The notes below the pieces were generated by a model. The model was given only the letters and a program-made list of their open reading frames with translations, was not told where the DNA came from and ran no database searches. Positions 1 through 56,605 of a stretch of DNA of 56,605 nt are shown piece by piece. The stretch is from the NCBI GenBank assembly GCA_947476295.1, contig CANJQC010000016.1:1-56605 (forward strand). The letters are read 5' to 3'. How positions within the stretch are numbered: the stretch's first letter is position 1; each line of letters opens with the position of its first letter. A program made the position numbers and the translations under genes. The stretch comes from Planctomycetaceae bacterium (lineage in GTDB: Bacteria; Planctomycetota; Planctomycetia; Planctomycetales; Planctomycetaceae).

Positions 1-1
1 C

Positions 2-133
2 GTATCCCCAACCGATGTACACGCATGGATTCAAGCACGCTTTCCCAGCACCGTAACGTCCCGTCGCCAGTCCGCCTACGCTGAATACAAAGCCACCATC
101 AAACGCGCAACAAACCAACCCGAAACAACTTAG
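2..133 (+). CDS. 3' end of an unidentified gene (partial)
   Basis: The frame is open from the window edge to a TAG stop at 131-133. It encodes about 43 residues that are Arg-, Thr- and Ala-rich and end in RATNQPETT. The composition resembles a basic C-terminal tail, and the frame holds no internal stop, but too little is visible to recognise a family. The start lies outside the window. It could also be a chance open frame. Confidence 0.4.
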   Translation, partial: VSPTDVHAWIQARFPSTVTSRRQSAYAEYKATIKRATNQPETT

Positions 134-399
134 GAAATTGACCAAGCCACCCCCGCCCCCAGTCAAGCGCCAGCATGCCTTTATTCTCTTTGTTCTCGAA
201 CGAACACCGCCGCCGGGGCCGCCGCCAGGCGAGCCGGCGAAAGGGGACGCGCCAGCGAAAGGGGACGCAGTGTGCCCGGATAAAACCGGTTTGGAATAGG
301 GGGGGGGGATCATGGGGCCAGCCGTTTATTGAAAGCGATCTGGTGATTCTGTAGACACGGGTCAAGACAGGCTGTTGTTGCATTTTCGTTCATCGGGAG
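134..399. other. intergenic region with short direct repeats and a G tract
   Basis: Two direct copies of GCGAAAGGGGACGC lie near 237-270, and an uninterrupted run of ten G lies at 299-308. The repeats resemble half-sites of the AAAGGGG-type palindromic elements that accompany RayT transposases, and a RayT-like gene starts just downstream. No credible gene is seen here. A minus-strand frame at 99-383 is of low-complexity Arg-rich composition and is not believed. Confidence 0.5.
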
Positions 400-1083
400 A
401 TGACTGAAATGGCACGAACGAATCGGCGGAATGTGTTGGCGGATAGGGAAATTCAAGTCGTTCACTGTATCAATCGGTGCGTGCGGAGAGCCTATCTCTG
501 TAGACAAGATCCGCTCACCGGAGCGGACTACGAACATCGACGGGAATTTATCCGGCAGCGGATGGAGTTTCTGGCTGGGATCATGGGGATTGAAGCTCTC
601 GGCTATGCGGTGATGAGTAACCATTTCCATTGTGTCTTACGCAGCCGGCATGACGTGGTGACGACGTGGTCGGATGATGAAGTTGCTCGGAAATGGTGGA
701 TGCTGTGTCCGGCTCGGAAGAAGAAGGATGGCAGTCCGGCTGAACCGACGGAGTTTGAATTGAACTCCATTCGGAATGACACATTGGGGCTCAAAGAGAA
801 GCGAGTTCGCCTGTCGAGTGTTTCCTGGTTTATGCGGTTTCTGTCGGAGCGAATCGCGAAGGAAGCGAATAAACAAGACCATTGTTCGGGCCGCTTCTGG
901 GAAGGTCGATTCAAAAGTCAGGTTTTGCTGGATGACGCTGCGATTTTAGCGTGTCTGCAGTATGTGGATCTGAATCCGGTACGAACAAAGAGAACTGTTC
1001 GCCGGGCGTCCAACAAAGGCTGCTTGCTGATGGGGCTTGGTGATTACCTGCAATTGATTTTTTGCCGCCCGTCGTGCTCCTGA
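400..1083 (+). CDS. RayT/IS200-like Y1 transposase, C-terminally truncated
   Basis: This 227-residue protein belongs to the REP-associated tyrosine (Y1, IS200-like) transposases, which nick and join single-stranded palindromic DNA. The metal-binding HFH motif is at residues 75-77 within YAVMSNHFHCVL, and the likely nucleophile is Tyr188 in the helix YVDLNPVR. From memory, planctomycete relatives continue for many residues after the equivalent of GLGDYLQL. Here the reading switches to a short Cys-rich tail (FCRPSCS) and stops 5 bp before the convergent comM stop, so the 3' end appears lost. An ATG at 409 is an alternative start. Short AAAGGGGACGC repeats upstream fit the RayT-REP association. 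Whether the protein is still active is unknown. Confidence 0.8.
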   Translation: MTEMARTNRRNVLADREIQVVHCINRCVRRAYLCRQDPLTGADYEHRREFIRQRMEFLAGIMGIEALGYAVMSNHFHCVLRSRHDVVTTWSDDEVARKWWMLCPARKKKDGSPAEPTEFELNSIRNDTLGLKEKRVRLSSVSWFMRFLSERIAKEANKQDHCSGRFWEGRFKSQVLLDDAAILACLQYVDLNPVRTKRTVRRASNKGCLLMGLGDYLQLIFCRPSCS

Positions 1084-1088
1084 TCACT

Positions 1089-2627
1089 TTACTGCTGCCA
1101 GTAGTTTCGGTCGAGCGTGCGATAATTGATGGCTTCGCTCAAATGAACGGAACTGATTTCATCGCATTCTTCAAGGTCGGCGATTGTGCGACTGACACGA
1201 AGAATTTTGTCGTGGGCGCGTGCTGACAGTCCCATTTCTTCCATCGCGTGTTGCAGCAGACTTTCGGCATCCTGCTGCAGCTTACAATACTTACGGATCT
1301 GCGGTGGTTTCATCTTGCCATTGACTCGTGTAGATTCTCCCTGAAATCGTGCGGACTGTCGCTTTCGCGCGGTCACAACAGCCTGCCGCATGGTTTCACT
1401 CGACGTGCCTTCGGTCGTATCGGATAGTTCCCGGAAGGGCACGGGTGGGACTTCGATATGGATATCAATGCGGTCCAGCAGTGGCCCGCTGATCCGACTG
1501 AGGTAGCGTTCGATCTGCAGCGACGTACAGTTGCAGCTGCGTTTCGGATCACCGCGATACCCGCACGGGCATGGATTCATCGCCGCGACGAGCATCACAC
1601 TGGCCGGAAACGTCACGCTTCCCATGGCGCGGGAAATCGTCACGTTCTGATCTTCCAGCGGCTGACGCAGAACTTCCAGTGTGCGCCGATTGAATTCAGG
1701 CAGCTCATCCAGGAACAGAATCCCGTTGTGCGACAGACTGATCTCACCCGGCTGCGGAATACTTCCACCGCCGACAAGTCCCGCCTCGCTGATGGTATGG
1801 TGAGGCGACCGAAACGGTCGGCGGAGCAACAGTGGCTGGCCCGGCTCCAGCTGCGCAACTGCACTATAGATTCTTGTTGTCTCAAGACTCTCTTCGGGTT
1901 CCAGTTCAGGGAGGATTGTGCAGAGGCGCTGCGACAGTAATGTCTTTCCGGTACCGGGTGATCCGATCATCAGCAGATGATGACTTCCTGCGGCAGCCAC
2001 CGTGACCGCACGTTTGGCCATCTCCTGGCCTTTGACATCCACATAGTCGATTTCATATCGACCGAAGTCCCTTCGCGCGTGGTCCCAACTGAAGACGACC
2101 GGCTCCAGAGGCAACTGCGCAGTCAGAAAGCCAACGGCTTCAGCCAGCGTGCCGACGGCGATGACATCGATCCCATCGACGACTGCAGCTTCCATCGCAT
2201 TCGCGGCTGGCACGACGATGTGAGTGTGTCCGGAATCTCGCGCAGCCAGCGCCATTGACAGAACACCTTTGACTGCTCGCAGACTTCCGTCGAGGGCAAG
2301 CTCACCGACATAAATGGCTTTGCGGCTGAAGTCCTGTTCCGCCTGCCCATCGGCCGTCAGCAATCCGAGCGCAATTGGCAGGTCCAGGGACGCAGCGTCC
2401 TTGGGCAGATCTGCCGGGGACAAATTGATCACGACGCGATCGTCAGGTCGTCGATAGCCGCTGTTGACCAGCGCGCGTTCGATCCGATGAACGCTTTCTT
2501 TGACCGCTGCTTCCGCAAGTCCGACCAGAATCGTCTTTGGAAGCGCGCCGGGCGAAATATCGACTTCAACTTCGACCAAACGCGCTTCGATGCCAAATAG
2601 AGTGTACGTTGCAAGTCGCGAAAGCAT
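1089..2627 (-). CDS. comM: YifB/ComM family Mg-chelatase-like AAA+ ATPase
   Basis: The 512-residue protein has the full ComM/YifB layout: an N-terminal ChlI-like domain (about 1-170), an AAA+ core with Walker A GSPGTGKT at about 222-229 and Walker B ILFLDE at about 303-308, a Cys-rich insert ([10 protein letters not shown] and CNC), and a C-terminal Mg-chelatase domain ending in LDRNYWQQ. In naturally competent bacteria ComM is a hexameric helicase that promotes branch migration during integration of transformed DNA. The length is typical and no residue looks lost. It converges on the truncated RayT gene with only 5 bp between stops. A role in recombination is inferred from the family; nothing next to it confirms competence. 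Confidence 0.95.
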
Positions 2628-2733
2628 GTCACAATTTCTGCGCGGACGGGTGAAAGCATCACTGGTCCGCGCAGTGTGACGGCCTTTGGCAGTCGTTGCA
2701 ATTCAAGCGCGGCGATCTTATTTCCACAACGTG

Positions 2734-3501
2734 TCAAGCAGCTTCACTGTCGCATCCCGCACTGTTGGTGTCGAACTCGTACTCAGAAGCGTCGTCTTCG
2801 TCATCATGTTCGTCGAACTCACCGGATTCGATTGCGAGAGTCTCGGACTCACCAAGGAGTTGCCTAGCAGTGGAACTGGAAACTTGGGTCATGTGGTGGA
2901 ATCCATCCTGACCACTGGCAGCGGCAAGTTTACTCAGAATACCCATACTGTCACGTTCCGATTCGAACGGGCCCGAGACGTAGAATGGTTTGCCGTTTCT
3001 TCCCATTTCCACAAGCAGCTTACCTGCAGACGCATCAATATCACCAAAAATCAGCTTTGCCGTGAGGTAGTCCGGATGCAGCCTGAGATCATATCTTGCC
3101 GCAAACGCCACGGCGTCTTCGACCAGACGACGGGACGACGGAGCATCAATGCGGACGAATTCCATGTCCCGCTCTGACATGCCGTCCAGCATTTCCTAGT
3201 ATTGCGATGGATACACGAACCGCGCGAAGCAATCTTTGACGCCCAGACCGTCGCGGTCCACAAGAAAGTTGCTGAAGAGGATTTCACCGATGGAAACACG
3301 CCGTGCGATGATCACAGGTCCAAGCCCACGAGACTTCAGCGTCTCTCCCATGATACATTCCATGACCTGGGCTTTTGAACGCAGGAGAACCTTTTCGGCG
3401 TGGCTCATGTTGCTTTTCAGCGCCAGTTCGTGACGCTTGCCGTAGCATTTTTACTTGTTCTTTTCCAGTTGTTTCCGTCGTCGTGATTCCGATGTGACCA
3501 T
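2734..3501 (-). pseudogene. conserved-looking hypothetical gene interrupted by two in-frame stops
   Basis: One frame runs from ATG at 3501, preceded by a strong AAGGAGG ribosome site, to TGA at 2734, 256 codons in all. It contains TAA at 3451-3453 (codon 17) and TAG at 3196-3198 (codon 102). Protein-like sequence continues through both: ...RRRKQLEKNK/KCYGKRHELALK... and ...CFARFVYPSQY/EMLDGMSERD.... The C-terminus is acidic (EFDEHDDEDDASEYEFD). No frameshift is seen. Both stops could arise by C-to-T change from CAA and CAG. Either this is a young pseudogene, the stops are sequencing errors, or translation restarts at ATG 3408 and ATG 3192 to make two smaller proteins of 70 and 152 residues. 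The function is unknown; the layout resembles a protein family I associate with planctomycetes, from memory only. Confidence 0.7.
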
Positions 3502-3608
3502 GAGATCCTCCTTGACTTGTTAACTGGCCGGGATGCAGATGCTTTCGACGAACACAGGGCTCATCATGCCAGACACAATTGTCTTGTAAAGTGCGAAATC
3601 CCTGACGA

Positions 3609-4139
3609 TCAATCCTGCGGCATGATCATGGTGTATTCGTCGGCAGTTTTCACAGCATCGGCCTGTTGTTGCCGCAGTTCGTTGATCGCCTGTTGGAGGG
3701 CCTGGCGAGTCTGGCGATTCTTTCGCAGCGACTGACTCATGTGAACTCGACTGGCCACAGCATCACCCAGCGCCAGAAGTACCAGCCACATTGAAAGCAA
3801 CAGCAATGCCATGACGTACGCGGCGGCAAATCCGGGTGAGGTCTTGAACTGCGGAAGGTAGTCGAACATCGAAATGAGGGCACCGAGCGTAATCGTAAGT
3901 GCCGAGGTTTGCATGCGACGGCGATACTGCTGCTCCAGAAACTTGAATTCCCCCGGGGAGATATTCGCATCGCTCAGAAATCGACGCTTGCGATAGACGT
4001 GCCAAGACACCATCGCGATCCCAAAGAACCAAACGACTGCACCGACGCCAATAAACATGTAGTCAGTTGCCATGCGATTTGCCCGATCGTTCAAATTCGG
4101 AGAATTGGTGGCTTCATTGAAAATGCCCGAGATTCCCAT
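3609..4139 (-). CDS. small integral membrane protein of unknown function
   Basis: This 176-residue protein has about three hydrophobic segments: near residues 28-47, about 78-92, and 104-126 (AAAYVMALLLLSMWLVLLAL). Between the first two is a charged loop (KRRFLSDANISPGEFKFLEQQYRRR), and the C-terminus is a Gln-rich helix (QTRQALQQAINELRQQQAD) likely to form a coiled coil. The start may instead be the internal Met of MATDYMF. It lies upstream, on the same strand, of the gene with in-frame stops, about 110 bp away. I do not recognise a family. Confidence 0.7.
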   Translation of the reverse strand: MGISGIFNEATNSPNLNDRANRMATDYMFIGVGAVVWFFGIAMVSWHVYRKRRFLSDANISPGEFKFLEQQYRRRMQTSALTITLGALISMFDYLPQFKTSPGFAAAYVMALLLLSMWLVLLALGDAVASRVHMSQSLRKNRQTRQALQQAINELRQQQADAVKTADEYTMIMPQD

Positions 4140-4412
4140 TGCTGATGTAAACAGTTTGCGGCAAGTGTCGATCTAAATCAAGCATGTTGCTGCTGTTCGA
4201 TATTGACGTCTTTCCCTTATCTGATGGTCAGAGCCACCCTTGTTCTGTTTGTTCCGGATAGCTGCCGCTGGTGATTCACTCGGCGTGGGAGAAAATCAGT
4301 AAAAACGCGGACTTTTTCTACTGACTTTCATTCAACCACTGTCGTCGTATAGATTGCGAAGGAATGCTGCGGCCGTGGCATCCTGCTACAGTGTTCATTC
4401 AGGATTGAAAAC
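4140..4412. other. divergent intergenic region
   Basis: This region separates the minus-strand membrane protein from the plus-strand S46 peptidase and must hold promoters for both. I see no clear terminator, repeat or ORF in it. Confidence 0.4.
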
Positions 4413-6467
4413 ATGTTTCGCGCGATCCTCTTCTTGTCGTGGCTGTCCGGATTCATCATGCAGACGCCCAGTTCCGCCAAAGCTGATGAAGGCATGTGGC
4501 TGTTCAATGATCTGCCGACGAAGCTGCTGAAGGAACGATACGGTTTTGAGGCGTCGCAGAAATGGGCCGAGCACCTGATGAAGTCCTGCGTGCGATTCAA
4601 CGTGGGCGGATCGGCATCGTTTATTTCCAGCACGGGGCTGGTGCTTACCAATCATCACGTCGGCTCTGATACGCTCTACAAGCTGTCCACGCCCGAACGA
4701 AATATCATGGACGTCGGCTTCCTGGCGAATAGCGTTGATCTGGAACTCAAGGCCCCGGATCTGGAACTGAACCAATTGGTCAATATCAAAGATGTCACAA
4801 CAGAAACCAAAGGTTCCGTCACCGACGACATGACGACCGAACAGGCTGTTGCGGCTCGGCGAGCCATTATCGCAAAGATCGAAAAATCGGCATTGGATGA
4901 GACGGGCCTCAAAAGTACCGTGACCACTCTGTACGGCGGCGGGCAGTATCATCTGTATCAGTACAAGAAGTATACCGACGTGCGGCTGGTTTGGGCTCCG
5001 GAAACGGCAATCGCCTTCTTTGGTGGCGATGCGGACAATTTTGAATACCCACGATACTGTCTGGACGCCTGCATTTTTCGCGTCTACGAAAATGACAAAC
5101 CTGCGAAGATCGAACATTATCTCAAATGGTCTGAAAGTGGTCCAAAGGAAAACGACGTGGTATTTGTGTCCGGCAATCCCGGTCGCACCAGTCGCATCTT
5201 CACCATGGACGCGATCAAATTTCAGCGTGACCTGTCTCTGCCCTATATAATGACCAGTCTGCGGCGTCAGGAGATCCTGCTGCAGCAATATGGTCTGCGA
5301 GGCACTGAGCAGGCCCGCCGTGCGCGCGATGATCTGTTCGGCGTACAGAATTCCCGCAAAGCACGACTCGGGATGCTGGCGGGTTTGCAGGATCCGCAGG
5401 TGCTGTCCGACAAGGCCGCCGCTGAAAAGGCGTTGCTCACAGCGATTGACGCCGATCCGAAACTCAAGCCGCTCGCATCCGCATGGAAGACAATTTCCGA
5501 AACCACGGCGAAGCGTGCAGAATTGCTGGGCAAGGGTTCGGCGGTGAATTCGCAGCTGTTCGGAATCGCACTGGAACTCGTGCAGATGGCGGAAGAAGAC
5601 TTGAAGCCTTCGGGAGAACGCCTGCCGCAATTTGCGGACGCTGGCCGTGAATCGCTGTTGCAGCAACTGTATTCCGAAGCCCCGATCTACTTGGATCTAG
5701 AACAGGTTTTGCTCGCCGATTCGATTGCAAAGACACTCGAGCAGCGCGGCTTTGATGATCCGCTGAGCCACGAAATTCTCGCAGGAAAAGGCCCCGCTGA
5801 TCGCGCGGCTGAGTTGATTGGCGGCACGGAACTGCTGAGCGTCGAGAATCGCAAAATGATCGCTGATGGCGGAATCGATGCCATCAACGACAGCAACGAC
5901 CCCCTGATTCAGCTGGCAAAGACGATCAACCCGGAAGTCCGCCGAATCCGAACGATTACCGATCAACTGGATGAGCAGGATAAGCAGGCCTACTCGAAAA
6001 TCGCCGAAGCGCGGTTTGCTGTCGATGGCACGTCCTCGTATCCTGATGCCACGTTTACGCTGCGACTGGCGTTTGGTCCGGTCAAGGGCTACGAACAGGA
6101 CGGCCAGCAGATTCCGGCATGGACCACGATCGGCGGTGCATTTGAGCATGAACAGGAACATCAGGGTCAGGCAGATTACGTGTTGCCGGAGTCCTGGGAA
6201 AAGTCGGAAGCCAGTCTGACGAAATCAACCCCATTCAATTTTGTGAGCACGGCAGATATCATCGGCGGCAACTCCGGAAGCCCGGTCGTGAACCGCGCCG
6301 GTGAGCTGGTGGGCCTTATCTTTGACGGCAACGTGCAGTCGCTTTCCGGCAATTACATCTACACAGACAAACAGGCCCGATCCGTCTCTGTGCATTCCAG
6401 CGCGATTCGCGAAGCGCTGCAGGTTGTGTATGGAGCTGAGGGCATCGTCAAAGAACTGGGAAAGTAG
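4413..6467 (+). CDS. S46 family dipeptidyl peptidase (DPP7/DPP11-like), secreted
   Basis: The 684-residue protein has a hydrophobic leader (about 1-24, ending near SSAKA) and matches the S46 family, exopeptidases that release dipeptides from peptide N-termini in the periplasm. The catalytic His lies in LTNHHVG (81-83), an Asp-bearing stretch FFGGDADNFEYPRY follows, and the Ser is in GGNSGSPV (Ser621). The residue 18 after the Ser is Gly639 in FDGN. In Porphyromonas enzymes Gly at this site marks DPP7 (hydrophobic P1) and Arg marks DPP11 (acidic P1), so a DPP7-like preference is inferred. The length is near the usual 700-720. The MazG-like gene begins 4 bp after the stop, so co-transcription is likely. 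Confidence 0.92.
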   Translation: MFRAILFLSWLSGFIMQTPSSAKADEGMWLFNDLPTKLLKERYGFEASQKWAEHLMKSCVRFNVGGSASFISSTGLVLTNHHVGSDTLYKLSTPERNIMDVGFLANSVDLELKAPDLELNQLVNIKDVTTETKGSVTDDMTTEQAVAARRAIIAKIEKSALDETGLKSTVTTLYGGGQYHLYQYKKYTDVRLVWAPETAIAFFGGDADNFEYPRYCLDACIFRVYENDKPAKIEHYLKWSESGPKENDVVFVSGNPGRTSRIFTMDAIKFQRDLSLPYIMTSLRRQEILLQQYGLRGTEQARRARDDLFGVQNSRKARLGMLAGLQDPQVLSDKAAAEKALLTAIDADPKLKPLASAWKTISETTAKRAELLGKGSAVNSQLFGIALELVQMAEEDLKPSGERLPQFADAGRESLLQQLYSEAPIYLDLEQVLLADSIAKTLEQRGFDDPLSHEILAGKGPADRAAELIGGTELLSVENRKMIADGGIDAINDSNDPLIQLAKTINPEVRRIRTITDQLDEQDKQAYSKIAEARFAVDGTSSYPDATFTLRLAFGPVKGYEQDGQQIPAWTTIGGAFEHEQEHQGQADYVLPESWEKSEASLTKSTPFNFVSTADIIGGNSGSPVVNRAGELVGLIFDGNVQSLSGNYIYTDKQARSVSVHSSAIREALQVVYGAEGIVKELGK

Positions 6468-6471
6468 GACA

Positions 6472-6771
6472 ATGACCCTGGACGAACTTCAGCAACTGAT
6501 CGACCGCATGTATTCCCGCAAGGACGAGGCACGAGGCGTCGAGGGGACGTTTATGTGGCTGATGGAAGAAATCGGAGAACTCGCGGCTGCCCTGCGCGAA
6601 TCACCCAAAGAGGAAATCGCCAAAGAATTCGCAGACGTCCTCGCATGGCTGGCCACCATCGCGAACGTCGCCGGGATCAATCTGACCGAAGCCGTCCACG
6701 CGAAATACGGCCACGGATGTCCGGGTTGCCAGCAGATGGTATGCGTATGTTCCGATGCGGAAAAGCCGTGA
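6472..6771 (+). CDS. MazG-like nucleotide pyrophosphohydrolase
   Basis: A 99-residue all-helical protein with the MazG/all-alpha NTP pyrophosphatase metal motif: WLMEEIGELAAAL followed by EFADVLAWL, which supply the acidic Mg ligands. Such enzymes hydrolyse (d)NTPs to NMP and pyrophosphate as house-cleaning or stress enzymes. The C-terminus adds a Cys-rich tail (CPGCQQMVCVC) that could bind a metal, which is unusual for the family. ATG 6472 follows the S46 peptidase stop by 4 bp, so the pair is probably one transcript. The substrate is not predictable from sequence. Confidence 0.85.
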   Translation: MTLDELQQLIDRMYSRKDEARGVEGTFMWLMEEIGELAAALRESPKEEIAKEFADVLAWLATIANVAGINLTEAVHAKYGHGCPGCQQMVCVCSDAEKP

Positions 6772-7290
6772 TGCTTTGATGGAGTCTTGCCCATCCATCA
6801 CCAGTGGCGACAGCAACGCATATTGATGCTGGACCTTCATCAAATCCATCGTCCACGCTGGCGGCGTATGATACGTCACAAACCCGGTCTACAGGCAACA
6901 GCACCGAATGGCGATTGGTTTCATAAAGCATTGTCCGGACAAGAGCCCTCCTGCCGCCTGCACTTCATTCTAATTTAGAAAATTGTGCCTGATAGAGTCA
7001 GAAAGTTTTCCAAAGATTCTCTCGAAAAGCTGTTTTTGCCGGGGAAAACAGCTATTGACCTGAACTGCCGATTTCTCTTACTGTCCCTCTCACTCGAACT
7101 GCAGTTCCTGCGGTTCAAATCTCCTCTCGTTCTCTCCCCTCTCTCGAATGTCCGTTGATTTCTCCTCCGTTTAATCTGAGGTTGGATCAGGAACACCTAC
7201 TTCCGAATCCCAGATTAAGTCATTCGAAATCACGCATTCAACATCCCGCCTTTGTTGCCGGTTTCCCGGTAACGTCCCGGAGGATTATTG
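6772..7290. other. intergenic region, no gene recognised
   Basis: This 519-bp gap holds only short open frames (for example 6787-6978) with basic, Arg/His/Gln-rich composition typical of chance frames. It presumably carries the promoter of the lipoprotein gene at 7291. A pyrimidine-rich stretch (ctctcactc...ctctcgttctctcccctctctcg) lies at 7086-7146. No tRNA fold was found, although GGTTCAAATCTCC near 7109 resembles a T-loop. Confidence 0.4.
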
Positions 7291-7557
7291 ATGTCTCGTC
7301 TCGCAAGCTTGTTCGCTGGTCTGCTCATGGTCAGCTCGTTGAGTGGTTGCTGTCTCTTCGGTCACGGTGGTGGCTGCGCTCCGTATGGCGGTGCCGGCGG
7401 TGGCTGTGGTTCGTGCGGCCCCTGTGGTGCCTCAGCCGGTGGTTATCCGTCGGCGATGTATGCCCCTGGCATGCAGCAGACCGCCTTCGTGCAACCGCAG
7501 GTCGGCGGCTATCCGGTTGTGGCTGCCGCACCAATCGATGTCCTTGGAACATATTAG
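7291..7557 (+). CDS. small Gly/Cys-rich lipoprotein
   Basis: The 88-residue product begins MSRLASLFAGLLMVSSLSGCC, a lipoprotein signal with lipobox LSGC. The mature part is rich in Gly and Cys (CCLFGHGGGCAPYGGAGGGC, then CGSCGPCG) and then Gly/Pro/Ala/Tyr-rich (SAGGYPSAMYAPGMQQ). ATG 7291 is chosen because CCCGGAGG sits about 8 bp upstream. It is probably an envelope lipoprotein whose Cys pairs could form disulfides. No family was recognised. The gene stands alone, with an inverted repeat about 190 bp downstream. Confidence 0.75.
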   Translation: MSRLASLFAGLLMVSSLSGCCLFGHGGGCAPYGGAGGGCGSCGPCGASAGGYPSAMYAPGMQQTAFVQPQVGGYPVVAAAPIDVLGTY

Positions 7558-8242
7558 TGCCGATTCTGCAAGGACGCAGAAGACTCGCCGGCGGCTGGCC
7601 TTGCGCAACGGATTGCGTTCAGCCGCTGGTCCCGTTTGTACGCTTCACGTAAGACTCATCACCTGACGCGCACATCGCCCTGCGCGTCGGAGATGGATGC
7701 ACCGGACGAAGTCCCTCCCTCTTCGTCTCCTCTGCTCCGGTGCCGAGCGATCCGACTGTGTTGGATCGTTCGGCATTTATTTCCGATGAGCTGCCGATCC
7801 TGAACTTAGGCAAGGCCCGGGAATAAAAACACCCGTTTGACACAAAAAACGGGGCAGCCGCGCCGCAGCCAATTGCTCCTGCCAGTGATCATGTGAAATT
7901 GACGGAAAGTAAGGCAGCGACTCTCGAGGCTGCTTTCAATAGACTCTTCGCCTTCGGCATCGAGTTGAATTTATTGACGAGTGGCCGCGCGAAGTCAATA
8001 GACGCCGCTGGCGAGCAGGCAAACGTTTCAAATTCCTGAAATTCCAGCCTTTTTTGTATAGATGCGGTCCGGTAACGAAGAATTTATAGTGAATTGGAGA
8101 AGGACGTCTTCGTTGAAGGCATCGGTCAGGGTATCATCCCAACGCTTCTCGGTCCCATTTTCCCGGATTCCAGCCGCGTCAATCCTCGACGCACTCCGTG
8201 GTCACAACTATTGCGCGGGATCGAGCTCCCAGGGTGTTTTTC
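7558..8242. other. intergenic region with hairpins, no gene recognised
   Basis: Between the lipoprotein and typA this 685-bp stretch contains two inverted repeats (a strong one at 7742-7774 and CCCGTTT/AAACGGG at 7832-7853). Short frames here have no protein-like features. It must hold the typA promoter. Confidence 0.4.
7742..7774 (+). terminator. possible terminator after the small lipoprotein
   Basis: GCCGAGCGATCC, a 9-base loop, then GGATCGTTCGGC form a 12-bp stem with one mismatch, followed by ATTTATTT. The T tract is broken, so it is either a weak intrinsic terminator or another palindromic repeat. Confidence 0.4.
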
Positions 8243-10105
8243 ATGTCTGCCGTTGTTTCTCTCCCCGTGGTCGATGATCAGGGTGTTCTGCGTCGTACTG
8301 ATATTCGCAATATCGCCATCATCGCCCACGTTGACCATGGCAAAACCTCGCTCGTAGACTGCCTTATCCGTCAAAGCGGCATGTTTCGTGAAAATCAGAA
8401 GATGGGCACCTGCATTCTGGATTCAAATGATCTGGAACGTGAGCGCGGCATCACGATTCTTGCCAAAAACATCGCCATGATGTGGAACGACGTCCGCATC
8501 AATATCATCGACACACCGGGGCACGCCGACTTTGGTGGCGAAGTAGAACGCGTCCTCAAAATGGCCGACGGAGCGCTGCTGGTCGTCGATGCCTTTGAAG
8601 GACCTCGTCCGCAAACACGATTCGTGCTGCAGAAAGCATTGCAGTGCGGATTGTCGTTGATGGTCGTGATCAACAAAATTGACCGCGCGGATTGCCGTCC
8701 GGACGAAGTTCTGTCGCAAACCTTTGACCTTCTCGTCGAACTTGGCGCAGACGACCGGACACTTGATTTTCCGTACATCTTCACCAGTGCGCGTGAAGGC
8801 TATGCAACGCACGATCCAGCCCAAAAGGGTGGCGACGTGCGTCCTCTGCTGGAACTGGTCATCGAAAAAATCCCCGGTCCCATCGTGCGTCCGGATGATT
8901 CGCTGCAGCTGATGGTCACGTCGCTGGAATGGTCTCGCTATGTTGGCCGTGTTGCGACGGGGCGAATTGCTGCCGGACGAATTCGCACGGGTCAGCAGAT
9001 CGCTTTGATGCGAGCGGATGGTTCCAAGAAACTTGCCAAAGTAGATCAAGTCCAGTTGTACGACAATCTGGGACGATCCGACGCCGAAGAAGCCTGTGCC
9101 GGCGATATCGTGGCTGTGATCGGCCTGCCCGATCCGGAAATCGGCGACACGATCGCTGACCCGCTGACCCCGGTGGCTCTGGAGCGCATCGCCGTCGATG
9201 AACCGACACTGTCCATGAAATTCACAATCAACAGTTCACCACTGGCAGGCCAGCATGGGAAGTTCGTCACCAGCCGAAATCTGCGAGATCGGCTGTTTCG
9301 CGAGCTTAAGTCGAACGTGGCGCTGCGCGTCGAAGAAACGGAAGACAAAGAATCGTTTATGGTCTCCGGTCGCGGCGTGCTGCATCTGGCTGTACTTATC
9401 GAGACCATGCGTCGTGAAGGGTTTGAACTGTCAGTCGGCAAGCCTGAAGTCATCGTCCGGGAAATCAACGGCAAGAAGTGTGAGCCATACGAACTGCTGG
9501 AAGTCGATGTGCCAAGTGCGGACGTTGGTCCGGTCATGGAACTGGTTGGTTCTCGACGTGGCCAAGCCAAAACCATGACAACGACATCAACCGGCATGAC
9601 GCATCTGGAATTCAGTATTCCGGCGCGAGGCCTGATTGGGATGCGCACGAAGATGCTCAACGCGACCCGCGGCGAGGCCATTATGCATCACCGTTTTGAG
9701 GATTATCGTGCGATTGAAGGTGAGATTCCTCATCGGCAGAACGGCGTCCTGATTTCGCAGGACAGTGGTCGTACGGTGACATATGCCTTGTGGAAACTTC
9801 AGGATCGCGCCGAACTGTTCTGCCACGGCGGCGAGGATGTCTACGAAGGCATGATCATCGGCGAAAACGCGCGCGACAACGACATGGTGGTCAACCCGAT
9901 CCGCGAAAAGAAGCTGACCAACATCCGATCGGCCGGGGCGGAAGACGCCGTCGTACTGCGTGCAAAACGCGAGTTGACGCTTGAGTCAGCTCTCGAATAC
10001 ATCGAATGGGACGAGTACGTTGAAGTCACGCCACAGGTTATTCGGCTGCGAAAGGTGCTGCTGAAGGAAAACGAACGCAAACGCCAGCATCGCGGCAAGA
10101 TTTAG
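8243..10105 (+). CDS. typA: translational GTPase TypA/BipA
   Basis: The 620-residue protein is a ribosome-associated translation-factor GTPase of the EF-G superfamily, involved in ribosome assembly and stress or cold adaptation. The G domain is at the N-terminus: G1 AHVDHGKTS (about 29-37), G3 DTPGHADFGGEVER, G4 NKIDRADCRPDEV. Domain II, the EF-G-like domain III and the TypA C-terminal domain follow, with RGLIGMRTKMLNATRGEAIM and a basic end (KENERKRQHRGKI). ATG 8243 gives the expected N-terminus; a frame open upstream to GTG 8198 adds an unlikely extension. Its TAG stop overlaps the stop of the convergent small membrane protein gene. Confidence 0.97.
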   Translation: MSAVVSLPVVDDQGVLRRTDIRNIAIIAHVDHGKTSLVDCLIRQSGMFRENQKMGTCILDSNDLERERGITILAKNIAMMWNDVRINIIDTPGHADFGGEVERVLKMADGALLVVDAFEGPRPQTRFVLQKALQCGLSLMVVINKIDRADCRPDEVLSQTFDLLVELGADDRTLDFPYIFTSAREGYATHDPAQKGGDVRPLLELVIEKIPGPIVRPDDSLQLMVTSLEWSRYVGRVATGRIAAGRIRTGQQIALMRADGSKKLAKVDQVQLYDNLGRSDAEEACAGDIVAVIGLPDPEIGDTIADPLTPVALERIAVDEPTLSMKFTINSSPLAGQHGKFVTSRNLRDRLFRELKSNVALRVEETEDKESFMVSGRGVLHLAVLIETMRREGFELSVGKPEVIVREINGKKCEPYELLEVDVPSADVGPVMELVGSRRGQAKTMTTTSTGMTHLEFSIPARGLIGMRTKMLNATRGEAIMHHRFEDYRAIEGEIPHRQNGVLISQDSGRTVTYALWKLQDRAELFCHGGEDVYEGMIIGENARDNDMVVNPIREKKLTNIRSAGAEDAVVLRAKRELTLESALEYIEWDEYVEVTPQVIRLRKVLLKENERKRQHRGKI

Positions 10106-10227
10106 CCTGCGGACCAGCCGTAGCCGTCCATTGCCATGATGAGGAACACGATCCCCACGATGACAGCCCCGAGCGATACGAACATCAGTCCGTCGTAAAT
10201 CGTTGGATCAGAACTTTGTTGTGACAT
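10102..10227 (-). CDS. tiny single-pass membrane protein
   Basis: This 41-residue product starts MSQQSSDPTIYDGLMFVS and then has a hydrophobic segment (GAVIVGIVFLIMAM) and a short Gly/Trp tail (DGYGWSAG). The ATG at 10227 overlaps the end of the upstream coiled-coil gene by 20 bp, which suggests translational coupling. Its TAA stop overlaps the typA TAG stop on the other strand. It appears to be the third member of a membrane operon with the two coiled-coil proteins. The function is unknown. Confidence 0.7.
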   Translation of the reverse strand: MSQQSSDPTIYDGLMFVSLGAVIVGIVFLIMAMDGYGWSAG

Positions 10228-11059
10228 TGTCCCCTCGCTCAATCGTACCATTTCGAGTTTCTTCAACGACCCGGCCAACCGCATTGTCGGGTTCGACTTC
10301 AGTGATTTGAATCGTCGCGAGGAACTTTGAGTCGCGATAAACGGTCATCTGCATGTTCTTGAAAACTCCGTCGTCACTACCAACTGAAATCTGTACATAT
10401 TCCGCGCTCCGCGATGCGTTCCTGCGTGATTCTTTGACACGTCCATCGACGATTTCGACGACCTTCGGAACTGGACCAGTCACCGGATCACGCGGATCAA
10501 TTTTGTTCAATCGCAGCAGGTCATTCAGATGAGAAACCTCCTTCAGGAAGCGCACTTCACGCATTCCAGCTTCGGCAAGTTTGCCTTCCATCTCCAGGTT
10601 TTTGTCTTCCAGATTACGGCGAATGGCAATCGCTTCGTTACTCTGATCACGCAGTCGCTTGATCTCAGCCCGCGCGTCGTTGGTTTCGGTGATTCGTGCC
10701 TGTGCTTCCCTCTGAGCGACCAGCAAATCGGCCAGATGTTTATCGCGTTCTTTTTCCGCGTTGGCTAGGTTACCGATCGACTGCGTCAGATTCTGGTCCA
10801 GACCATTGACTTTGGCCTCGGCCACATTGGCCCGTTCTGTCTCGTTGGTCAGGTTGGCCGTCATTGTCTTCGTCAACTGATCTTTCTGTCCCTGTAAGTC
10901 TTGGACCTGGCCGTTTGCACTGACCAGCTGTTGCTGAGTCTTGTTTGCTTTATCACGCCAGCCGGCCTGGAACGAATACACCGCGCCGGCAAAGCACATA
11001 AAGCACAGGCTGAAGACCAGATTGGCCACAATCAGGATTTTGCTGACGATATTGTTCAT
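10208..11059 (-). CDS. membrane-anchored coiled-coil protein
   Basis: The 283-residue protein has one N-terminal transmembrane segment (about 8-30, ILIVANLVFSLCFMCFAGAV), then a long region of heptad-rich helix (about 35-175, with ANKTQQQLVSANGQVQDLQ and later EIKRLRDQSNEAIAIRRN) and a compact C-terminal domain (about 195-283) of beta-like character (VVEIVDGRVKESRRNASRSAE, then ...VEPDNAVGRVVEE). The topology is probably N-in with a periplasmic coiled coil. It lies about 150 bp downstream of the similar gene at 11207 and overlaps the 41-residue gene. The C-terminal part loosely recalls the beta-rich domain of MreC, but I cannot establish homology. Confidence 0.8.
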   Translation of the reverse strand: MNNIVSKILIVANLVFSLCFMCFAGAVYSFQAGWRDKANKTQQQLVSANGQVQDLQGQKDQLTKTMTANLTNETERANVAEAKVNGLDQNLTQSIGNLANAEKERDKHLADLLVAQREAQARITETNDARAEIKRLRDQSNEAIAIRRNLEDKNLEMEGKLAEAGMREVRFLKEVSHLNDLLRLNKIDPRDPVTGPVPKVVEIVDGRVKESRRNASRSAEYVQISVGSDDGVFKNMQMTVYRDSKFLATIQITEVEPDNAVGRVVEETRNGTIERGDNVTTKF

Positions 11060-11206
11060 CGTGCTGCTCCGACGCCTCTCAGGTTCATTAAGCGAACCCG
11101 CTCAGGTTAAGTACTCAAAATGTAAAACAAATGTTGTTTGAAAACATGAAACCGATCAGCCAACGGGACACTTCCTGACAGTCATCTCGTCTCCGTTGTC
11201 CTTCGA

Positions 11207-11887
11207 TTATTCCTTCAGTTGCTGCAGTCGTTGTTCCAGTGCCTGATTTTCCAGTTCAAGGCGAACAAGTTGATCAGTATCATGACGCAGAATTTCATTC
11301 AGCCGAAACAGGTCCGTGCGAGCTTCTTCAAGTTCATGCCGCAGTCGCAGCACGTCAGTCCGACGAGCTGCTGTTTCTTCTCGCACTTCCAGTGTTTTCA
11401 CGGAAATCGCCTGAGCGTCATCGGATCGAGCCTGCACGTCAATCTGTTTTTGTTCGGCTTCCGCGCTCAGCATTGCCACTCGATCTGCTATCGCCTGAAC
11501 GTCCTGCTCCTGGGACACTTTAAACTTATTCAATTCCTGATCAACGACCACCTTCGCATTTACTTTTTCACCCTTCTGCCGTCCCATTTGGCTGGCCAGA
11601 TCTTCATGAGATTTTGTGATCGCTTCATAGGCCGTCTTGTACGATCCTAAAGTGCCGCGTTCTTTCGGGTTGGCGGAATCGATTGAGAATCGACGTTTCA
11701 CTGTCCACGTTGGATTTTCGCCCGTGGTTGGTTCAAACTCGTAGTTCAGCATCGCCGGAGTGTTCATCTCCGACGTGGCGTCTGGATGCACAAAGTACAC
11801 AGACAGCGCCGCACCCATGAGTGCCACGGACACCACCGCAACAAACACAGCAGAAACTTTGAATATGAGGCTTTTCATGAAGTCCAC
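11207..11887 (-). CDS. membrane-anchored coiled-coil protein
   Basis: This 226-residue protein has an N-terminal transmembrane helix (about 9-31, VSAVFVAVVSVALMGAALSV), a short soluble stretch (TSEMNTPAMLNYEFEPTTGE), then continuous coiled coil to the end (about 85-226, for example LRHELEEARTDLFRLNEIL and LELENQALEQRLQQL). Met4 is an alternative start. It is the first gene of a minus-strand set with 10208-11059 and 10102-10227. The matching layout of the two larger proteins suggests they assemble together at the inner membrane. No known family was recognised. Confidence 0.8.
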   Translation of the reverse strand: MDFMKSLIFKVSAVFVAVVSVALMGAALSVYFVHPDATSEMNTPAMLNYEFEPTTGENPTWTVKRRFSIDSANPKERGTLGSYKTAYEAITKSHEDLASQMGRQKGEKVNAKVVVDQELNKFKVSQEQDVQAIADRVAMLSAEAEQKQIDVQARSDDAQAISVKTLEVREETAARRTDVLRLRHELEEARTDLFRLNEILRHDTDQLVRLELENQALEQRLQQLKE

Positions 11888-12330
11888 TTACACCAAACGA
11901 AAAACGGAAAACCCTCAGCCACCATCAATCATCGTCGAAACGGGCACCCTGTTTGTCAGTATATGACCGTCTGGCAAAAACAGAGTCAAACACAAAGTCG
12001 ACTGCGACTGCCCATTTCCGCAAACACTCCCCCGGCGCGCGGGAACATCGCGCCGTGAAGCCCGTTCTCCTGCAAAGTCATATCGGCGTATTGGTGAGTC
12101 GCATCTTTTCACGGTCTGCCCTTCCCGACCGCAATCGTCCACTGCCAAACCCTGGCGATCGTTAAAGTCATTGTAGCCGGAAATGACGCCAGCACTCGCA
12201 ACCGCGACAACTGATCTTATGTGCAGTATTGCGGAAAATCACTACACCCTACTACTCCACTTTGCCGAAGGTGTCCAAAAGTTGCCATTTTCGGCATACT
12301 CCGCTTCAATTCATTTTTAGACGTTATTAA
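11888..12330. other. divergent intergenic region, no gene recognised
   Basis: This 443-bp gap lies between the divergent coiled-coil operon and glgX. Open frames in it are short and Arg/Pro-rich on both strands. It presumably contains both promoters; the 100 bp before glgX are relatively AT-rich (ttcatttttagacgttatta). No repeat was seen. Confidence 0.4.
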
Positions 12331-14541
12331 GTGATGAGATCGATGCAACCGAGAGTCTGGCCTGGACGACCAAATCCACTGGGGGCAACATGGGACGGTG
12401 GAGGTGTCAACTTTGCCCTGTTTTCAGAAAATGCCACACAAGTTGAGCTGTGCCTGTTCGAAAACGCCGCAGACCTGAAAGAATCGAGCCGAATTCTGTT
12501 GAAGGAACAGACCGACCGTGTCTGGCACGTCTACATGCCAGATATGCGACCTGGCCAACTTTACGGCTATCGCGTGCATGGTTCGTTCGATCCGTTCTCC
12601 GGTCATCGTTTCAACGCAAATAAAGTCTTGCTTGATCCGTACGCTAGGGCGATTGGTCGCGGCATTGGTTGGTCCGATGCGATGTTCGGTCATGAGATCG
12701 GGCATGTGGATGAAGACCTGAAAATCGATCAGCGCGACAATGCGTGGTGCGCGCCGCTGGGCGTCGTGGTCGATTCACAGTTTCGCTGGGGCGACGATGC
12801 TCATCCGCGTACGCCATGGCACAAGACGCTGATCTACGAGATGCACATCAAGGGATTCACGAAGCTAAATCCGCTCGTGCCCGAACCGCTTCGTGGAACC
12901 TACTCCGGACTTGCATCCCGCGCGGCGATTGATCATCTGAAGGAACTGGGTGTCACGGCTGTGGAACTGATGCCCGTGCATTATCGTGTCGATGATCGCC
13001 ACCTCGTATCACATGGACTGTGCAATTACTGGGGCTACAACACGCTGGCGTTTTTTGCACCGGAAACTCGTTATTCATCGGCAAGTCGTCCTGATGAAGT
13101 GCTTAACGAGTTCAAAAACATGGTGAAGCGGTTGCACGAAGCCGGGATCGAAGTTATTCTGGATGTCGTATACAATCACACGGGCGAAGGCAGCGAGCGT
13201 GGCCCGACGCTGTCATTGCGTGGCATCGACAATGCCTCCTATTATCGCCTGATGCCAAACAATCGCCGATACTATCAGGACTTTACCGGCTGTGGCAATA
13301 CGCTCAACATGCAGACGCCGCGTGTGCTGCAACTGATCATGGACAGTCTGCGCTACTGGGTCCAAGAAATGCACGTCGATGGTTTCCGCTTCGATCTGGC
13401 CAGCGCGCTGGCGCGTGAACTGCATGACGTCGATAAGCTGAGCGCTTTCTTTGATATTATTCTGCAGGATCCAATCCTGTCGCAGGTCAAACTGATTGCG
13501 GAACCCTGGGACTTAGGCAGCGGCGGCTATCAGGTCGGCAACTTTCCGCATCAGTGGTCAGAATGGAACGGACGCTATCGCGACACGATTCGTCGCTTCT
13601 GGGCGGGGGATGGTGGCTTGATCTCTGAAGTCGCAACACGCCTGACCGGCAGCAGCGATCTGTATCAGCATAACGGACGAAAGCCGTACGCAAGTATCAA
13701 CTTCATCACTGCTCACGACGGATTTTGCCTGCGGGATCTGGTGACGTATCACGACAAAACTAACCTCGCTAATCTGGAAGAAAACCGCGACGGCGACAAC
13801 CACAACAACAACTGGAATTGCGGCGTCGAAGGCGAAACGACGGATCCGGAAATCCAGAGCCTGCGACTGAAGCAACGCAAGAATTTACTCGCAACGCTGC
13901 TGTTGTCTCAGGGCGTGCCCATGATTCGCAGTGGCGACGAAGTCGAACAGACTCAACATGGCAACAACAACCCGTATTGCCAGGACAACGAGATTAGCTG
14001 GATCAACTGGAACCTGAATGCGGAACAGAAGCAGTTTCTGGAGTTCGCGAAGCAGATGACGACTCTGTGGCACGCGCAACCTGTTCTCAAACGACGCAAT
14101 TTTTTCCAGGGCCGTCGTATCCGCGGTGCCGGTGTCAAGGACGTAGCATGGCTGACTCAGGACGGCGAAGAAATCGCCGATCACAACTGGCGCAGCGGTG
14201 AACTTCGCGCGCTGGGAATGCGTCTCAACGGCGAATCGATCGACGAAGTGGACGAACGTGGTCAGCCAATCGTCGGTGACACGTTATTGGTCCTGCTCAA
14301 TTCGCAGCCGGGAAGCGTATCGTTTCGGCTTCCACGCCATAAACCGTCTGAACGCTGGATTCCTTACTTGGACACAAGTCTCACAGGCGTCCCTTCAGAA
14401 CCGTTGTCGCACGAGGACGATTATCCGCTGCAGGGACGCTGCGTTGTGGTGCTCATCCTGCGTTCCGGCTGGCCATCCCGGCGGACACTGGTTCACGATT
14501 CACATCCGCTGCCACGCCCGGAAGTTCATACGTCCAGATAA
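12331..14541 (+). CDS. glgX: glycogen debranching enzyme GlgX (GH13 isoamylase type)
   Basis: The 736-residue protein is a GH13 debranching enzyme that cleaves alpha-1,6 branches of glycogen or limit dextrin in the cytoplasm. It has an N-terminal CBM48-like domain (NPLGATWDGGGVNFALFSE), the TIM barrel with nucleophile Asp355 in DGFRFDLAS, acid Glu391 in LIAEPWD and stabiliser Asp463 in FITAHDGF, and a C-terminal beta domain. The GlgX hallmark block MLSQGVPMIRSGDE is present in the variant form LLLSQGVPMIRSGDE. GTG 12331, ATG 12334 and ATG 12343 all give plausible starts. The pseudouridine synthase follows after 25 bp, so the two are probably co-transcribed. Confidence 0.95.
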   Translation: MMRSMQPRVWPGRPNPLGATWDGGGVNFALFSENATQVELCLFENAADLKESSRILLKEQTDRVWHVYMPDMRPGQLYGYRVHGSFDPFSGHRFNANKVLLDPYARAIGRGIGWSDAMFGHEIGHVDEDLKIDQRDNAWCAPLGVVVDSQFRWGDDAHPRTPWHKTLIYEMHIKGFTKLNPLVPEPLRGTYSGLASRAAIDHLKELGVTAVELMPVHYRVDDRHLVSHGLCNYWGYNTLAFFAPETRYSSASRPDEVLNEFKNMVKRLHEAGIEVILDVVYNHTGEGSERGPTLSLRGIDNASYYRLMPNNRRYYQDFTGCGNTLNMQTPRVLQLIMDSLRYWVQEMHVDGFRFDLASALARELHDVDKLSAFFDIILQDPILSQVKLIAEPWDLGSGGYQVGNFPHQWSEWNGRYRDTIRRFWAGDGGLISEVATRLTGSSDLYQHNGRKPYASINFITAHDGFCLRDLVTYHDKTNLANLEENRDGDNHNNNWNCGVEGETTDPEIQSLRLKQRKNLLATLLLSQGVPMIRSGDEVEQTQHGNNNPYCQDNEISWINWNLNAEQKQFLEFAKQMTTLWHAQPVLKRRNFFQGRRIRGAGVKDVAWLTQDGEEIADHNWRSGELRALGMRLNGESIDEVDERGQPIVGDTLLVLLNSQPGSVSFRLPRHKPSERWIPYLDTSLTGVPSEPLSHEDDYPLQGRCVVVLILRSGWPSRRTLVHDSHPLPRPEVHTSR

Positions 14542-14566
14542 ACGCCGTGCAGAGTTGCAGACAGCA

Positions 14567-15532
14567 ATGACACCACAACAATTTATTGTCACAACCGAAA
14601 CCGCCGGCGCAGTTCTCGGTGCGCTGCGCAAACTCGCGGTGGATCTGACGTGGTCTGCGGCGCGGAAACATCTGGCTGGTCGTCGGATCACAGTCAACGG
14701 CATTCTGTGTGTCGATGAAGGTCGGCGTGTCGTGGTCGGTGATGCGATCGAGGTTCGCACCCAGCCGTTGCCGCCGCCCCCGCGCGATGACGATGTGCAG
14801 ATTCTGCATTTGGACAGTCAGGTGGTGGTCGTGAACAAGCCGGCTGGGATGCTGTCGCTGCGTCATCCGGGCGATGTGAAATGGCGACAGGAACGCCGTG
14901 ACCTGCAGCCATCGCTCGAAGAGTGCCTTGCCCGCCTAATCGCACGCCGTGAAAATCGACGCGACAGCAGCACCGTCGAACTGCTGGCCGTTCACCGTAT
15001 CGACCGCGAGACCAGCGGCGCGCTGGCCTTCGCCCGAACCGAATCCGCTCAGACGCATCTCATCGAACAGTTCGCAACGCACACTTCGTTTCGACGTTAT
15101 CTCTGCATTGTTCCCGGTCAGCTTGAAGCACAGACAATCTCGACGACGTTTGTCCGTGACCGGGGCGACGGAGTGCGCGGCAGCAGTTCTGACGGAATCC
15201 ACGGCAAGCGGGCCGTGACTCACGTAAATCCGCTCCGCACGATCGGTGACTACGCCGAACTTGAGTGTCAGCTGGAGACCGGTCGCACGAATCAGATTCG
15301 CATTCATCTGGCGGAGCTGCGTCATCCGGTCTGCGGCGACGTCAAGTACCGCGGCCCATTCGATGAACCGTCGATCGCCGACAACAGTCGCGCGCCGCGT
15401 CTGGCCCTGCACGCCGCAGACCTTGGCTTTGTGCATCCCCGGACCGCCGAGACGCTAAGATTCTCCGTGCCGCTGCCAAAGGATCTTCAGCAGTTTATCG
15501 CACGGCTGGAAAAGATACCGCCGTCAAAGTAA
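14567..15532 (+). CDS. RluA-family pseudouridine synthase
   Basis: This 321-residue protein has an S4 RNA-binding domain (about 18-65) followed by the RluA catalytic domain with HRIDRETSG, in which Asp146 is the nucleophile that isomerises uridine in rRNA or tRNA. Further family blocks are VVVVNKPAGMLSLRHP and LETGRTNQIRIHLAELRHP. ATG 14567 is chosen because it precedes the S4 domain and lies 25 bp after the glgX stop; a longer upstream frame is the glgX overlap. The site modified (RluC, RluD or other type) cannot be told. A GGACATTCTTGTCC palindrome lies 10 bp after the stop. Confidence 0.9.
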   Translation: MTPQQFIVTTETAGAVLGALRKLAVDLTWSAARKHLAGRRITVNGILCVDEGRRVVVGDAIEVRTQPLPPPPRDDDVQILHLDSQVVVVNKPAGMLSLRHPGDVKWRQERRDLQPSLEECLARLIARRENRRDSSTVELLAVHRIDRETSGALAFARTESAQTHLIEQFATHTSFRRYLCIVPGQLEAQTISTTFVRDRGDGVRGSSSDGIHGKRAVTHVNPLRTIGDYAELECQLETGRTNQIRIHLAELRHPVCGDVKYRGPFDEPSIADNSRAPRLALHAADLGFVHPRTAETLRFSVPLPKDLQQFIARLEKIPPSK

Positions 15533-15542
15533 TGCGAATCAT

Positions 15543-15566
15543 GTAGGTTGGACATTCTTGTCCGAC
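15543..15566. repeat. GGACATTC(A/T)TGTCC-type palindrome, copy 1
   Basis: GTAGGTTGGACATTCTTGTCCGAC contains the GGACATTC/TTGTCC core shared by five other sites at 27555, 43048, 43151 and 48486 regions. It is a single half-element directly after the pseudouridine synthase gene. Confidence 0.6.
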
Positions 15567-15626
15567 TGCGATGCACCAAGATAATAAGACTTAATAGGAC
15601 GTATTTCCGGGGCAGAACACGGAGCC

Positions 15627-17117
15627 TTACGACAGGATATCCCGGATCACTTCACCATGCACGTCCGTCAGGCGGAAGTCGCGACCGGCATAGCGAAACG
15701 TCAGTTGCTTATGGTCAAAGCCCAGGCAATGCAGCATTGTGGCATGCAGATCATGCACGCTGACGGGATTTTCCGCAGCCTTGAAACCAATGTCGTCGGT
15801 CGTTCCGTATGTCGTGCCGCCTTTGATACCGCCCCCTGCCAGCCAGACGCTGAAGCCCCAGTGATTGTGATCGCGACCGGATTGCGGTTTTCCGTCACCG
15901 GACAATTCCACCGTCGGTGTTCGACCAAATTCGCCACCCCACAAGATCAAAGTGTCCTCAAACATTCCCCGCTGCTTCAAATCCGTCATCAGCGCCGCGA
16001 TCGGCTGATCGATCTCACCAGCCAGATTTCGGTGAGCCGCCTCAAGACCCGCATGATTGTCCCACGGCTGCCCCGCACCGTGCCACAACTGCACGTAGCG
16101 GACACCGCGTTCCAGCAGTCGCCGGGCGATGAGCGTTTGCCGGGCGTGAACGCCATCGCCGTACATCGTCTGAATATGTTCCGGCTCGTGGCTGACATCA
16201 AACGCTTCAGCGGCGTCCTGCTGCATGCGAAACGCCAGTTCAAACGATTGAATCCTGGCATCCAGTCGTTGATCGAGTCGCGTGGCTCGGTGTTCGGCAT
16301 TCAGTCGCGCAAGGAGATTTAACTGACGTCGCTGAGCGTCCGTCGCAATCTGCGGATGTTCAATGTTCTCAATGAGCTTACTCAATTCCTTGTGCTGCGT
16401 ATCAATGTACGTGCCCTGATACGCACCGGGCAAAAATGCCGACTGCCAGTTTTCGTTGTCTTTGATCGGGAGACCATTCGGACACATCGCCACGAAGCCA
16501 GGCAGATTCTGGTTTTCTGTGCCCAGACCATACAGAATCCATGCACCCATGCTCGGGCGAGGCTGCACAGAATCGCCGCAGTTCATCAGCATGAGCGAAG
16601 GTTCGTGATTCGGCACCTGGGCATACATCGAACGGATGACGGCGATGTCGTCGATGTGCTGTGAGGCCGTTCTGGCGAACAGTTCGCTGACTTCGATCCC
16701 CGACTGTCCATACTGACGAAACTTAAACGGTGACGGCATTGCGGCACCGGTCTTGCGTTCGGTTCGCAGATTGTCGCCCAGCGGCTGACCGGCATATTTT
16801 GCAAGCAGTGGCTTGTGATCAAACGTATCCACATGCGACGGCCCGCCATTCAGGAAGAAATGGATGACTCGCTTCGCGCGCGGAGGAAAATGTGGAGACT
16901 TGGCGATCAGCGATCCGTCAGTCGCTGACTCTGCCGCAACCACGCGACCATCGTCCTGCAGCACCTGCGCCAGCCCCAGCGCACCAAGTCCCAGCGCAGA
17001 TCGCGTGAGCAGACTTCGGCGATTCATCACCGGCGCGGCCAGACTGGTCTGTCGCAGAAGTTCGATGGCATTGCGCCATGAGGAAGTGTTTCGCACGGCA
17101 AGTCTCTTGGTCGGCAT
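15627..17117 (-). CDS. DUF1501 secreted sulfatase-like protein
   Basis: A DUF1501 protein (up to 496 residues) of the alkaline phosphatase/sulfatase-like superfamily that is strongly expanded in planctomycetes. A Tat-like leader MNRRSLLTRSALGLGALGLA begins at residue 31 (start 17027); the 30 residues before it (from 17117) may or may not be translated. Family blocks seen are FFLNGGPSHVDTFDHKP, RYVQLWHGAGQPWDNH and WGGEFGRTPTVE, then GRDHNHWGFSVWLAGGGIKGG. The usual partner, a DUF1549/DUF1553 cytochrome-type protein, is not adjacent, so this is an orphan copy. The substrate is unknown; sulfated or phosphorylated polymers are often suggested, without proof. Confidence 0.92.
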   Translation of the reverse strand: MPTKRLAVRNTSSWRNAIELLRQTSLAAPVMNRRSLLTRSALGLGALGLAQVLQDDGRVVAAESATDGSLIAKSPHFPPRAKRVIHFFLNGGPSHVDTFDHKPLLAKYAGQPLGDNLRTERKTGAAMPSPFKFRQYGQSGIEVSELFARTASQHIDDIAVIRSMYAQVPNHEPSLMLMNCGDSVQPRPSMGAWILYGLGTENQNLPGFVAMCPNGLPIKDNENWQSAFLPGAYQGTYIDTQHKELSKLIENIEHPQIATDAQRRQLNLLARLNAEHRATRLDQRLDARIQSFELAFRMQQDAAEAFDVSHEPEHIQTMYGDGVHARQTLIARRLLERGVRYVQLWHGAGQPWDNHAGLEAAHRNLAGEIDQPIAALMTDLKQRGMFEDTLILWGGEFGRTPTVELSGDGKPQSGRDHNHWGFSVWLAGGGIKGGTTYGTTDDIGFKAAENPVSVHDLHATMLHCLGFDHKQLTFRYAGRDFRLTDVHGEVIRDILS

Positions 17118-17285
17118 TCCGGAAGGCGGGAGACACGTATTCTAACCAGACCAATCACAAAAGTCCCGCAGAGATTGCTGAGAACCGTGCGTTGCCGAAT
17201 GTTGCCTGCATTGAATTCCGTGTGAGCCTTTCTACGATGCATATAGCCTCCGAGCCAGTTTCCATACCTAGAGAAAGGAAGTCCC

Positions 17286-18380
17286 GTGACCTCCCCAGAC
17301 CAAAACGAGAAGAGTCAGCGAGATCTGCTGGATCAGCAGACCCGAGAACTGGTGCAGTGGCATTTTGGCGACGACACCGGCTGCGATTTTTGGCTTGAGA
17401 AGAAAAAGACGTTCAACTTCAACCCACTCAAGGACGTCAACTGTTTTGACGATCTCAAGAAATTCCCGTTGTTCGAAGACGACTGGCTGCGAGGCGGTCC
17501 AATGCGGCGCTGGGTGCCGAAACCGCTGCAGGAAAAACCCATTTACGTCTTTGAAACCGGCGGCACGACGGGAGTTCCCAAAAGCCGCGTGGTCGTGGAA
17601 GATCATTGGATCGATTACGAACTCTTCAGCGCGACGCTGCCAGATGCTTCTTTTCCTCGTGGCGCAAACTGGCTGATGCTGGGGCCATCCGGACCACGGC
17701 GTTTGCGTTTGGCCATTGAACACCTCGCTCAATTTCGCGGCGGCATCTGCTTCTGCGTGGACCTTGATCCGCGCTGGGTTGTGAAGTTACTCAAAAAAGG
17801 TGACGTCGACGGCGCGAAAGCGTATAGCGCTCACTGTATCGATCAGGCGCTGACGATTCTGGGCGCCAACAATGACATCCAGTGCATGTTTACGACCCCA
17901 AAGTTGCTGGAAGCACTGGCTCTGCGACTGATGGATCAGGGCAGCAGCGTCGAAGAAGCCGGCATCAAGGGCATCTTCTGCGGCGGCACCGAGTTCACTC
18001 AACAGTGGTTTCGCTTTGCCTGTGAAGAACTGCTGGGGCCAAATGTGTATATCACGCCGACCTACGGCAACACGCTCATGGGTCTTGCCTGCGGCAAGCC
18101 CTTCGATCCGGCCGACAACTATAAGATCACGTATTACGCTCCGCAGCCAAGGGCTGTGATCGAAGTCGTTGACTTCGACGACCATACGAAATTGGTTGAC
18201 TACGACAAAACCGGTCGAGTCAAACTTTACACGATGACCAAAGAACTGTTCGTTCCTGGATTCCTTGAACGCGACGAAGGCGAACGCGAACGCCCCTGTG
18301 CCAAATATCCATGGGACGGCGTCAGCAGCGTGAGGCCGTATCACGTGTTTGCGAAGACAACGACAGTGGGAGTCTATTAG
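17286..18380 (+). CDS. AMP-forming acyl-activating enzyme, LuxE-like in size
   Basis: The 364-residue protein carries the adenylate-forming P-loop FETGGTTGVPKSR (about 89-101) of acyl- and aryl-activating enzymes, plus ITPTYGNTLMG, which matches the A5 region, and a late Asp/Gly block (DKTGRVKLYTMTKE). It lacks the large C-terminal domain of classic acyl-CoA ligases. Its length is close to LuxE acyl-protein synthetases (about 370) and shorter than phenylacetate-CoA ligases (about 430). A ribosome site (AGAAAGGAAG) precedes GTG 17286. The aldehyde dehydrogenase gene follows about 220 bp downstream, so the pair may activate and then reduce an acid to an aldehyde. The substrate is not predictable. 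Confidence 0.75.
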   Translation: MTSPDQNEKSQRDLLDQQTRELVQWHFGDDTGCDFWLEKKKTFNFNPLKDVNCFDDLKKFPLFEDDWLRGGPMRRWVPKPLQEKPIYVFETGGTTGVPKSRVVVEDHWIDYELFSATLPDASFPRGANWLMLGPSGPRRLRLAIEHLAQFRGGICFCVDLDPRWVVKLLKKGDVDGAKAYSAHCIDQALTILGANNDIQCMFTTPKLLEALALRLMDQGSSVEEAGIKGIFCGGTEFTQQWFRFACEELLGPNVYITPTYGNTLMGLACGKPFDPADNYKITYYAPQPRAVIEVVDFDDHTKLVDYDKTGRVKLYTMTKELFVPGFLERDEGERERPCAKYPWDGVSSVRPYHVFAKTTTVGVY

Positions 18381-18594
18381 GATCAAGGATCGAGGGGTGA
18401 GAATTGAGTGACCTCATTCTGGCGGAACGCCTTGGTTTCCTAAGCACCGAACTCAGCAAATCCAAATCGCTGGCTACCGAAGAAATCAGTCGAATGCTCG
18501 CAGACCTGATTGCTTCCATCGAGCGTAACAAATCCTGACAGCTCAAGAACTCCGTTGCTCTATTTCTCAATCCTCACCCCTAAATCCTGAATCC
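18380..18594. mobile_element. decayed cassette bounded by inverted repeats, with S23-like tail
   Basis: Imperfect 29-bp inverted repeats (18380-18408, GGATCAAGGATCGAGGGG..., and 18566-18594, complementary to GGATTCAGGATTTAGGGG...) flank about 157 bp. Such GGATT(T/G)AGG-rich ends are familiar around four-helix-bundle (S23/IVP) genes in several bacteria. The segment separates two genes that look like a functional pair, and probably inserted between them. Confidence 0.55.
18404..18538 (+). pseudogene. C-terminal remnant of a four-helix-bundle (S23/IVP) protein
   Basis: A 44-residue frame starting at TTG reads LSDLILAERLGFLSTELSKS and ends EEISRMLADLIASIERNKS. This resembles the last two helices of the roughly 120-residue 23S rRNA intervening-sequence/four-helix-bundle family (pattern ...A..LGYL...E..EIGRML..LI.SL). 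The N-terminal half is missing and a stop lies just upstream in frame. It sits between inverted repeats, so it is taken as a truncated mobile cassette. Confidence 0.5.
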
Positions 18595-18601
18595 TCCTCC
18601 T

Positions 18602-20038
18602 ATGCTTGAAATTCCCGTTATCCGCTGGGGCAAGCCTTACGAATCGCTCGAAAAGGCTGATGTTGTTCACTTCGAGACCGGTGAAGTGATGGCCAAAATG
18701 CATCAGGCCAATGCAGGGCTGGTACAGATGGATTCGCGCAAGTCGAATAAGGCTCGTGAGATTCTGAAGCAGTTCTCCTGTGCGGACCTGATCAGGAAGT
18801 GCGAGCAGGCAGCGGATTTGTATCTGACGGCAAATCTGCCGATGGGCACGGGGACGCAGACTCCGGAAGAATTCTGTTCCATCCAGTCAGCGACGACCGG
18901 ACTGCCGCTCAATATGTGCCGCGCGAACATGTCGAAGAACGCATTTGTTCTCAAGCACATGGGCGACATGCTGGATGCGCTGACGCGGGGGTTGTCGCTG
19001 GATATTCTGACGCGCGGTTACGGGATGGAATCGCGAAACGTCATGGTCAGTTTCCAGGCAAATTCGCCGACGCTGGGACTTGTGCTGCCTTCGAATTCAC
19101 CTGGTGTTCACACCCTGTGGCTTCCCGCGATTCCACTGCAGATCGGACTCGTTCTGAAACCCGGTTCATCAGAACCCTGGACTCCGTATCGTATGTACGA
19201 GGCGTTTGCTGCGGCAGGCGTTCCACGGGAAGCATTCTGTCTGTATCCAGGACCTCATGATGTTGGCAACAAGGTTCTGGAAACCTGCAATCGAGCCATG
19301 ATCTTCGGTGGTCAGGCGACGGTCGATAAGTACCACGGCAACCCTCGAGTTCAGGCACACGGTCCGGGATTCAGCAAGATCCTGATCGGTGATGACTGCG
19401 TCGATCGCTGGGAAGATTATCTCGAAGTGCTTGTGAAGAGCGTGCTCATGAACGGCGGACGCAGCTGCATCAACGCATCCGGCATCTGGGCGTCGCGCCA
19501 TACCGAAGCGATCGCCGAAGCGATCGCTAGGCAGCTGGGGCCAATCGCACCGCTGCCAACAACGGACCCGAATGCGGCCATTGCCGCGTTCACAACAGCC
19601 GGCGTTGCAGAAGCCATGAACGGCCAGATCGACGATGGCATTAAGCTGCCGGTTGTGACAGAAGTGACCGCCAAATACCGCGGCGGGGATCGTCTGGTGA
19701 AGCATGAACGTTGCGACTACCTTCGTCCAACGGTGCTGCATGTCAGCGATTGCGACAACGGGATGGCCAACACGGAATATATGTTCCCATTCGTATCGGT
19801 CGTGGAATGTCCGCAGGACAAGATGCTGAGCAAAATCGGATCGACTCTGGTCTGCACTGCGATCACGGGCAACGACAAATGGGTCGCCGAGCTGGTTGAT
19901 GCCCGGCAGATTGATCGGTTGAACGTCGGCCCGATTCCGACATGTGCCCTGAACTGGCTACAGCCTCACGAAGGCAACATCATCGATTTCCTCTTCCGCA
20001 ACCGAGCCTTCCAAAACAGCCCGCCTCCGGCACACTGA
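18602..20038 (+). CDS. aldehyde dehydrogenase-superfamily protein, LuxC-like in size
   Basis: The 478-residue protein has the ALDH fold signatures: the nucleotide-binding stretch LVLPSNSPGVHTLWLPAIPL, LKPGSSEPWTPYRMYEAF, and catalytic Cys289 in NGGRSCINASG. The general-base Glu block typical of NAD-oxidising ALDHs (ELGGK) is not obvious; the equivalent region reads VQAHGPGFSKILIGDD. That fits an acyl-thioester reductase better than a classic oxidase. The size equals that of LuxC acyl-CoA reductases (about 480). With the upstream adenylating enzyme it could reduce an activated acid to an aldehyde. The ATG at 18602 lies just after a CCTCCTCC stretch, so no clear ribosome site is present. Confidence 0.8.
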   Translation: MLEIPVIRWGKPYESLEKADVVHFETGEVMAKMHQANAGLVQMDSRKSNKAREILKQFSCADLIRKCEQAADLYLTANLPMGTGTQTPEEFCSIQSATTGLPLNMCRANMSKNAFVLKHMGDMLDALTRGLSLDILTRGYGMESRNVMVSFQANSPTLGLVLPSNSPGVHTLWLPAIPLQIGLVLKPGSSEPWTPYRMYEAFAAAGVPREAFCLYPGPHDVGNKVLETCNRAMIFGGQATVDKYHGNPRVQAHGPGFSKILIGDDCVDRWEDYLEVLVKSVLMNGGRSCINASGIWASRHTEAIAEAIARQLGPIAPLPTTDPNAAIAAFTTAGVAEAMNGQIDDGIKLPVVTEVTAKYRGGDRLVKHERCDYLRPTVLHVSDCDNGMANTEYMFPFVSVVECPQDKMLSKIGSTLVCTAITGNDKWVAELVDARQIDRLNVGPIPTCALNWLQPHEGNIIDFLFRNRAFQNSPPPAH

Positions 20039-20138
20039 AGTGTTTACGAAAGACGGCCATACCTACATACGATTGTTCTGCCATCGCTCCCAAAGCGTGA
20101 GTCATCTGCCACATTTTACAAAACGTCAGCACAGGCAG

Positions 20139-20345
20139 TTAACTGATCATTAGATCCCGAATCGGATTTCCGGGGCAGATTACGAAAGGGCGGCCTTCGA
20201 TGTCGGTGAGTTCCAGATTTGGCGGAACACCCATCAGATCGTAAACGGTTGCTGCCAGATCGATGGGATTGACGGGATTCAGAGCCGGATATGCCGCATG
20301 CTGGTCACTGGCACCGAGCACATCTCTGCGACCGAGTCGCTTCGG
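20139..20345 (-). pseudogene. C-terminal remnant of a DUF1501 protein
   Basis: The minus-strand frame reads ...GRRDVLGASDQHAAYPALNP, continues DLAATVYDLMGVPPN and ends EGRPFVICPGNPIRDLMIS before a stop. The same layout forms the end of the intact DUF1501 protein at 30972 (GASDDQAAYPATRGW..DLGATIFTALGI...QGRPHRVNTGQVISPLF). The rest of the gene is absent upstream. It is a decayed gene tail, not a functional small protein. Confidence 0.7.
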
Positions 20346-20510
20346 ATTCTACAATCGTCGGTGATGTCGTCTTGATGGGCCTGTCATGGGAAGTTCACGA
20401 GATCAACAGGTAATAGTCTTCAATCTTACCATACTAACTCAGATCCGAGTCGATGCAAGACGATGCGACATTTGTATCACCGTCGGTCAGTTATTGACGA
20501 TGCGCAATCT

Positions 20511-20588
20511 GTAGGGTGTGACAAGCACCGCGCAGGCACACCGAATCACAGACATGGTGTGCCTGCGCTGCCGCTTGTCACACCCTAC
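20511..20588. repeat. GTAGGGTG(T/G)GAC palindromic element, copy 1
   Basis: The outer arms GTAGGGTGTGACAAGC (20511-20526) and its exact complement (20573-20588) enclose a second stem (GCGCAGGCACACC/GGTGTGCCTGCGC). The result is a 78-bp two-tier hairpin of the RayT-type REP kind. A related copy is at 39542-39631. The TAG of GTAGGGTG, read on the minus strand from the right arm, is the stop codon of the ABC ATPase gene. Confidence 0.75.
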
Positions 20589-21388
20589 GGCTTCTGTGAT
20601 TCCAATTGTTCCATAATCTCACTGATCTCCAGCACGCGGCGCTGGTAGTCCGGGTCGCGGTGGATCTCGTGTGTTGGAACGGTGCTGCGAGGGATCGGGA
20701 TCTGGTGTTGCAGGCGACCCGGACCGCGACTGAAGATGAAGACCCGGTCGCCGAGATACACGGCTTCTTCAATTGAATGTGTCACGAAGAAGACCGTCGC
20801 TTCGACATCATTCCACAACTGAATCAACAGGTCCTGCATCTGCTGCCGCGTATGCGGGTCCAGTGCGCCGAAAGGTTCGTCCATCAGGATGATTCTGGGA
20901 TGCAGAATCAGAGTGCGGGCGATCGCGACGCGTTGACGCATTCCTCCGGATAATTCGTGAGGAAACTTGCCCGCATCGGACTGCACGTTCAACCCGACCC
21001 GCTGAATCCACTCTCGCGCCTTTTCATGCCGTGTGGCTCGGTCGATGCCGCGACATTCCAGGCCAAAGGCGACATTATCGAGCACCGTGCGGTTGTCGAA
21101 GCTCGTGTAATCCTGAAACACCATCCCGCGATCAGGACCAGGTCCCATCACAGGCGTGCCGCTCACCAACACCGAACCGCTCGTGGGCGGATGCTGCGGG
21201 TCCAGACCGGCGATCATCCGCAACACGGTACTCTTGCCGCAACCGCTCGGTCCCAGCACCGTGATGAATTCACCCTTGCCGGGGAGGTCTTCAATCTCAA
21301 ATGTCACGTCCGAGATCGCCGTGAAAGCATCGCGGCTGCCTACGTTGTAGGTCTTGGTGACGCCCTTAAATTCAACAATATTTTTTGA
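20585..21388 (-). CDS. NitT/TauT-family ABC transporter ATP-binding protein
   Basis: The 267-residue protein has Walker A GPSGCGKST, Q-loop FQDYTSFDNRTV, signature LSGGMRQRVA, Walker B ILMDEPFGALDP and the switch His in FVTHSIEEAV. It belongs to the nitrate/taurine/aliphatic sulfonate import group (TauB/SsuB/NrtD-like). ATG 21388 is chosen; an upstream in-frame start at 21424 adds 12 unlikely residues. It works with the permease encoded about 140 bp upstream in transcription order. A hairpin repeat (21460-21520) lies between the two genes. Its stop codon lies in a REP-like repeat. No binding protein gene is next to it, so the substrate is unknown. Confidence 0.93.
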   Translation of the reverse strand, partial: SKNIVEFKGVTKTYNVGSRDAFTAISDVTFEIEDLPGKGEFITVLGPSGCGKSTVLRMIAGLDPQHPPTSGSVLVSGTPVMGPGPDRGMVFQDYTSFDNRTVLDNVAFGLECRGIDRATRHEKAREWIQRVGLNVQSDAGKFPHELSGGMRQRVAIARTLILHPRIILMDEPFGALDPHTRQQMQDLLIQLWNDVEATVFFVTHSIEEAVYLGDRVFIFSRGPGRLQHQIPIPRSTVPTHEIHRDPDYQRRVLEISEIMEQLESQKP

Positions 21389-21459
21389 CATGACTTCCGT
21401 AGCCAGGGGTGAAAGACGTGTCATTACCTACATCTTCCATGAAAATCGGCACTTTTCGT

Positions 21460-21520
21460 TTAACCCGAGCCAACGGCGAGGATTCCTTCAACACGGCTCC
21501 TCGCCGTTGGCTCGGGTTAA
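21460..21520. repeat. TTAACCCGAGCCAACGGC perfect inverted repeat
   Basis: Perfect 23-bp arms (21460-21482 and 21498-21520, beginning TTAACCCGAGCCAACG) flank a 15-base loop between the permease and ATPase genes. A looser element with the same TTTCGTTTAAC edge and GGCGAG core is at 30510-30614. It may end or attenuate transcription between the two transporter genes, or be a mobile repeat. Confidence 0.75.
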
Positions 21521-21527
21521 AAATTCG

Positions 21528-22520
21528 TCACCGCCAGAACAAACGCAGTGTACCGCGTGTCAGCTGCCACAGGGCATTGCGTTCGGCCTCGCGTCCGTAT
21601 TTCCAGCGGAAGATCAGACACTGCAACAGGGAAAGGCACTGGTCAATCAGCCATGCCACAATCGGAATCGTCAGAATGATAATCGCCATGATTTCGGTGA
21701 TGCCACGTTTGCGGCCGACGTTCAGCAAGTTACCAAGACCGCCCGCACCGTCCGAATCATTGACAACTTCCACCAGCATGATGTACCCGAAAGCGAGTCC
21801 GAAGAGGACTCGTGCAGAATTGAAAATTGTCGGCAGCGCGAGCGGCACCAGCACCTTCAGCACGATCTGCAGCCTCGACGCACCGAGCGTTAAGGCGGTC
21901 TCCACATATCGCTGAGCCACATCGCGAATCGCATCCGCCGCATCCGACACGATGAACGCGACACAGGCGATGAAGATGAACATGAATTTTTCGGTCTCCC
22001 CGCTTTTGAACAGCGCGAACACCAGAGCTGTCAATGCGGCGACGGGTATATTGCGTCCAAACAGAATTAAGGGCGACAGGAAGGCGCGGACCAGGGAAAA
22101 GCAACCTGCTGCCACTCCCAGCGGGATGCCGACCAGTAACGCCAATGAAAACCCGATGGCGACTCGTGTCAGTGATCTGATCGTGTTGTTGAACAGATGA
22201 CTCTGCGGTGACTTGCTGTCCCAGAGCTTCGGGAAGTAAGCGATCGCTTCTTTTGGAGAAGGTAATTGTGAATATCCCAGAATGCGTTCTTCATGTTCGC
22301 CGTGTGTGACATACCACCACGCACAGAAACAGATTCCAAGGCAGACGAGCGAGGCGAGCAAACTCTGCCAGCGCGAAATATCGGTTCGCAGACCAAGCAA
22401 CGGTGCTCGATGGACGACGACGCCTTCTGCAGAAGTATTCGAAACAGTGGCCGCCTCGGAAGCGCCGGACGCAGTGAATGACGCGGGCGGTGTGTTTGAC
22501 GGTGGATCTGTTTCGTTCAT
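21528..22520 (-). CDS. NitT/TauT-family ABC transporter permease
   Basis: This 330-residue inner-membrane protein has about six transmembrane segments (the first near 52-70, LLASLVCLGICFCAWWYV) and the binding-protein-dependent permease EAA loop ETALTLGASRLQIVLKVLVP, which docks the ATPase. The first 50 residues form a Ser/Thr/Pro-rich cytoplasmic tail longer than usual (PPSNTPPASFTASGASEAAT). The gene starts 9 bp after the carbamoyltransferase stop, so it lies in one operon with it and with the downstream ATPase. No periplasmic binding protein is encoded nearby. Confidence 0.9.
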   Translation of the reverse strand: MNETDPPSNTPPASFTASGASEAATVSNTSAEGVVVHRAPLLGLRTDISRWQSLLASLVCLGICFCAWWYVTHGEHEERILGYSQLPSPKEAIAYFPKLWDSKSPQSHLFNNTIRSLTRVAIGFSLALLVGIPLGVAAGCFSLVRAFLSPLILFGRNIPVAALTALVFALFKSGETEKFMFIFIACVAFIVSDAADAIRDVAQRYVETALTLGASRLQIVLKVLVPLALPTIFNSARVLFGLAFGYIMLVEVVNDSDGAGGLGNLLNVGRKRGITEIMAIIILTIPIVAWLIDQCLSLLQCLIFRWKYGREAERNALWQLTRGTLRLFWR

Positions 22521-22529
22521 GGCTGACGG

Positions 22530-23444
22530 TTACTTTCCCAGAATCCATGCAAACAGTCCACGCGCCAGATGCATGCGATTTTCTGCCTGCTGAAATACGA
22601 TACTCTGTGTTCCATCCATCACGCCATCCGTCACTTCCAAACCGCGTTTCGCAGGCAGGTCGTGCATGAATCTCGCGTGCGCCGGAGCAGTCTTCATCAG
22701 GTCTTCGTTGACCTGGAATTCGGAGAACGCCTTCATGCGTCTGACGGCATCTTCTTCCTGCCCCATGCTGGCCCAGACGTCGGTGTAGACGATGTCGGCG
22801 GACTTGACGGCGTCGGAGGCGGAATGAACCTGATGGACGTGATGCTTCGGATATCGCCTGCTGAGTTCCTTCAGAAAGGCGTTCGGGAATTCAAATCCTT
22901 TTGGCGCGGCAAGCGTCATCTTCATCTCGGCCATTGCAGACGCAATCGCCAGCGACATCGCTACGTTGTTGCCGTCGCCTACGAATACCAGATGCACGTC
23001 CTTCAGTGTTTCCAGCGATTCCTGAATGGTGAGCAAATCCGTGAGCGCCTGGCATGGATGGCGTTCGTCTGACAGGCCATTGATCACTGGGCAGCTGGAA
23101 TGTTTGGCAAAGTCCACGATGAGCTGATGCGAAAAAGTCCGCATCGTGATCACGTCACTGAAAGAACTCAGGACTTTCGCAATGTCATGCAAAGATTCGC
23201 GACCATTCAGTCCCGCTTCGGCGGTGGTCAGAAAAATGCCTGACCCGCCGAGATGAATCATGGCGGCTTCAAAACTGTTGCGAGTTCGCAGCGAAGGTTT
23301 CTCAAACAACTGCGCGAGGACTCGGCCTTGCAACAATGGAGGCCGTTCGCCTTTTTTGAACAGGGCCTTCAAGTCCGCCGCGCGTGTCAGGATGGCAAAC
23401 AGGTCCGACGGAGTCAGATCATAAAGAGATGTCAGATGCTTCAT
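22530..23444 (-). CDS. argF: ornithine carbamoyltransferase-family protein with altered motifs
   Basis: The 304-residue protein aligns end to end with ornithine carbamoyltransferases, which make citrulline from ornithine and carbamoyl phosphate. The carbamoyl-phosphate motif reads FEKPSLRTR (residues 48-55) where STRTR is usual. The SMG loop is intact (DVWASMGQE). The ornithine-binding HCLPA motif reads HDLPAKRG (261-268), so the conserved Cys is Asp. The tail GTQSIVFQQAENRMH is typical. Because these changes hit substrate contacts, a different amine substrate is possible. It heads an operon with an ABC permease and ATPase. The symbol is by family resemblance. Confidence 0.85.
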   Translation of the reverse strand: MKHLTSLYDLTPSDLFAILTRAADLKALFKKGERPPLLQGRVLAQLFEKPSLRTRNSFEAAMIHLGGSGIFLTTAEAGLNGRESLHDIAKVLSSFSDVITMRTFSHQLIVDFAKHSSCPVINGLSDERHPCQALTDLLTIQESLETLKDVHLVFVGDGNNVAMSLAIASAMAEMKMTLAAPKGFEFPNAFLKELSRRYPKHHVHQVHSASDAVKSADIVYTDVWASMGQEEDAVRRMKAFSEFQVNEDLMKTAPAHARFMHDLPAKRGLEVTDGVMDGTQSIVFQQAENRMHLARGLFAWILGK

Positions 23445-23875
23445 CGTTCTGCATCAGTATTCATTCCGGCACAGTCGAGAACTGCAACGGGGGTTTCAGA
23501 AAATGAAAAAGACTGAGCCATCTCCACTCACGGAACAACTCAGTCAGCCAGATTTCCCTGCGTCTCAAAAAACGCATGTTTCGGTCAGCCGCAACATTTT
23601 GATGCGACATGGAGCCACATCCGACACCACCCCGGCACCTGTGGGCACAGATTCCCAAAACGTGAAAGAGGGAGTGTGGCAGTTTTTTGCAGCGGCGTTA
23701 AGTCTCGCACAATGAAAACAAACGTTTCTCGAAGTTCTGCTGATGCGATCTCCTGCAGGGCGAGCGGCGGATCAAACCGTCCCGGTTCCGTACCTAAACT
23801 CGTGAGAATTCATGGGAGATCTGAATTCTCAGGAATTCCGCTGCGGTCAGTTCTTTTCTGCCGCTCGACAGAAAG
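23445..23875. other. intergenic region, no clear gene
   Basis: A 70-codon plus-strand frame at 23503-23715 (MKKTEPSPLTEQLSQPDFPA...) has a G-rich stretch upstream, but its polar, low-complexity sequence has no recognisable family and I do not call it. A GAATTC-rich palindrome is at 23804-23841. Confidence 0.4.
23804..23841. repeat. GAATTC-type palindromic repeat, copy 1
   Basis: GAGAATTC (23804-23811) and GAATTCTC (23823-23830) form a hairpin, followed by AGGAATTCCGCTGCGG. The right half closely matches 30901-30924 (CCGAATTCTCACGAATTCGG). It is immediately downstream of the cysK stop. Confidence 0.5.
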
Positions 23876-24820
23876 CTACGCCGTTTGTGTTTCCCGAGCA
23901 TAATCGAACATCGGTGAAGACAGGTAACGTTCACCCGAGTCCGGCAGAATGACCACGATTGTCTTGCCAGCGTTCTCGGGGCGCGCGGCCACTTTTAACG
24001 CAGCAGCCATGGCCGCTCCGCAACTTATGCCGCACAGGATGCCTTCTTCGCGTGCGACGAGTGGAGCCATTTCCATGGATTCTTCGTCCGTCACTTGAAT
24101 CACTTCATCCACCAGCGACATATCGAGTATGTCGGGTTTGAAGCCAGCACCGATTCCTTGGATCCGATGTTTGCCGGGTGCGCCGCCGGAAAGGACGGGG
24201 CTGCCAGCCGGCTCCACAGCAATCGACTGCAGGGACAGTCCCTTTTCTATTTTCAGATAACGAGAGACTCCCGTGATCGTGCCACCCGTTCCGACGCCCG
24301 ACACAAAGATATCAACCTTGCCGCCGGTATCTTCAAAGATTTCCGGACCGGTGGTACGAAAGTGAATTTCTGGATTGGCTGGGTTCTTGAACTGCTGGGG
24401 AATAAAGCAATTCGGTTTCTTTGCCATCTCTTCCGCTCGTGAAATGGCACCCTTCATGCCTTCTGCTCCGGGCGTGAGGATCAGAGTTGCCCCGAACGCG
24501 CGAAGAATCATGCGGCGTTCGATCGACATTGTTTCCGGCATGGTGAGCGTCAGTTTGTAGCCGCGAGCAGCACAGACATAAGCCAAGGCGATACCCGTGT
24601 TGCCGCTGGTCGGTTCGACAACTTCCATGCCCGGCGTCAGGCGTCCGGAGCGTTCGGCGTCCCAGATCATGGCCGCGCCGATACGGCATTTCACGCTGTA
24701 CGCCGGATTACGGCCTTCAATTTTTGCCAGCACAGTCGCCTTCAGCCCGGCGGTCAGACGGTTGATGCGGACCAAGGGCGTCTTGCCAATGGTCTCAGAA
24801 TTGTCGCTGAATATCGCCAT
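23876..24820 (-). CDS. cysK: cysteine synthase A (O-acetylserine sulfhydrylase)
   Basis: The 314-residue PLP enzyme makes cysteine from O-acetylserine and sulfide in the cytoplasm. Lys44 in YSVKCRIG is the Schiff-base lysine, [12 protein letters not shown] is the substrate/asparagine loop, GTGGTITG binds the PLP phosphate, and SSPMFDY is near the C-terminus. The KCRIG form and the block [14 protein letters not shown] match the enterobacterial-type CysK closely. The length is typical. The gene stands alone on the minus strand. Confidence 0.96.
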
Positions 24821-25060
24821 CTGTCGTAAACCTTTCTCAATTGAAGCGAAGTAGTTTGATCCATCGCAAGCAGTCTAACGACCGATCGCACCTTCGTAAA
24901 ATCTCCACGGAAATGCCCTGGAAGGCGTTCTTCTCCCGCAGGGCGTTTACTCCAACCGCCAGTCGCGATCATCCTGCTGAGACATAACAATGTTGATCAT
25001 AAATGGCCGAAATTGGCTGACTTTCGCCGAACGAAATGGCAGCGAATGCAATACGACAAC

Positions 25061-26356
25061 TCACTCCTGCCAGAACATTGATTGCGCCGGAGCTTTGTAC
25101 CGAATCGCCATATCGTTTGTCACGAATGGTTTTCCGCCAGTGAACAGAGATTCGACGCCGCCAATCACCATGCCGGACGTCAACAAAGTGCGTTCGATCG
25201 GGTAGGGCGTCGTGCCCTGCAGGAACATGTTTTCCACATGTTGGCACAGCGGCGTGAAGAAGTCGGCGGTGGTGGCACTATGGCCGGGCATTGGGAGGTA
25301 CATCTGGCAGCCAACGATTTCTCCGTTGTCGGATCGCAAGCCAGCGTAGTTGAAGTCGCGAATGGATGTTAAGAATATGGCCGAGTGGAAACCGTCGAGA
25401 TGTTCAATGAAGTAACCGGTTGTGTCCGGCAATGTCTGACGAGCCCATTCCAATGTGACTGGAGCGGCAGGATAACCGTTGTCCACCGGAAGATTATGGC
25501 TTCGACAAAGCGCCGATACAAACAGTTCGCGTGTGTGCTCCCTTTGCGGAGTTTCCAGCAGAGTCCAGAGCTTTTCGCCCTTCACAGTATGGACGGAGCG
25601 AATACCGACCTCACCACCCGCGCGGCGTTCTGACATGCACTGCGCAGTTTCCAGCGCATGAAAGTCGTAGCTGTCAATCCCGCCGTAGCCAACGCACACA
25701 CTTTCTTTCAGCGGTGTATCGAGCGGGATTTCAAACGATGGCAGTCGCCATGTTACGGGCAACGATGATCCAGCGTAGAAGGGGAAACCTAGGCGTTTGG
25801 AATCCGCCACCATTTCGCGGCATTGATTCCAGTCGGTCGCGAGATGCTTGTCGTTGAATATGGGGACTGACCGACCCGATGCTTCGAAAACTTTGACGAC
25901 TTCTTTGAACCAGTCATAGCGAGGATACAGCGTCTGGCCTTTTTCATTCTTCGGATAATCGCCATGCTCGCCGATGATGACAACACCATCCACGGCCAGC
26001 GTTGAGCCTCCGAGAGTCAAGGCTTCGGCAGGTGTCGGGAACTGCTTCAGGCCGTAACGCTCAATGCGTTGCTTGCCAATATCGGCAGTATCATTGTCCT
26101 GCATCTGATCGATGAAAACCGACGCAATATCGACCGGAGGTTGATGCCATTTTCCGCCCATTGCAAATCCCATCGCAAAGCGATCCAGAAAGTGCTGTGC
26201 GTGGGAGTGTTGATATACTTTTGTGCCAAGAAACGCGATCTTTTTTCGGGGTTGAAGAACGCTGTTCGATATGGCACTAACGTGACTGGCAGCGTTGAGT
26301 GATGCCAGGAACGAAGCTGCAGCAAGATTCTGGCCAAACTGGCGTCGACTGAGCAT
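25061..26356 (-). CDS. exported Tat-leader protein of unknown function
   Basis: The 431-residue protein starts MLSRRQFGQNLAAASFLASL, a twin-arginine leader. The mature part begins KKIAFLGTKVYQHSHAQHFL and contains VVIIGEHGDYPKNEKGQTLYPRYD and DGFHSAIFLTSIRDFNYAGL. The opening GTKVYQHSHAQHF loosely recalls Rossmann-type oxidoreductases, but there is no glycine-rich nucleotide motif. It may be a planctomycete-specific exported enzyme. The stop lies at 25061 and its ATG is 3 bp downstream of the creatininase-family stop (26360), so the two are one operon and probably act on related molecules. Confidence 0.8.
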   Translation of the reverse strand: MLSRRQFGQNLAAASFLASLNAASHVSAISNSVLQPRKKIAFLGTKVYQHSHAQHFLDRFAMGFAMGGKWHQPPVDIASVFIDQMQDNDTADIGKQRIERYGLKQFPTPAEALTLGGSTLAVDGVVIIGEHGDYPKNEKGQTLYPRYDWFKEVVKVFEASGRSVPIFNDKHLATDWNQCREMVADSKRLGFPFYAGSSLPVTWRLPSFEIPLDTPLKESVCVGYGGIDSYDFHALETAQCMSERRAGGEVGIRSVHTVKGEKLWTLLETPQREHTRELFVSALCRSHNLPVDNGYPAAPVTLEWARQTLPDTTGYFIEHLDGFHSAIFLTSIRDFNYAGLRSDNGEIVGCQMYLPMPGHSATTADFFTPLCQHVENMFLQGTTPYPIERTLLTSGMVIGGVESLFTGGKPFVTNDMAIRYKAPAQSMFWQE

Positions 26357-26359
26357 AAA

Positions 26360-27118
26360 CTAACCCTCCCAGGATTTTCCGTCCCACTGAATGATACGGT
26401 TCAAAAGTTGTTGTACACCGTCACTGAATGTCGCAAACAGCGTCTCGCCTTTTTCGGGGGAAGCAAGATGCGGACAGCCGATGTGACCGGGCTCAGAACG
26501 ATCCTTCGTAATCCAGCCGCGAGTCGCCGGAAGAAACGGATTGCCGCGATCGACAACCGCGATATTTTTGTACTCGCGCACCAGATGCGGCGAGATTCGC
26601 AGGATCATGGAGGTTTCCCATTCGCAGGCGTGGCCCATTTCGTGTTGAGTGAATTCGGGGCTGCCCATGACAGCTTCGTCGCCCAGCCCCCAGTATGTGG
26701 AAAACAGCAACAGCAGATCCTCGCGATCGCGGTACTTCTGACGGACTTCAAAGACAGCCTGCTTACCGGGAACATCGTTGCCGCCGTGCCCGTTGATCAG
26801 TAACAGTCGCTTGAATCCGTGCATGATGAGGTTGTCGAGCAGTCCAACCAGCAGATCAAGATACACACGCGGCGGAGCGGAGAGTGTGCCAGGAAAGTCC
26901 AGATGATGGTCCGAATTGCCCAGCCACATCAGCGGAGTCACCAGAATCTGATCGTGCATGGCTGAATCCACACGTCGCACAATTTCTGTCAGCAACATGC
27001 TGTCCGTGTAAACCGGCAGATGGTGGCCGTGCTGTTCAACCGCTGCGATGGGAATCACAACAGGCGTGTCTTTCGAAAGACCAGCCACATCAGGCCATGT
27101 AAGTTCGCTCAGGAACAT
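26360..27118 (-). CDS. creatininase-family amidohydrolase
   Basis: A 252-residue metal-dependent amidohydrolase. Family ligands are visible in AAVEQHGHHLPVYTDS (Glu28, His30, Asp39), INGHGGND and GHACEWETS. Family members hydrolyse creatinine, formamides (MftE type) or pyrimidine-ring intermediates; the exact substrate cannot be assigned. No mycofactocin genes are near. It is followed after 3 bp by the Tat-leader protein, so they are likely co-transcribed. The length is typical. Confidence 0.9.
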   Translation of the reverse strand: MFLSELTWPDVAGLSKDTPVVIPIAAVEQHGHHLPVYTDSMLLTEIVRRVDSAMHDQILVTPLMWLGNSDHHLDFPGTLSAPPRVYLDLLVGLLDNLIMHGFKRLLLINGHGGNDVPGKQAVFEVRQKYRDREDLLLLFSTYWGLGDEAVMGSPEFTQHEMGHACEWETSMILRISPHLVREYKNIAVVDRGNPFLPATRGWITKDRSEPGHIGCPHLASPEKGETLFATFSDGVQQLLNRIIQWDGKSWEG

Positions 27119-27214
27119 GGTTCTTACTCGTAATTGGCACGATCAAACTGGAGGGGGCAAAAGCGAGTTGTTACGCTCGAGACGTTTCAGGCAACTTGTT
27201 TCGCACAGCGGACT

Positions 27215-27307
27215 TTACATTTTCGGACGACAATCAGCCATCCGATCGATGAGATGTTTTCCAGGAACGCGACAATGTGGCGATGCGTCAGGAATTGAGA
27301 TCCGGAT
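27215..27307 (-). pseudogene. remnant of a duplicated nitrilase C-terminus
   Basis: The minus strand reads IRISIPDASPHCRVPGKHLI then DRMADCRPKM and stop. The intact nitrilase 400 bp away ends RADIDPVAARTKLIVRVPGK, then HMIDRMADRRPEM. At DNA level the two also match (TCGATGAGATGTTTTCC against TCGATCATGTGTTTTCC). The rest of the gene is gone and a stop lies just upstream, so this is a decayed partial duplicate. Confidence 0.65.
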
Positions 27308-27418
27308 TCAATGGTCACCCCAACGTGACAACGGAGGTCGCCACGCCTAGAATAAGCCCGCCTAACGCTCAGCAGCCCGCATGAGTTGCATGTTTTCGAC
27401 TTACCGAGTCCGCTAAAG

Positions 27419-27568
27419 ATGACAACATCCCTGCCCGAGTTCGTTGAGATCTACCGACCAAAGAACCTGATGCAGGCTCACGCGATCCGGCCTACAGACT
27501 TGAAGGTCAACGGGCTCAAATGGCTGGCAATGTCAGTTTTGGAGTTTCATGCCAGACGACGGACATGA
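27419..27568 (+). pseudogene. short orphan frame, possibly a truncated DUF2007-like gene
   Basis: A 49-residue frame from ATG 27419 begins MTTSLPEFVEIYRPKNLMQAH. The pattern (V.IYR..N...A..I...L...G) faintly recalls the start of DUF2007 signal-transducer-like proteins, which are longer. The end (EFHARRRT) and the stop come from a GGACATGAATGTCC repeat, so if it was a gene the repeat has cut it. Weakly supported. Confidence 0.25.
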
Positions 27569-27576
27569 ATGTCCAT
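27555..27576. repeat. GGACATTC(A/T)TGTCC-type palindrome, copy 2
   Basis: CGGACATGAATGTCCATCG carries the same core as copies at 15543, 43048, 43151 and 48486. TGA inside it ends the upstream frame. Confidence 0.6.
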
Positions 27577-27598
27577 CGTACCGAGGTTCTCCAGAAAC

Positions 27599-28450
27599 TT
27601 ACTCGTCGCGCCCCGGGCGTTTGAGATCATGAGGTTCGCAGACCGCACCGTACATTTCCGGGCGGCGGTCGGCCATGCGGTCGATCATGTGTTTTCCGGG
27701 GACACGCACAATGAGTTTGGTGCGCGCTGCAACAGGATCGATGTCCGCGCGAATGATGCCGGGCTTGTCATTGTCGATCGAAGTCATCGTTGCACCGAGC
27801 GGGCTGCAGATGCGACTTTTGCCGATGAACCGGAATCCGTTTTCTGTCCCGACGCGATTCACGGCCGCAAAGTACACCCCGTTTTCCATCGCACGCGAAT
27901 TGATCGAAAACTGAGCCATGTAGTCGCCGCCCGGTGGCCAGTTGGTGGGCAGCAGAATGATGTCGGCTCCGCGAAGCGCCAACACGCGCGCGGCTTCCGG
28001 GAATCCGCCGTCGTAGCAGATCAGCATCCCGATTCGAACACCGTTCGCTTCGAACACTTCAAATGGGCGATCTCCCGGCGTTGTGAACCGATCAACTCCC
28101 AGATACGGAAGATGAATCTTGCGATAACTTCCGATCAGCCCCTCAGGCCCGATCAACACAGCCGTGTTAAACAACTGTGCGCCGGATTTCTCAAGCATCC
28201 CGCAGACGACGATCGTATTGAGTTCTTTACAGAGCTTTGCGATGCGTTCGGTCGTTGGTCCGGGAACCGTCTCCGCCAGCGACATCGCGTCTTCGAGCGA
28301 ATCAAAACAGTAGCCTGTGTTGAAGCATTCGGGAAAGATGGTCAGCTGAGTTCCCTGAGCGACTTCGGAACGCACATGAGATTCCAGGGTCGTCAGGTTG
28401 GCGCTGATGTCGCGGAAGACGACGTCTGTCTGAATACCGGCAATTCGCAT
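27599..28450 (-). CDS. nitrilase-superfamily carbon-nitrogen hydrolase
   Basis: The 283-residue protein has the full Glu-Lys-Cys triad of the nitrilase superfamily: Glu41 in FPECF, Lys111 in YRKIHLP and Cys145 in ICYDGGFPE. Members hydrolyse amides or nitriles of small molecules; the GGFPE environment is amidase-like, but the substrate is not predictable. ATG 28450 gives the standard MRIAGIQTD start; the open frame extends upstream to 28726 without family similarity. A decayed copy of its tail lies at 27215-27307. The gene appears to be transcribed alone. Confidence 0.88.
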   Translation of the reverse strand: MRIAGIQTDVVFRDISANLTTLESHVRSEVAQGTQLTIFPECFNTGYCFDSLEDAMSLAETVPGPTTERIAKLCKELNTIVVCGMLEKSGAQLFNTAVLIGPEGLIGSYRKIHLPYLGVDRFTTPGDRPFEVFEANGVRIGMLICYDGGFPEAARVLALRGADIILLPTNWPPGGDYMAQFSINSRAMENGVYFAAVNRVGTENGFRFIGKSRICSPLGATMTSIDNDKPGIIRADIDPVAARTKLIVRVPGKHMIDRMADRRPEMYGAVCEPHDLKRPGRDE

Positions 28451-28686
28451 GGAAACGCTTCTTTCAAACTGAATCGGGGCTGTCATCGGCAGGTTTTGCC
28501 GATGCACGTTCGATCTTTCGCTGGTCCACAGAAAAGGTGTAACGATGGCAATGATTCTATGCAATCTAACGGGGCGCCACGTCGATGAACACCAAGGACG
28601 AGCGAGACGCGCCGAATGCAGGCAACGATCGTCATCGGTTGGCGATCTGCTGACCGAATTGTCACTGTCGAACGAAGGTAAGATCC

Positions 28687-28923
28687 GTGAAGACAATCGA
28701 AGGCCGCCCTGGAATTCTGTTGACACTTGTCGCAGCTATTGCCTCAAGTGCCCTCCTGACCGGTTGTCAGACAACTATCGGCGGGCAAACTCTGCCCTCG
28801 CCGGACTACCTTGCTGACGACGTGCAATACTTCCCGGCCGGCCCGGAGTTTAAGCTCACGAATCAGGTTGAGGCATCTCGCAAGAAGGCCGCCGAAAAGG
28901 AAAAGCTGCAGCAGGGCTTTTGA
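28687..28923 (+). CDS. small lipoprotein
   Basis: The 78-residue product starting at GTG 28687 has an N-terminal signal with lipobox LLTGC (Cys27 in IASSALLTGCQTT). The mature part (TLPSPDYLADDVQYFPAGPE...) ends in a charged helix (VEASRKKAAEKEKLQQGF). A GAAGGTAAG stretch lies upstream. Such short lipoproteins with the YFPAGPEFKL type of sequence seem common in planctomycetes, from memory. It is followed by a terminator-like hairpin. The function is unknown. Confidence 0.75.
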   Translation: MKTIEGRPGILLTLVAAIASSALLTGCQTTIGGQTLPSPDYLADDVQYFPAGPEFKLTNQVEASRKKAAEKEKLQQGF

Positions 28924-28970
28924 GTTCTGACCGGCGATTTTCAACGAAATCCCACACCCAGAATACCCAG

Positions 28971-29008
28971 CAGGGCGCTCGAGTCACGGACACGAGTGCC
29001 CTTTCTCT
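28971..29008 (+). terminator. terminator-like hairpin after the small lipoprotein
   Basis: AGGGCGCTCG and CGAGTGCCCT form a 10-bp stem with one mismatch around an 11-base loop, followed by TTCTCTTT. This is about 45 bp after the lipoprotein stop. Confidence 0.55.
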
Positions 29009-29164
29009 TTGCGCTGTGAACGATTTTGCCTGAGAAACGACGTTTTTCTATTACGATACATTGTCTGTTTCGACAACACTTGTCTGGACAAGTGTTTGGC
29101 GCCGGTCTAAGATCGACCGAGCATGAATGGATGCACCACAGGAAAACAGGTCACGAGGTTTTTG

Positions 29165-30496
29165 ATGTTTAACGATGTCCCCCAATCAATTAGTGAAACC
29201 GATGTCGTTGTAATCGGAGGTGGCCCGGCCGGTTCAACCACCGCCACGTTGATCGCTCAAAAAGGGCACAAGGTTCGGTTGTACGAGCGAGAAACATTTC
29301 CGAGGTACCACATCGGTGAATCATTGATTCCCGAAACGTTCTGGGTTCTCCAGCGTCTGAACATGCTGGATAAGATGCGCAAGAGCCACTTTGTTCACAA
29401 GCACAGTGTGCAGTTCGTGAGTGCCAACGGAAAATCATCGGCGCCGTTTTACTTCTCCGAGAACAAGCCGCATGAGTGCTCACAAACATGGCAGGTCGAA
29501 CGCAGTGAGTTTGACCTGATGCTGCTCAACAACGCCCGCGAACACGGTGTGGATGCGCACGAAGGTGTTCGCGTGCTGGATGTGCTTTTTGACGGTGATC
29601 GAGCCACGGGCATTCGAATTCAGCGGCCCGATGGCACGACTGAACAGGTCAATGCCAAAGTCGTGGTGGATGCCAGTGGTCAGAGCGGCATGTTGATGAA
29701 TCGACTCAAACTGCGAATCTGGGATCCCGTACTCAATAAAGGTGCAATCTGGACATACTGGGAAGGCGCCTATCGTGACACCGGACGTGATGAGGGTGCG
29801 ACTGTGGTGTTGCAGACGGATAGCAAGAACGGCTGGTTCTGGAACATCCCGCTGCACAACAATCGCGTAAGTCTTGGAATCGTGGCCCCGTTTGACTATC
29901 TGTTCAAGGGACGAGGAACACATGAAGAGGTTTATCACGAAGAGATCGAAGCCTGTCCCGCAGTGAAGGAACGCATCTCCGGTGCGAAACGCGTGTCAGG
30001 TTATCACGCCACTCGCGACTATTCGTATCGTTCGACAAAAATTGCGGGCGACGGCTATGTGATGGTCGGCGATGCATTTGGATTTCTGGATCCGCTGTAT
30101 TCTTCGGGAGTTCTGCTGGCATTGAAATCCGGCGAAATGGCGGCAGATGCAGTCGTGGAGGGACTCGAAAAGAAGGATCTGTCGGAAGCTCAGCTTGGCA
30201 AATGGGGCCCGGCTCTCAATGCCGGCATTGATCGGATGCGACGTCTGGTGTGTGAGTACTATGATGGCTTCAGCTTTGGCCGCTTTGTCAAGAATTTCCC
30301 ACATCTGCAGGGAACCGTCACTGATCTGTTGATAGGCGATCTGTTCACGGACAAAGTCGATGTTGTGTGGAAACCAATGGAATCGCTGTACAACGAGGGC
30401 AAAACTGCTCCCGGCTCCTGGACCGGAGGCATTCCCGGAGAACTGGCGGAGTCCAAAGCAAACGAGTGGTACTACACCGAAGCAGCGAAGTCGTAG
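29165..30496 (+). CDS. FAD-dependent oxidoreductase, tryptophan-halogenase-like
   Basis: The 443-residue flavoprotein has the FAD dinucleotide motif VIGGGPAGS (about 16-24), the RxxIGES-type block FPRYHIGESLIP, and GYVMVGDAFGFLDPLYSSGV, which binds the FAD ribityl and phosphates. GWFWNIPL resembles the halogenase WxWxIP motif. It therefore fits the flavin halogenase/geranylgeranyl reductase branch of the PHBH-type monooxygenases. Whether it halogenates is not shown. ATG 29165 is chosen over 29123 because GAGG lies just upstream and the Rossmann fold begins there. It is a single gene with no biosynthetic partners beside it. Confidence 0.87.
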   Translation: MFNDVPQSISETDVVVIGGGPAGSTTATLIAQKGHKVRLYERETFPRYHIGESLIPETFWVLQRLNMLDKMRKSHFVHKHSVQFVSANGKSSAPFYFSENKPHECSQTWQVERSEFDLMLLNNAREHGVDAHEGVRVLDVLFDGDRATGIRIQRPDGTTEQVNAKVVVDASGQSGMLMNRLKLRIWDPVLNKGAIWTYWEGAYRDTGRDEGATVVLQTDSKNGWFWNIPLHNNRVSLGIVAPFDYLFKGRGTHEEVYHEEIEACPAVKERISGAKRVSGYHATRDYSYRSTKIAGDGYVMVGDAFGFLDPLYSSGVLLALKSGEMAADAVVEGLEKKDLSEAQLGKWGPALNAGIDRMRRLVCEYYDGFSFGRFVKNFPHLQGTVTDLLIGDLFTDKVDVVWKPMESLYNEGKTAPGSWTGGIPGELAESKANEWYYTEAAKS

Positions 30497-30509
30497 CAGG
30501 CTTCGAACT

Positions 30510-30614
30510 GTCGTCTTAGTCTCGATCTCAGCATTTTCGTTTAACGGCGAGCCGTACGCGCAGGCGAAACTTGGCGACTACGGCTGCGACTTGCCGTTAA
30601 ACGATTAAGACGAC
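30510..30614. repeat. TTTCGTTTAACGGCGAG two-tier palindrome
   Basis: The outer arms GTCGTCTTAG (30510-30519) and TTAAGACGAC, and the inner arms TCGTTTAACGGC and GCCGTTAAACGA, pair around a GC-rich core with GAGCCGTACGCGCAGGC. The edge and core resemble the perfect inverted repeat at 21460-21520. It lies just after the flavoprotein stop. Confidence 0.65.
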
Positions 30615-30900
30615 AGGCCCCACGCTGACCGGGTGCTGATCACCAGCCGACGGTGTCGCAATGTGTCTGCAAGTGTCGCTGATTCTGGTCGATGGGGCAA
30701 ACTTCGACCACGAATAACTTACCTGAGAACGCGAACAGACCTGCATCCTCCGCGTCCGGCTGAGAGGTTGAGAAAAATCGAAAAGGCGGTTTTTTGACCT
30801 AGGTCGGCGGGTCGGCATGCGTAAACAGGCTGATAAAGACTACATCTTCCGCCGACGCTGAACAAGATTCTCTGGTGCGTTGCATGATGATCACCACGTC

Positions 30901-30924
30901 CCGAATTCTCACGAATTCGGCGAC
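30901..30924. repeat. GAATTC-type palindromic repeat, copy 2
   Basis: CCGAATTC, TCAC and GAATTCGG form a perfect 8-bp hairpin. The 26 bases around it match 23819-23841 at most positions. Confidence 0.5.
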
Positions 30925-30971
30925 CTTTGAATCGCGGCCGCGCGTTCAGTTAAGCGAGGCGGAAGCTCGCA

Positions 30972-32342
30972 CTACGAAAACAACGGCGAAATGACCTGCC
31001 CTGTGTTGACTCGATGCGGTCGTCCCTGGCGGTCCGTCATCGTAGTCTCGGGATCGATTCCGAGAGCCGTGAAAATTGTTGCGCCTAGGTCGGCCGGATA
31101 CCAGCCTCGAGTCGCCGGATAAGCCGCCTGATCATCGCTGGCACCGATGACCTGACCGCCGCGAACTCCCGCACCGGCGAATACGGCGGAGAAAACTCCG
31201 GACCAGTGATCACGTCCGCCGCCAGGATTGATCTGGGGCGTACGACCGAATTCACCCACGGCCACGACTAGCGTGGTGTCGAGCAATCCGCGTTCGTCGA
31301 GATCAGTGAGCAGCGCTGACAGCCCCCGATCGAATGGCGGCAGCAGTCGGTTCTTCAGTTGTCCAAAGTTGTCGCCGTGCGTGTCCCAGTTGTTCATGGT
31401 CCCCATGTTCGCCTGGATGATCGGCATTCCCGCTTCGACCAGTCTTCGCGCCAGCAACAGCGATTGACCGAAAGAGTGGCGACCGTAGCGATCCCGCACC
31501 TCGGCCGGTTCACGACTCATATCGAACACATCACGGAAAGTTCCCGCCGCCCCGAGCAATTGATGAGCTTTCTCAACCGATCGACTGAGTGACTGTGACG
31601 CCGATGGAGCTTGAAGATGACGATGCTGGTCATCCAATGCAGAAAGCAAACTCCGGCGATTTTGCACTCGTTGATCCGTCAGATCCTGCAGCAACGTCAG
31701 CTCATTAATGTTGAAGTCGGCTGCATTGGGATCTTTGGTGACGTGCCACGGATCATACTGACTTCCCATGAAGCCACCGGTCTGTCCGGAAAATCCATAG
31801 CCGTTGTGAATGTACGTAGGCAGCATGACGCCCGATGGCACGCCGTCTTCTCGCGGTCGTACGGCCTGCATTGTCGCTGAATAGCATGGCCAGTCGGCGC
31901 GGCTGGCCATATGCGTTGCTCCCGGAGGAACCTGATTCACACCGGTCAGAACGAAGTGCGTTGCATGTTCGTGACTCGGCAAACTGTGAGTCATTGAACG
32001 CACAATCGCAAACTTGTCCGCAACCATTGCCAGTCGAGGCACATGTGGACCGATCTGAACTCCTGGTGCTACTGTATCGATCGGGCGAAACTCGCCACGG
32101 ACCTCTGCCGGTGCATCGGGCTTCAGATCCCAGATGTCCTGATGCGACGGCGCTCCGGAAAGGAACAGCAGTACCACACTGTTCGCCCGTCCGAATAACG
32201 GACTCGATCCCATCGCCGCGCTGGCCTTGCGCCGGGTCGCGAAGTCCGCCAGTCCCAGGCCGAGTGCTCCTGAGAAGCCCACCTGCAGAAACTGGTTCCG
32301 GCTTACGGCTGCTGAACGATTGACAGGTCGAAGGTTGGACAT
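30972..32342 (-). CDS. DUF1501 secreted sulfatase-like protein
   Basis: A 456-residue DUF1501 protein. From ATG 32342, preceded by CCCGGAG, it begins MSNLRPVNRSAAVSRNQFLQ, whose leader is weakly Tat-like (SRNQFLQVGFSGALGLGLADF). Family blocks are LLFLSGAPSHQDIWDLKP, SLPSHEHATHFVLTG, PIIQANMGTMNNWDTHGDNF and AVGEFGRTPQINPGGGRDHW. It belongs to a different subtype from the copy at 15627, with a GQVIGASDDQAAYP tail. The usual DUF1553 partner is absent. A frame open upstream to 32435 has no signal-like sequence and covers the junction with an SGNH-hydrolase remnant. Confidence 0.92.
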   Translation of the reverse strand: MSNLRPVNRSAAVSRNQFLQVGFSGALGLGLADFATRRKASAAMGSSPLFGRANSVVLLFLSGAPSHQDIWDLKPDAPAEVRGEFRPIDTVAPGVQIGPHVPRLAMVADKFAIVRSMTHSLPSHEHATHFVLTGVNQVPPGATHMASRADWPCYSATMQAVRPREDGVPSGVMLPTYIHNGYGFSGQTGGFMGSQYDPWHVTKDPNAADFNINELTLLQDLTDQRVQNRRSLLSALDDQHRHLQAPSASQSLSRSVEKAHQLLGAAGTFRDVFDMSREPAEVRDRYGRHSFGQSLLLARRLVEAGMPIIQANMGTMNNWDTHGDNFGQLKNRLLPPFDRGLSALLTDLDERGLLDTTLVVAVGEFGRTPQINPGGGRDHWSGVFSAVFAGAGVRGGQVIGASDDQAAYPATRGWYPADLGATIFTALGIDPETTMTDRQGRPHRVNTGQVISPLFS

Positions 32343-32447
32343 AGAAAGCTCCGGGACCGAGTCAAAGGCAGGAGGGACGGCAAAGGAATCAATGGCGGGA
32401 AAAGGAGCATACGCTGTGTTTTGAATGGTTGGCAAGGCGTTTGAGGA

Positions 32448-32581
32448 TCGAGAAATAACACCTTTGCAGCTGGCAGGTTGCCGATTTTCGGGCTGTCCGA
32501 CGGCGCGTTTTCATCTGCCATTAGCGAAGATCGGAGCGCGGCCAGCAGGAGACCGACAATAAGAATGCTATTGCGTTTCAT
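32448..32581 (-). pseudogene. N-terminal remnant of an SGNH/GDSL hydrolase-like gene
   Basis: The minus strand reads MKRNSILIVGLLLAALRSSL as a signal peptide, then ENAPSDSPKIGNLPAAKVLFL and loses sense (DPQTPCQPFK). KVLFL followed by GNSIT is the usual entry to the SGNH fold; here the match stops exactly before the catalytic block and the sequence joins the region upstream of the DUF1501 gene. This suggests a deletion that removed the gene body. Confidence 0.45.
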
Positions 32582-32698
32582 TTTGGGCTTCCCGTGAACA
32601 GAACGATCTACTGACCGTGAAACCGGCGTCTCATAAAGTCACAACTGATCACCTTCTCAATAACGACAAGCGTCCCGGTATTGTCAGGTGTTCATAAA

Positions 32699-33523
32699 TC
32701 AAAAAAGCGTTCTTAGAAACTCGGCCGTCTGTGCTGCTGCTGCGGCAGGGTTCGTGCCGTCCTCCGGCGCGGATTGGTGGACCGTGACGATACCGTCGTA
32801 GCCAGCCTGTTTGAGACCGTCGAACACAAGTGGAAAATTAATTCCGCCTGGGGTGGGAATGCTCATGATGTCGAATGAGATCGGTCCGTGCGACCATGTA
32901 TCCAGTGTGACGGCCCCATTGAGGTTCAGTCGCTGGTTCTGCAGATAGACGTTTCGAATCCACGGAGCCAGTCGGGCGATCGTATGCGGGCCGTAGTTCT
33001 GTCGGCACGCCTCCAGATTCGCTGCTTCGAAGATGAGACCGAAATTGGGGTGGTCAATTTGTTTCAGCTGCATCTCAATGTCGTCAACGGTCTCGAACAA
33101 ACTTTGCGTATGGCATTGATGAACAAGCGTGATACCTCGTTCAGCGGACTCATCTGCGGCATGGCGTACGGCGGCGATGTCGTTCTCGGTTTTCATGCAA
33201 ACTCGAATCAGTGCGGCGCTGAGTACCTCGGCCAGATTCAAATACGGAGTGATATTGTTCAGGCAACTCGGGCCACGACCGTTGTTGTAAACAATGTCGA
33301 AGTCACCGGTGATCATAGTGACATCTAGGTTGCGTTCGCGGATGGTTTCTCGTGCCTCGGCGATGGCATCGGCTGAGGAATGGATGCCAATCTGTGACGC
33401 CCGCATACAGATTGCTTCATAACCAGCCTCCACGGCCAAATCACAAAGCTCCGGCAGCGACAAAATGGCCTCTTCTTTCGAATGGAAGCCTTCGGCAATG
33501 CGGCAGGACACGGATAGTTTCAT
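32699..33523 (-). CDS. sugar phosphate isomerase/epimerase-like TIM-barrel protein
   Basis: The 274-residue protein fits the AP-endonuclease 2-like xylose-isomerase TIM barrel group. Metal-binding-type strands are TLVHQCHTQSL, GLIFEAANLEACRQN and GIVTVHQSAPEDG. Family members isomerise or epimerise sugars and inositols. ATG 33523 lies 6 bp after the stop of the DJ-1/PfpI-like gene, so the two are co-transcribed. The substrate cannot be assigned. The length is typical. Confidence 0.85.
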   Translation of the reverse strand: MKLSVSCRIAEGFHSKEEAILSLPELCDLAVEAGYEAICMRASQIGIHSSADAIAEARETIRERNLDVTMITGDFDIVYNNGRGPSCLNNITPYLNLAEVLSAALIRVCMKTENDIAAVRHAADESAERGITLVHQCHTQSLFETVDDIEMQLKQIDHPNFGLIFEAANLEACRQNYGPHTIARLAPWIRNVYLQNQRLNLNGAVTLDTWSHGPISFDIMSIPTPGGINFPLVFDGLKQAGYDGIVTVHQSAPEDGTNPAAAAAQTAEFLRTLF

Positions 33524-33529
33524 GGCAGA

Positions 33530-34099
33530 TCAGATCCCGACCGCTTTGAGCATGCGAATGAATTGACGCAGGACAATGGTGTTTTCCGAATAACCACGTC
33601 CAGTAACCAGTTGGCCGTCAATCACCATGTCTTCATCGACATAAGTGGCACCTCCCTGTTCAGCATCCATCGCACACTTAGGGACGGTGGTGACTCGTTT
33701 GCCCCGAATGCAGTCTGCGGCAGTGAGAATTTCGATTCCGTGGCAGATGCAGGCGATCGGTTTTCCGGCGTCGGCAATCTCGCGAATGCAGCGCTGGAGG
33801 TTCTTGTCGTACCGAATGTACTCCGGAGCCCGACCGCCAGAAATAAAAGCGCCAGCGTAGTCTTCGGAACGCAGATCCCGAAAAGCAAGTTTTGCCTGCA
33901 GATGGTAGCCCGGACGTTCCTGAGTGATATCCCACGGCACATCGGAGTTGGGCGGGATTTCGTGCAGGACTGTGTGATACAGTCTCGCTTCCGGACCAGC
34001 GACGACGACTTCGTAATCGTCTTCCGGCAACCGGTAGTAAGCGTAGAAGGTATCGAGCGCTTCAGTGGCGTCGCCGATGGGCATCAGGATCTTCGGCAT
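33530..34099 (-). CDS. DJ-1/PfpI-family protein
   Basis: The 189-residue protein has the DJ-1/PfpI fold: MPKILMPIGDATEALDTFYA at the start, the acidic residue in VVVAGPEARLY, and the nucleophile elbow ACICHGIEIL with the reactive Cys followed by His. Family members act as glyoxalases/deglycases, proteases or hydratases. The insertion PPNSDVPWDITQERPGYHL is longer than in minimal members. It is the first gene of a pair with the TIM-barrel protein. The reaction is unknown. Confidence 0.87.
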   Translation of the reverse strand: MPKILMPIGDATEALDTFYAYYRLPEDDYEVVVAGPEARLYHTVLHEIPPNSDVPWDITQERPGYHLQAKLAFRDLRSEDYAGAFISGGRAPEYIRYDKNLQRCIREIADAGKPIACICHGIEILTAADCIRGKRVTTVPKCAMDAEQGGATYVDEDMVIDGQLVTGRGYSENTIVLRQFIRMLKAVGI

Positions 34100-34146
34100 G
34101 ATCGATGGCTGTTCCCTGGTTCAGAATCTGGCGTGTGTTAAATAGT

Positions 34147-35067
34147 CTACTTCAAATTCTCATCAAACCAATCCCACACCGGCGGATAGTCATCCATAAT
34201 TCCGGCCCATGAGCTGTGGCCGCCGCCTGGTTCGACGACAAGCTTAACTTTGGCCCCCTGCTCTTCGTATTTGGCCTTCATGATTTCTGACTGCTGCAAC
34301 GGAACTGTTCTGTCGGCATCACCATGAATCAACAACAAAGGAGGTGAGTCCTTCGTCACAAGGTACAGTGGAGAGATAGACTTCAGCTGAGCTTCTAGGT
34401 CTGTGATCTCACCGAACATGCGTTCGAAAAGTCCTGGCCGCAGAAGGGGAATCAGCTTGTAGCCATTCGGGGCTCCCCAGTTGATCATGTCCGTCGGAGG
34501 AAACCACGCGACGACCGCCTGCACTTGACTACTGACTCGTTCGATCGGATCTTTGGAATCCAGCTTGCCATCATCGCCCGTCATGGCTGCCATCAGTGAC
34601 AAATGTCCGCCGGACGATCCACTTGTGATGCCCAGACGATTCGGATCAACGCTGTACTTCGCCGCGTTTGCTCGCACAAAGCGAACCGAACGATTGATAT
34701 CCGGCGTCATCTCCGGCACTGTGTATCTCGGACCGCTTCCGTGGCGCACAACAAACACCGTAAAGCCACCCTTCAGCAGACCCTGCAACCAGTGGTCGTT
34801 CTGACGGCGGTCTTCTTCTTCCTGCAGAATGTCAGACTTGCGAGAGACCCAACTACCGCTTGAGACAAGAATCAGGCCGATACCTTTTCGGTTTTCAACC
34901 GGTTCAACAACATCCAGTGTCAACGCGAGTCCATCCTTGTGACCATAGACGACATCGTCTGTGGCCTGGTACGCCACCGGCATCTCGCCTGCAACGGCGT
35001 TACAGAAAAACACCACTAGGAGGTACAGAACACAAACAACAAACGGAGCCGTTCGAGCCATCTTCAT
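34147..35067 (-). CDS. secreted alpha/beta hydrolase (esterase/lipase-like)
   Basis: A 306-residue alpha/beta hydrolase with an N-terminal signal (about 1-26, VVCVLYLLVVFFCNAVAG). The nucleophile Ser is in GITSGSSGGHLSLMAA, the Asp in LLIHGDADRTVP and the His in PGGGHSSWAG. The layout fits the BD-FAE/acetylxylan-esterase-like group that removes acyl groups from polysaccharides. It may be transcribed with the downstream PfpI-like gene (gap about 47 bp). Confidence 0.88.
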   Translation of the reverse strand: MKMARTAPFVVCVLYLLVVFFCNAVAGEMPVAYQATDDVVYGHKDGLALTLDVVEPVENRKGIGLILVSSGSWVSRKSDILQEEEDRRQNDHWLQGLLKGGFTVFVVRHGSGPRYTVPEMTPDINRSVRFVRANAAKYSVDPNRLGITSGSSGGHLSLMAAMTGDDGKLDSKDPIERVSSQVQAVVAWFPPTDMINWGAPNGYKLIPLLRPGLFERMFGEITDLEAQLKSISPLYLVTKDSPPLLLIHGDADRTVPLQQSEIMKAKYEEQGAKVKLVVEPGGGHSSWAGIMDDYPPVWDWFDENLK

Positions 35068-35361
35068 CTGCCGCAGACCTCTTTTTTAACTCGCTTCAGA
35101 ATTGCATTCCAAATTTGGATCAGGCCGAAGTGCTGGGGACATTGCACAGTGTCGCACAGTATCGCACATTACAGTCGTGGTCAATCGGATCACCCTGAGT
35201 CACCGGCACTTCGGCACAATGCTCCAAGTCCAGAAAAAGATCACCGTCTTGAAGTTTTCAATGTATGGTCATTTTCGAGTTAGCCACCCAACCGAGTAGA
35301 ATGAGAATCGAAGTGTTTCCAGTCCTCACGAGTCTGTCACGGGTTGCGGTCAAAGTGAGTT
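35068..35361. other. divergent intergenic region
   Basis: This holds promoters for the hydrolase and the kinase. A short imperfect direct repeat (GTGTCGCACAGTATCGCACA) lies near 35147-35170. No gene is seen. Confidence 0.35.
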
Positions 35362-37248
35362 TTGACTTGCCTCTGTGGGACACCGACTACGCTCCGAGAA
35401 CGGGAAGATGAAGTGGCTGCGCACAAAGATCGTCAACCGGGGTTTGAAAGCAATACGTCCTCAGGATCGCACTCGGGGCCGGTGTCAGACGGGAACATCG
35501 CCGCACAGACTTACGAAACAGATGCTACAATACCGCCCGACGCCAATCTGTCAGACGCTTCGGTTATGGCTCGAAGTGCGCCGAATGCTCCCGCAATGCC
35601 GAAGGAATTTGACGGCTACGAGCTGATTGAAGAAATCGCTCGCGGTGGCATGGGAATCGTCTACAAGGCCTATCAAAAGAGTCTGGATCGCGTCGTCGCA
35701 CTCAAGACAGTTCTGGCCGGTGACTTAGCTTCAGAGGAGGCAATACGGCTGTTCCACACAGAGGCCAGGGCCGCAGGGAAGTTGAACCATCCTGGCATCG
35801 TCCCAGTGTATGATGTTGGTGAATGTCACGGTTTTCACTATTTCTCGATGCCATTGATCGACGGCGTCAGTCTGGCCGACCGTGTCGCGCGCGGGCCAAT
35901 GGATCCGGATGAAGCGGCGCGGTTCATGAAAATGGCAGCCGAAACCATTCACTTCGCTCACAAGCACAATATCATCCATCGTGACCTCAAACCAGGAAAC
36001 ATCCTTGTCGATTTTCTCGGCCGGCCGTTGATCACAGATTTTGGCATCGCCAGAAAAATCGACGACAGGCACACGCCTGGTGAACAGTACTCACTGACCG
36101 GGACGGCTGAGTACATGCCGCCGGAACAGGCGTCGGGGGAGTCGACCGGGCCACTCGGTGATGTGTATTCACTGGGCGCGACGCTTTATTGCCTGCTGAC
36201 CGGTCGCCCGCCATTTCAGTCATCCAACACGCTCGACACGCTGATGGCGGTTCTTCACAGTGACCCCGTCCCGCCCCGCCGGCTGAACGAACGGATTCCT
36301 CGCGACATTGAGTTAATCTGTCTGAAATGCATAGAGAAACGACCTCAGGATCGTTACCAGTCTGCCCTAGAAGTGGCTGAGGAACTGGAACGTTTTCTGG
36401 AGGGCAGACCTGTTCTGGTTCATCCTGTTGGGAATATTGGCACATTCATCCGCTGGACACGACGAAAACCACGGAGCGCTGCGCTTGCGACAGCACTTGT
36501 GGTCTGCTTTACGGCCGCACTTGCGATCAGCGTCTACTACAATTTTCAGCTTGACATGCAGCGCAATATCGCTGATGAAGCCCGACGAGAAGCAGAGTTT
36601 TCGGAACTCAGCGCAAGTCGGCTGCAGAGAGTCACTGAGGCACTGCTTGAGCAACTTGCGACAGCAGAAAGCGGGGTTGTGCAGGCTCTCCAGTATTCGT
36701 CGCTTGGTGAAGTCTGCTCAGCGGCAACGAAGCTGTCGAGAGCAACGCTGAAGGTTCCTCGCAATCAGGCGTTGGGGGATTTCCGGACAGCACGAAGTCG
36801 TCTCAGTGATGAGCAGGAAGCTGAGCTGCGTCCGTTGCTTGACCAGATCGAGGAGGCGGCTAACAGGAAGGAAGGCGATCCAGATGCGACGACGAGTGCT
36901 GCTGATAACCTGATCGCACAGGCACGCGGGATCTGGCTCAGCGCGACCGAAGGATCACCAGGAGCCCGAAAACAGATTCGCACTGTCCTCTACGCAAGAA
37001 CTCACCAGCTCGTTGAAAAGATCGTGGCGGCTACCGACCGCCGCGACGTCGCCGACGACATTAAATCGTTATTGGATCTGATGAATGCGGAGTTGTCTGT
37101 TGTGGCCACCGATGAGGTTTACCTGAAGGCGGTCCAAATGCTGGTGGCTGTCGAGGAATGGAGAAGCGGTCCGCTGCCGCAGTCTCTGATCACAATCGCA
37201 GGCGATCTCCAGCGCATCACCGACCGTCCGGACCCGAATCAGTCTTGA
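35362..37248 (+). CDS. membrane Ser/Thr protein kinase (PKN type)
   Basis: A Hanks-type kinase of up to 628 residues. The Gly-rich loop is IARGGMGIVYKA (about 92-103), the ATP-binding Lys is Lys115 in VVALKT, the catalytic loop HRDLKPGN has Asp208, followed by TDFGIA and the APE-equivalent MPPEQAS. A transmembrane helix is at about 372-394 (ALATALVVCFTAALAISVYY). The roughly 230 residues after it are helical and would lie outside the cytoplasm; they could sense an envelope signal. The start is uncertain: TTG 35362 is the longest, and GTG 35413 (VAAHKDRQPGF) is preceded by CGGGAAGA. The first 80 residues are Ser/Thr/Asp-rich. Confidence 0.93.
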   Translation: MTCLCGTPTTLREREDEVAAHKDRQPGFESNTSSGSHSGPVSDGNIAAQTYETDATIPPDANLSDASVMARSAPNAPAMPKEFDGYELIEEIARGGMGIVYKAYQKSLDRVVALKTVLAGDLASEEAIRLFHTEARAAGKLNHPGIVPVYDVGECHGFHYFSMPLIDGVSLADRVARGPMDPDEAARFMKMAAETIHFAHKHNIIHRDLKPGNILVDFLGRPLITDFGIARKIDDRHTPGEQYSLTGTAEYMPPEQASGESTGPLGDVYSLGATLYCLLTGRPPFQSSNTLDTLMAVLHSDPVPPRRLNERIPRDIELICLKCIEKRPQDRYQSALEVAEELERFLEGRPVLVHPVGNIGTFIRWTRRKPRSAALATALVVCFTAALAISVYYNFQLDMQRNIADEARREAEFSELSASRLQRVTEALLEQLATAESGVVQALQYSSLGEVCSAATKLSRATLKVPRNQALGDFRTARSRLSDEQEAELRPLLDQIEEAANRKEGDPDATTSAADNLIAQARGIWLSATEGSPGARKQIRTVLYARTHQLVEKIVAATDRRDVADDIKSLLDLMNAELSVVATDEVYLKAVQMLVAVEEWRSGPLPQSLITIAGDLQRITDRPDPNQS

Positions 37249-37283
37249 CACCTGGCGGATTCACGATTTGCAGGCATCAGAGC

Positions 37284-38396
37284 TTACGGAAGAGCGTGAA
37301 GATCACTGACAGGCAGCAGGTCGTCCAGACAGCGTTCGGCGGCAAGACGGGCGACGGCGAAGGCACAGGCCGCTTCGCTGACGTTGCGAATGAACATCGT
37401 GCGGAGCTGAATTGGAGCCTGCTGCAGATTCCAGTCACATTTTTCAACCGCTCTTTCCGCCAGCCAGTCGCCGCTGCCGCTCAGCAATATCTGCACCGCT
37501 TCCGGTGTGGTCCCTGCTAGGTCGCTCACATACCGTATTCTGTTACCAATGGCTTCGGTGATCTGTGCAACCTGCTGATCGCCAACGTACCGGGCGATAT
37601 GCTGCAACTGCACATCCGAAAGTTCGTCTCGATCGCAGCAGATAATATGTGCCAGCCGATTCAGTGCCGCCGCACGCGTCGCCGGTCGGTTGTCGGCGGT
37701 GTTCAGATCCTCCGGGTCATCAGCAATATCTCCGTTCACGAGATGCACGTCGAGTGACGTGGCAAACAGTTCCGCCGCGACAGGCACAGGCCATGCCTCA
37801 GTTCCGTCCGTTGCACTCAAATGGGTTTCATCCAACAGAGGCACTCTTGACACGATAGCGCAAACCGGCGTGCGTCGAACTCCGGTGTAAACGAGTTCTG
37901 AATGAGCCAGTCGCTGAAGATCAGTGAAACCTTCCGGGCAGGGAATGCCATTCAACAACGGAATCACGTCAGTTGTTGTAGAGCCAACATCGACCAGCAA
38001 CGCCGGCCCGGCCGGAATCGCTCGCCCGGCCCACGTCGCCAGCGCGTGCCAGTTGGCCGCACCGACCAGTTGAGGAAGTTCAATCGCATCCTGGAGTTCA
38101 GCAAACTCTCCGGATGTCATCCACACGCGCAGCGCGGATTCGGGAAACGCCTCCGCCACCGTGCGTACGATGAACTCGACACCGGCGGCTTTGCTTTCAA
38201 AACAGTCCGCAAGTTCGGCTGTCATCGTCAGAGCCACAAGATCCGGTCGCATCCCCGACAGCAACGGCAGTTGCCTCAATTCCCGAAACAGTCCGTCCCG
38301 GTCCTTCCAGATCGCAAACGCCTGGCTTAGGCAGCCACCGTCCGACGTCGCCGCTTTAATGTTTGCCCCACCAATATCCAGTCCCAGCGCAATCAC
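37284..38396 (-). CDS. MfnF-like hydantoinase/oxoprolinase-family protein
   Basis: The 370-residue protein has an ASKHA-type ATPase layout: LGLDIGGANIKAA at the start, LLVDVGSTTTDVIPLL in the middle and ILLSGSGDWLAE near the end. This matches the family long labelled H4MPT-linked C1 transfer pathway protein, which in methanogens includes MfnF, the enzyme that joins the furan and tyramine parts of methanofuran. Planctomycetes carry H4MPT/methanofuran-dependent formaldehyde oxidation genes, so the assignment fits the lineage. No other C1 genes are in the window. The ATG lies 35 bp from a perfect 24-bp inverted repeat. Confidence 0.8.
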   Translation of the reverse strand: MIALGLDIGGANIKAATSDGGCLSQAFAIWKDRDGLFRELRQLPLLSGMRPDLVALTMTAELADCFESKAAGVEFIVRTVAEAFPESALRVWMTSGEFAELQDAIELPQLVGAANWHALATWAGRAIPAGPALLVDVGSTTTDVIPLLNGIPCPEGFTDLQRLAHSELVYTGVRRTPVCAIVSRVPLLDETHLSATDGTEAWPVPVAAELFATSLDVHLVNGDIADDPEDLNTADNRPATRAAALNRLAHIICCDRDELSDVQLQHIARYVGDQQVAQITEAIGNRIRYVSDLAGTTPEAVQILLSGSGDWLAERAVEKCDWNLQQAPIQLRTMFIRNVSEAACAFAVARLAAERCLDDLLPVSDLHALP

Positions 38397-38430
38397 AGGA
38401 GTCTTTCAGTGTTTGAATTCCAGTTTAACT

Positions 38431-38504
38431 GGAAAAGGGGTCAGGAACCAATAGCCAAATGGCCCGCAGGGTGCTCCGCACTATTGGTTCCTGACCCCTT
38501 TTCC
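38431..38504. repeat. GGAAAAGGGGTCAGGAACC perfect inverted repeat
   Basis: Perfect 24-bp arms (38431-38454, starting GGAAAAGGGGTCAGGAACC, and 38481-38504) enclose 26 bases (...GGCCCGCAGGGTGCTCC...). AAGGGGTCAGGAACC palindromes are a known type of dispersed repeat tied to RayT/Y1 transposases. The right arm encodes the last residues and the stop of the minus-strand gene at 38481. Confidence 0.8.
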
Positions 38505-39404
38505 AAAACCCGCTGGCAGTGATTCTGGATCTGCAAGTTCTGGCTCGAAAGTCCGAGTGCTGCCCTTTGAACACAGGCGAATAGCGCGCACGTCCATGAC
38601 AGCACCGCCGGGTTTGAACTGCGGCACCAGTTGAAGCAACTTTGTTTCTTTAACATCAGGAGTATTCAAAGTCACGCTGCCCAGTGTGCGCCAGACGAAG
38701 TTCTGAAAGTGACCGGTCTCTTCTACCACAAAATCCAATGACTGATCTGCAACGTGCAGAGTCACCTTACTGCCACCATGACCCTTGCCGCATCCCTGCA
38801 GGATATCAATTTCGTAGACGCCCGCTGTGGCACTCTCAAACGTCCATTCCGCCGTATCGTGTTCGTCGCTCCAGTAGCCGACAGTGTTCTTGTGCGGCTG
38901 CGGTTCGAATCGTAACTTGCTGCCGTGTGTCGCCGCATACTTTGCGGGAAGCAGAATGATGCCTGTGTCTTTGTCGGGCCGCATTACCACTGTTTTTTTA
39001 AACAATTCAATCGGCGCATCCAACTCAACCACAATCACGGCTGCCGAATTTCCGGGATGTTGAGACAAATCAATCGTCCATTCCGCCGGTTCTGATTTGA
39101 CGTGCATCGTCGCATTGTCGTCCGCAATCCAGTGGATACTCCTGACAACGTTCGCCAGTCGCGGTAACGTGATTTTCACCGGCAGCGGTTTTCCCTGCGG
39201 CAACACGAAGTACACACGATTTTGATCCTGCCAAATTGCCAGATCCGGCAACGTCAGCCCATCGACAATCTTCGCCGTTGGAGGCAGTTCCTCAGCCGTC
39301 GCAATTGACTCAATATGACAGGAGCCCGCTACGATGCCGATAGCCAGTATTGAAATATGGATGACTGTTTCAGCGTGAGAGTGGAATCTGGCAATCGTTG
39401 ACAT
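38481..39404 (-). CDS. exported protein with C-terminal carbohydrate-binding-like domain
   Basis: The 307-residue protein has an N-terminal hydrophobic segment (about 14-36, VIHISILAIGIVAGSCH). Its middle resembles glycoside-hydrolase accessory beta domains (alpha-L-fucosidase-type ending, with LPVKITLPRLANVV). The C-terminal half reads EWTFESATAGVYEIDILQGC and continues SKVTLHVADQSLDFVVEETG, the style of CBM-like domains found in such proteins. No catalytic residues are visible, so it may bind polysaccharide. The last seven residues (GKGVRNQ) and the stop come from the repeat arm, so the original C-terminus has been replaced. Confidence 0.7.
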   Translation of the reverse strand: MSTIARFHSHAETVIHISILAIGIVAGSCHIESIATAEELPPTAKIVDGLTLPDLAIWQDQNRVYFVLPQGKPLPVKITLPRLANVVRSIHWIADDNATMHVKSEPAEWTIDLSQHPGNSAAVIVVELDAPIELFKKTVVMRPDKDTGIILLPAKYAATHGSKLRFEPQPHKNTVGYWSDEHDTAEWTFESATAGVYEIDILQGCGKGHGGSKVTLHVADQSLDFVVEETGHFQNFVWRTLGSVTLNTPDVKETKLLQLVPQFKPGGAVMDVRAIRLCSKGSTRTFEPELADPESLPAGFGKGVRNQ

Positions 39405-39994
39405 GGATTTTTTCTGTTAACCTCTAAGCCTGCGATTGTGACACAGGGCATGAAAGTGGTCACGATACGCAGGCGGGCTGCAAAGTGGAAGCCAAGGCCC
39501 CGTCGGTCCACGGCTGGCCAATTCGTTGGTTTGGCGAACATGTAGGGTGGGACCAGCGGCTGGCAAGCCGCGCCGGCCCAGCATTTTTCCAGTCATTTGG
39601 TGGGCCGGCGCTGTCGCTTGTCCCACCCTACGAATGATGCGACTTAACAAATTGGCCAGCCGTGCCCATCGGTCCGACTGGTTTGCGAGGAGACCGCTAC
39701 AGACCGTTATCCAGTCAATCTTGATCAGTGTCATGGCATGAAATTGTGGCGCTGACCCGTTGCCCTGAGCCAGGAATATCCAGTGTCCAGAAAATGACAG
39801 ATTTTTCCGCAGCGAACTTGTAACGATCCTGCGATGGGCAGCGTGATTCGTTCAAGTAAGGACGTTTTGGTTTCTCCCCGCAATGTTGAGTTGTGTGTCG
39901 AGTCCTGATTAGACTCTGCGGCTGGTTTTCCAAATTGCAGCTGATTTTCTCTAAGCCCGCTCTCCCGCCCTCCTTAACCAAGTTATCTCTCGTC
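39405..39994. other. divergent intergenic region with a REP-like element
   Basis: This 590-bp stretch contains the palindrome at 39542-39631. Short frames on both strands (for example 39715-40209 minus) overlap the FHA gene and are not protein-like. It holds the promoters of the flanking divergent genes. Confidence 0.45.
39542..39631. repeat. GTAGGGTG(T/G)GAC palindromic element, copy 2
   Basis: GTAGGGTGGGACCAGCG and its near-complement CGCTTGTCCCACCCTAC enclose an inner stem (GCGCCGGCCCA/TGGGCCGGCGC), giving a 90-bp two-tier hairpin. It shares its ends and layout with 20511-20588. GTAGGGTGGGACAAGCG-type repeats are widespread in planctomycetes, from memory. Confidence 0.75.
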
Positions 39995-41005
39995 ATGGCA
40001 TTTTTGCAGAAAATGGTCCGAGGCAATCCAGAGGAAATTTTTCCTTTGGCGCGAGGAACAATACGAATTGGCCGAAGCGAGAGCAGCAATCTTCTGCTGA
40101 CTCCGGCCGCAGCCAGCAAATCACATGCGACGATTGAGTGCTTCGAATCCCACTGCGAAGTGTCGGACCTCAATAGCCGCAACGGCACGTATGTCAATGG
40201 GATACGCATCGAAGGCAGCCAGCGACTTCGTCACGGTGATACACTTTATTTTGCAGGAGCAACATACTTCTATCTGGATTCGGAAGCGGATGAAGAAACG
40301 CTTGATTCGTCGGGCAGCCAGCTGCGAAATCCGTTGAAGGTACATACCCTGCTGCACGAAAATCTTGATCCGGAGCAATCCATCCCCCGCAAGATCGTGC
40401 GCACAGGTGATGTTGTGAGTCCTGGAGAACTGATCGAGTTTCCAGGTATTGTCGGGCCTAGAGTCATCGCGGCGCTGGATATGCACAACCTGTCGCTGGC
40501 GAGTTGGAGTTACACAGATTCTACTCGCAAGATTTCGCATGTGCTTAGGCTGACTCAGGCGATCATTGCATTTCACGAACATCGAAGAATCAACGATGTG
40601 CTTCAAGTGTTGCTCGACCTGTACTCAGTCGCCTCTCACGCCCTGATTGCCATTCGAGATGAATCTGTGGAAGACTTGAGGATTATTGCGGCCGTCTCGC
40701 GTCAGGACGGCGACGAAGTTTTCCTCTGTCATCCGCTGGTGCGTCGATCCGTGACGGCCTGCGAAGGACTGCTGGTGACCGATCATTGGCGAAATAATCC
40801 AAACGCTAAACCAAAACTCACCGAACTGAACCGACAGTCGTTACTATGTGTGCCGATTCCAGGCTCGGATCGATCTTGCCATGGCGTCATTCAGTTGCAG
40901 GCAAACGATCCCGGTCGCCCATTTTCTGAATCAGACCTTGAACGCCTCGCCGTTCTTTCCCACGTTCTGGGAGCCACACTTCCGGGATTTCGGCACCTTG
41001 CATGA
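39995..41005 (+). CDS. FHA- and GAF-domain signalling protein
   Basis: This 336-residue protein has an N-terminal FHA domain (about 8-95), with IRIGRSESSNLLL and SDLNSRNGTYVNG marking the phosphothreonine-binding loops. A GAF-like domain is in the C-terminal half (about 165-330: SHVLRLTQAIIAFH, SLLCVPIPGSDRSCHGVIQLQ, FSESDLERLAVLSHV). It probably reads kinase signals and a small ligand. ATG 39995 gives the correct FHA start; the open frame extends upstream without similarity. Its TGA stop overlaps the ATG of the DinG-like helicase, so translation is coupled. Confidence 0.9.
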   Translation: MAFLQKMVRGNPEEIFPLARGTIRIGRSESSNLLLTPAAASKSHATIECFESHCEVSDLNSRNGTYVNGIRIEGSQRLRHGDTLYFAGATYFYLDSEADEETLDSSGSQLRNPLKVHTLLHENLDPEQSIPRKIVRTGDVVSPGELIEFPGIVGPRVIAALDMHNLSLASWSYTDSTRKISHVLRLTQAIIAFHEHRRINDVLQVLLDLYSVASHALIAIRDESVEDLRIIAAVSRQDGDEVFLCHPLVRRSVTACEGLLVTDHWRNNPNAKPKLTELNRQSLLCVPIPGSDRSCHGVIQLQANDPGRPFSESDLERLAVLSHVLGATLPGFRHLA

Positions 41006-43020
41006 CTGAGCCAATTCCATCGGTCGTTGACATCCTAGGTGCTGGCGGCGTGATTGCTCGAAGGCTGCAGGATTATGAACCACGTCCTGAACAGCTTGAA
41101 ATGGCATTGGCTGTCGAATCGGCACTGACGAAACGTCATCATCTGATCGCCGAAGCCGGGACCGGTGTCGGCAAGAGTTTCGCCTATTTGATCCCCGCGA
41201 TTCTCGCCGCTCAGGCGGAACGAGGCCCGGACAGCAAGAAGCGGCGCATCATCGTTTCGACGCACACGATCAGTCTGCAGGAACAGTTGATTCAGCACGA
41301 TATTCCGTTTTTACAATCTGTGCTGCCTGTGGAATTTTCGGCGGTCCTTGTGAAGGGACGCAACAACTACATCAGCTTGCGGCGGCTCGACAAGGCCGTG
41401 CAGCGTTCGACTCAAAAATCGTTGTTTGAACCCGACGGTCAGCAGCAACTTGCAAAAATCAGACAGTGGGCTCACAAGACAACCGATGGTACTCGATCCG
41501 ATCTCGCCTTTCAGCCAAAATCGGATGTCTGGGACGAAGTACTCAGCGATCACGGCGACTGCCTTCGCAAAAAATGTCCCAGCCACAACGACTGCTTCTA
41601 TTACGCAGCCCGTCGCCGCGTCTGGAATGCTGACCTGCTGATCGTCAATCATGCTCTGTTCTTTTCGGATCTGTCCCTGCGTCGTGATGATGCCAGCATA
41701 CTGCCGGAATACGACACTGTTATTTTTGATGAAGCACACACCATCGAAAGCGTGGCCGCCGATCATCTGGGCATTTCGGTCACGGAAGGTCAGGTCGATT
41801 ATCTGCTGAACAAGCTGTACAACGAACAGGCAAATCGGGGGTTGTTGATCACGCACAATCTGAAAGAGGCTCAAAAGCAGGCGTCGAAAATTCGTGCGAC
41901 CGCGATTCAGTTCTTTATGGATACCGGCGAATGGGCTGAACGTTTCTGCAGGAAAAACGGTCGCCTGATGCGCCCGATTGATGTGACAAATGAACTGACT
42001 CCGGAACTCAGTCGGATGGCAATCATGATCGGTGAAGCGGCTTCCGCCGCGACGACCGAAGCCAATCAGGTGGAACTCAAATCTGCCGGCGACCGTTGCA
42101 AAATACTGGCGGATAACGTTCAGTCATGGACGCGGCAGTCGGTTGAAAATTCGGTGTATTGGGTGGAGCGATCGGGAACCTACAGGCAACGGTTATCGTT
42201 AATGAGCGCGCCGGTGGAAGTCGGGCCGATCCTGCGCGAACATCTGTACAACGCAATTCCGTCCGTCATCATGACCAGTGCCACGCTGGCAACCGGTAAG
42301 AAGGATTTCAGTTTCTTTCGATCGCGAGTCGGCCTGACCGAAGGCAGTGACATTCGACTCGGCAGTCCCTTCAACTATGAGACGCAGACGCGGCTGATTC
42401 TCTCAACCAACATGGCTGATCCGTCGGTCGATGCCAAACGCTTTGAACAACAGTGCTGCGAAAGGATTCAGCGGCATCTGCTGGACACTCAGGGCCGCGC
42501 GTTTGTACTGTTCACCAGCTATTCCATGATGCAGTTCTGCGCCGACCGACTCACCGGCTGGCTGGCTCAGCATGACTTGTCTCTCTATTGTCAGGGAAAA
42601 GGTCTGCCTCGTTCGGCCATGCTGGACCGATTCCGAGCTGACGAACGTGCTGTGCTGTTTGGTACGGACAGTTTCTGGCAAGGCGTCAACGTGCCGGGCG
42701 ACGCACTGCAGAATGTCATTATCCCGCGACTCCCCTTCAGCGTTCCCGATCATCCACTGCTGGAAGCTCGACTTGAAACCATCCGGTCGCGTGGCGGTAA
42801 TCCGTTTCGGGATTTTCAGACGCCGGAAGCGATCATCAAACTAAAGCAGGGTTTTGGGCGTCTGATCCGCCATCGCAACGACACCGGCCGCGTGGTTATT
42901 CTCGACCCGCGCGTGCTGACCAAGACCTACGGTCGCCTGTTCATCGCCAGCTTGCCGAAGTGCAGAACAGAAATCGACAATGGCGAATCGATTGAGCCGA
43001 TTGATGTGGGCGATTCCTAA
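41002..43020 (+). CDS. DinG/XPD-family ATP-dependent DNA helicase
   Basis: The 672-residue superfamily-2 helicase has Walker A AEAGTGVGKS (about 51-60), DEAH box VIFDEAHTIES (Asp243) and C-terminal motifs LFGTDSFWQGVNVPGD and GFGRLIRHRND. Helicases of this group unwind R-loops, D-loops and G-quadruplexes from 5' to 3'. The iron-sulfur domain keeps CLRKKCPSHNDC (three Cys with the C-x4-C-x5-C spacing of DinG), but the first cluster Cys, normally in GRxNYLCxxRL, is Ser in GRNNYISLRRL. The N-terminal FHA-GAF gene overlaps it by 4 bp. Length and motifs are otherwise typical. Confidence 0.92.
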   Translation: MTEPIPSVVDILGAGGVIARRLQDYEPRPEQLEMALAVESALTKRHHLIAEAGTGVGKSFAYLIPAILAAQAERGPDSKKRRIIVSTHTISLQEQLIQHDIPFLQSVLPVEFSAVLVKGRNNYISLRRLDKAVQRSTQKSLFEPDGQQQLAKIRQWAHKTTDGTRSDLAFQPKSDVWDEVLSDHGDCLRKKCPSHNDCFYYAARRRVWNADLLIVNHALFFSDLSLRRDDASILPEYDTVIFDEAHTIESVAADHLGISVTEGQVDYLLNKLYNEQANRGLLITHNLKEAQKQASKIRATAIQFFMDTGEWAERFCRKNGRLMRPIDVTNELTPELSRMAIMIGEAASAATTEANQVELKSAGDRCKILADNVQSWTRQSVENSVYWVERSGTYRQRLSLMSAPVEVGPILREHLYNAIPSVIMTSATLATGKKDFSFFRSRVGLTEGSDIRLGSPFNYETQTRLILSTNMADPSVDAKRFEQQCCERIQRHLLDTQGRAFVLFTSYSMMQFCADRLTGWLAQHDLSLYCQGKGLPRSAMLDRFRADERAVLFGTDSFWQGVNVPGDALQNVIIPRLPFSVPDHPLLEARLETIRSRGGNPFRDFQTPEAIIKLKQGFGRLIRHRNDTGRVVILDPRVLTKTYGRLFIASLPKCRTEIDNGESIEPIDVGDS

Positions 43021-43394
43021 GATGGTGCTGGCTGCGATTATGCAGCTTGGACATTCATGTCCGAGGCTTTCGCCAAACAGCATCCTACCGGCCGAGAGAA
43101 TCTCAATACACACCAACTTCCGCCACGGCAGCGTTGGCCTGCCCACACCACGGACACGAATGTCCATCCGCGTAAAACAAACGCACACGCCATTTCGCCG
43201 TCTTTCCCTGTCGTCGCAGCTTGCCAAACCGAACGAGTTGGTTCAAAGTTGGTTTCGGAGTGGTTACAGTCTTTTTGAGTACTCAGCCGAATGGTCAGAC
43301 AGCCGCGATGCAGGCCGGAACGATTCTCGCCGGAAATCGCAGAACAAACGGATTGCTTACGTTTTGGTCATGAATAGGAAAGGAATCTGATTTT
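43021..43394. other. intergenic region with an inverted pair of GGACATTC repeats
   Basis: A pair of related palindromes, in opposite orientation, lies at 43048-43166. Frames crossing it encode only low-quality sequence. The last 130 bp should carry the promoter of the citrate synthase-like gene. Confidence 0.5.
43048..43166. repeat. GGACATTC(A/T)TGTCC-type inverted pair, copies 3 and 4
   Basis: TTGGACATTCATGTCCGAGG (43048-43067) and, about 85 bp on, the complement of TGGACATTCGTGTCCGTGG (43148-43166) face each other. This appears to be the fullest element of the family in the window; the other sites are half-elements. Confidence 0.65.
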
Positions 43395-44570
43395 ATGGAT
43401 CAATCAGCCCAACCTGCTGCGCATCTGATGAAGGGACTCAGGCGACTTGTGAGTGACATCCGTGACCGTTCCACTGGGAACGGATCGGGCCTCACAGATG
43501 TCGTCTGCGGAACGACATCGTTGCTTTCGTTCGGAGATTCCGTAATTTCCTACTGCGGCGAGTCGATTGACGATTTAACCGCGCAGCCTTCATTTGAACG
43601 AGTCCTCTGGCTGCTGTTGCATCAGACGCTGCCGACGGAAGAAGAACTGTCCGACAGTTGTTCGATCATGGCGGATTCCGCTGTCGTGGATCAGTCCGCG
43701 ATTGATATGGTGTCGCACCTGCCACTGTCGGCACTGCCGCTCGATTTTTTCCCCTTGTGCATTTCGTTGCTGTCGTTCTTTGATCCGACGCCGCAGGACA
43801 ACTCACCGGATGCCGCATGGTCGCGAGTCCTGCGATTGCTGGCGCAGCTGCCGATGATAATGTCGGCGGGGCTGGGCGATGCGGTTGGCGACAGTTGTCT
43901 GAGCCCGACCGAATTGTCGCCGGCCGAAACGGAATTGTCCTGGGCTGGTCGATTGCTGCATCGACTTCGCCGATCGACCGAACGACCATCGGCGGCAGAA
44001 GACGCAGCGATGAATACACTGATGATTTGTCAGTGCCTGACCGAAATGCGGCCCGCTTGCTTCACTGCTCGATTTGCCGCCAGCGCAACGACACATATTA
44101 TGGCCGCTCTGCAGTCTGCAGCGACCGTGTTCGTGTCGCAACTGCGGAATGATCCATATCTTTGGGCCAGCGAACTGTTGCAGAATTTCCGCGACCCGAG
44201 TCAGGCTGAAGTCTGGTGGCGACGTCGCGACGGGCAACCGATGCCATTTGGATTTTCCAGTTCGAACGATGATCGTCGAGCCGACATTCTGGCGGAAACG
44301 GCGCTGACGCTGCTCGGCAGCACCGACCGTATTCGACTTGCAGGATGTGCTGCCCGGCTGGAAACAATTCTGACAAAGGAAGAGTATTTTCCGACGGCAG
44401 ACTGGGTGTCGGCGAAAGTGATGACATTACTTGATATTCCGCCCGAACGACAATCGATCGTCATCGGCATGGCGCGTCTGGCAGGCTGGTCCGCTCAAGC
44501 GATCGAACAGCAGGCCTCCGGTCTCAGTTTGCTGCCTCGTCTGAATTATGGCGAAGCTGAAATGCCGTAG
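43395..44570 (+). CDS. citrate synthase homologue with a degenerate active site
   Basis: The 391-residue protein matches the citrate synthase fold: GLTDVVCGTTSLLSFGDSVI, the block ERVLWLLLHQTLPTEEEL, and RPACFTARFAASATTHIMAA for the helix after the first catalytic His. However, the loop that should read GPLHGGAN is SAATVFVSQLRNDP, with no His, and the first His position (usually LNAS or HE/LNAS type) reads MRPA. The expected late R.D block is also unclear. The enzyme chemistry is thus very unlikely; it may bind CoA or serve as a structural partner. ATG 43395 follows AAAGGAATC. The C-terminus (LLPRLNYGEAEMP) keeps the RPxxxY-like ending. Confidence 0.8.
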   Translation: MDQSAQPAAHLMKGLRRLVSDIRDRSTGNGSGLTDVVCGTTSLLSFGDSVISYCGESIDDLTAQPSFERVLWLLLHQTLPTEEELSDSCSIMADSAVVDQSAIDMVSHLPLSALPLDFFPLCISLLSFFDPTPQDNSPDAAWSRVLRLLAQLPMIMSAGLGDAVGDSCLSPTELSPAETELSWAGRLLHRLRRSTERPSAAEDAAMNTLMICQCLTEMRPACFTARFAASATTHIMAALQSAATVFVSQLRNDPYLWASELLQNFRDPSQAEVWWRRRDGQPMPFGFSSSNDDRRADILAETALTLLGSTDRIRLAGCAARLETILTKEEYFPTADWVSAKVMTLLDIPPERQSIVIGMARLAGWSAQAIEQQASGLSLLPRLNYGEAEMP

Positions 44571-44588
44571 CGCATGTAGGGATCGGCG

Positions 44589-45392
44589 TCAGCTATGCGA
44601 ATGTTGCGCGTCAGGGAATGATCCGTTCTGGACTTCCTGAACGTAACTTTGCACCGCGTTTGTTGCTAGGCTGCGCAGGTCGGCAAACTGCTTGAGGAAT
44701 TTTGGGTGGAAGCCAGGATTGAGTCCCAGCATGTCGGGGCCAACGAGGACCTGTCCGCTGCATCCGGCTCCGGCACCGATACCGATCGTCGGGATGGACA
44801 GGGCTTCTGTGATCCGTCTGGCAACGTCCTGTGGCACGAGTTCCAGCACGATCGCAAATGCACCGGCATCTTCAGCAGCGCGAGCGTCATTGAGCAGTTG
44901 CTGTTCGTCACGCTGGACTTTCCCCATGCCGCCAAGTTGTCGCACAGCCTGCGGTCGCATTCCGACATGAGCCATCACGGGGATTTCTGCGCGGCCGATG
45001 GCGCGGATTGTTTCAGACTGAATGGCACCGCCTTCCAGCTTCACCGCATCAGCACCTGTTTCTTTGATGATGCGACCGGCATTCCGGACGGCTTGCTTTG
45101 GGCTGACCTGGTACGACATGAACGGCATATCAACCACCACGAGGGCTCGACGCACCGCGCGGGCGACGATTTCGCCATGATAAATCATTTGATCCAGCGT
45201 GACGGGCAGCGTTGTCGTTCGGCCCTGCACAACCATCGCAAGGCTGTCGCCAACCAGAATGCTGTCCACGCCCGCTTCGTCCATGATCCCGGCCCACAGA
45301 TAATCGTAGGCGGTGAGCATCGTGAGTTTTTGACCCTGAGCTGCCAGTTCACGGAACACCGGCACCGTGATTTTTCGAGGAGGCTTTTGCAT
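44589..45392 (-). CDS. panB: 3-methyl-2-oxobutanoate hydroxymethyltransferase
   Basis: The 267-residue PanB transfers a hydroxymethyl group from methylene-tetrahydrofolate to 2-oxoisovalerate, the first step of pantothenate synthesis. It has the family blocks TMLTAYDYLWAGIMDEAG, ILVGDSLAMVVQG (metal-binding Asp), ADAVKLEGG, PVMAHVGMRPQ and IVLELVPQ with the catalytic Glu, and PTIGIGAGAGCSGQVLVGPD. The length is typical. It lies 11 bp downstream of the FHA gene at 45404 on the same strand, an unusual operon for pantothenate synthesis. Confidence 0.97.
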   Translation of the reverse strand: MQKPPRKITVPVFRELAAQGQKLTMLTAYDYLWAGIMDEAGVDSILVGDSLAMVVQGRTTTLPVTLDQMIYHGEIVARAVRRALVVVDMPFMSYQVSPKQAVRNAGRIIKETGADAVKLEGGAIQSETIRAIGRAEIPVMAHVGMRPQAVRQLGGMGKVQRDEQQLLNDARAAEDAGAFAIVLELVPQDVARRITEALSIPTIGIGAGAGCSGQVLVGPDMLGLNPGFHPKFLKQFADLRSLATNAVQSYVQEVQNGSFPDAQHSHS

Positions 45393-45403
45393 GGATGAAC
45401 TAG

Positions 45404-46462
45404 TCAGAAGCCCTTGAGGAAATTCTGGAGGTCCGGATCAATCTTGTCATTATCGCCGGCGTTCTTGACAGCATCCGGGCTTTCAACCTCGTAGATGACA
45501 TCATCAGCAGCGTCTGTCCCGTCATCGGCGAACCAGCTGGATTCCCAATCCTCTTCAAGGATCCGGGCGACCTCCGGAGTTTCTTCAGAAACTTCTTCGA
45601 GCTCCGCCACGTTCATGTCAGCAATCAACAGCTCTGCATCAGACGACAGCTTATCATCGACACGGCTGCTCACGCTGGAATCGTCGGCGATGCTCAACAC
45701 ATCCAGGTCGTCAGAAGATTCCGACGAATCGATAATCGCAGATTCCCAGTGCGGCTCTTCATCAATCAGTTCGGATTCGCTGAAAGCGTCACTTCCAGTC
45801 AAGGCACCTGCCTCATCGGCACCCTGACTCTGTTCGGAAAGGCGACGACCGAAGTCAACAATCTCTAGGCGACTGTCCATCGGATCAGCCTCGGGCGAAA
45901 ACCAGTCTGCCGAACCGGAGGCCAAAAACTTATTGTCAGGGTAGTCGGCAGTTGGCTCATAGTGTTCTGCTGATTCGCCGCCCTGTTCTACCGCGTAATC
46001 CATCTTCGCATCAGATTCCGTTTCCCGTAATCGACCGCCATCCGTACTGCCATCGTCCGCCATCGCGTGACGTGCGACGGAATCACGACCCGCTTCTGCA
46101 CGCAGGGACTCACTCGCAGCGCCAGCAGCCATTTTTGATTTTGCACTGTCGGCCACAAAGGCCTCCGCGCGCACATGAACAATGAATTGAATGGGCCCGA
46201 GAGCCAGTTGAGTCCCGTTGGAAATGTCGTACCGCTTGCCAGCAGTGATGCGTGCGCCGTCGATGTATGTGCCGTTGCTGCTGTCAAGGTCGGTCACGGA
46301 GATCGAGTCACGTCCGACGCGCAGAAAGCAGTGACGTCGGCTGACCTGTGGAGCAGAGAGTCGCAGGTTGCAGTCAGAACCCCGACCGATCACGATATCA
46401 TGACGAACGGTGATTCGACGCACATTGGAGGGCTGGTCCTGCAGTTCAAGTACCACTTTCAT
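45404..46462 (-). CDS. FHA-domain protein with long acidic C-terminus
   Basis: From ATG 46462 this 352-residue protein has an FHA domain (about 1-95), with DIVIGRGSDCNLRL, SRRHCFLRVG and DLDSSNGTYIDG. The remaining 250 residues are acidic, Ser/Asp/Glu-rich and probably disordered (SSESSDDLDVLSIADDSSV...). It is likely a phosphothreonine reader, perhaps of the PKN-type kinases common in the organism. The frame reaches up to 46486, but ATG 46462 starts the first FHA strand. panB follows after 11 bp, so they are probably co-transcribed. No other domain is visible. Confidence 0.87.
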   Translation of the reverse strand: MKVVLELQDQPSNVRRITVRHDIVIGRGSDCNLRLSAPQVSRRHCFLRVGRDSISVTDLDSSNGTYIDGARITAGKRYDISNGTQLALGPIQFIVHVRAEAFVADSAKSKMAAGAASESLRAEAGRDSVARHAMADDGSTDGGRLRETESDAKMDYAVEQGGESAEHYEPTADYPDNKFLASGSADWFSPEADPMDSRLEIVDFGRRLSEQSQGADEAGALTGSDAFSESELIDEEPHWESAIIDSSESSDDLDVLSIADDSSVSSRVDDKLSSDAELLIADMNVAELEEVSEETPEVARILEEDWESSWFADDGTDAADDVIYEVESPDAVKNAGDNDKIDPDLQNFLKGF

Positions 46463-46779
46463 AGGAACGATTCCCGTTCTCCGCAAAGGCCGCCAAAGTA
46501 CTCTGCGATGTCATGTTCGTCGGATCTTGTATCTGCCATTGACAGTTGCAGTATCCGCAGCTTTTCATAAGTTGAGCCCAACTGCAAGAGGATGAGTGAC
46601 ATTTGCGACATTTGCTGCCATATTTGTTCTGGCTGGACGTTAAACGTATCTGCACCTGATGACGGGATAATCACGATACGGCAGCACTCCATCGTGGAGC
46701 CGGTGTCGGGAGATGCCTACAATCCTGCGTTGGCGTGAAGGTTAAACACTACTCAATTCAATTTGCCAGCCAGGCAACC
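46463..46779. other. divergent intergenic region
   Basis: This is the shared upstream region of the FHA-panB and LipB-LipA-TsaB operons. I see no gene or clear repeat in it. Confidence 0.4.
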
Positions 46780-47544
46780 ATGACCATCGACTGGGACGCT
46801 TTCACCAACGATACGCTCACGAATGCCGAAGTGCGATTGCTCGGCGCGGTGGAGCTGTCGTCCGTCTTGGCTCTGCAGAAACTCATGGTGCATGAGGTGC
46901 GATCTCAAAGCCGCACGAATGCCGCGATCCTGATCTGCGAACATCCGCCAACAGTCACTGTCGGGTCGGGTGCCAGTTTGCTGGAACTTCCGGAATCCCC
47001 ACGGGAGCTGGAATCTCGACTGATCACCGTCCATAAAGTCCGGCGCGATGGCCATGCCATTCTTCATCAGCTTGGCCAGATCGCAGCGTATGTCGTCGTG
47101 TCGCTTCCGGAATGCAGTATGGACGAATCCGAATTTCGCGCATGTCTGCAGCAGGCGGTGATTGAGACCTGTCGAGAAGTCCAGGTTGTCGCTTCAACTT
47201 CACCCGACGATCCTACTGCCGTCTTCGGACGACATGGCGTAGTTGCCGAACTGGGAATTCATATCGATGAAGGCATTACCAGCTTCGGAGTTTTTCTGAA
47301 CGTGAGCTGCCGTCTGGACGAACCTCGCGAAATAGGACGCGGACTACTAGGCCAGCGCGTGTCATCTCTTAATGCCGAACGAGTCCGGCCGACACAGATG
47401 CCGCAGGTTCGATCGGCTTTGATTCAGCACTTGTGTACACAACTGGGCTATCCTGACTATCATCTGCACACCGGTCATCCTTTTCTGAAACGAACTCGGA
47501 CCCTGATCCATGACAAGTTTGCCGATCCTCAATCAGCCGACTAA
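46780..47544 (+). CDS. LipB-like protein lacking catalytic Lys and Cys
   Basis: The 254-residue protein has the octanoyltransferase/BPL-LplA fold: ILICEHPPTVTVGSG, VRRDGHAILHQLGQIAAYVV (RGGxxTxHGPGQ motif in altered form, His96 kept) and GITSFGVFLNVSCRLD. The catalytic Lys, in RKIAAIG in active LipB, corresponds to Val154 in HGVVAELG, and the nucleophile Cys of VPCGI corresponds to Arg187 in EIGRGLLG. Both catalytic residues are therefore missing. ATG 46780 is chosen; the frame extends to 46735. It overlaps lipA by 35 bp, so coupling is likely. It may be a scaffold, or use other residues. Confidence 0.85.
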   Translation: MTIDWDAFTNDTLTNAEVRLLGAVELSSVLALQKLMVHEVRSQSRTNAAILICEHPPTVTVGSGASLLELPESPRELESRLITVHKVRRDGHAILHQLGQIAAYVVVSLPECSMDESEFRACLQQAVIETCREVQVVASTSPDDPTAVFGRHGVVAELGIHIDEGITSFGVFLNVSCRLDEPREIGRGLLGQRVSSLNAERVRPTQMPQVRSALIQHLCTQLGYPDYHLHTGHPFLKRTRTLIHDKFADPQSAD

Positions 47545-48496
47545 TGACACGACGCTGCATGCTGCAACTTTGCACATTGCGCCACTGAACATCGTGCCGC
47601 TCAACGCGATGCTTCGGACCGACGCGCCTCAACGCCGCCTGCCGCGATGGCTCAAGCGTCCATTGCCTCAGCCTGGCATGGCTTACACCAGTGACGTGAT
47701 TTCTGACCTGCGTCTGGAAACCGTCTGCGAAAGTGCCAAGTGCCCAAATCGCACGGAATGCTGGTCGCAGAAAACAGCCACATTCATGATCGGCGGTAAC
47801 GTCTGCACGCGCCCTTGTGGATTCTGTTCCGTGCCGAAAGGCAAGACCGAACGCCTGGAAATCGACGAACCGGAACGTGTCGCTGAAGCTGCCATGCGTC
47901 TGGGCCTGAAGTACGTAGTACTCACATCTGTCACCCGCGATGACCTTCCGGATGGCGGTGCTGATCACTGGTATCGCACGGTGCTGGCCGTCCGTGAACT
48001 CACGGGGTCGCAGGTGGAAGTCCTGACCCCCGACTTTCTGGGAAATCGCAAAGCCATCAGCCGTGTGATTGAATCGCGTCCGGACGTCTTCAATCACAAC
48101 ACGGAAACCGTGCCTCGCCTGTATCATCGCGTGCGCCGCAATGCCGACTATCAGCGCACGCTCAACCTGTTGAAACAGATCAAAGACGAAGCGCCTGACA
48201 TGCCAACCAAGAGCGGCCTTATGCTGGGACTTGGCGAGACACGCGAAGAACTGCTCGACGTCTTTGCCGACCTGCGGGGCGTGGGGTGTGACATGCTGAC
48301 ACTGGGACAGTATCTGCAGCCCACTCCCGATCACCTGCCGGTGGAACGATATGTTCCACCGGAAGAATTCGATGAAATCGGCGAACTGGCCCGCAAACTC
48401 GGCTTCAGCATGGTGGCGAGCGGTCCGTTCGTCCGCAGCAGTTATCATGCTGGCGAAATGGCAGAAGAAATGGAACACGCAACTCGACGGGCATGA
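47510..48496 (+). CDS. lipA: lipoyl synthase
   Basis: The 328-residue radical SAM enzyme inserts two sulfurs into octanoyl chains on lipoyl domains. The auxiliary cluster Cys are in CESAKCPNRTEC, the SAM cluster is CTRPCGFC, and the C-terminal RSSYHA Ser is present, so it looks active. The start is uncertain: ATG 47510 adds a low-complexity segment (HAATLHIAPLNIVPLN) that overlaps the LipB-like gene, while ATG 47609 gives the usual length (295). The last codons and TGA (CGACGGGCATGA) lie in a GGACATGAATGTCC-type repeat. tsaB follows after 25 bp. Confidence 0.96.
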   Translation: MTSLPILNQPTNDTTLHAATLHIAPLNIVPLNAMLRTDAPQRRLPRWLKRPLPQPGMAYTSDVISDLRLETVCESAKCPNRTECWSQKTATFMIGGNVCTRPCGFCSVPKGKTERLEIDEPERVAEAAMRLGLKYVVLTSVTRDDLPDGGADHWYRTVLAVRELTGSQVEVLTPDFLGNRKAISRVIESRPDVFNHNTETVPRLYHRVRRNADYQRTLNLLKQIKDEAPDMPTKSGLMLGLGETREELLDVFADLRGVGCDMLTLGQYLQPTPDHLPVERYVPPEEFDEIGELARKLGFSMVASGPFVRSSYHAGEMAEEMEHATRRA

Positions 48497-48510
48497 ATGT
48501 CCATCCCGCA
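48486..48510. repeat. GGACATTC(A/T)TGTCC-type palindrome, copy 5
   Basis: CGACGGGCATGAATGTCCATCC carries the core with one change. It contains the lipA stop codon. Confidence 0.55.
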
Positions 48511-48521
48511 AGTGACGCCGT

Positions 48522-49211
48522 GTGAGGTTTGAAGAAATGCTGCTCGCCGTAGACACATCCGGAATGCAGGGCTCCATCGCCATTTTTGATGGCTCAGTTC
48601 TGGTGTTCGAACGCATCCTGGGCACGTTCGGAACCCGACATGCGCAGACATTGCCTGCCGAAGTTGCTGATGCGCTGGCAAACTGCCATCTGCAGCCCAG
48701 TGATATTCGATCTGTTGCCGTGAGTATCGGCCCGGGGAGTTTCACCGGACTGCGCGTTGGACTGACGTTTGCCAAAACCTTCGCATGGCTGAATGACGCA
48801 AAATTGGTGGCCGTTGATACGCTGCGTGCGATCGCTCAGCAAGTACCGCCAGATATCGAATTCGTAACGGCGATTGTCGATGCGCAGCGGGCTGAGTTCT
48901 TTGCCGCGACGTATCGCTGGAACACAGAACTCGGGCTTCGCTTTGCCATCGATGAGGTGCATCTGGCGAGTGCCGATGACCTGCCGACGGAATATCCGAT
49001 CGTCGGGCCAGCCGGCAACAAACTTAAAGCTGCGGCAGCCGACCGATTTGATGTGCTTGACGAATCCCTGTGGCAACCACACGCCACCAGCGTCGGACGC
49101 ATCGGGCTGCACATGCTTGATGAGCAGCAGTTCTCAGATCCCGACAGCCTGGAACCTGTCTACATCCGATTAAGCTACGCAGAAGAAAAACGCCGCGATT
49201 CAAACAGTTGA
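48522..49211 (+). CDS. tsaB: tRNA threonylcarbamoyladenosine protein TsaB
   Basis: This 229-residue ASKHA-fold protein partners TsaD and TsaE in making t6A37 on tRNA. It has the TsaB blocks LLAVDTSGMQGSIAIFDG, RHAQTLPAEVADAL, VAVSIGPGSFTGLRVGLTF and FVTAIVDAQRAEFFAA. GTG 48522 is the longest start and ATG 48537 (MLLAVDTSG) is an alternative that fits the family better. It follows lipA, probably as part of one transcript. The length is typical. Confidence 0.94.
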   Translation: MRFEEMLLAVDTSGMQGSIAIFDGSVLVFERILGTFGTRHAQTLPAEVADALANCHLQPSDIRSVAVSIGPGSFTGLRVGLTFAKTFAWLNDAKLVAVDTLRAIAQQVPPDIEFVTAIVDAQRAEFFAATYRWNTELGLRFAIDEVHLASADDLPTEYPIVGPAGNKLKAAAADRFDVLDESLWQPHATSVGRIGLHMLDEQQFSDPDSLEPVYIRLSYAEEKRRDSNS

Positions 49212-49439
49212 CCGACCGACCGAACTCACCATGATCGCCACACAACCAGGATGTATTGACTTATCGTCGTCCCGCTCACCACTGGCTGATTTCACTTGAA
49301 CCGTAGACCCTTTGCCTGTAACCTTTCAGCGATCACCTGATAAAGGGTAGCCTCTCACTGTGGCTTCCCTCATCGGGTTTGTAAGTGATGAACGGCAATG
49401 TGCCACCGTACTATGACCTCAGGCCAGTAAGGATTTTTT

Positions 49440-50753
49440 GTGATGTCGTTCAGCAGATTACTGACCGTTACGTGCATATTGTGTCTGATGAGTTTGGTGG
49501 CGGCACATGCCACCGCAGATTCCTGGCCAGGCTTCCGTGGGGCCTCCGGGGATGGTGTATCGCCTGAAACCGGCATCCCTTCGCACTGGACGGAAACAGA
49601 AGGCGTTGCTTGGAGTACGCCATTGCGTGGCCTCGGTAATTCATCGCCGGCGGTCGTCGGAGATCGAATTTATCTGACTTCGTTTGACGCGAAAGACCAG
49701 TCTCTGTGGGTGATCGCAGTTGGGCGTGGGACCGGTGAGGTCGTGTGGGAAAAGCGGATCGGTCAGGGAGATTTGATTGCGTACGGTCCGCCCGATCTGT
49801 ACCAGCATCGTCACAATCCCGCGACAGCATCGCCGTGTGTCGATGATGACGGAAACGTCTACGCATTTTTTGGAACGGGTGATCTTGTCTGCCTGGATCG
49901 TGATGGCAACGAAGTGTGGCGACACTATATTCCCGACGAATACGGCCCCTACGACTTGAAATTCGGTATGGCATCTTCACCTCGACTGTGGGGGGAACTA
50001 CTGTACATAACCTGTGTTCATAAGGGGCCGTCGTATGTGCTTGCTCTGAACCGAAAAACGGGGAAAGAGGTTTGGCTGGCTGATCGGAATTACTTGGCGA
50101 TGGGTGACGCCACGGACGCCTATACGTCACCGGTTGTGCTGGTTCAGGCAGATCATGCTCCCCAGCTGATCGTGACCGGATGTAATCACGCGGACGCCTA
50201 TGATCTTTCGACAGGAAAGCGAGTCTGGTCTGACGGTGGCCTTCTTCTGCCAGAAGAAGAATACGGACGAATCAATGCTTCACCGACTGTTGGAGACGGG
50301 ATGGTTTTGGTGAATTCCGCGAAAAATCAACTGTGCATAGCAATTCGAGCCGACGGTCAGGGAGATATCACAGGCAGTGGCCATGAGCTCTGGAAAAGTA
50401 AGGGCATGGCGGACTGTCCCACGGCTACCATTCACGGTGGAATTGTCTACTCAGTGCGAGACGAAGGAGTCGGCGCTGCGTTTGACTTGAAGACGGGGAA
50501 GGAATTGTGGCGTCAGCGCGTTCTGCCTGGCCGCACTCAGGCATCACCTGTCGTTGCCGATGGTAAAGTTTACTTTCTGGCACTTGACGGCCAGTGCGTC
50601 GTGGTGCGTGAGGGAACTGAATACGCGGTCGTTTCAAAAAATTCGTTACCGGTTGGGGATTATTATGCAACTCCAGCGATCAGTGATGGCATGATTTTCG
50701 TGCGTGAGCGGTCACGTTTGTACGGAATCCGCGGCACCGCCGCAGCACAATAA
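49440..50753 (+). CDS. secreted PQQ-type beta-propeller protein
   Basis: The 437-residue protein has a signal peptide (SRLLTVTCILCLMSLVAAHA) and then repeated beta-propeller blades with WD-like strings (VWEKRIGQGDLI, VWRHYIPDE, VWLADRNYLAM, LWRQRVLPGRTQASPVVADGKVYF). This is the PQQ-like/BamB type of propeller common in planctomycete exported proteins. The starting block DSWPGFRGASGDGVSPETG is frequent in that group. GTG 49440 or ATG 49443 starts the protein. The NHL propeller gene follows 40 bp later, so they may be co-transcribed. The ligand is unknown. Confidence 0.9.
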   Translation: MMSFSRLLTVTCILCLMSLVAAHATADSWPGFRGASGDGVSPETGIPSHWTETEGVAWSTPLRGLGNSSPAVVGDRIYLTSFDAKDQSLWVIAVGRGTGEVVWEKRIGQGDLIAYGPPDLYQHRHNPATASPCVDDDGNVYAFFGTGDLVCLDRDGNEVWRHYIPDEYGPYDLKFGMASSPRLWGELLYITCVHKGPSYVLALNRKTGKEVWLADRNYLAMGDATDAYTSPVVLVQADHAPQLIVTGCNHADAYDLSTGKRVWSDGGLLLPEEEYGRINASPTVGDGMVLVNSAKNQLCIAIRADGQGDITGSGHELWKSKGMADCPTATIHGGIVYSVRDEGVGAAFDLKTGKELWRQRVLPGRTQASPVVADGKVYFLALDGQCVVVREGTEYAVVSKNSLPVGDYYATPAISDGMIFVRERSRLYGIRGTAAAQ

Positions 50754-50793
50754 ACAAAGGGTGTCTGCTTCGTTGACAGACAATGGGGGTTCT

Positions 50794-51693
50794 ATGGCTG
50801 TGTTCCGTTCGTGTGTGCTTTCGTGTCTGTTCAGTCTGTTTGTCATGAATCCCGCTTTTGCGGCAGAGAATGTCGATTTTCTTCCGAGTATCACATTCTT
50901 TCAGATCCCTGAAGGGATCACGCTGGGTCCTGTTTCCGGTGTTGGTGCGGATGATTCCGGAAATGTCTATCTTCTGCAGCGCCAAGCTCCGCCAGTAATG
51001 TGTTTTGACCGAACGGGCAAATTTGTCCGATCGTTTGGAGACGATCTCGTAGGCACTGGCCACGGTCTTGCCATTGATCCGCAGGGCAACGTCTGGGTGA
51101 CTGATACCGGTCATCATCTGGTCTTCAAGTTCAGCCCGGAAGGTAAGCTGCTGCTGGCACTGGGTCAATCAGATAAGCCTGGGACCGATGAAAACCACTT
51201 CGACAAGCCGACACACACTGCCTTTGGGGCAAACGGCGACATTTTTATCACGGACGGATACGGAAATTCACGAATTGTCCATGTGACTGCCGATGGAAAA
51301 TTCGTTAAGGCGTGGGGTAAAGCGGGTGCAGGGCCAGGCGAGTTCAGTGCACCTCATGCAGCAATTGTGGACGCTAAAGGACGCCTGCTGGTCTGTGATC
51401 GGGACAATGAACGCATTCAAATATTTGATCAGGAAGGTCAGTTGCTCGAGATATGGACTGGCTACAAGCCGTTTGGTATCGCCATGGATGGTGACGGAAC
51501 TTTCTTTATTTGCGGCAACAATCAGGTTTCTCAACTGGATGCCCACGGCAAAGTTGTCAAGAGCTGGGGCAAGGAAGGTGTCGAACCCGGGCAATTCAAG
51601 ACCCCTCATTTGATGACTGCTGACAAAGATGGAAATCTTTATGTGGCCGAGGTCAGCGGACGCCGTCTGCAGATGTTGAAAAGAGTCCGTTAA
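50794..51693 (+). CDS. secreted NHL-repeat beta-propeller protein
   Basis: The 299-residue protein has a signal peptide (MAVFRSCVLSCLFSLFVMNP..AFA) and about six NHL-type blades (GLAIDPQGNVWVTDTGHHLV, GANGDIFITDGYGNSRIVHV, IVDAKGRLLVCDRDNERIQI, TADKDGNLYVAEVSGRRLQM). It resembles the group annotated as peptidyl-alpha-hydroxyglycine amidating lyase-like, but lyase activity is not shown. ATG 50794 follows TGGGGG. It is paired with the PQQ propeller gene. Confidence 0.9.
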   Translation: MAVFRSCVLSCLFSLFVMNPAFAAENVDFLPSITFFQIPEGITLGPVSGVGADDSGNVYLLQRQAPPVMCFDRTGKFVRSFGDDLVGTGHGLAIDPQGNVWVTDTGHHLVFKFSPEGKLLLALGQSDKPGTDENHFDKPTHTAFGANGDIFITDGYGNSRIVHVTADGKFVKAWGKAGAGPGEFSAPHAAIVDAKGRLLVCDRDNERIQIFDQEGQLLEIWTGYKPFGIAMDGDGTFFICGNNQVSQLDAHGKVVKSWGKEGVEPGQFKTPHLMTADKDGNLYVAEVSGRRLQMLKRVR

Positions 51694-51984
51694 GAAATAA
51701 AAGTCGCGGTTCGCTCCACAAATTCCGAAGGGCGTTTTGTCCCGGGAGCAAACTAACGGCGAAAGGAATTCTGACGGAAAAATCCTTAAAAAAAATCTAA
51801 ATAATCACCTTTCGGATTTAATATCCTATTCAGAGAGACTAAAATCATCGGTACACTGAGCGGATGTCCTATCCGCTATGCTCTTTGTTACGTCGTTGTT
51901 CTTGTGTATGGTCAAGGGGCCACGCTGTGTGTCCTCCAGTAACATTTTTCTGTGTTGTGTAGTTTTGACAAAAGGGGTTTTGCT
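51694..51984. other. AT-rich intergenic region upstream of the DUF1559 gene
   Basis: The stretch is clearly richer in A+T than its neighbours (for example CTTAAAAAAAATCTAAATAA near 51784). AAATCC and GGATTT could pair as a weak hairpin. It probably holds the DUF1559 promoter. Confidence 0.4.
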
Positions 51985-53175
51985 ATGCTTTCGTTCAATT
52001 CGAATTCTCGTGCTCGGCAACGGGGGTTCACACTGATTGAATTGCTGGTGGTGATCGCCATCATCGCGGTTCTTATTTCATTGCTGCTGCCAGCCGTGCA
52101 GCAGGCCCGTGAGGCAGCTCGCCGCACGCAATGCAAGAACAATATGAAGCAGATTGGTCTGGCGCTGCACAACTATCACGATACGTTCTTGGTATTCCCG
52201 CCCGCGCAGATCGTGGACTCTGTGGCTGCGGGTGCTAATGCTGTTGCCGGCAACGACGGCACCACCGGTGCTGTTGGTAAATACAACACATGTGCACCGC
52301 TCTCCGGCGCATCGAGCGACCCGACATTTAACCGTATGCCATGGTCGATTTCCATCCTGCCCTACATGGAGCAGGCCGCTAGGTATCAGCAATTCGTTTC
52401 TACTCTGCCCTTTCAGTGTTGGGAAAGTCATACAACTCCGGCGTCTATCAATTACGCTTTTCAGTCAGCTGATTCGCCAGCAGGTTACCGTTGTCCTTCC
52501 AGTCCAGTCGTTAATTCAGATAAATACACATTGAATTACATTGCATGCACTGGCGGTGGCGGTCCTGCCTTCAGAATCGATCCGACGACTTATCTCCTTA
52601 GTGTTGATGGTACGACTCCTGAGAACGCGCCGACCGATAACCAGCCAAACTCAGATAATCCGCTGGCACCATGTATGAATGCGTCGCCGACTCAAACTGT
52701 TCCGTTCTACGGGATCAATGCGAACTATCGGCCACTATTCAATAATGGGATCATGTTCCTGAATTCATCAGTGCCTATCGCTGCTATTCAGGATGGAACA
52801 ACAAATTCTGTACTTGTTGGAGAGACGATGTATGTCACTTTGCGTCGAAGCTATATCGGTGCAAATATCACATGGGCAGGCGCTGCACGAACTCGTAATT
52901 CGATTAACTCTCTGGCCGTAATTGCAAACAGCGCAGCAATATTCTGTGGGATGAACAAGCCTCTCGTTGAGTACGATTTTCCAACTGCGAAGAAGCGTTC
53001 GGGTGCCGCAAACGGGCACAGCATGATTCAGCTCGGGTTCAGCAGCTGGCATCCAGGTGGTGGACATGTTGTGTTGGGCGACGGCAGTGTCCGGTTTATC
53101 TCTGAGAACGCGGACCTTCTGACACAGCAGAAATTGGGAAGCATTCGAGACGGTCAAAACATCGGCGAGTTCTGA
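51985..53175 (+). CDS. DUF1559 pilin-like protein with prepilin leader
   Basis: The 396-residue protein has a type IV prepilin leader [20 protein letters not shown]: cleavage follows Gly14, and Glu19 is at +5 of the mature protein. The following [20 protein letters not shown] and the end block [18 protein letters not shown] are DUF1559 hallmarks. Planctomycetes encode dozens of these pseudopilin-like proteins, of uncertain role (surface or secretion-related). ATG 51985 follows AAAGGGGT. A strong intrinsic terminator follows the stop. Confidence 0.95.
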
Positions 53176-53205
53176 TAGAACTTCCTGAACAGTGATTGAG
53201 TTTTG

Positions 53206-53241
53206 CCACGACAGCCCATCCATGGCTGTCGTGGTTTTTTT
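53206..53241 (+). terminator. rho-independent terminator after the DUF1559 gene
   Basis: CCACGACAGCC, CATCCAT and GGCTGTCGTGG form a perfect 11-bp stem with a 7-base loop, followed by seven T. Confidence 0.9.
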
Positions 53242-53428
53242 GTCCCCGGTTCATTGCTGATACATTGGAGTCTTTGGTTTGTTATTTCAAAAACAGCTCT
53301 GCGTCATTGCCTGTTCGCGTTTAAATGTGTAAGTTGTTTTTTGGATTCTGTTCGTCGGATCGGCTTGTTTCTCGCGGCATGGACGGAATTGCTGAGGCGG
53401 GAAGCGTTATCAAGTGCGGGAGTTTCAC

Positions 53429-53905
53429 ATGAGGTTTTCTAAGTCTATGGTCCAGTCAATATTCAGCGGTGTTGTTGGTCGACGAGTGATTACAGCGACT
53501 GCTCTCTATTTGGCAGTTTTCGCGGTGTCCGGATGTGGCGGGTCGGATGGTAAACCGAGTAAACCACGGGCGACTGCTTCAGGAAAGGCGACGTTTGACG
53601 GCAAGCCGATCCCGGCAGGCTTCGTGACATTCATTCACAAGGAATCCGGGACGTCCGCGAATTGCCCAATTTCTGAGGGTGAATACGAGAGTGTAAGCGG
53701 TGAGGGTCCATTGATCGGCGATAACGCGGTGACGGTATCTGCACTGGATAAAGTGGATGGCCAGCCGCTCTTTGGCGGCGGAAAACCGATGGACGTAAAG
53801 GTGGAAGCGTCCGGCTACACCGGTGACGTAACTTTGACTGCCGAAGATGTTAAGCCTGTGGCAGCCATAGAGGTCGATGATGAATTGCAACAAGCTACCA
53901 AGTAA
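53429..53905 (+). CDS. lipoprotein with carboxypeptidase-regulatory-like fold
   Basis: The 158-residue protein has a hydrophobic N-terminus with lipobox AVSGC (Cys36). The mature domain, TASGKATFDGKPIPAGFVTF..., is the short beta-sandwich often seen in planctomycete lipoproteins next to DUF1559 genes. ATG 53429 follows GCGGGAG. It lies about 190 bp beyond the DUF1559 terminator, so it may have its own promoter. The function is unknown. Confidence 0.85.
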   Translation: MRFSKSMVQSIFSGVVGRRVITATALYLAVFAVSGCGGSDGKPSKPRATASGKATFDGKPIPAGFVTFIHKESGTSANCPISEGEYESVSGEGPLIGDNAVTVSALDKVDGQPLFGGGKPMDVKVEASGYTGDVTLTAEDVKPVAAIEVDDELQQATK

Positions 53906-53946
53906 AATTGGTTGTAGTTTTTCGATTCAGGGGAAGGTGGTTTCCT

Positions 53947-54891
53947 GTGCGGATTTTGAAGTTCATCGCAATGCAAGTGTCTGCTTCGAATTGGAAGGAA
54001 TTGTGCCGCGTTCCGGCTGCGTCATTTCTTCAGGCGATTCTGGTCATGAGCGTATTTCTTCCGTGTACCTTGGCGGAGGACAAGCAGGACCATGGCGTTA
54101 TAGAAAACTCCGTCGGAATGCGGATGGTTATGATTCCCCCTGGTAAGTTCGATATGGGTGCCCCAGTGACCGAAGTGGGCTCGCGGATTGATGAACAGCC
54201 CGTGCATACAGTGGAAATCACGACCCCGTTTTATCTGGGTGTTTACGAGGTAACTCAGGCTGCCTATGAAAAGGTGGTTGGCGTCAATCCGAGCTACTTT
54301 AGTCGCACCGGTGCAGGTCAGCTGAAGGTCGAGAAGCTGGATGCCGCTAGGTTACCCGTCGAGCAGGTTTCGTGGGATGACTGTATGGCCTTCTGCGAGA
54401 AACTTTCTGCATTGCCGGAGGAAAAGGCTGCGGGACGAGTTTATCGGCTGCCGACCGAGGCGGAGTGGCAGTACAGTTGCCGTGCCGGTTCAACTGGCCC
54501 ATTTTCCACCGGTGCATCTCTTGGCGGCAACGACGCCAATTTCAACGGGAATTTCCCGTATGGTGATGCACCTCGCGGAGTGTTCTTGGGACGAACATCC
54601 ACTGTCGGTTCGTATAAGCCAAATACGTTTGGGCTCTACGATATGCACGGCAACGTGGCGGAGCTGACGGCAGATCGGTACGGTCGGCATTACTACAAGG
54701 ATTCACCCTCCGCTGATCCGAAGGGCCCGGAAGCCGGAAACGACCGTGTTGTCCTAGGTGGAAGCTGGGGCACTGATGCGGCCAGATGTCGTTCCGCGTT
54801 TCGTCGCAGCAATGCGACTTCCGGGAAAGCATATTACTTCGGATTTCGAGTCGCCTGCGATGTTGCTGTCGCGGCCGCCGCTGGCAATTGA
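53947..54891 (+). CDS. exported FGE-sulfatase (SUMF1) domain protein
   Basis: The protein (314 residues from GTG 53947; ATG 53971 is an alternative) has a leader (LQAILVMSVFLPCTLA), then a formylglycine-generating-enzyme-type domain. It has MVMIPPGKFDMGAPV, VHTVEITTPFYLGVYEVTQA, LPVEQVSWDDCMAFC, YRLPTEAEWQYSCRAGST and YDMHGNVAEL, then VVLGGSWGTDAARCRSAFRR. The catalytic Cys pair of true FGE, near the C-terminus, is not evident, so it is probably a ligand-binding C-type-lectin-like relative. It lies about 40 bp after the lipoprotein gene. Confidence 0.9.
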   Translation: MRILKFIAMQVSASNWKELCRVPAASFLQAILVMSVFLPCTLAEDKQDHGVIENSVGMRMVMIPPGKFDMGAPVTEVGSRIDEQPVHTVEITTPFYLGVYEVTQAAYEKVVGVNPSYFSRTGAGQLKVEKLDAARLPVEQVSWDDCMAFCEKLSALPEEKAAGRVYRLPTEAEWQYSCRAGSTGPFSTGASLGGNDANFNGNFPYGDAPRGVFLGRTSTVGSYKPNTFGLYDMHGNVAELTADRYGRHYYKDSPSADPKGPEAGNDRVVLGGSWGTDAARCRSAFRRSNATSGKAYYFGFRVACDVAVAAAAGN

Positions 54892-54897
54892 AGTTAA

Positions 54898-55404
54898 ATG
54901 GATTGTTCCGAGGAAACAGATTCAAAAGATTTGGGTGCGATATCCACGGAACCGGTAGGTGATGCTCGTGCGCAGCAGCTCACAAAACTGGTCGAACGCA
55001 GTCAGAAGCTCATGTCACATGCGTGGATGATTCGGACGTTCGTCAAGCATTCGGACGAAGTTGATGACTTCCCCGAACTGAATGAAATGGCGCGGACGAT
55101 TTTTGATGTGTTCCGAGCAGTTGAGACGCAGGTTCGCGATCCGGCCAGTTACTTCAGGACGGTTCGCAAGAAACTCGGTAAACTCAAGGCGGCGGCGGAA
55201 CAATTCGCGAAAGATGCGTGGCGCGCTTCGACGCACACAAATTTCCAGCAGGCTGTGATCGCGTCAAGGTTTTTGGGCGAACAGTTATCCGAAGTTCTGG
55301 AGGAAGCAGAATCTCTGTTGCCTCGGCCAATCGCGCCGCCTGGAATGACTTTGCCACGATCGCCAGGAACGCCTCGCACTGATAATCAGGGAAGAACAGA
55401 GTGA
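54898..55404 (+). CDS. helical hypothetical protein
   Basis: The 168-residue protein is largely helical and charged (QQLTKLVERSQKLMSHAW, VRKKLGKLKAAAEQFAKD, EVLEEAESLLPRP) and ends in a Pro-rich disordered tail (APPGMTLPRSPGTPRTD). I recognise no domain or signal peptide. It begins 6 bp after the FGE-type gene and its stop overlaps the ydcF-like GTG start (GTGA), so it is translationally coupled to that membrane gene. Confidence 0.75.
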   Translation: MDCSEETDSKDLGAISTEPVGDARAQQLTKLVERSQKLMSHAWMIRTFVKHSDEVDDFPELNEMARTIFDVFRAVETQVRDPASYFRTVRKKLGKLKAAAEQFAKDAWRASTHTNFQQAVIASRFLGEQLSEVLEEAESLLPRPIAPPGMTLPRSPGTPRTDNQGRTE

Positions 55405-56453
55405 AACCCGCCGCACCGCCACCTCGGTACGCAACGCAGGGCGACGCAGTTCAAAATGCCCCCGGCTGGACCAGTGTTTCACGGGGAGCGGCACTCGGCA
55501 TTGCCCTCATCACGACATTCAACCTGCTGGAAGTTTTTGTCTATAGGACCAGTGCCGTGAATAACTGGCTATGCAACTTCCGGATGATCACTCAGCCGCT
55601 CTGCATTGCCATCCTCGCGATGCTGTCGACGGCGTTGTTGATGTATTCAATGAAACCTGTATTGCCAGGTGTGGTCTGGATGGCCACCATTGGCCTTGTC
55701 ACAATTGTGGTCGTATTTGCCGGCTGGGAATTGTGGGAGATCACGCAGCGTGTTCCGGAGAATTTGCGGCAGACGGCAATGAGTCGACCGTTGGGGGTTT
55801 CAATGTTACTTGCCGTCGCTGGTATGGGAATTCTTATCGGCGATTCGCCTGAGTCGTATGGAAAGGCATCGCTCCTGACCATCGCAGGAAGCAGCGTCCT
55901 GACGGTGCTGGGTTTCGTCGTCGTCACTCTGCAATCAGGTTCCATTGGTGACACCCTTCCTGCCGATGCGGCACCAGCTATTCTGGTTCTGGGATGCACC
56001 GTAGAGAGTGATGGCACACCATCCGAAGCGCTGACTGACCGTATGACGACCGGAAGCAAGTTGCATCTCGACGGGCATGGAAAGCTGCTCATTCTTTCCG
56101 GTGGCCCTGACGAAGGTCCTGTCACTGAATCACAGGCGATGCAGAAACTGGCGCTTGAGGCCGGTGTGCCAGAGACAGCATTGCTGCTGGATTCTGCCGG
56201 CGTCAATGCAGCAAATTCGCTCCGATTTGTTGCCGCGCTGCCAGAGCTTCAGGACGATCGACGCATCATCGTCGTGAGTCACTGGTATCAATTGGCACGA
56301 ATTCGAATGCTTGGTCGCCATGCGGGACTGCAGGTGATCGCAATCCCGGCAGAACAACAGCACGCCCTGTTCAATCAAAATCGGATCTATGCGCAGGAAG
56401 TGACAGCTTTCCTGAAAACCAGCTGCGAACCTGCAGGAAAGCTGATGCAGTGA
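55401..56453 (+). CDS. YdcF-like DUF218 membrane protein
   Basis: The 350-residue protein starts at GTG 55401 and has about five hydrophobic segments in its first half (for example 29-46, 63-84, 88-108, 135-152, 158-180) and a C-terminal DUF218 domain: AILVLGCTVESDGTPSEALTDR, LLILSGGPDEGPVTESQAM and RIIVVSHWYQLARIRMLG. DUF218 proteins such as SanA and YdcF bind nucleotides or act near cell-wall metabolism; the reaction is uncertain. The overlap with the previous gene indicates one transcript. It is the last gene in the window. Confidence 0.85.
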   Translation: MKPAAPPPRYATQGDAVQNAPGWTSVSRGAALGIALITTFNLLEVFVYRTSAVNNWLCNFRMITQPLCIAILAMLSTALLMYSMKPVLPGVVWMATIGLVTIVVVFAGWELWEITQRVPENLRQTAMSRPLGVSMLLAVAGMGILIGDSPESYGKASLLTIAGSSVLTVLGFVVVTLQSGSIGDTLPADAAPAILVLGCTVESDGTPSEALTDRMTTGSKLHLDGHGKLLILSGGPDEGPVTESQAMQKLALEAGVPETALLLDSAGVNAANSLRFVAALPELQDDRRIIVVSHWYQLARIRMLGRHAGLQVIAIPAEQQHALFNQNRIYAQEVTAFLKTSCEPAGKLMQ

Positions 56454-56527
56454 CTGAAATTGCTGACACTAACGTTTTCTATGTGTGAGTGCTTTCGCCC
56501 AACCAATTTGCGTGGAAAAAAGATGTG

Positions 56528-56591
56528 GAACACTAATCTGCACTAATCTTCGCTAATCCGGATTAGTGAAGATCAGCGCAGATTAGTGTTC
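56528..56591. repeat. 64-bp near-perfect palindrome GAACACTAATCTGC...
   Basis: Two 32-bp arms differ at only 3 positions, meeting at TCCGGA. The arms are built of CTAATC(T/C) units (GAACACTAATCTGC, then C/G-CT-AATCTTCNCTAATCC). It lies about 75 bp after the ydcF stop. It could be a terminator or a dispersed repeat of the GATTAGTGAAGATTAG kind. Confidence 0.8.
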
Positions 56592-56605
56592 TAAATTCCT
56601 GAATA

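Follow-up and report, generated by a model that had tools for sequence, protein, structure and literature searches.

A lipB-like gene overlaps lipA

The window analysed here, a stretch of 56,605 nucleotides from a Planctomycetaceae bacterium (contig CANJQC010000016.1, assembly GCA_947476295.1), carries a lipB-like gene whose 3' end overlaps lipA (Table 1). Read from its methionine codon, the gene encodes 254 residues; a GTG at 46735 is a possible upstream start and would give 269 aa. The product matches the Pfam family PF21948 (LplA-B_cat) with 61.8 bits (cut-off 27) and scores 64.8 bits against the NCBIfam lipB model TIGR00214, under the cut-off of 83.55. No further Pfam domain was found above cut-off and hence no DNA-binding domain. 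An AlphaFold2 model built from 32 sequences including the query (pLDDT 89.5, pTM 0.86) retrieved the LipB structures 2qhs (TM 0.91) and 1w66 (TM 0.84), both by target length, as top solved structures in Foldseek. An earlier note on this DNA had recognised the fold blocks of LipB. Profile and predicted structure agree with it, and the protein has the fold of the LplA/LipB catalytic domain.

The lipA gene is intact. Inspection by eye of its translation reveals CX4CX5C, CX3CX2C and RSSY, which we take to be the lipoyl synthase motifs. The overlap of 35 bp, already described in the earlier note, suggests translational coupling of the two genes. A scan for Shine-Dalgarno patterns gave fewer matches than shuffled sequences did and was not used. 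An open frame of 468 aa lies antisense to lipA (47369-48775, minus strand); it is probably a side effect of coding on the opposite strand. By Pfam, the neighbours between 43395 and 50753 include a citrate-synthase-family protein, panB and an FHA-domain gene; a gene matching PF00814 (TsaB-like by size) and a PQQ-repeat protein follow 3' of lipA.

Table 1. Features of the lipB-like/lipA locus in window coordinates.
Feature	Position	Strand	Basis
lipB-like pseudo-octanoyltransferase gene, 254 aa	46780..47544	+	Open reading frame; Pfam PF21948; LipB fold by AlphaFold2/Foldseek
Cys53, typical of the dyad-less clade; at the place of M. tuberculosis LipB Leu47 / E. coli LplA Trp37, probable acyl pocket	46936..46938	+	102/110 dyad-less vs 5/35 canonical
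Arg89-Asp-Gly91, RGG substrate loop (RDG here)	47044..47052	+	Arg in 110/110, Gly91 equivalent in 109/110
His96, counterpart of M. tuberculosis LipB His83	47065..47067	+	Kept in 106/110 dyad-less in-class homologues
Val154 replacing the catalytic Lys	47239..47241	+	phmmer, MAFFT, residue inventory
Arg187 replacing the catalytic Cys	47338..47340	+	phmmer, residue inventory
C-terminal H-x-x-T-G-H-P-x-L-x-R-T-R block	47461..47499	+	Strict pattern in 75/110 dyad-less vs 0/35 canonical
lipA, lipoyl synthase, intact	47510..48496	+	TIGR00510, 362.6 bits (cut-off 310.25)
35-bp overlap of the lipB-like gene and lipA	47510..47544	+	lipA start at 47510; lipB-like stop ends at 47544

The catalytic lysine and cysteine of LipB are replaced

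Positions 96, 154 and 187 of the LipB-like protein are His, Val and Arg. In a phmmer alignment with M. tuberculosis LipB (1w66), Val154 falls on the catalytic Lys and Arg187 on the catalytic Cys; with MAFFT the Cys column held Gly188 or a gap, never Cys. Lysines occur at 34, 86, 237 and 246 and cysteines at 53, 112, 122, 131, 177 and 219, which leaves no neighbouring Lys/Cys pair that a shifted alignment could bring to the canonical site. The two replacements named in the earlier note are thereby borne out: the full inventory rules out a misalignment that hides the pair, and no other segment supplies it. An alternative Cys close to the Lys site, found within GV[FW]C-RxG in many relatives, is not conserved and is Gly in the query clade. 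Nor is there an active site of the LipL type, judged by what we take to be the positions of its Cys and Lys: residues 132-176 and the LipB site of the protein contain neither amino acid.

Other hallmarks of LipB are in place. The RGG loop and the pocket His and Gln are represented by Arg89, Gly91, His96 and Gln100, and His96, also picked out in the earlier note, corresponds to M. tuberculosis LipB His83. As both the catalytic Lys and the catalytic Cys of the PCG motif are missing, the protein is very probably devoid of LipB-type catalysis.

Dyad loss appears to run through the class, probably Planctomycetia

A comparison across planctomycetes, as the earlier note had proposed, found the loss to be common to the class. 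Among 112 in-class homologues examined, 110 lack the Lys/Cys pair (two of these keep the Lys only) and two have both residues, as against 39 of 39 homologues with both residues from other classes of the phylum; same-genus rows in these counts are not independent, and one of the 112, L045, is gapped where the Cys should align. Within the GTDB family, a relative was found in 102 of 120 genomes. None of the 70 examined (the window's own, 29 further top-scoring and 40 hand-picked of the 102) has both residues: the Lys position holds Gln in 48, Val in eight, Leu in seven, Lys in two and others in five, and the Cys column never holds the catalytic Cys. Across the class, 122 of 158 genomes gave a LipB-family match, 80 of them outside the family. 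Half of these 80 were hand-picked across genera; 38 of the 40 lack both residues and two (L265 and L274) have both. Two further in-class proteins from the phylum-wide search, near-copies of two of the 40, also miss both. In the phylum, 204 of 244 genomes gave a match, and the 39 other-class proteins were drawn from 187 matching other-class genomes (13 best-scoring and 26 hand-picked). As far as examined, dyad loss appears to follow the class. Its recurrence in relatives from many genomes excludes chance and an assembly error as its cause.

A scan of titled genomes found dyad-less relatives on contigs labelled Planctomycetaceae, Fuerstiella, Schlesneria, Planctomicrobium, Thalassoglobus, Alienimonas, Pirellulaceae, Isosphaeraceae and Gemmata; on the strength of these labels the class is taken to be Planctomycetia. 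Neither residue was present at 76 of its 80 loci (L197 and L242 are gapped or cut there), two loci had the Lys only and two had both (L246, titled Thermoflavifilum, and L247, titled Deltaproteobacteria). Because the scan pattern demanded Cys53, these 80 loci were left out of the residue counts.

Outside the family, seven of the 38 dyad-less in-class proteins show a Cys that precedes the canonical column by one and could be the old catalytic Cys under a different gap placement. All seven lack the Lys in its column, which leaves the dyad broken in them as well. Six of them read alike (CDGDP or CNGDP: L249, L253, L256, L261, L271 and L285) and perhaps represent a half-lost dyad. The Lys of these six has become Arg in five and Leu in one, and Gemmata sp. 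IIL30 (L239) reads alike. In the family, a Cys at most five columns before the canonical column occurs in 4 of 70 proteins.

A single dyad-less clade under purifying selection

We built a quick maximum-likelihood tree of 102 sequences, in which SH-aLRT was the only support measure, 47 of the 99 inner branches are open and the two reference rows serving as outgroup did not fall on one side. All 65 dyad-less proteins on it group in a single clade (SH-aLRT 100, branch 0.75) with one change of state, which corresponds to one ancestral loss and a derivation of these LipB proteins of the class from one lineage. The two in-class canonical proteins fall outside this clade, one beside T. thermophilus LipB (SH-aLRT 97), and may have been acquired by transfer. 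The query subclade sits on a further long branch (0.83, support 100).

In two unsaturated same-genus pairs, dN/dS of the lipB-like gene was 0.13 (dS 0.81) and 0.04 (dS 0.27), and that of lipA in the same pairs 0.04 and 0.03. The other eight pairs (dS >1) gave 0.09 to 0.15 for the lipB-like gene. These ratios indicate that the gene is under purifying selection. Together with the class-wide conservation and the single clade, they rule out a local mutation or a pseudogene.

At 99 of 108 loci (64 of 70 in the family and 35 of 38 elsewhere in the class), a co-oriented lipA frame lies directly 3' of the lipB-like gene; four of the remaining six family loci have no lipA in the stretch examined and two have it further away. 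Along with purifying selection, this supports the view of the earlier note that the gene is retained in the lipoate operon. Canonical lipB can also adjoin lipA, which lies directly 3' in 8 of 33 other-class loci and at neither of the two in-class canonical ones. All these distances were taken between stop-to-stop frames, and an overlap is claimed for the window alone. Clustering of open reading frames around 72 loci found no neighbour in more than 15 loci besides the lipB-like (56) and lipA (49) clusters. With nothing else widely common to these loci, a functional hint from conserved neighbour genes was dropped.

Residue columns were compared between the 110 dyad-less proteins and 35 canonical ones (33 of the 39 from other classes and the two in-class ones). 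In M. tuberculosis numbering, the dyad-less proteins keep Arg76 (110), Gly78 (109), Gln87 (109), the Asn of FLN (107), His83 (106) and His49 (105), all of which are present in the 35 canonical proteins. At the Thr81 equivalent, at least 101 of the 110 have a hydrophobic residue; His157 is retained by 59 of them and replaced by Phe in the query. The equivalent of Leu47 is Cys in 102 of 110 dyad-less proteins (Cys53 in the window) versus 5 of 35 canonical ones, and Cys53 is the sole Cys kept in at least 80% of the 70 family proteins. Leu47 corresponds to Trp37 of LplA, one of the residues around the lipoyl moiety (PMC9307952), so Cys53 probably lies in the acyl pocket. By its strict pattern, the C-terminal THP...R block was found in 75 of 110 dyad-less proteins (60 of 70 in the family) and in none of the 35 canonical ones; the pattern was sought in matches cut 25 residues past the profile match, and a remote block in canonical proteins could escape it. 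Selection, the single clade and these conserved residues of its own make a new role for the protein likely, one of the two possibilities raised in the earlier note.

A LipM-type protein as candidate octanoyltransferase

The other possibility was that lipoate is made with another transferase, and for this a candidate is present. A PF21948 search of the window's genome gave one further match besides the window gene: L001, which lies on another contig (G000:C181). L001 is a single-domain protein of 254 aa with the motifs GGGAILH, CF and KIVGSAQ, which we take to be of LipM type, and its His, Cys and Lys are intact. Its Pfam content is PF21948 and PF03099 only; its NCBIfam matches are LplA-type models far under their cut-offs and its PDB matches are LplA proteins. 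For PF10437, the LplA C-terminal domain, nothing was found above cut-off in this genome (best E 0.125), the model passing its cut-off in 4 of 14 control genomes. The one PF03099 match besides L001, on C72, is taken for a putative biotin ligase. Apart from that match, these searches gave no second canonical LipB and no LplA over the cut-off in the genome. The LipM label of L001 is a prediction from its motif, the missing C-terminal ligase domain and the genomic pattern. We infer that L001 is probably the enzyme doing octanoyl transfer in this genome.

His, Cys and Lys are intact in all 21 LipM-type proteins examined in the family (from the window's own genome and 20 others, five of them without a LipB-like match), and each of 28 other in-class genomes that lack canonical LipB encodes such a protein with the three residues. 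Among the other-class genomes with canonical LipB, 14 of 15 gave no LipM match and the remaining one a weak match (E 9e-7). The two in-class genomes with canonical LipB gave only matches of 55-56 bits in which the Lys is kept and the His and Cys are not. The 45 genomes in this second test were hand-picked (20 with a dyad-less LipB-like protein, eight with no LipB match, two in-class canonical and 15 other-class canonical). Dyad loss thus seems to go with LipM presence, a correlation that consists mainly of one ancient split and two in-class outliers. LipB and LipM are reported to co-occur only seldom (PMC10332631). A survey of six planctomycetes from 2014 recorded LipA in five, LplA genes often closer to LipM in five and LipB in one, LipB never together with LipA, and proposed a LipM-then-LipA route without LipL (PMC3917532).

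The two in-class genomes with canonical LipB (G376 and G398) encode an LplA-like protein with MTGGGAMF and GKIGGAAQ (L336 and L337) and have no LipM. Many family genomes encode a further PF21948 protein (L073-L097, E 1e-32 to 1e-40), none of which was returned by the motif search.

Lipoyl acceptors in the window's genome comprise two GcvH-type matches, six biotin/lipoyl-domain matches, which need not all be lipoylated, and three E2 genes. The GcvH-type matches lie at G000:C91:16157-16516 and G000:C18:17431-17742 (L130 and L131; E 5e-39, strong, and E 4e-20, more distant). A LipL-like third protein was not found in this genome by PF21948 and PF03099 profile searches.

Some genomes of the class lack the lipB-like gene

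Six family genomes with lipA have no LipB-like gene in the lipA stretch and a single PF21948 match each, which is LipM-type in the two examined (G068 and G103). A seventh family genome, G108, has neither a LipB-like gene nor a lipA match, perhaps owing to an assembly gap. In eight other in-class genomes without any LipB match, LipM is present. E2 proteins of 2-oxoacid dehydrogenases were found in all 12 genomes searched (one to four each), and the ten of these genomes that lack the LipB-like gene show that it is not needed for all lipoylation. The protein may help, regulate or be replaced. On whether the gene is essential in Planctopirus limnophila, the words lipB, lipoyl and octanoyl do not occur in the main text of PMC10632474 or of PMC12991369, nor do lipoate and lipoic in that of PMC10632474.

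A possible partner in lipoate assembly

We speculate, at about even chances, that the protein is a pseudoenzyme of LipB descent, retained for a partner role in lipoate assembly. The sequences show that one LipB lineage of the class lost the Lys/Cys dyad, that a LipM-type protein with intact Cys and Lys is encoded instead, and that selection has preserved the LipB body beside lipA with most of its substrate-pocket residues. LipM would have taken over catalysis by transferring octanoate from ACP onto lipoyl proteins. The LipB-like protein would no longer transfer octanoate. It might instead bind octanoyl donors or octanoylated lipoyl domains and help to present these to LipA, or to LipM. Such a role would probably lie at the lipA step. 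A precedent for binding is E. coli LipB K135A/C169A, which is inactive, yet binds octanoyl-ACP (KD 36.4 µM) and octanoyl-CoA (PMC9307952). The same two positions are lost in both proteins, but the E. coli protein is a laboratory mutant with its other LipB residues intact, whereas the window protein belongs to a natural family.

Several observations weigh against a partner role. The E. coli double mutant lost a contact to the CoA 3'-phosphate that is ascribed to Lys135 (PMC9307952). Ligand binding may be changed by the hydrophobic replacement of Thr81, and the query subclade is altered further, with Phe for His157 and its long branch. Six family genomes with lipA and eight other in-class genomes with LipM manage without the gene, and E2 proteins were found in each of the ten tested genomes that lack it. 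The link between dyad loss and LipM goes back mainly to the one ancient split and the two outliers.

It is unlikely that the protein is still an acyl-transfer enzyme by other chemistry, using a thiol at Cys53 or a transfer without covalent intermediate, a version of which could act as a relay factor in the LipL/LIPT1 role and move octanoyl or lipoyl from GcvH to E2. Cys53 sits at the Trp37 place of LplA beside the lipoyl moiety, presumably the tail end of the pocket and not the carbonyl end. Moreover, the Lys is kept in 2 of 110 proteins only, and the E2 proteins of the ten genomes without the LipB-like protein speak against such a transfer as well. What keeps other chemistry under consideration is the retention of Cys53 as the only widely kept Cys, enriched in the dyad-less proteins, and the missing LipL-like third protein. 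Furthermore, the active-site Cys has moved before, those of LipB and LipM lying on different loops (PMC7253636), and not all bacteria with LipM and LipA have LipL, and an unknown amidotransferase may exist (PMC10332631).

Somewhat less probable still is that the LipB-like proteins of the class are the missing lipoyl/octanoyl relay factor of LipM organisms without LipL, with a remodelled pocket containing Cys53 and the arm passed between lipoyl proteins or to LipA. If true, the mechanism would be new to this family, in which octanoyltransferases work with a Cys/Lys pair. The idea of an obligate LipL substitute is weakened by the same ten genomes, all of which have E2 proteins.

We see only a slender chance that the protein is mainly a regulator or sensor that binds octanoyl-ACP or octanoyl-CoA to tune LipA, or that its frame serves chiefly to couple lipA translation. 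The 35-bp overlap and the closeness of a lipA frame at 99 of 108 loci would fit either role, and binding of octanoyl-ACP by a dead E. coli LipB (PMC9307952) would fit a sensor. However, a regulator would have to work without any other Pfam domain above cut-off, a DNA-binding one included, and a mere coupler would need neither conserved pocket residues nor a C-terminal block. A decaying LipB relic, redundant beside LipM, is hardly credible: the gene is missing from some genomes and the query subclade sits on a long branch, but the frames are open and under purifying selection within genera, a LipB-family match occurs in 122 of 158 in-class genomes (two examined ones canonical) and the clade has conserved residues of its own.

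Relation to known systems

The window protein has in common with LipB (E. coli; M. tuberculosis, 1w66; T. thermophilus, 2qhs) the fold, the RGG loop, the HxPGQ block and the EHP block. It differs from LipB by the missing catalytic Lys and Cys, the Cys at the Leu47 equivalent, the lost Thr81 equivalent and the added C-terminal THP...R block. L001, as a LipM of the same superfamily encoded on another contig, keeps its Cys (on another loop), Lys and His. The relay amidotransferases LipL and LIPT1 use the same scaffold (PMC7253636), and their role is possibly vacant in these genomes, where the LipB-like protein has no counterpart of the LipL Cys and Lys and no LipL-like sequence was found in the window's genome.

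The genes of the LipM-then-LipA route, LipA and LipM-like, are the same in the planctomycetes studied here, but a dead LipB is not described in the available parts of PMC3917532. A literature search, mostly not of full texts, found no description of a class-wide dead LipB beside lipA. The occurrence of LipM with LipA in the phylum was therefore anticipated by PMC3917532, and a conserved dead LipB beside lipA, a natural and class-wide LipB pseudoenzyme, is what is added here. If the protein is indeed a pseudoenzyme partner in lipoate assembly, an entire class has retained, within its lipoate operon, an inactive version of an enzyme of central metabolism, which would suggest a second, non-catalytic function of LipB-type proteins. 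This would also offer an entry to the published open question of how LipM organisms without LipL lipoylate other proteins (PMC10332631, PMC3917532).

The NCBI LipB model TIGR00214 is blind to the dead site: five of eight hand-picked relatives scored above its cut-off and would be named octanoyltransferase, a warning for annotation.
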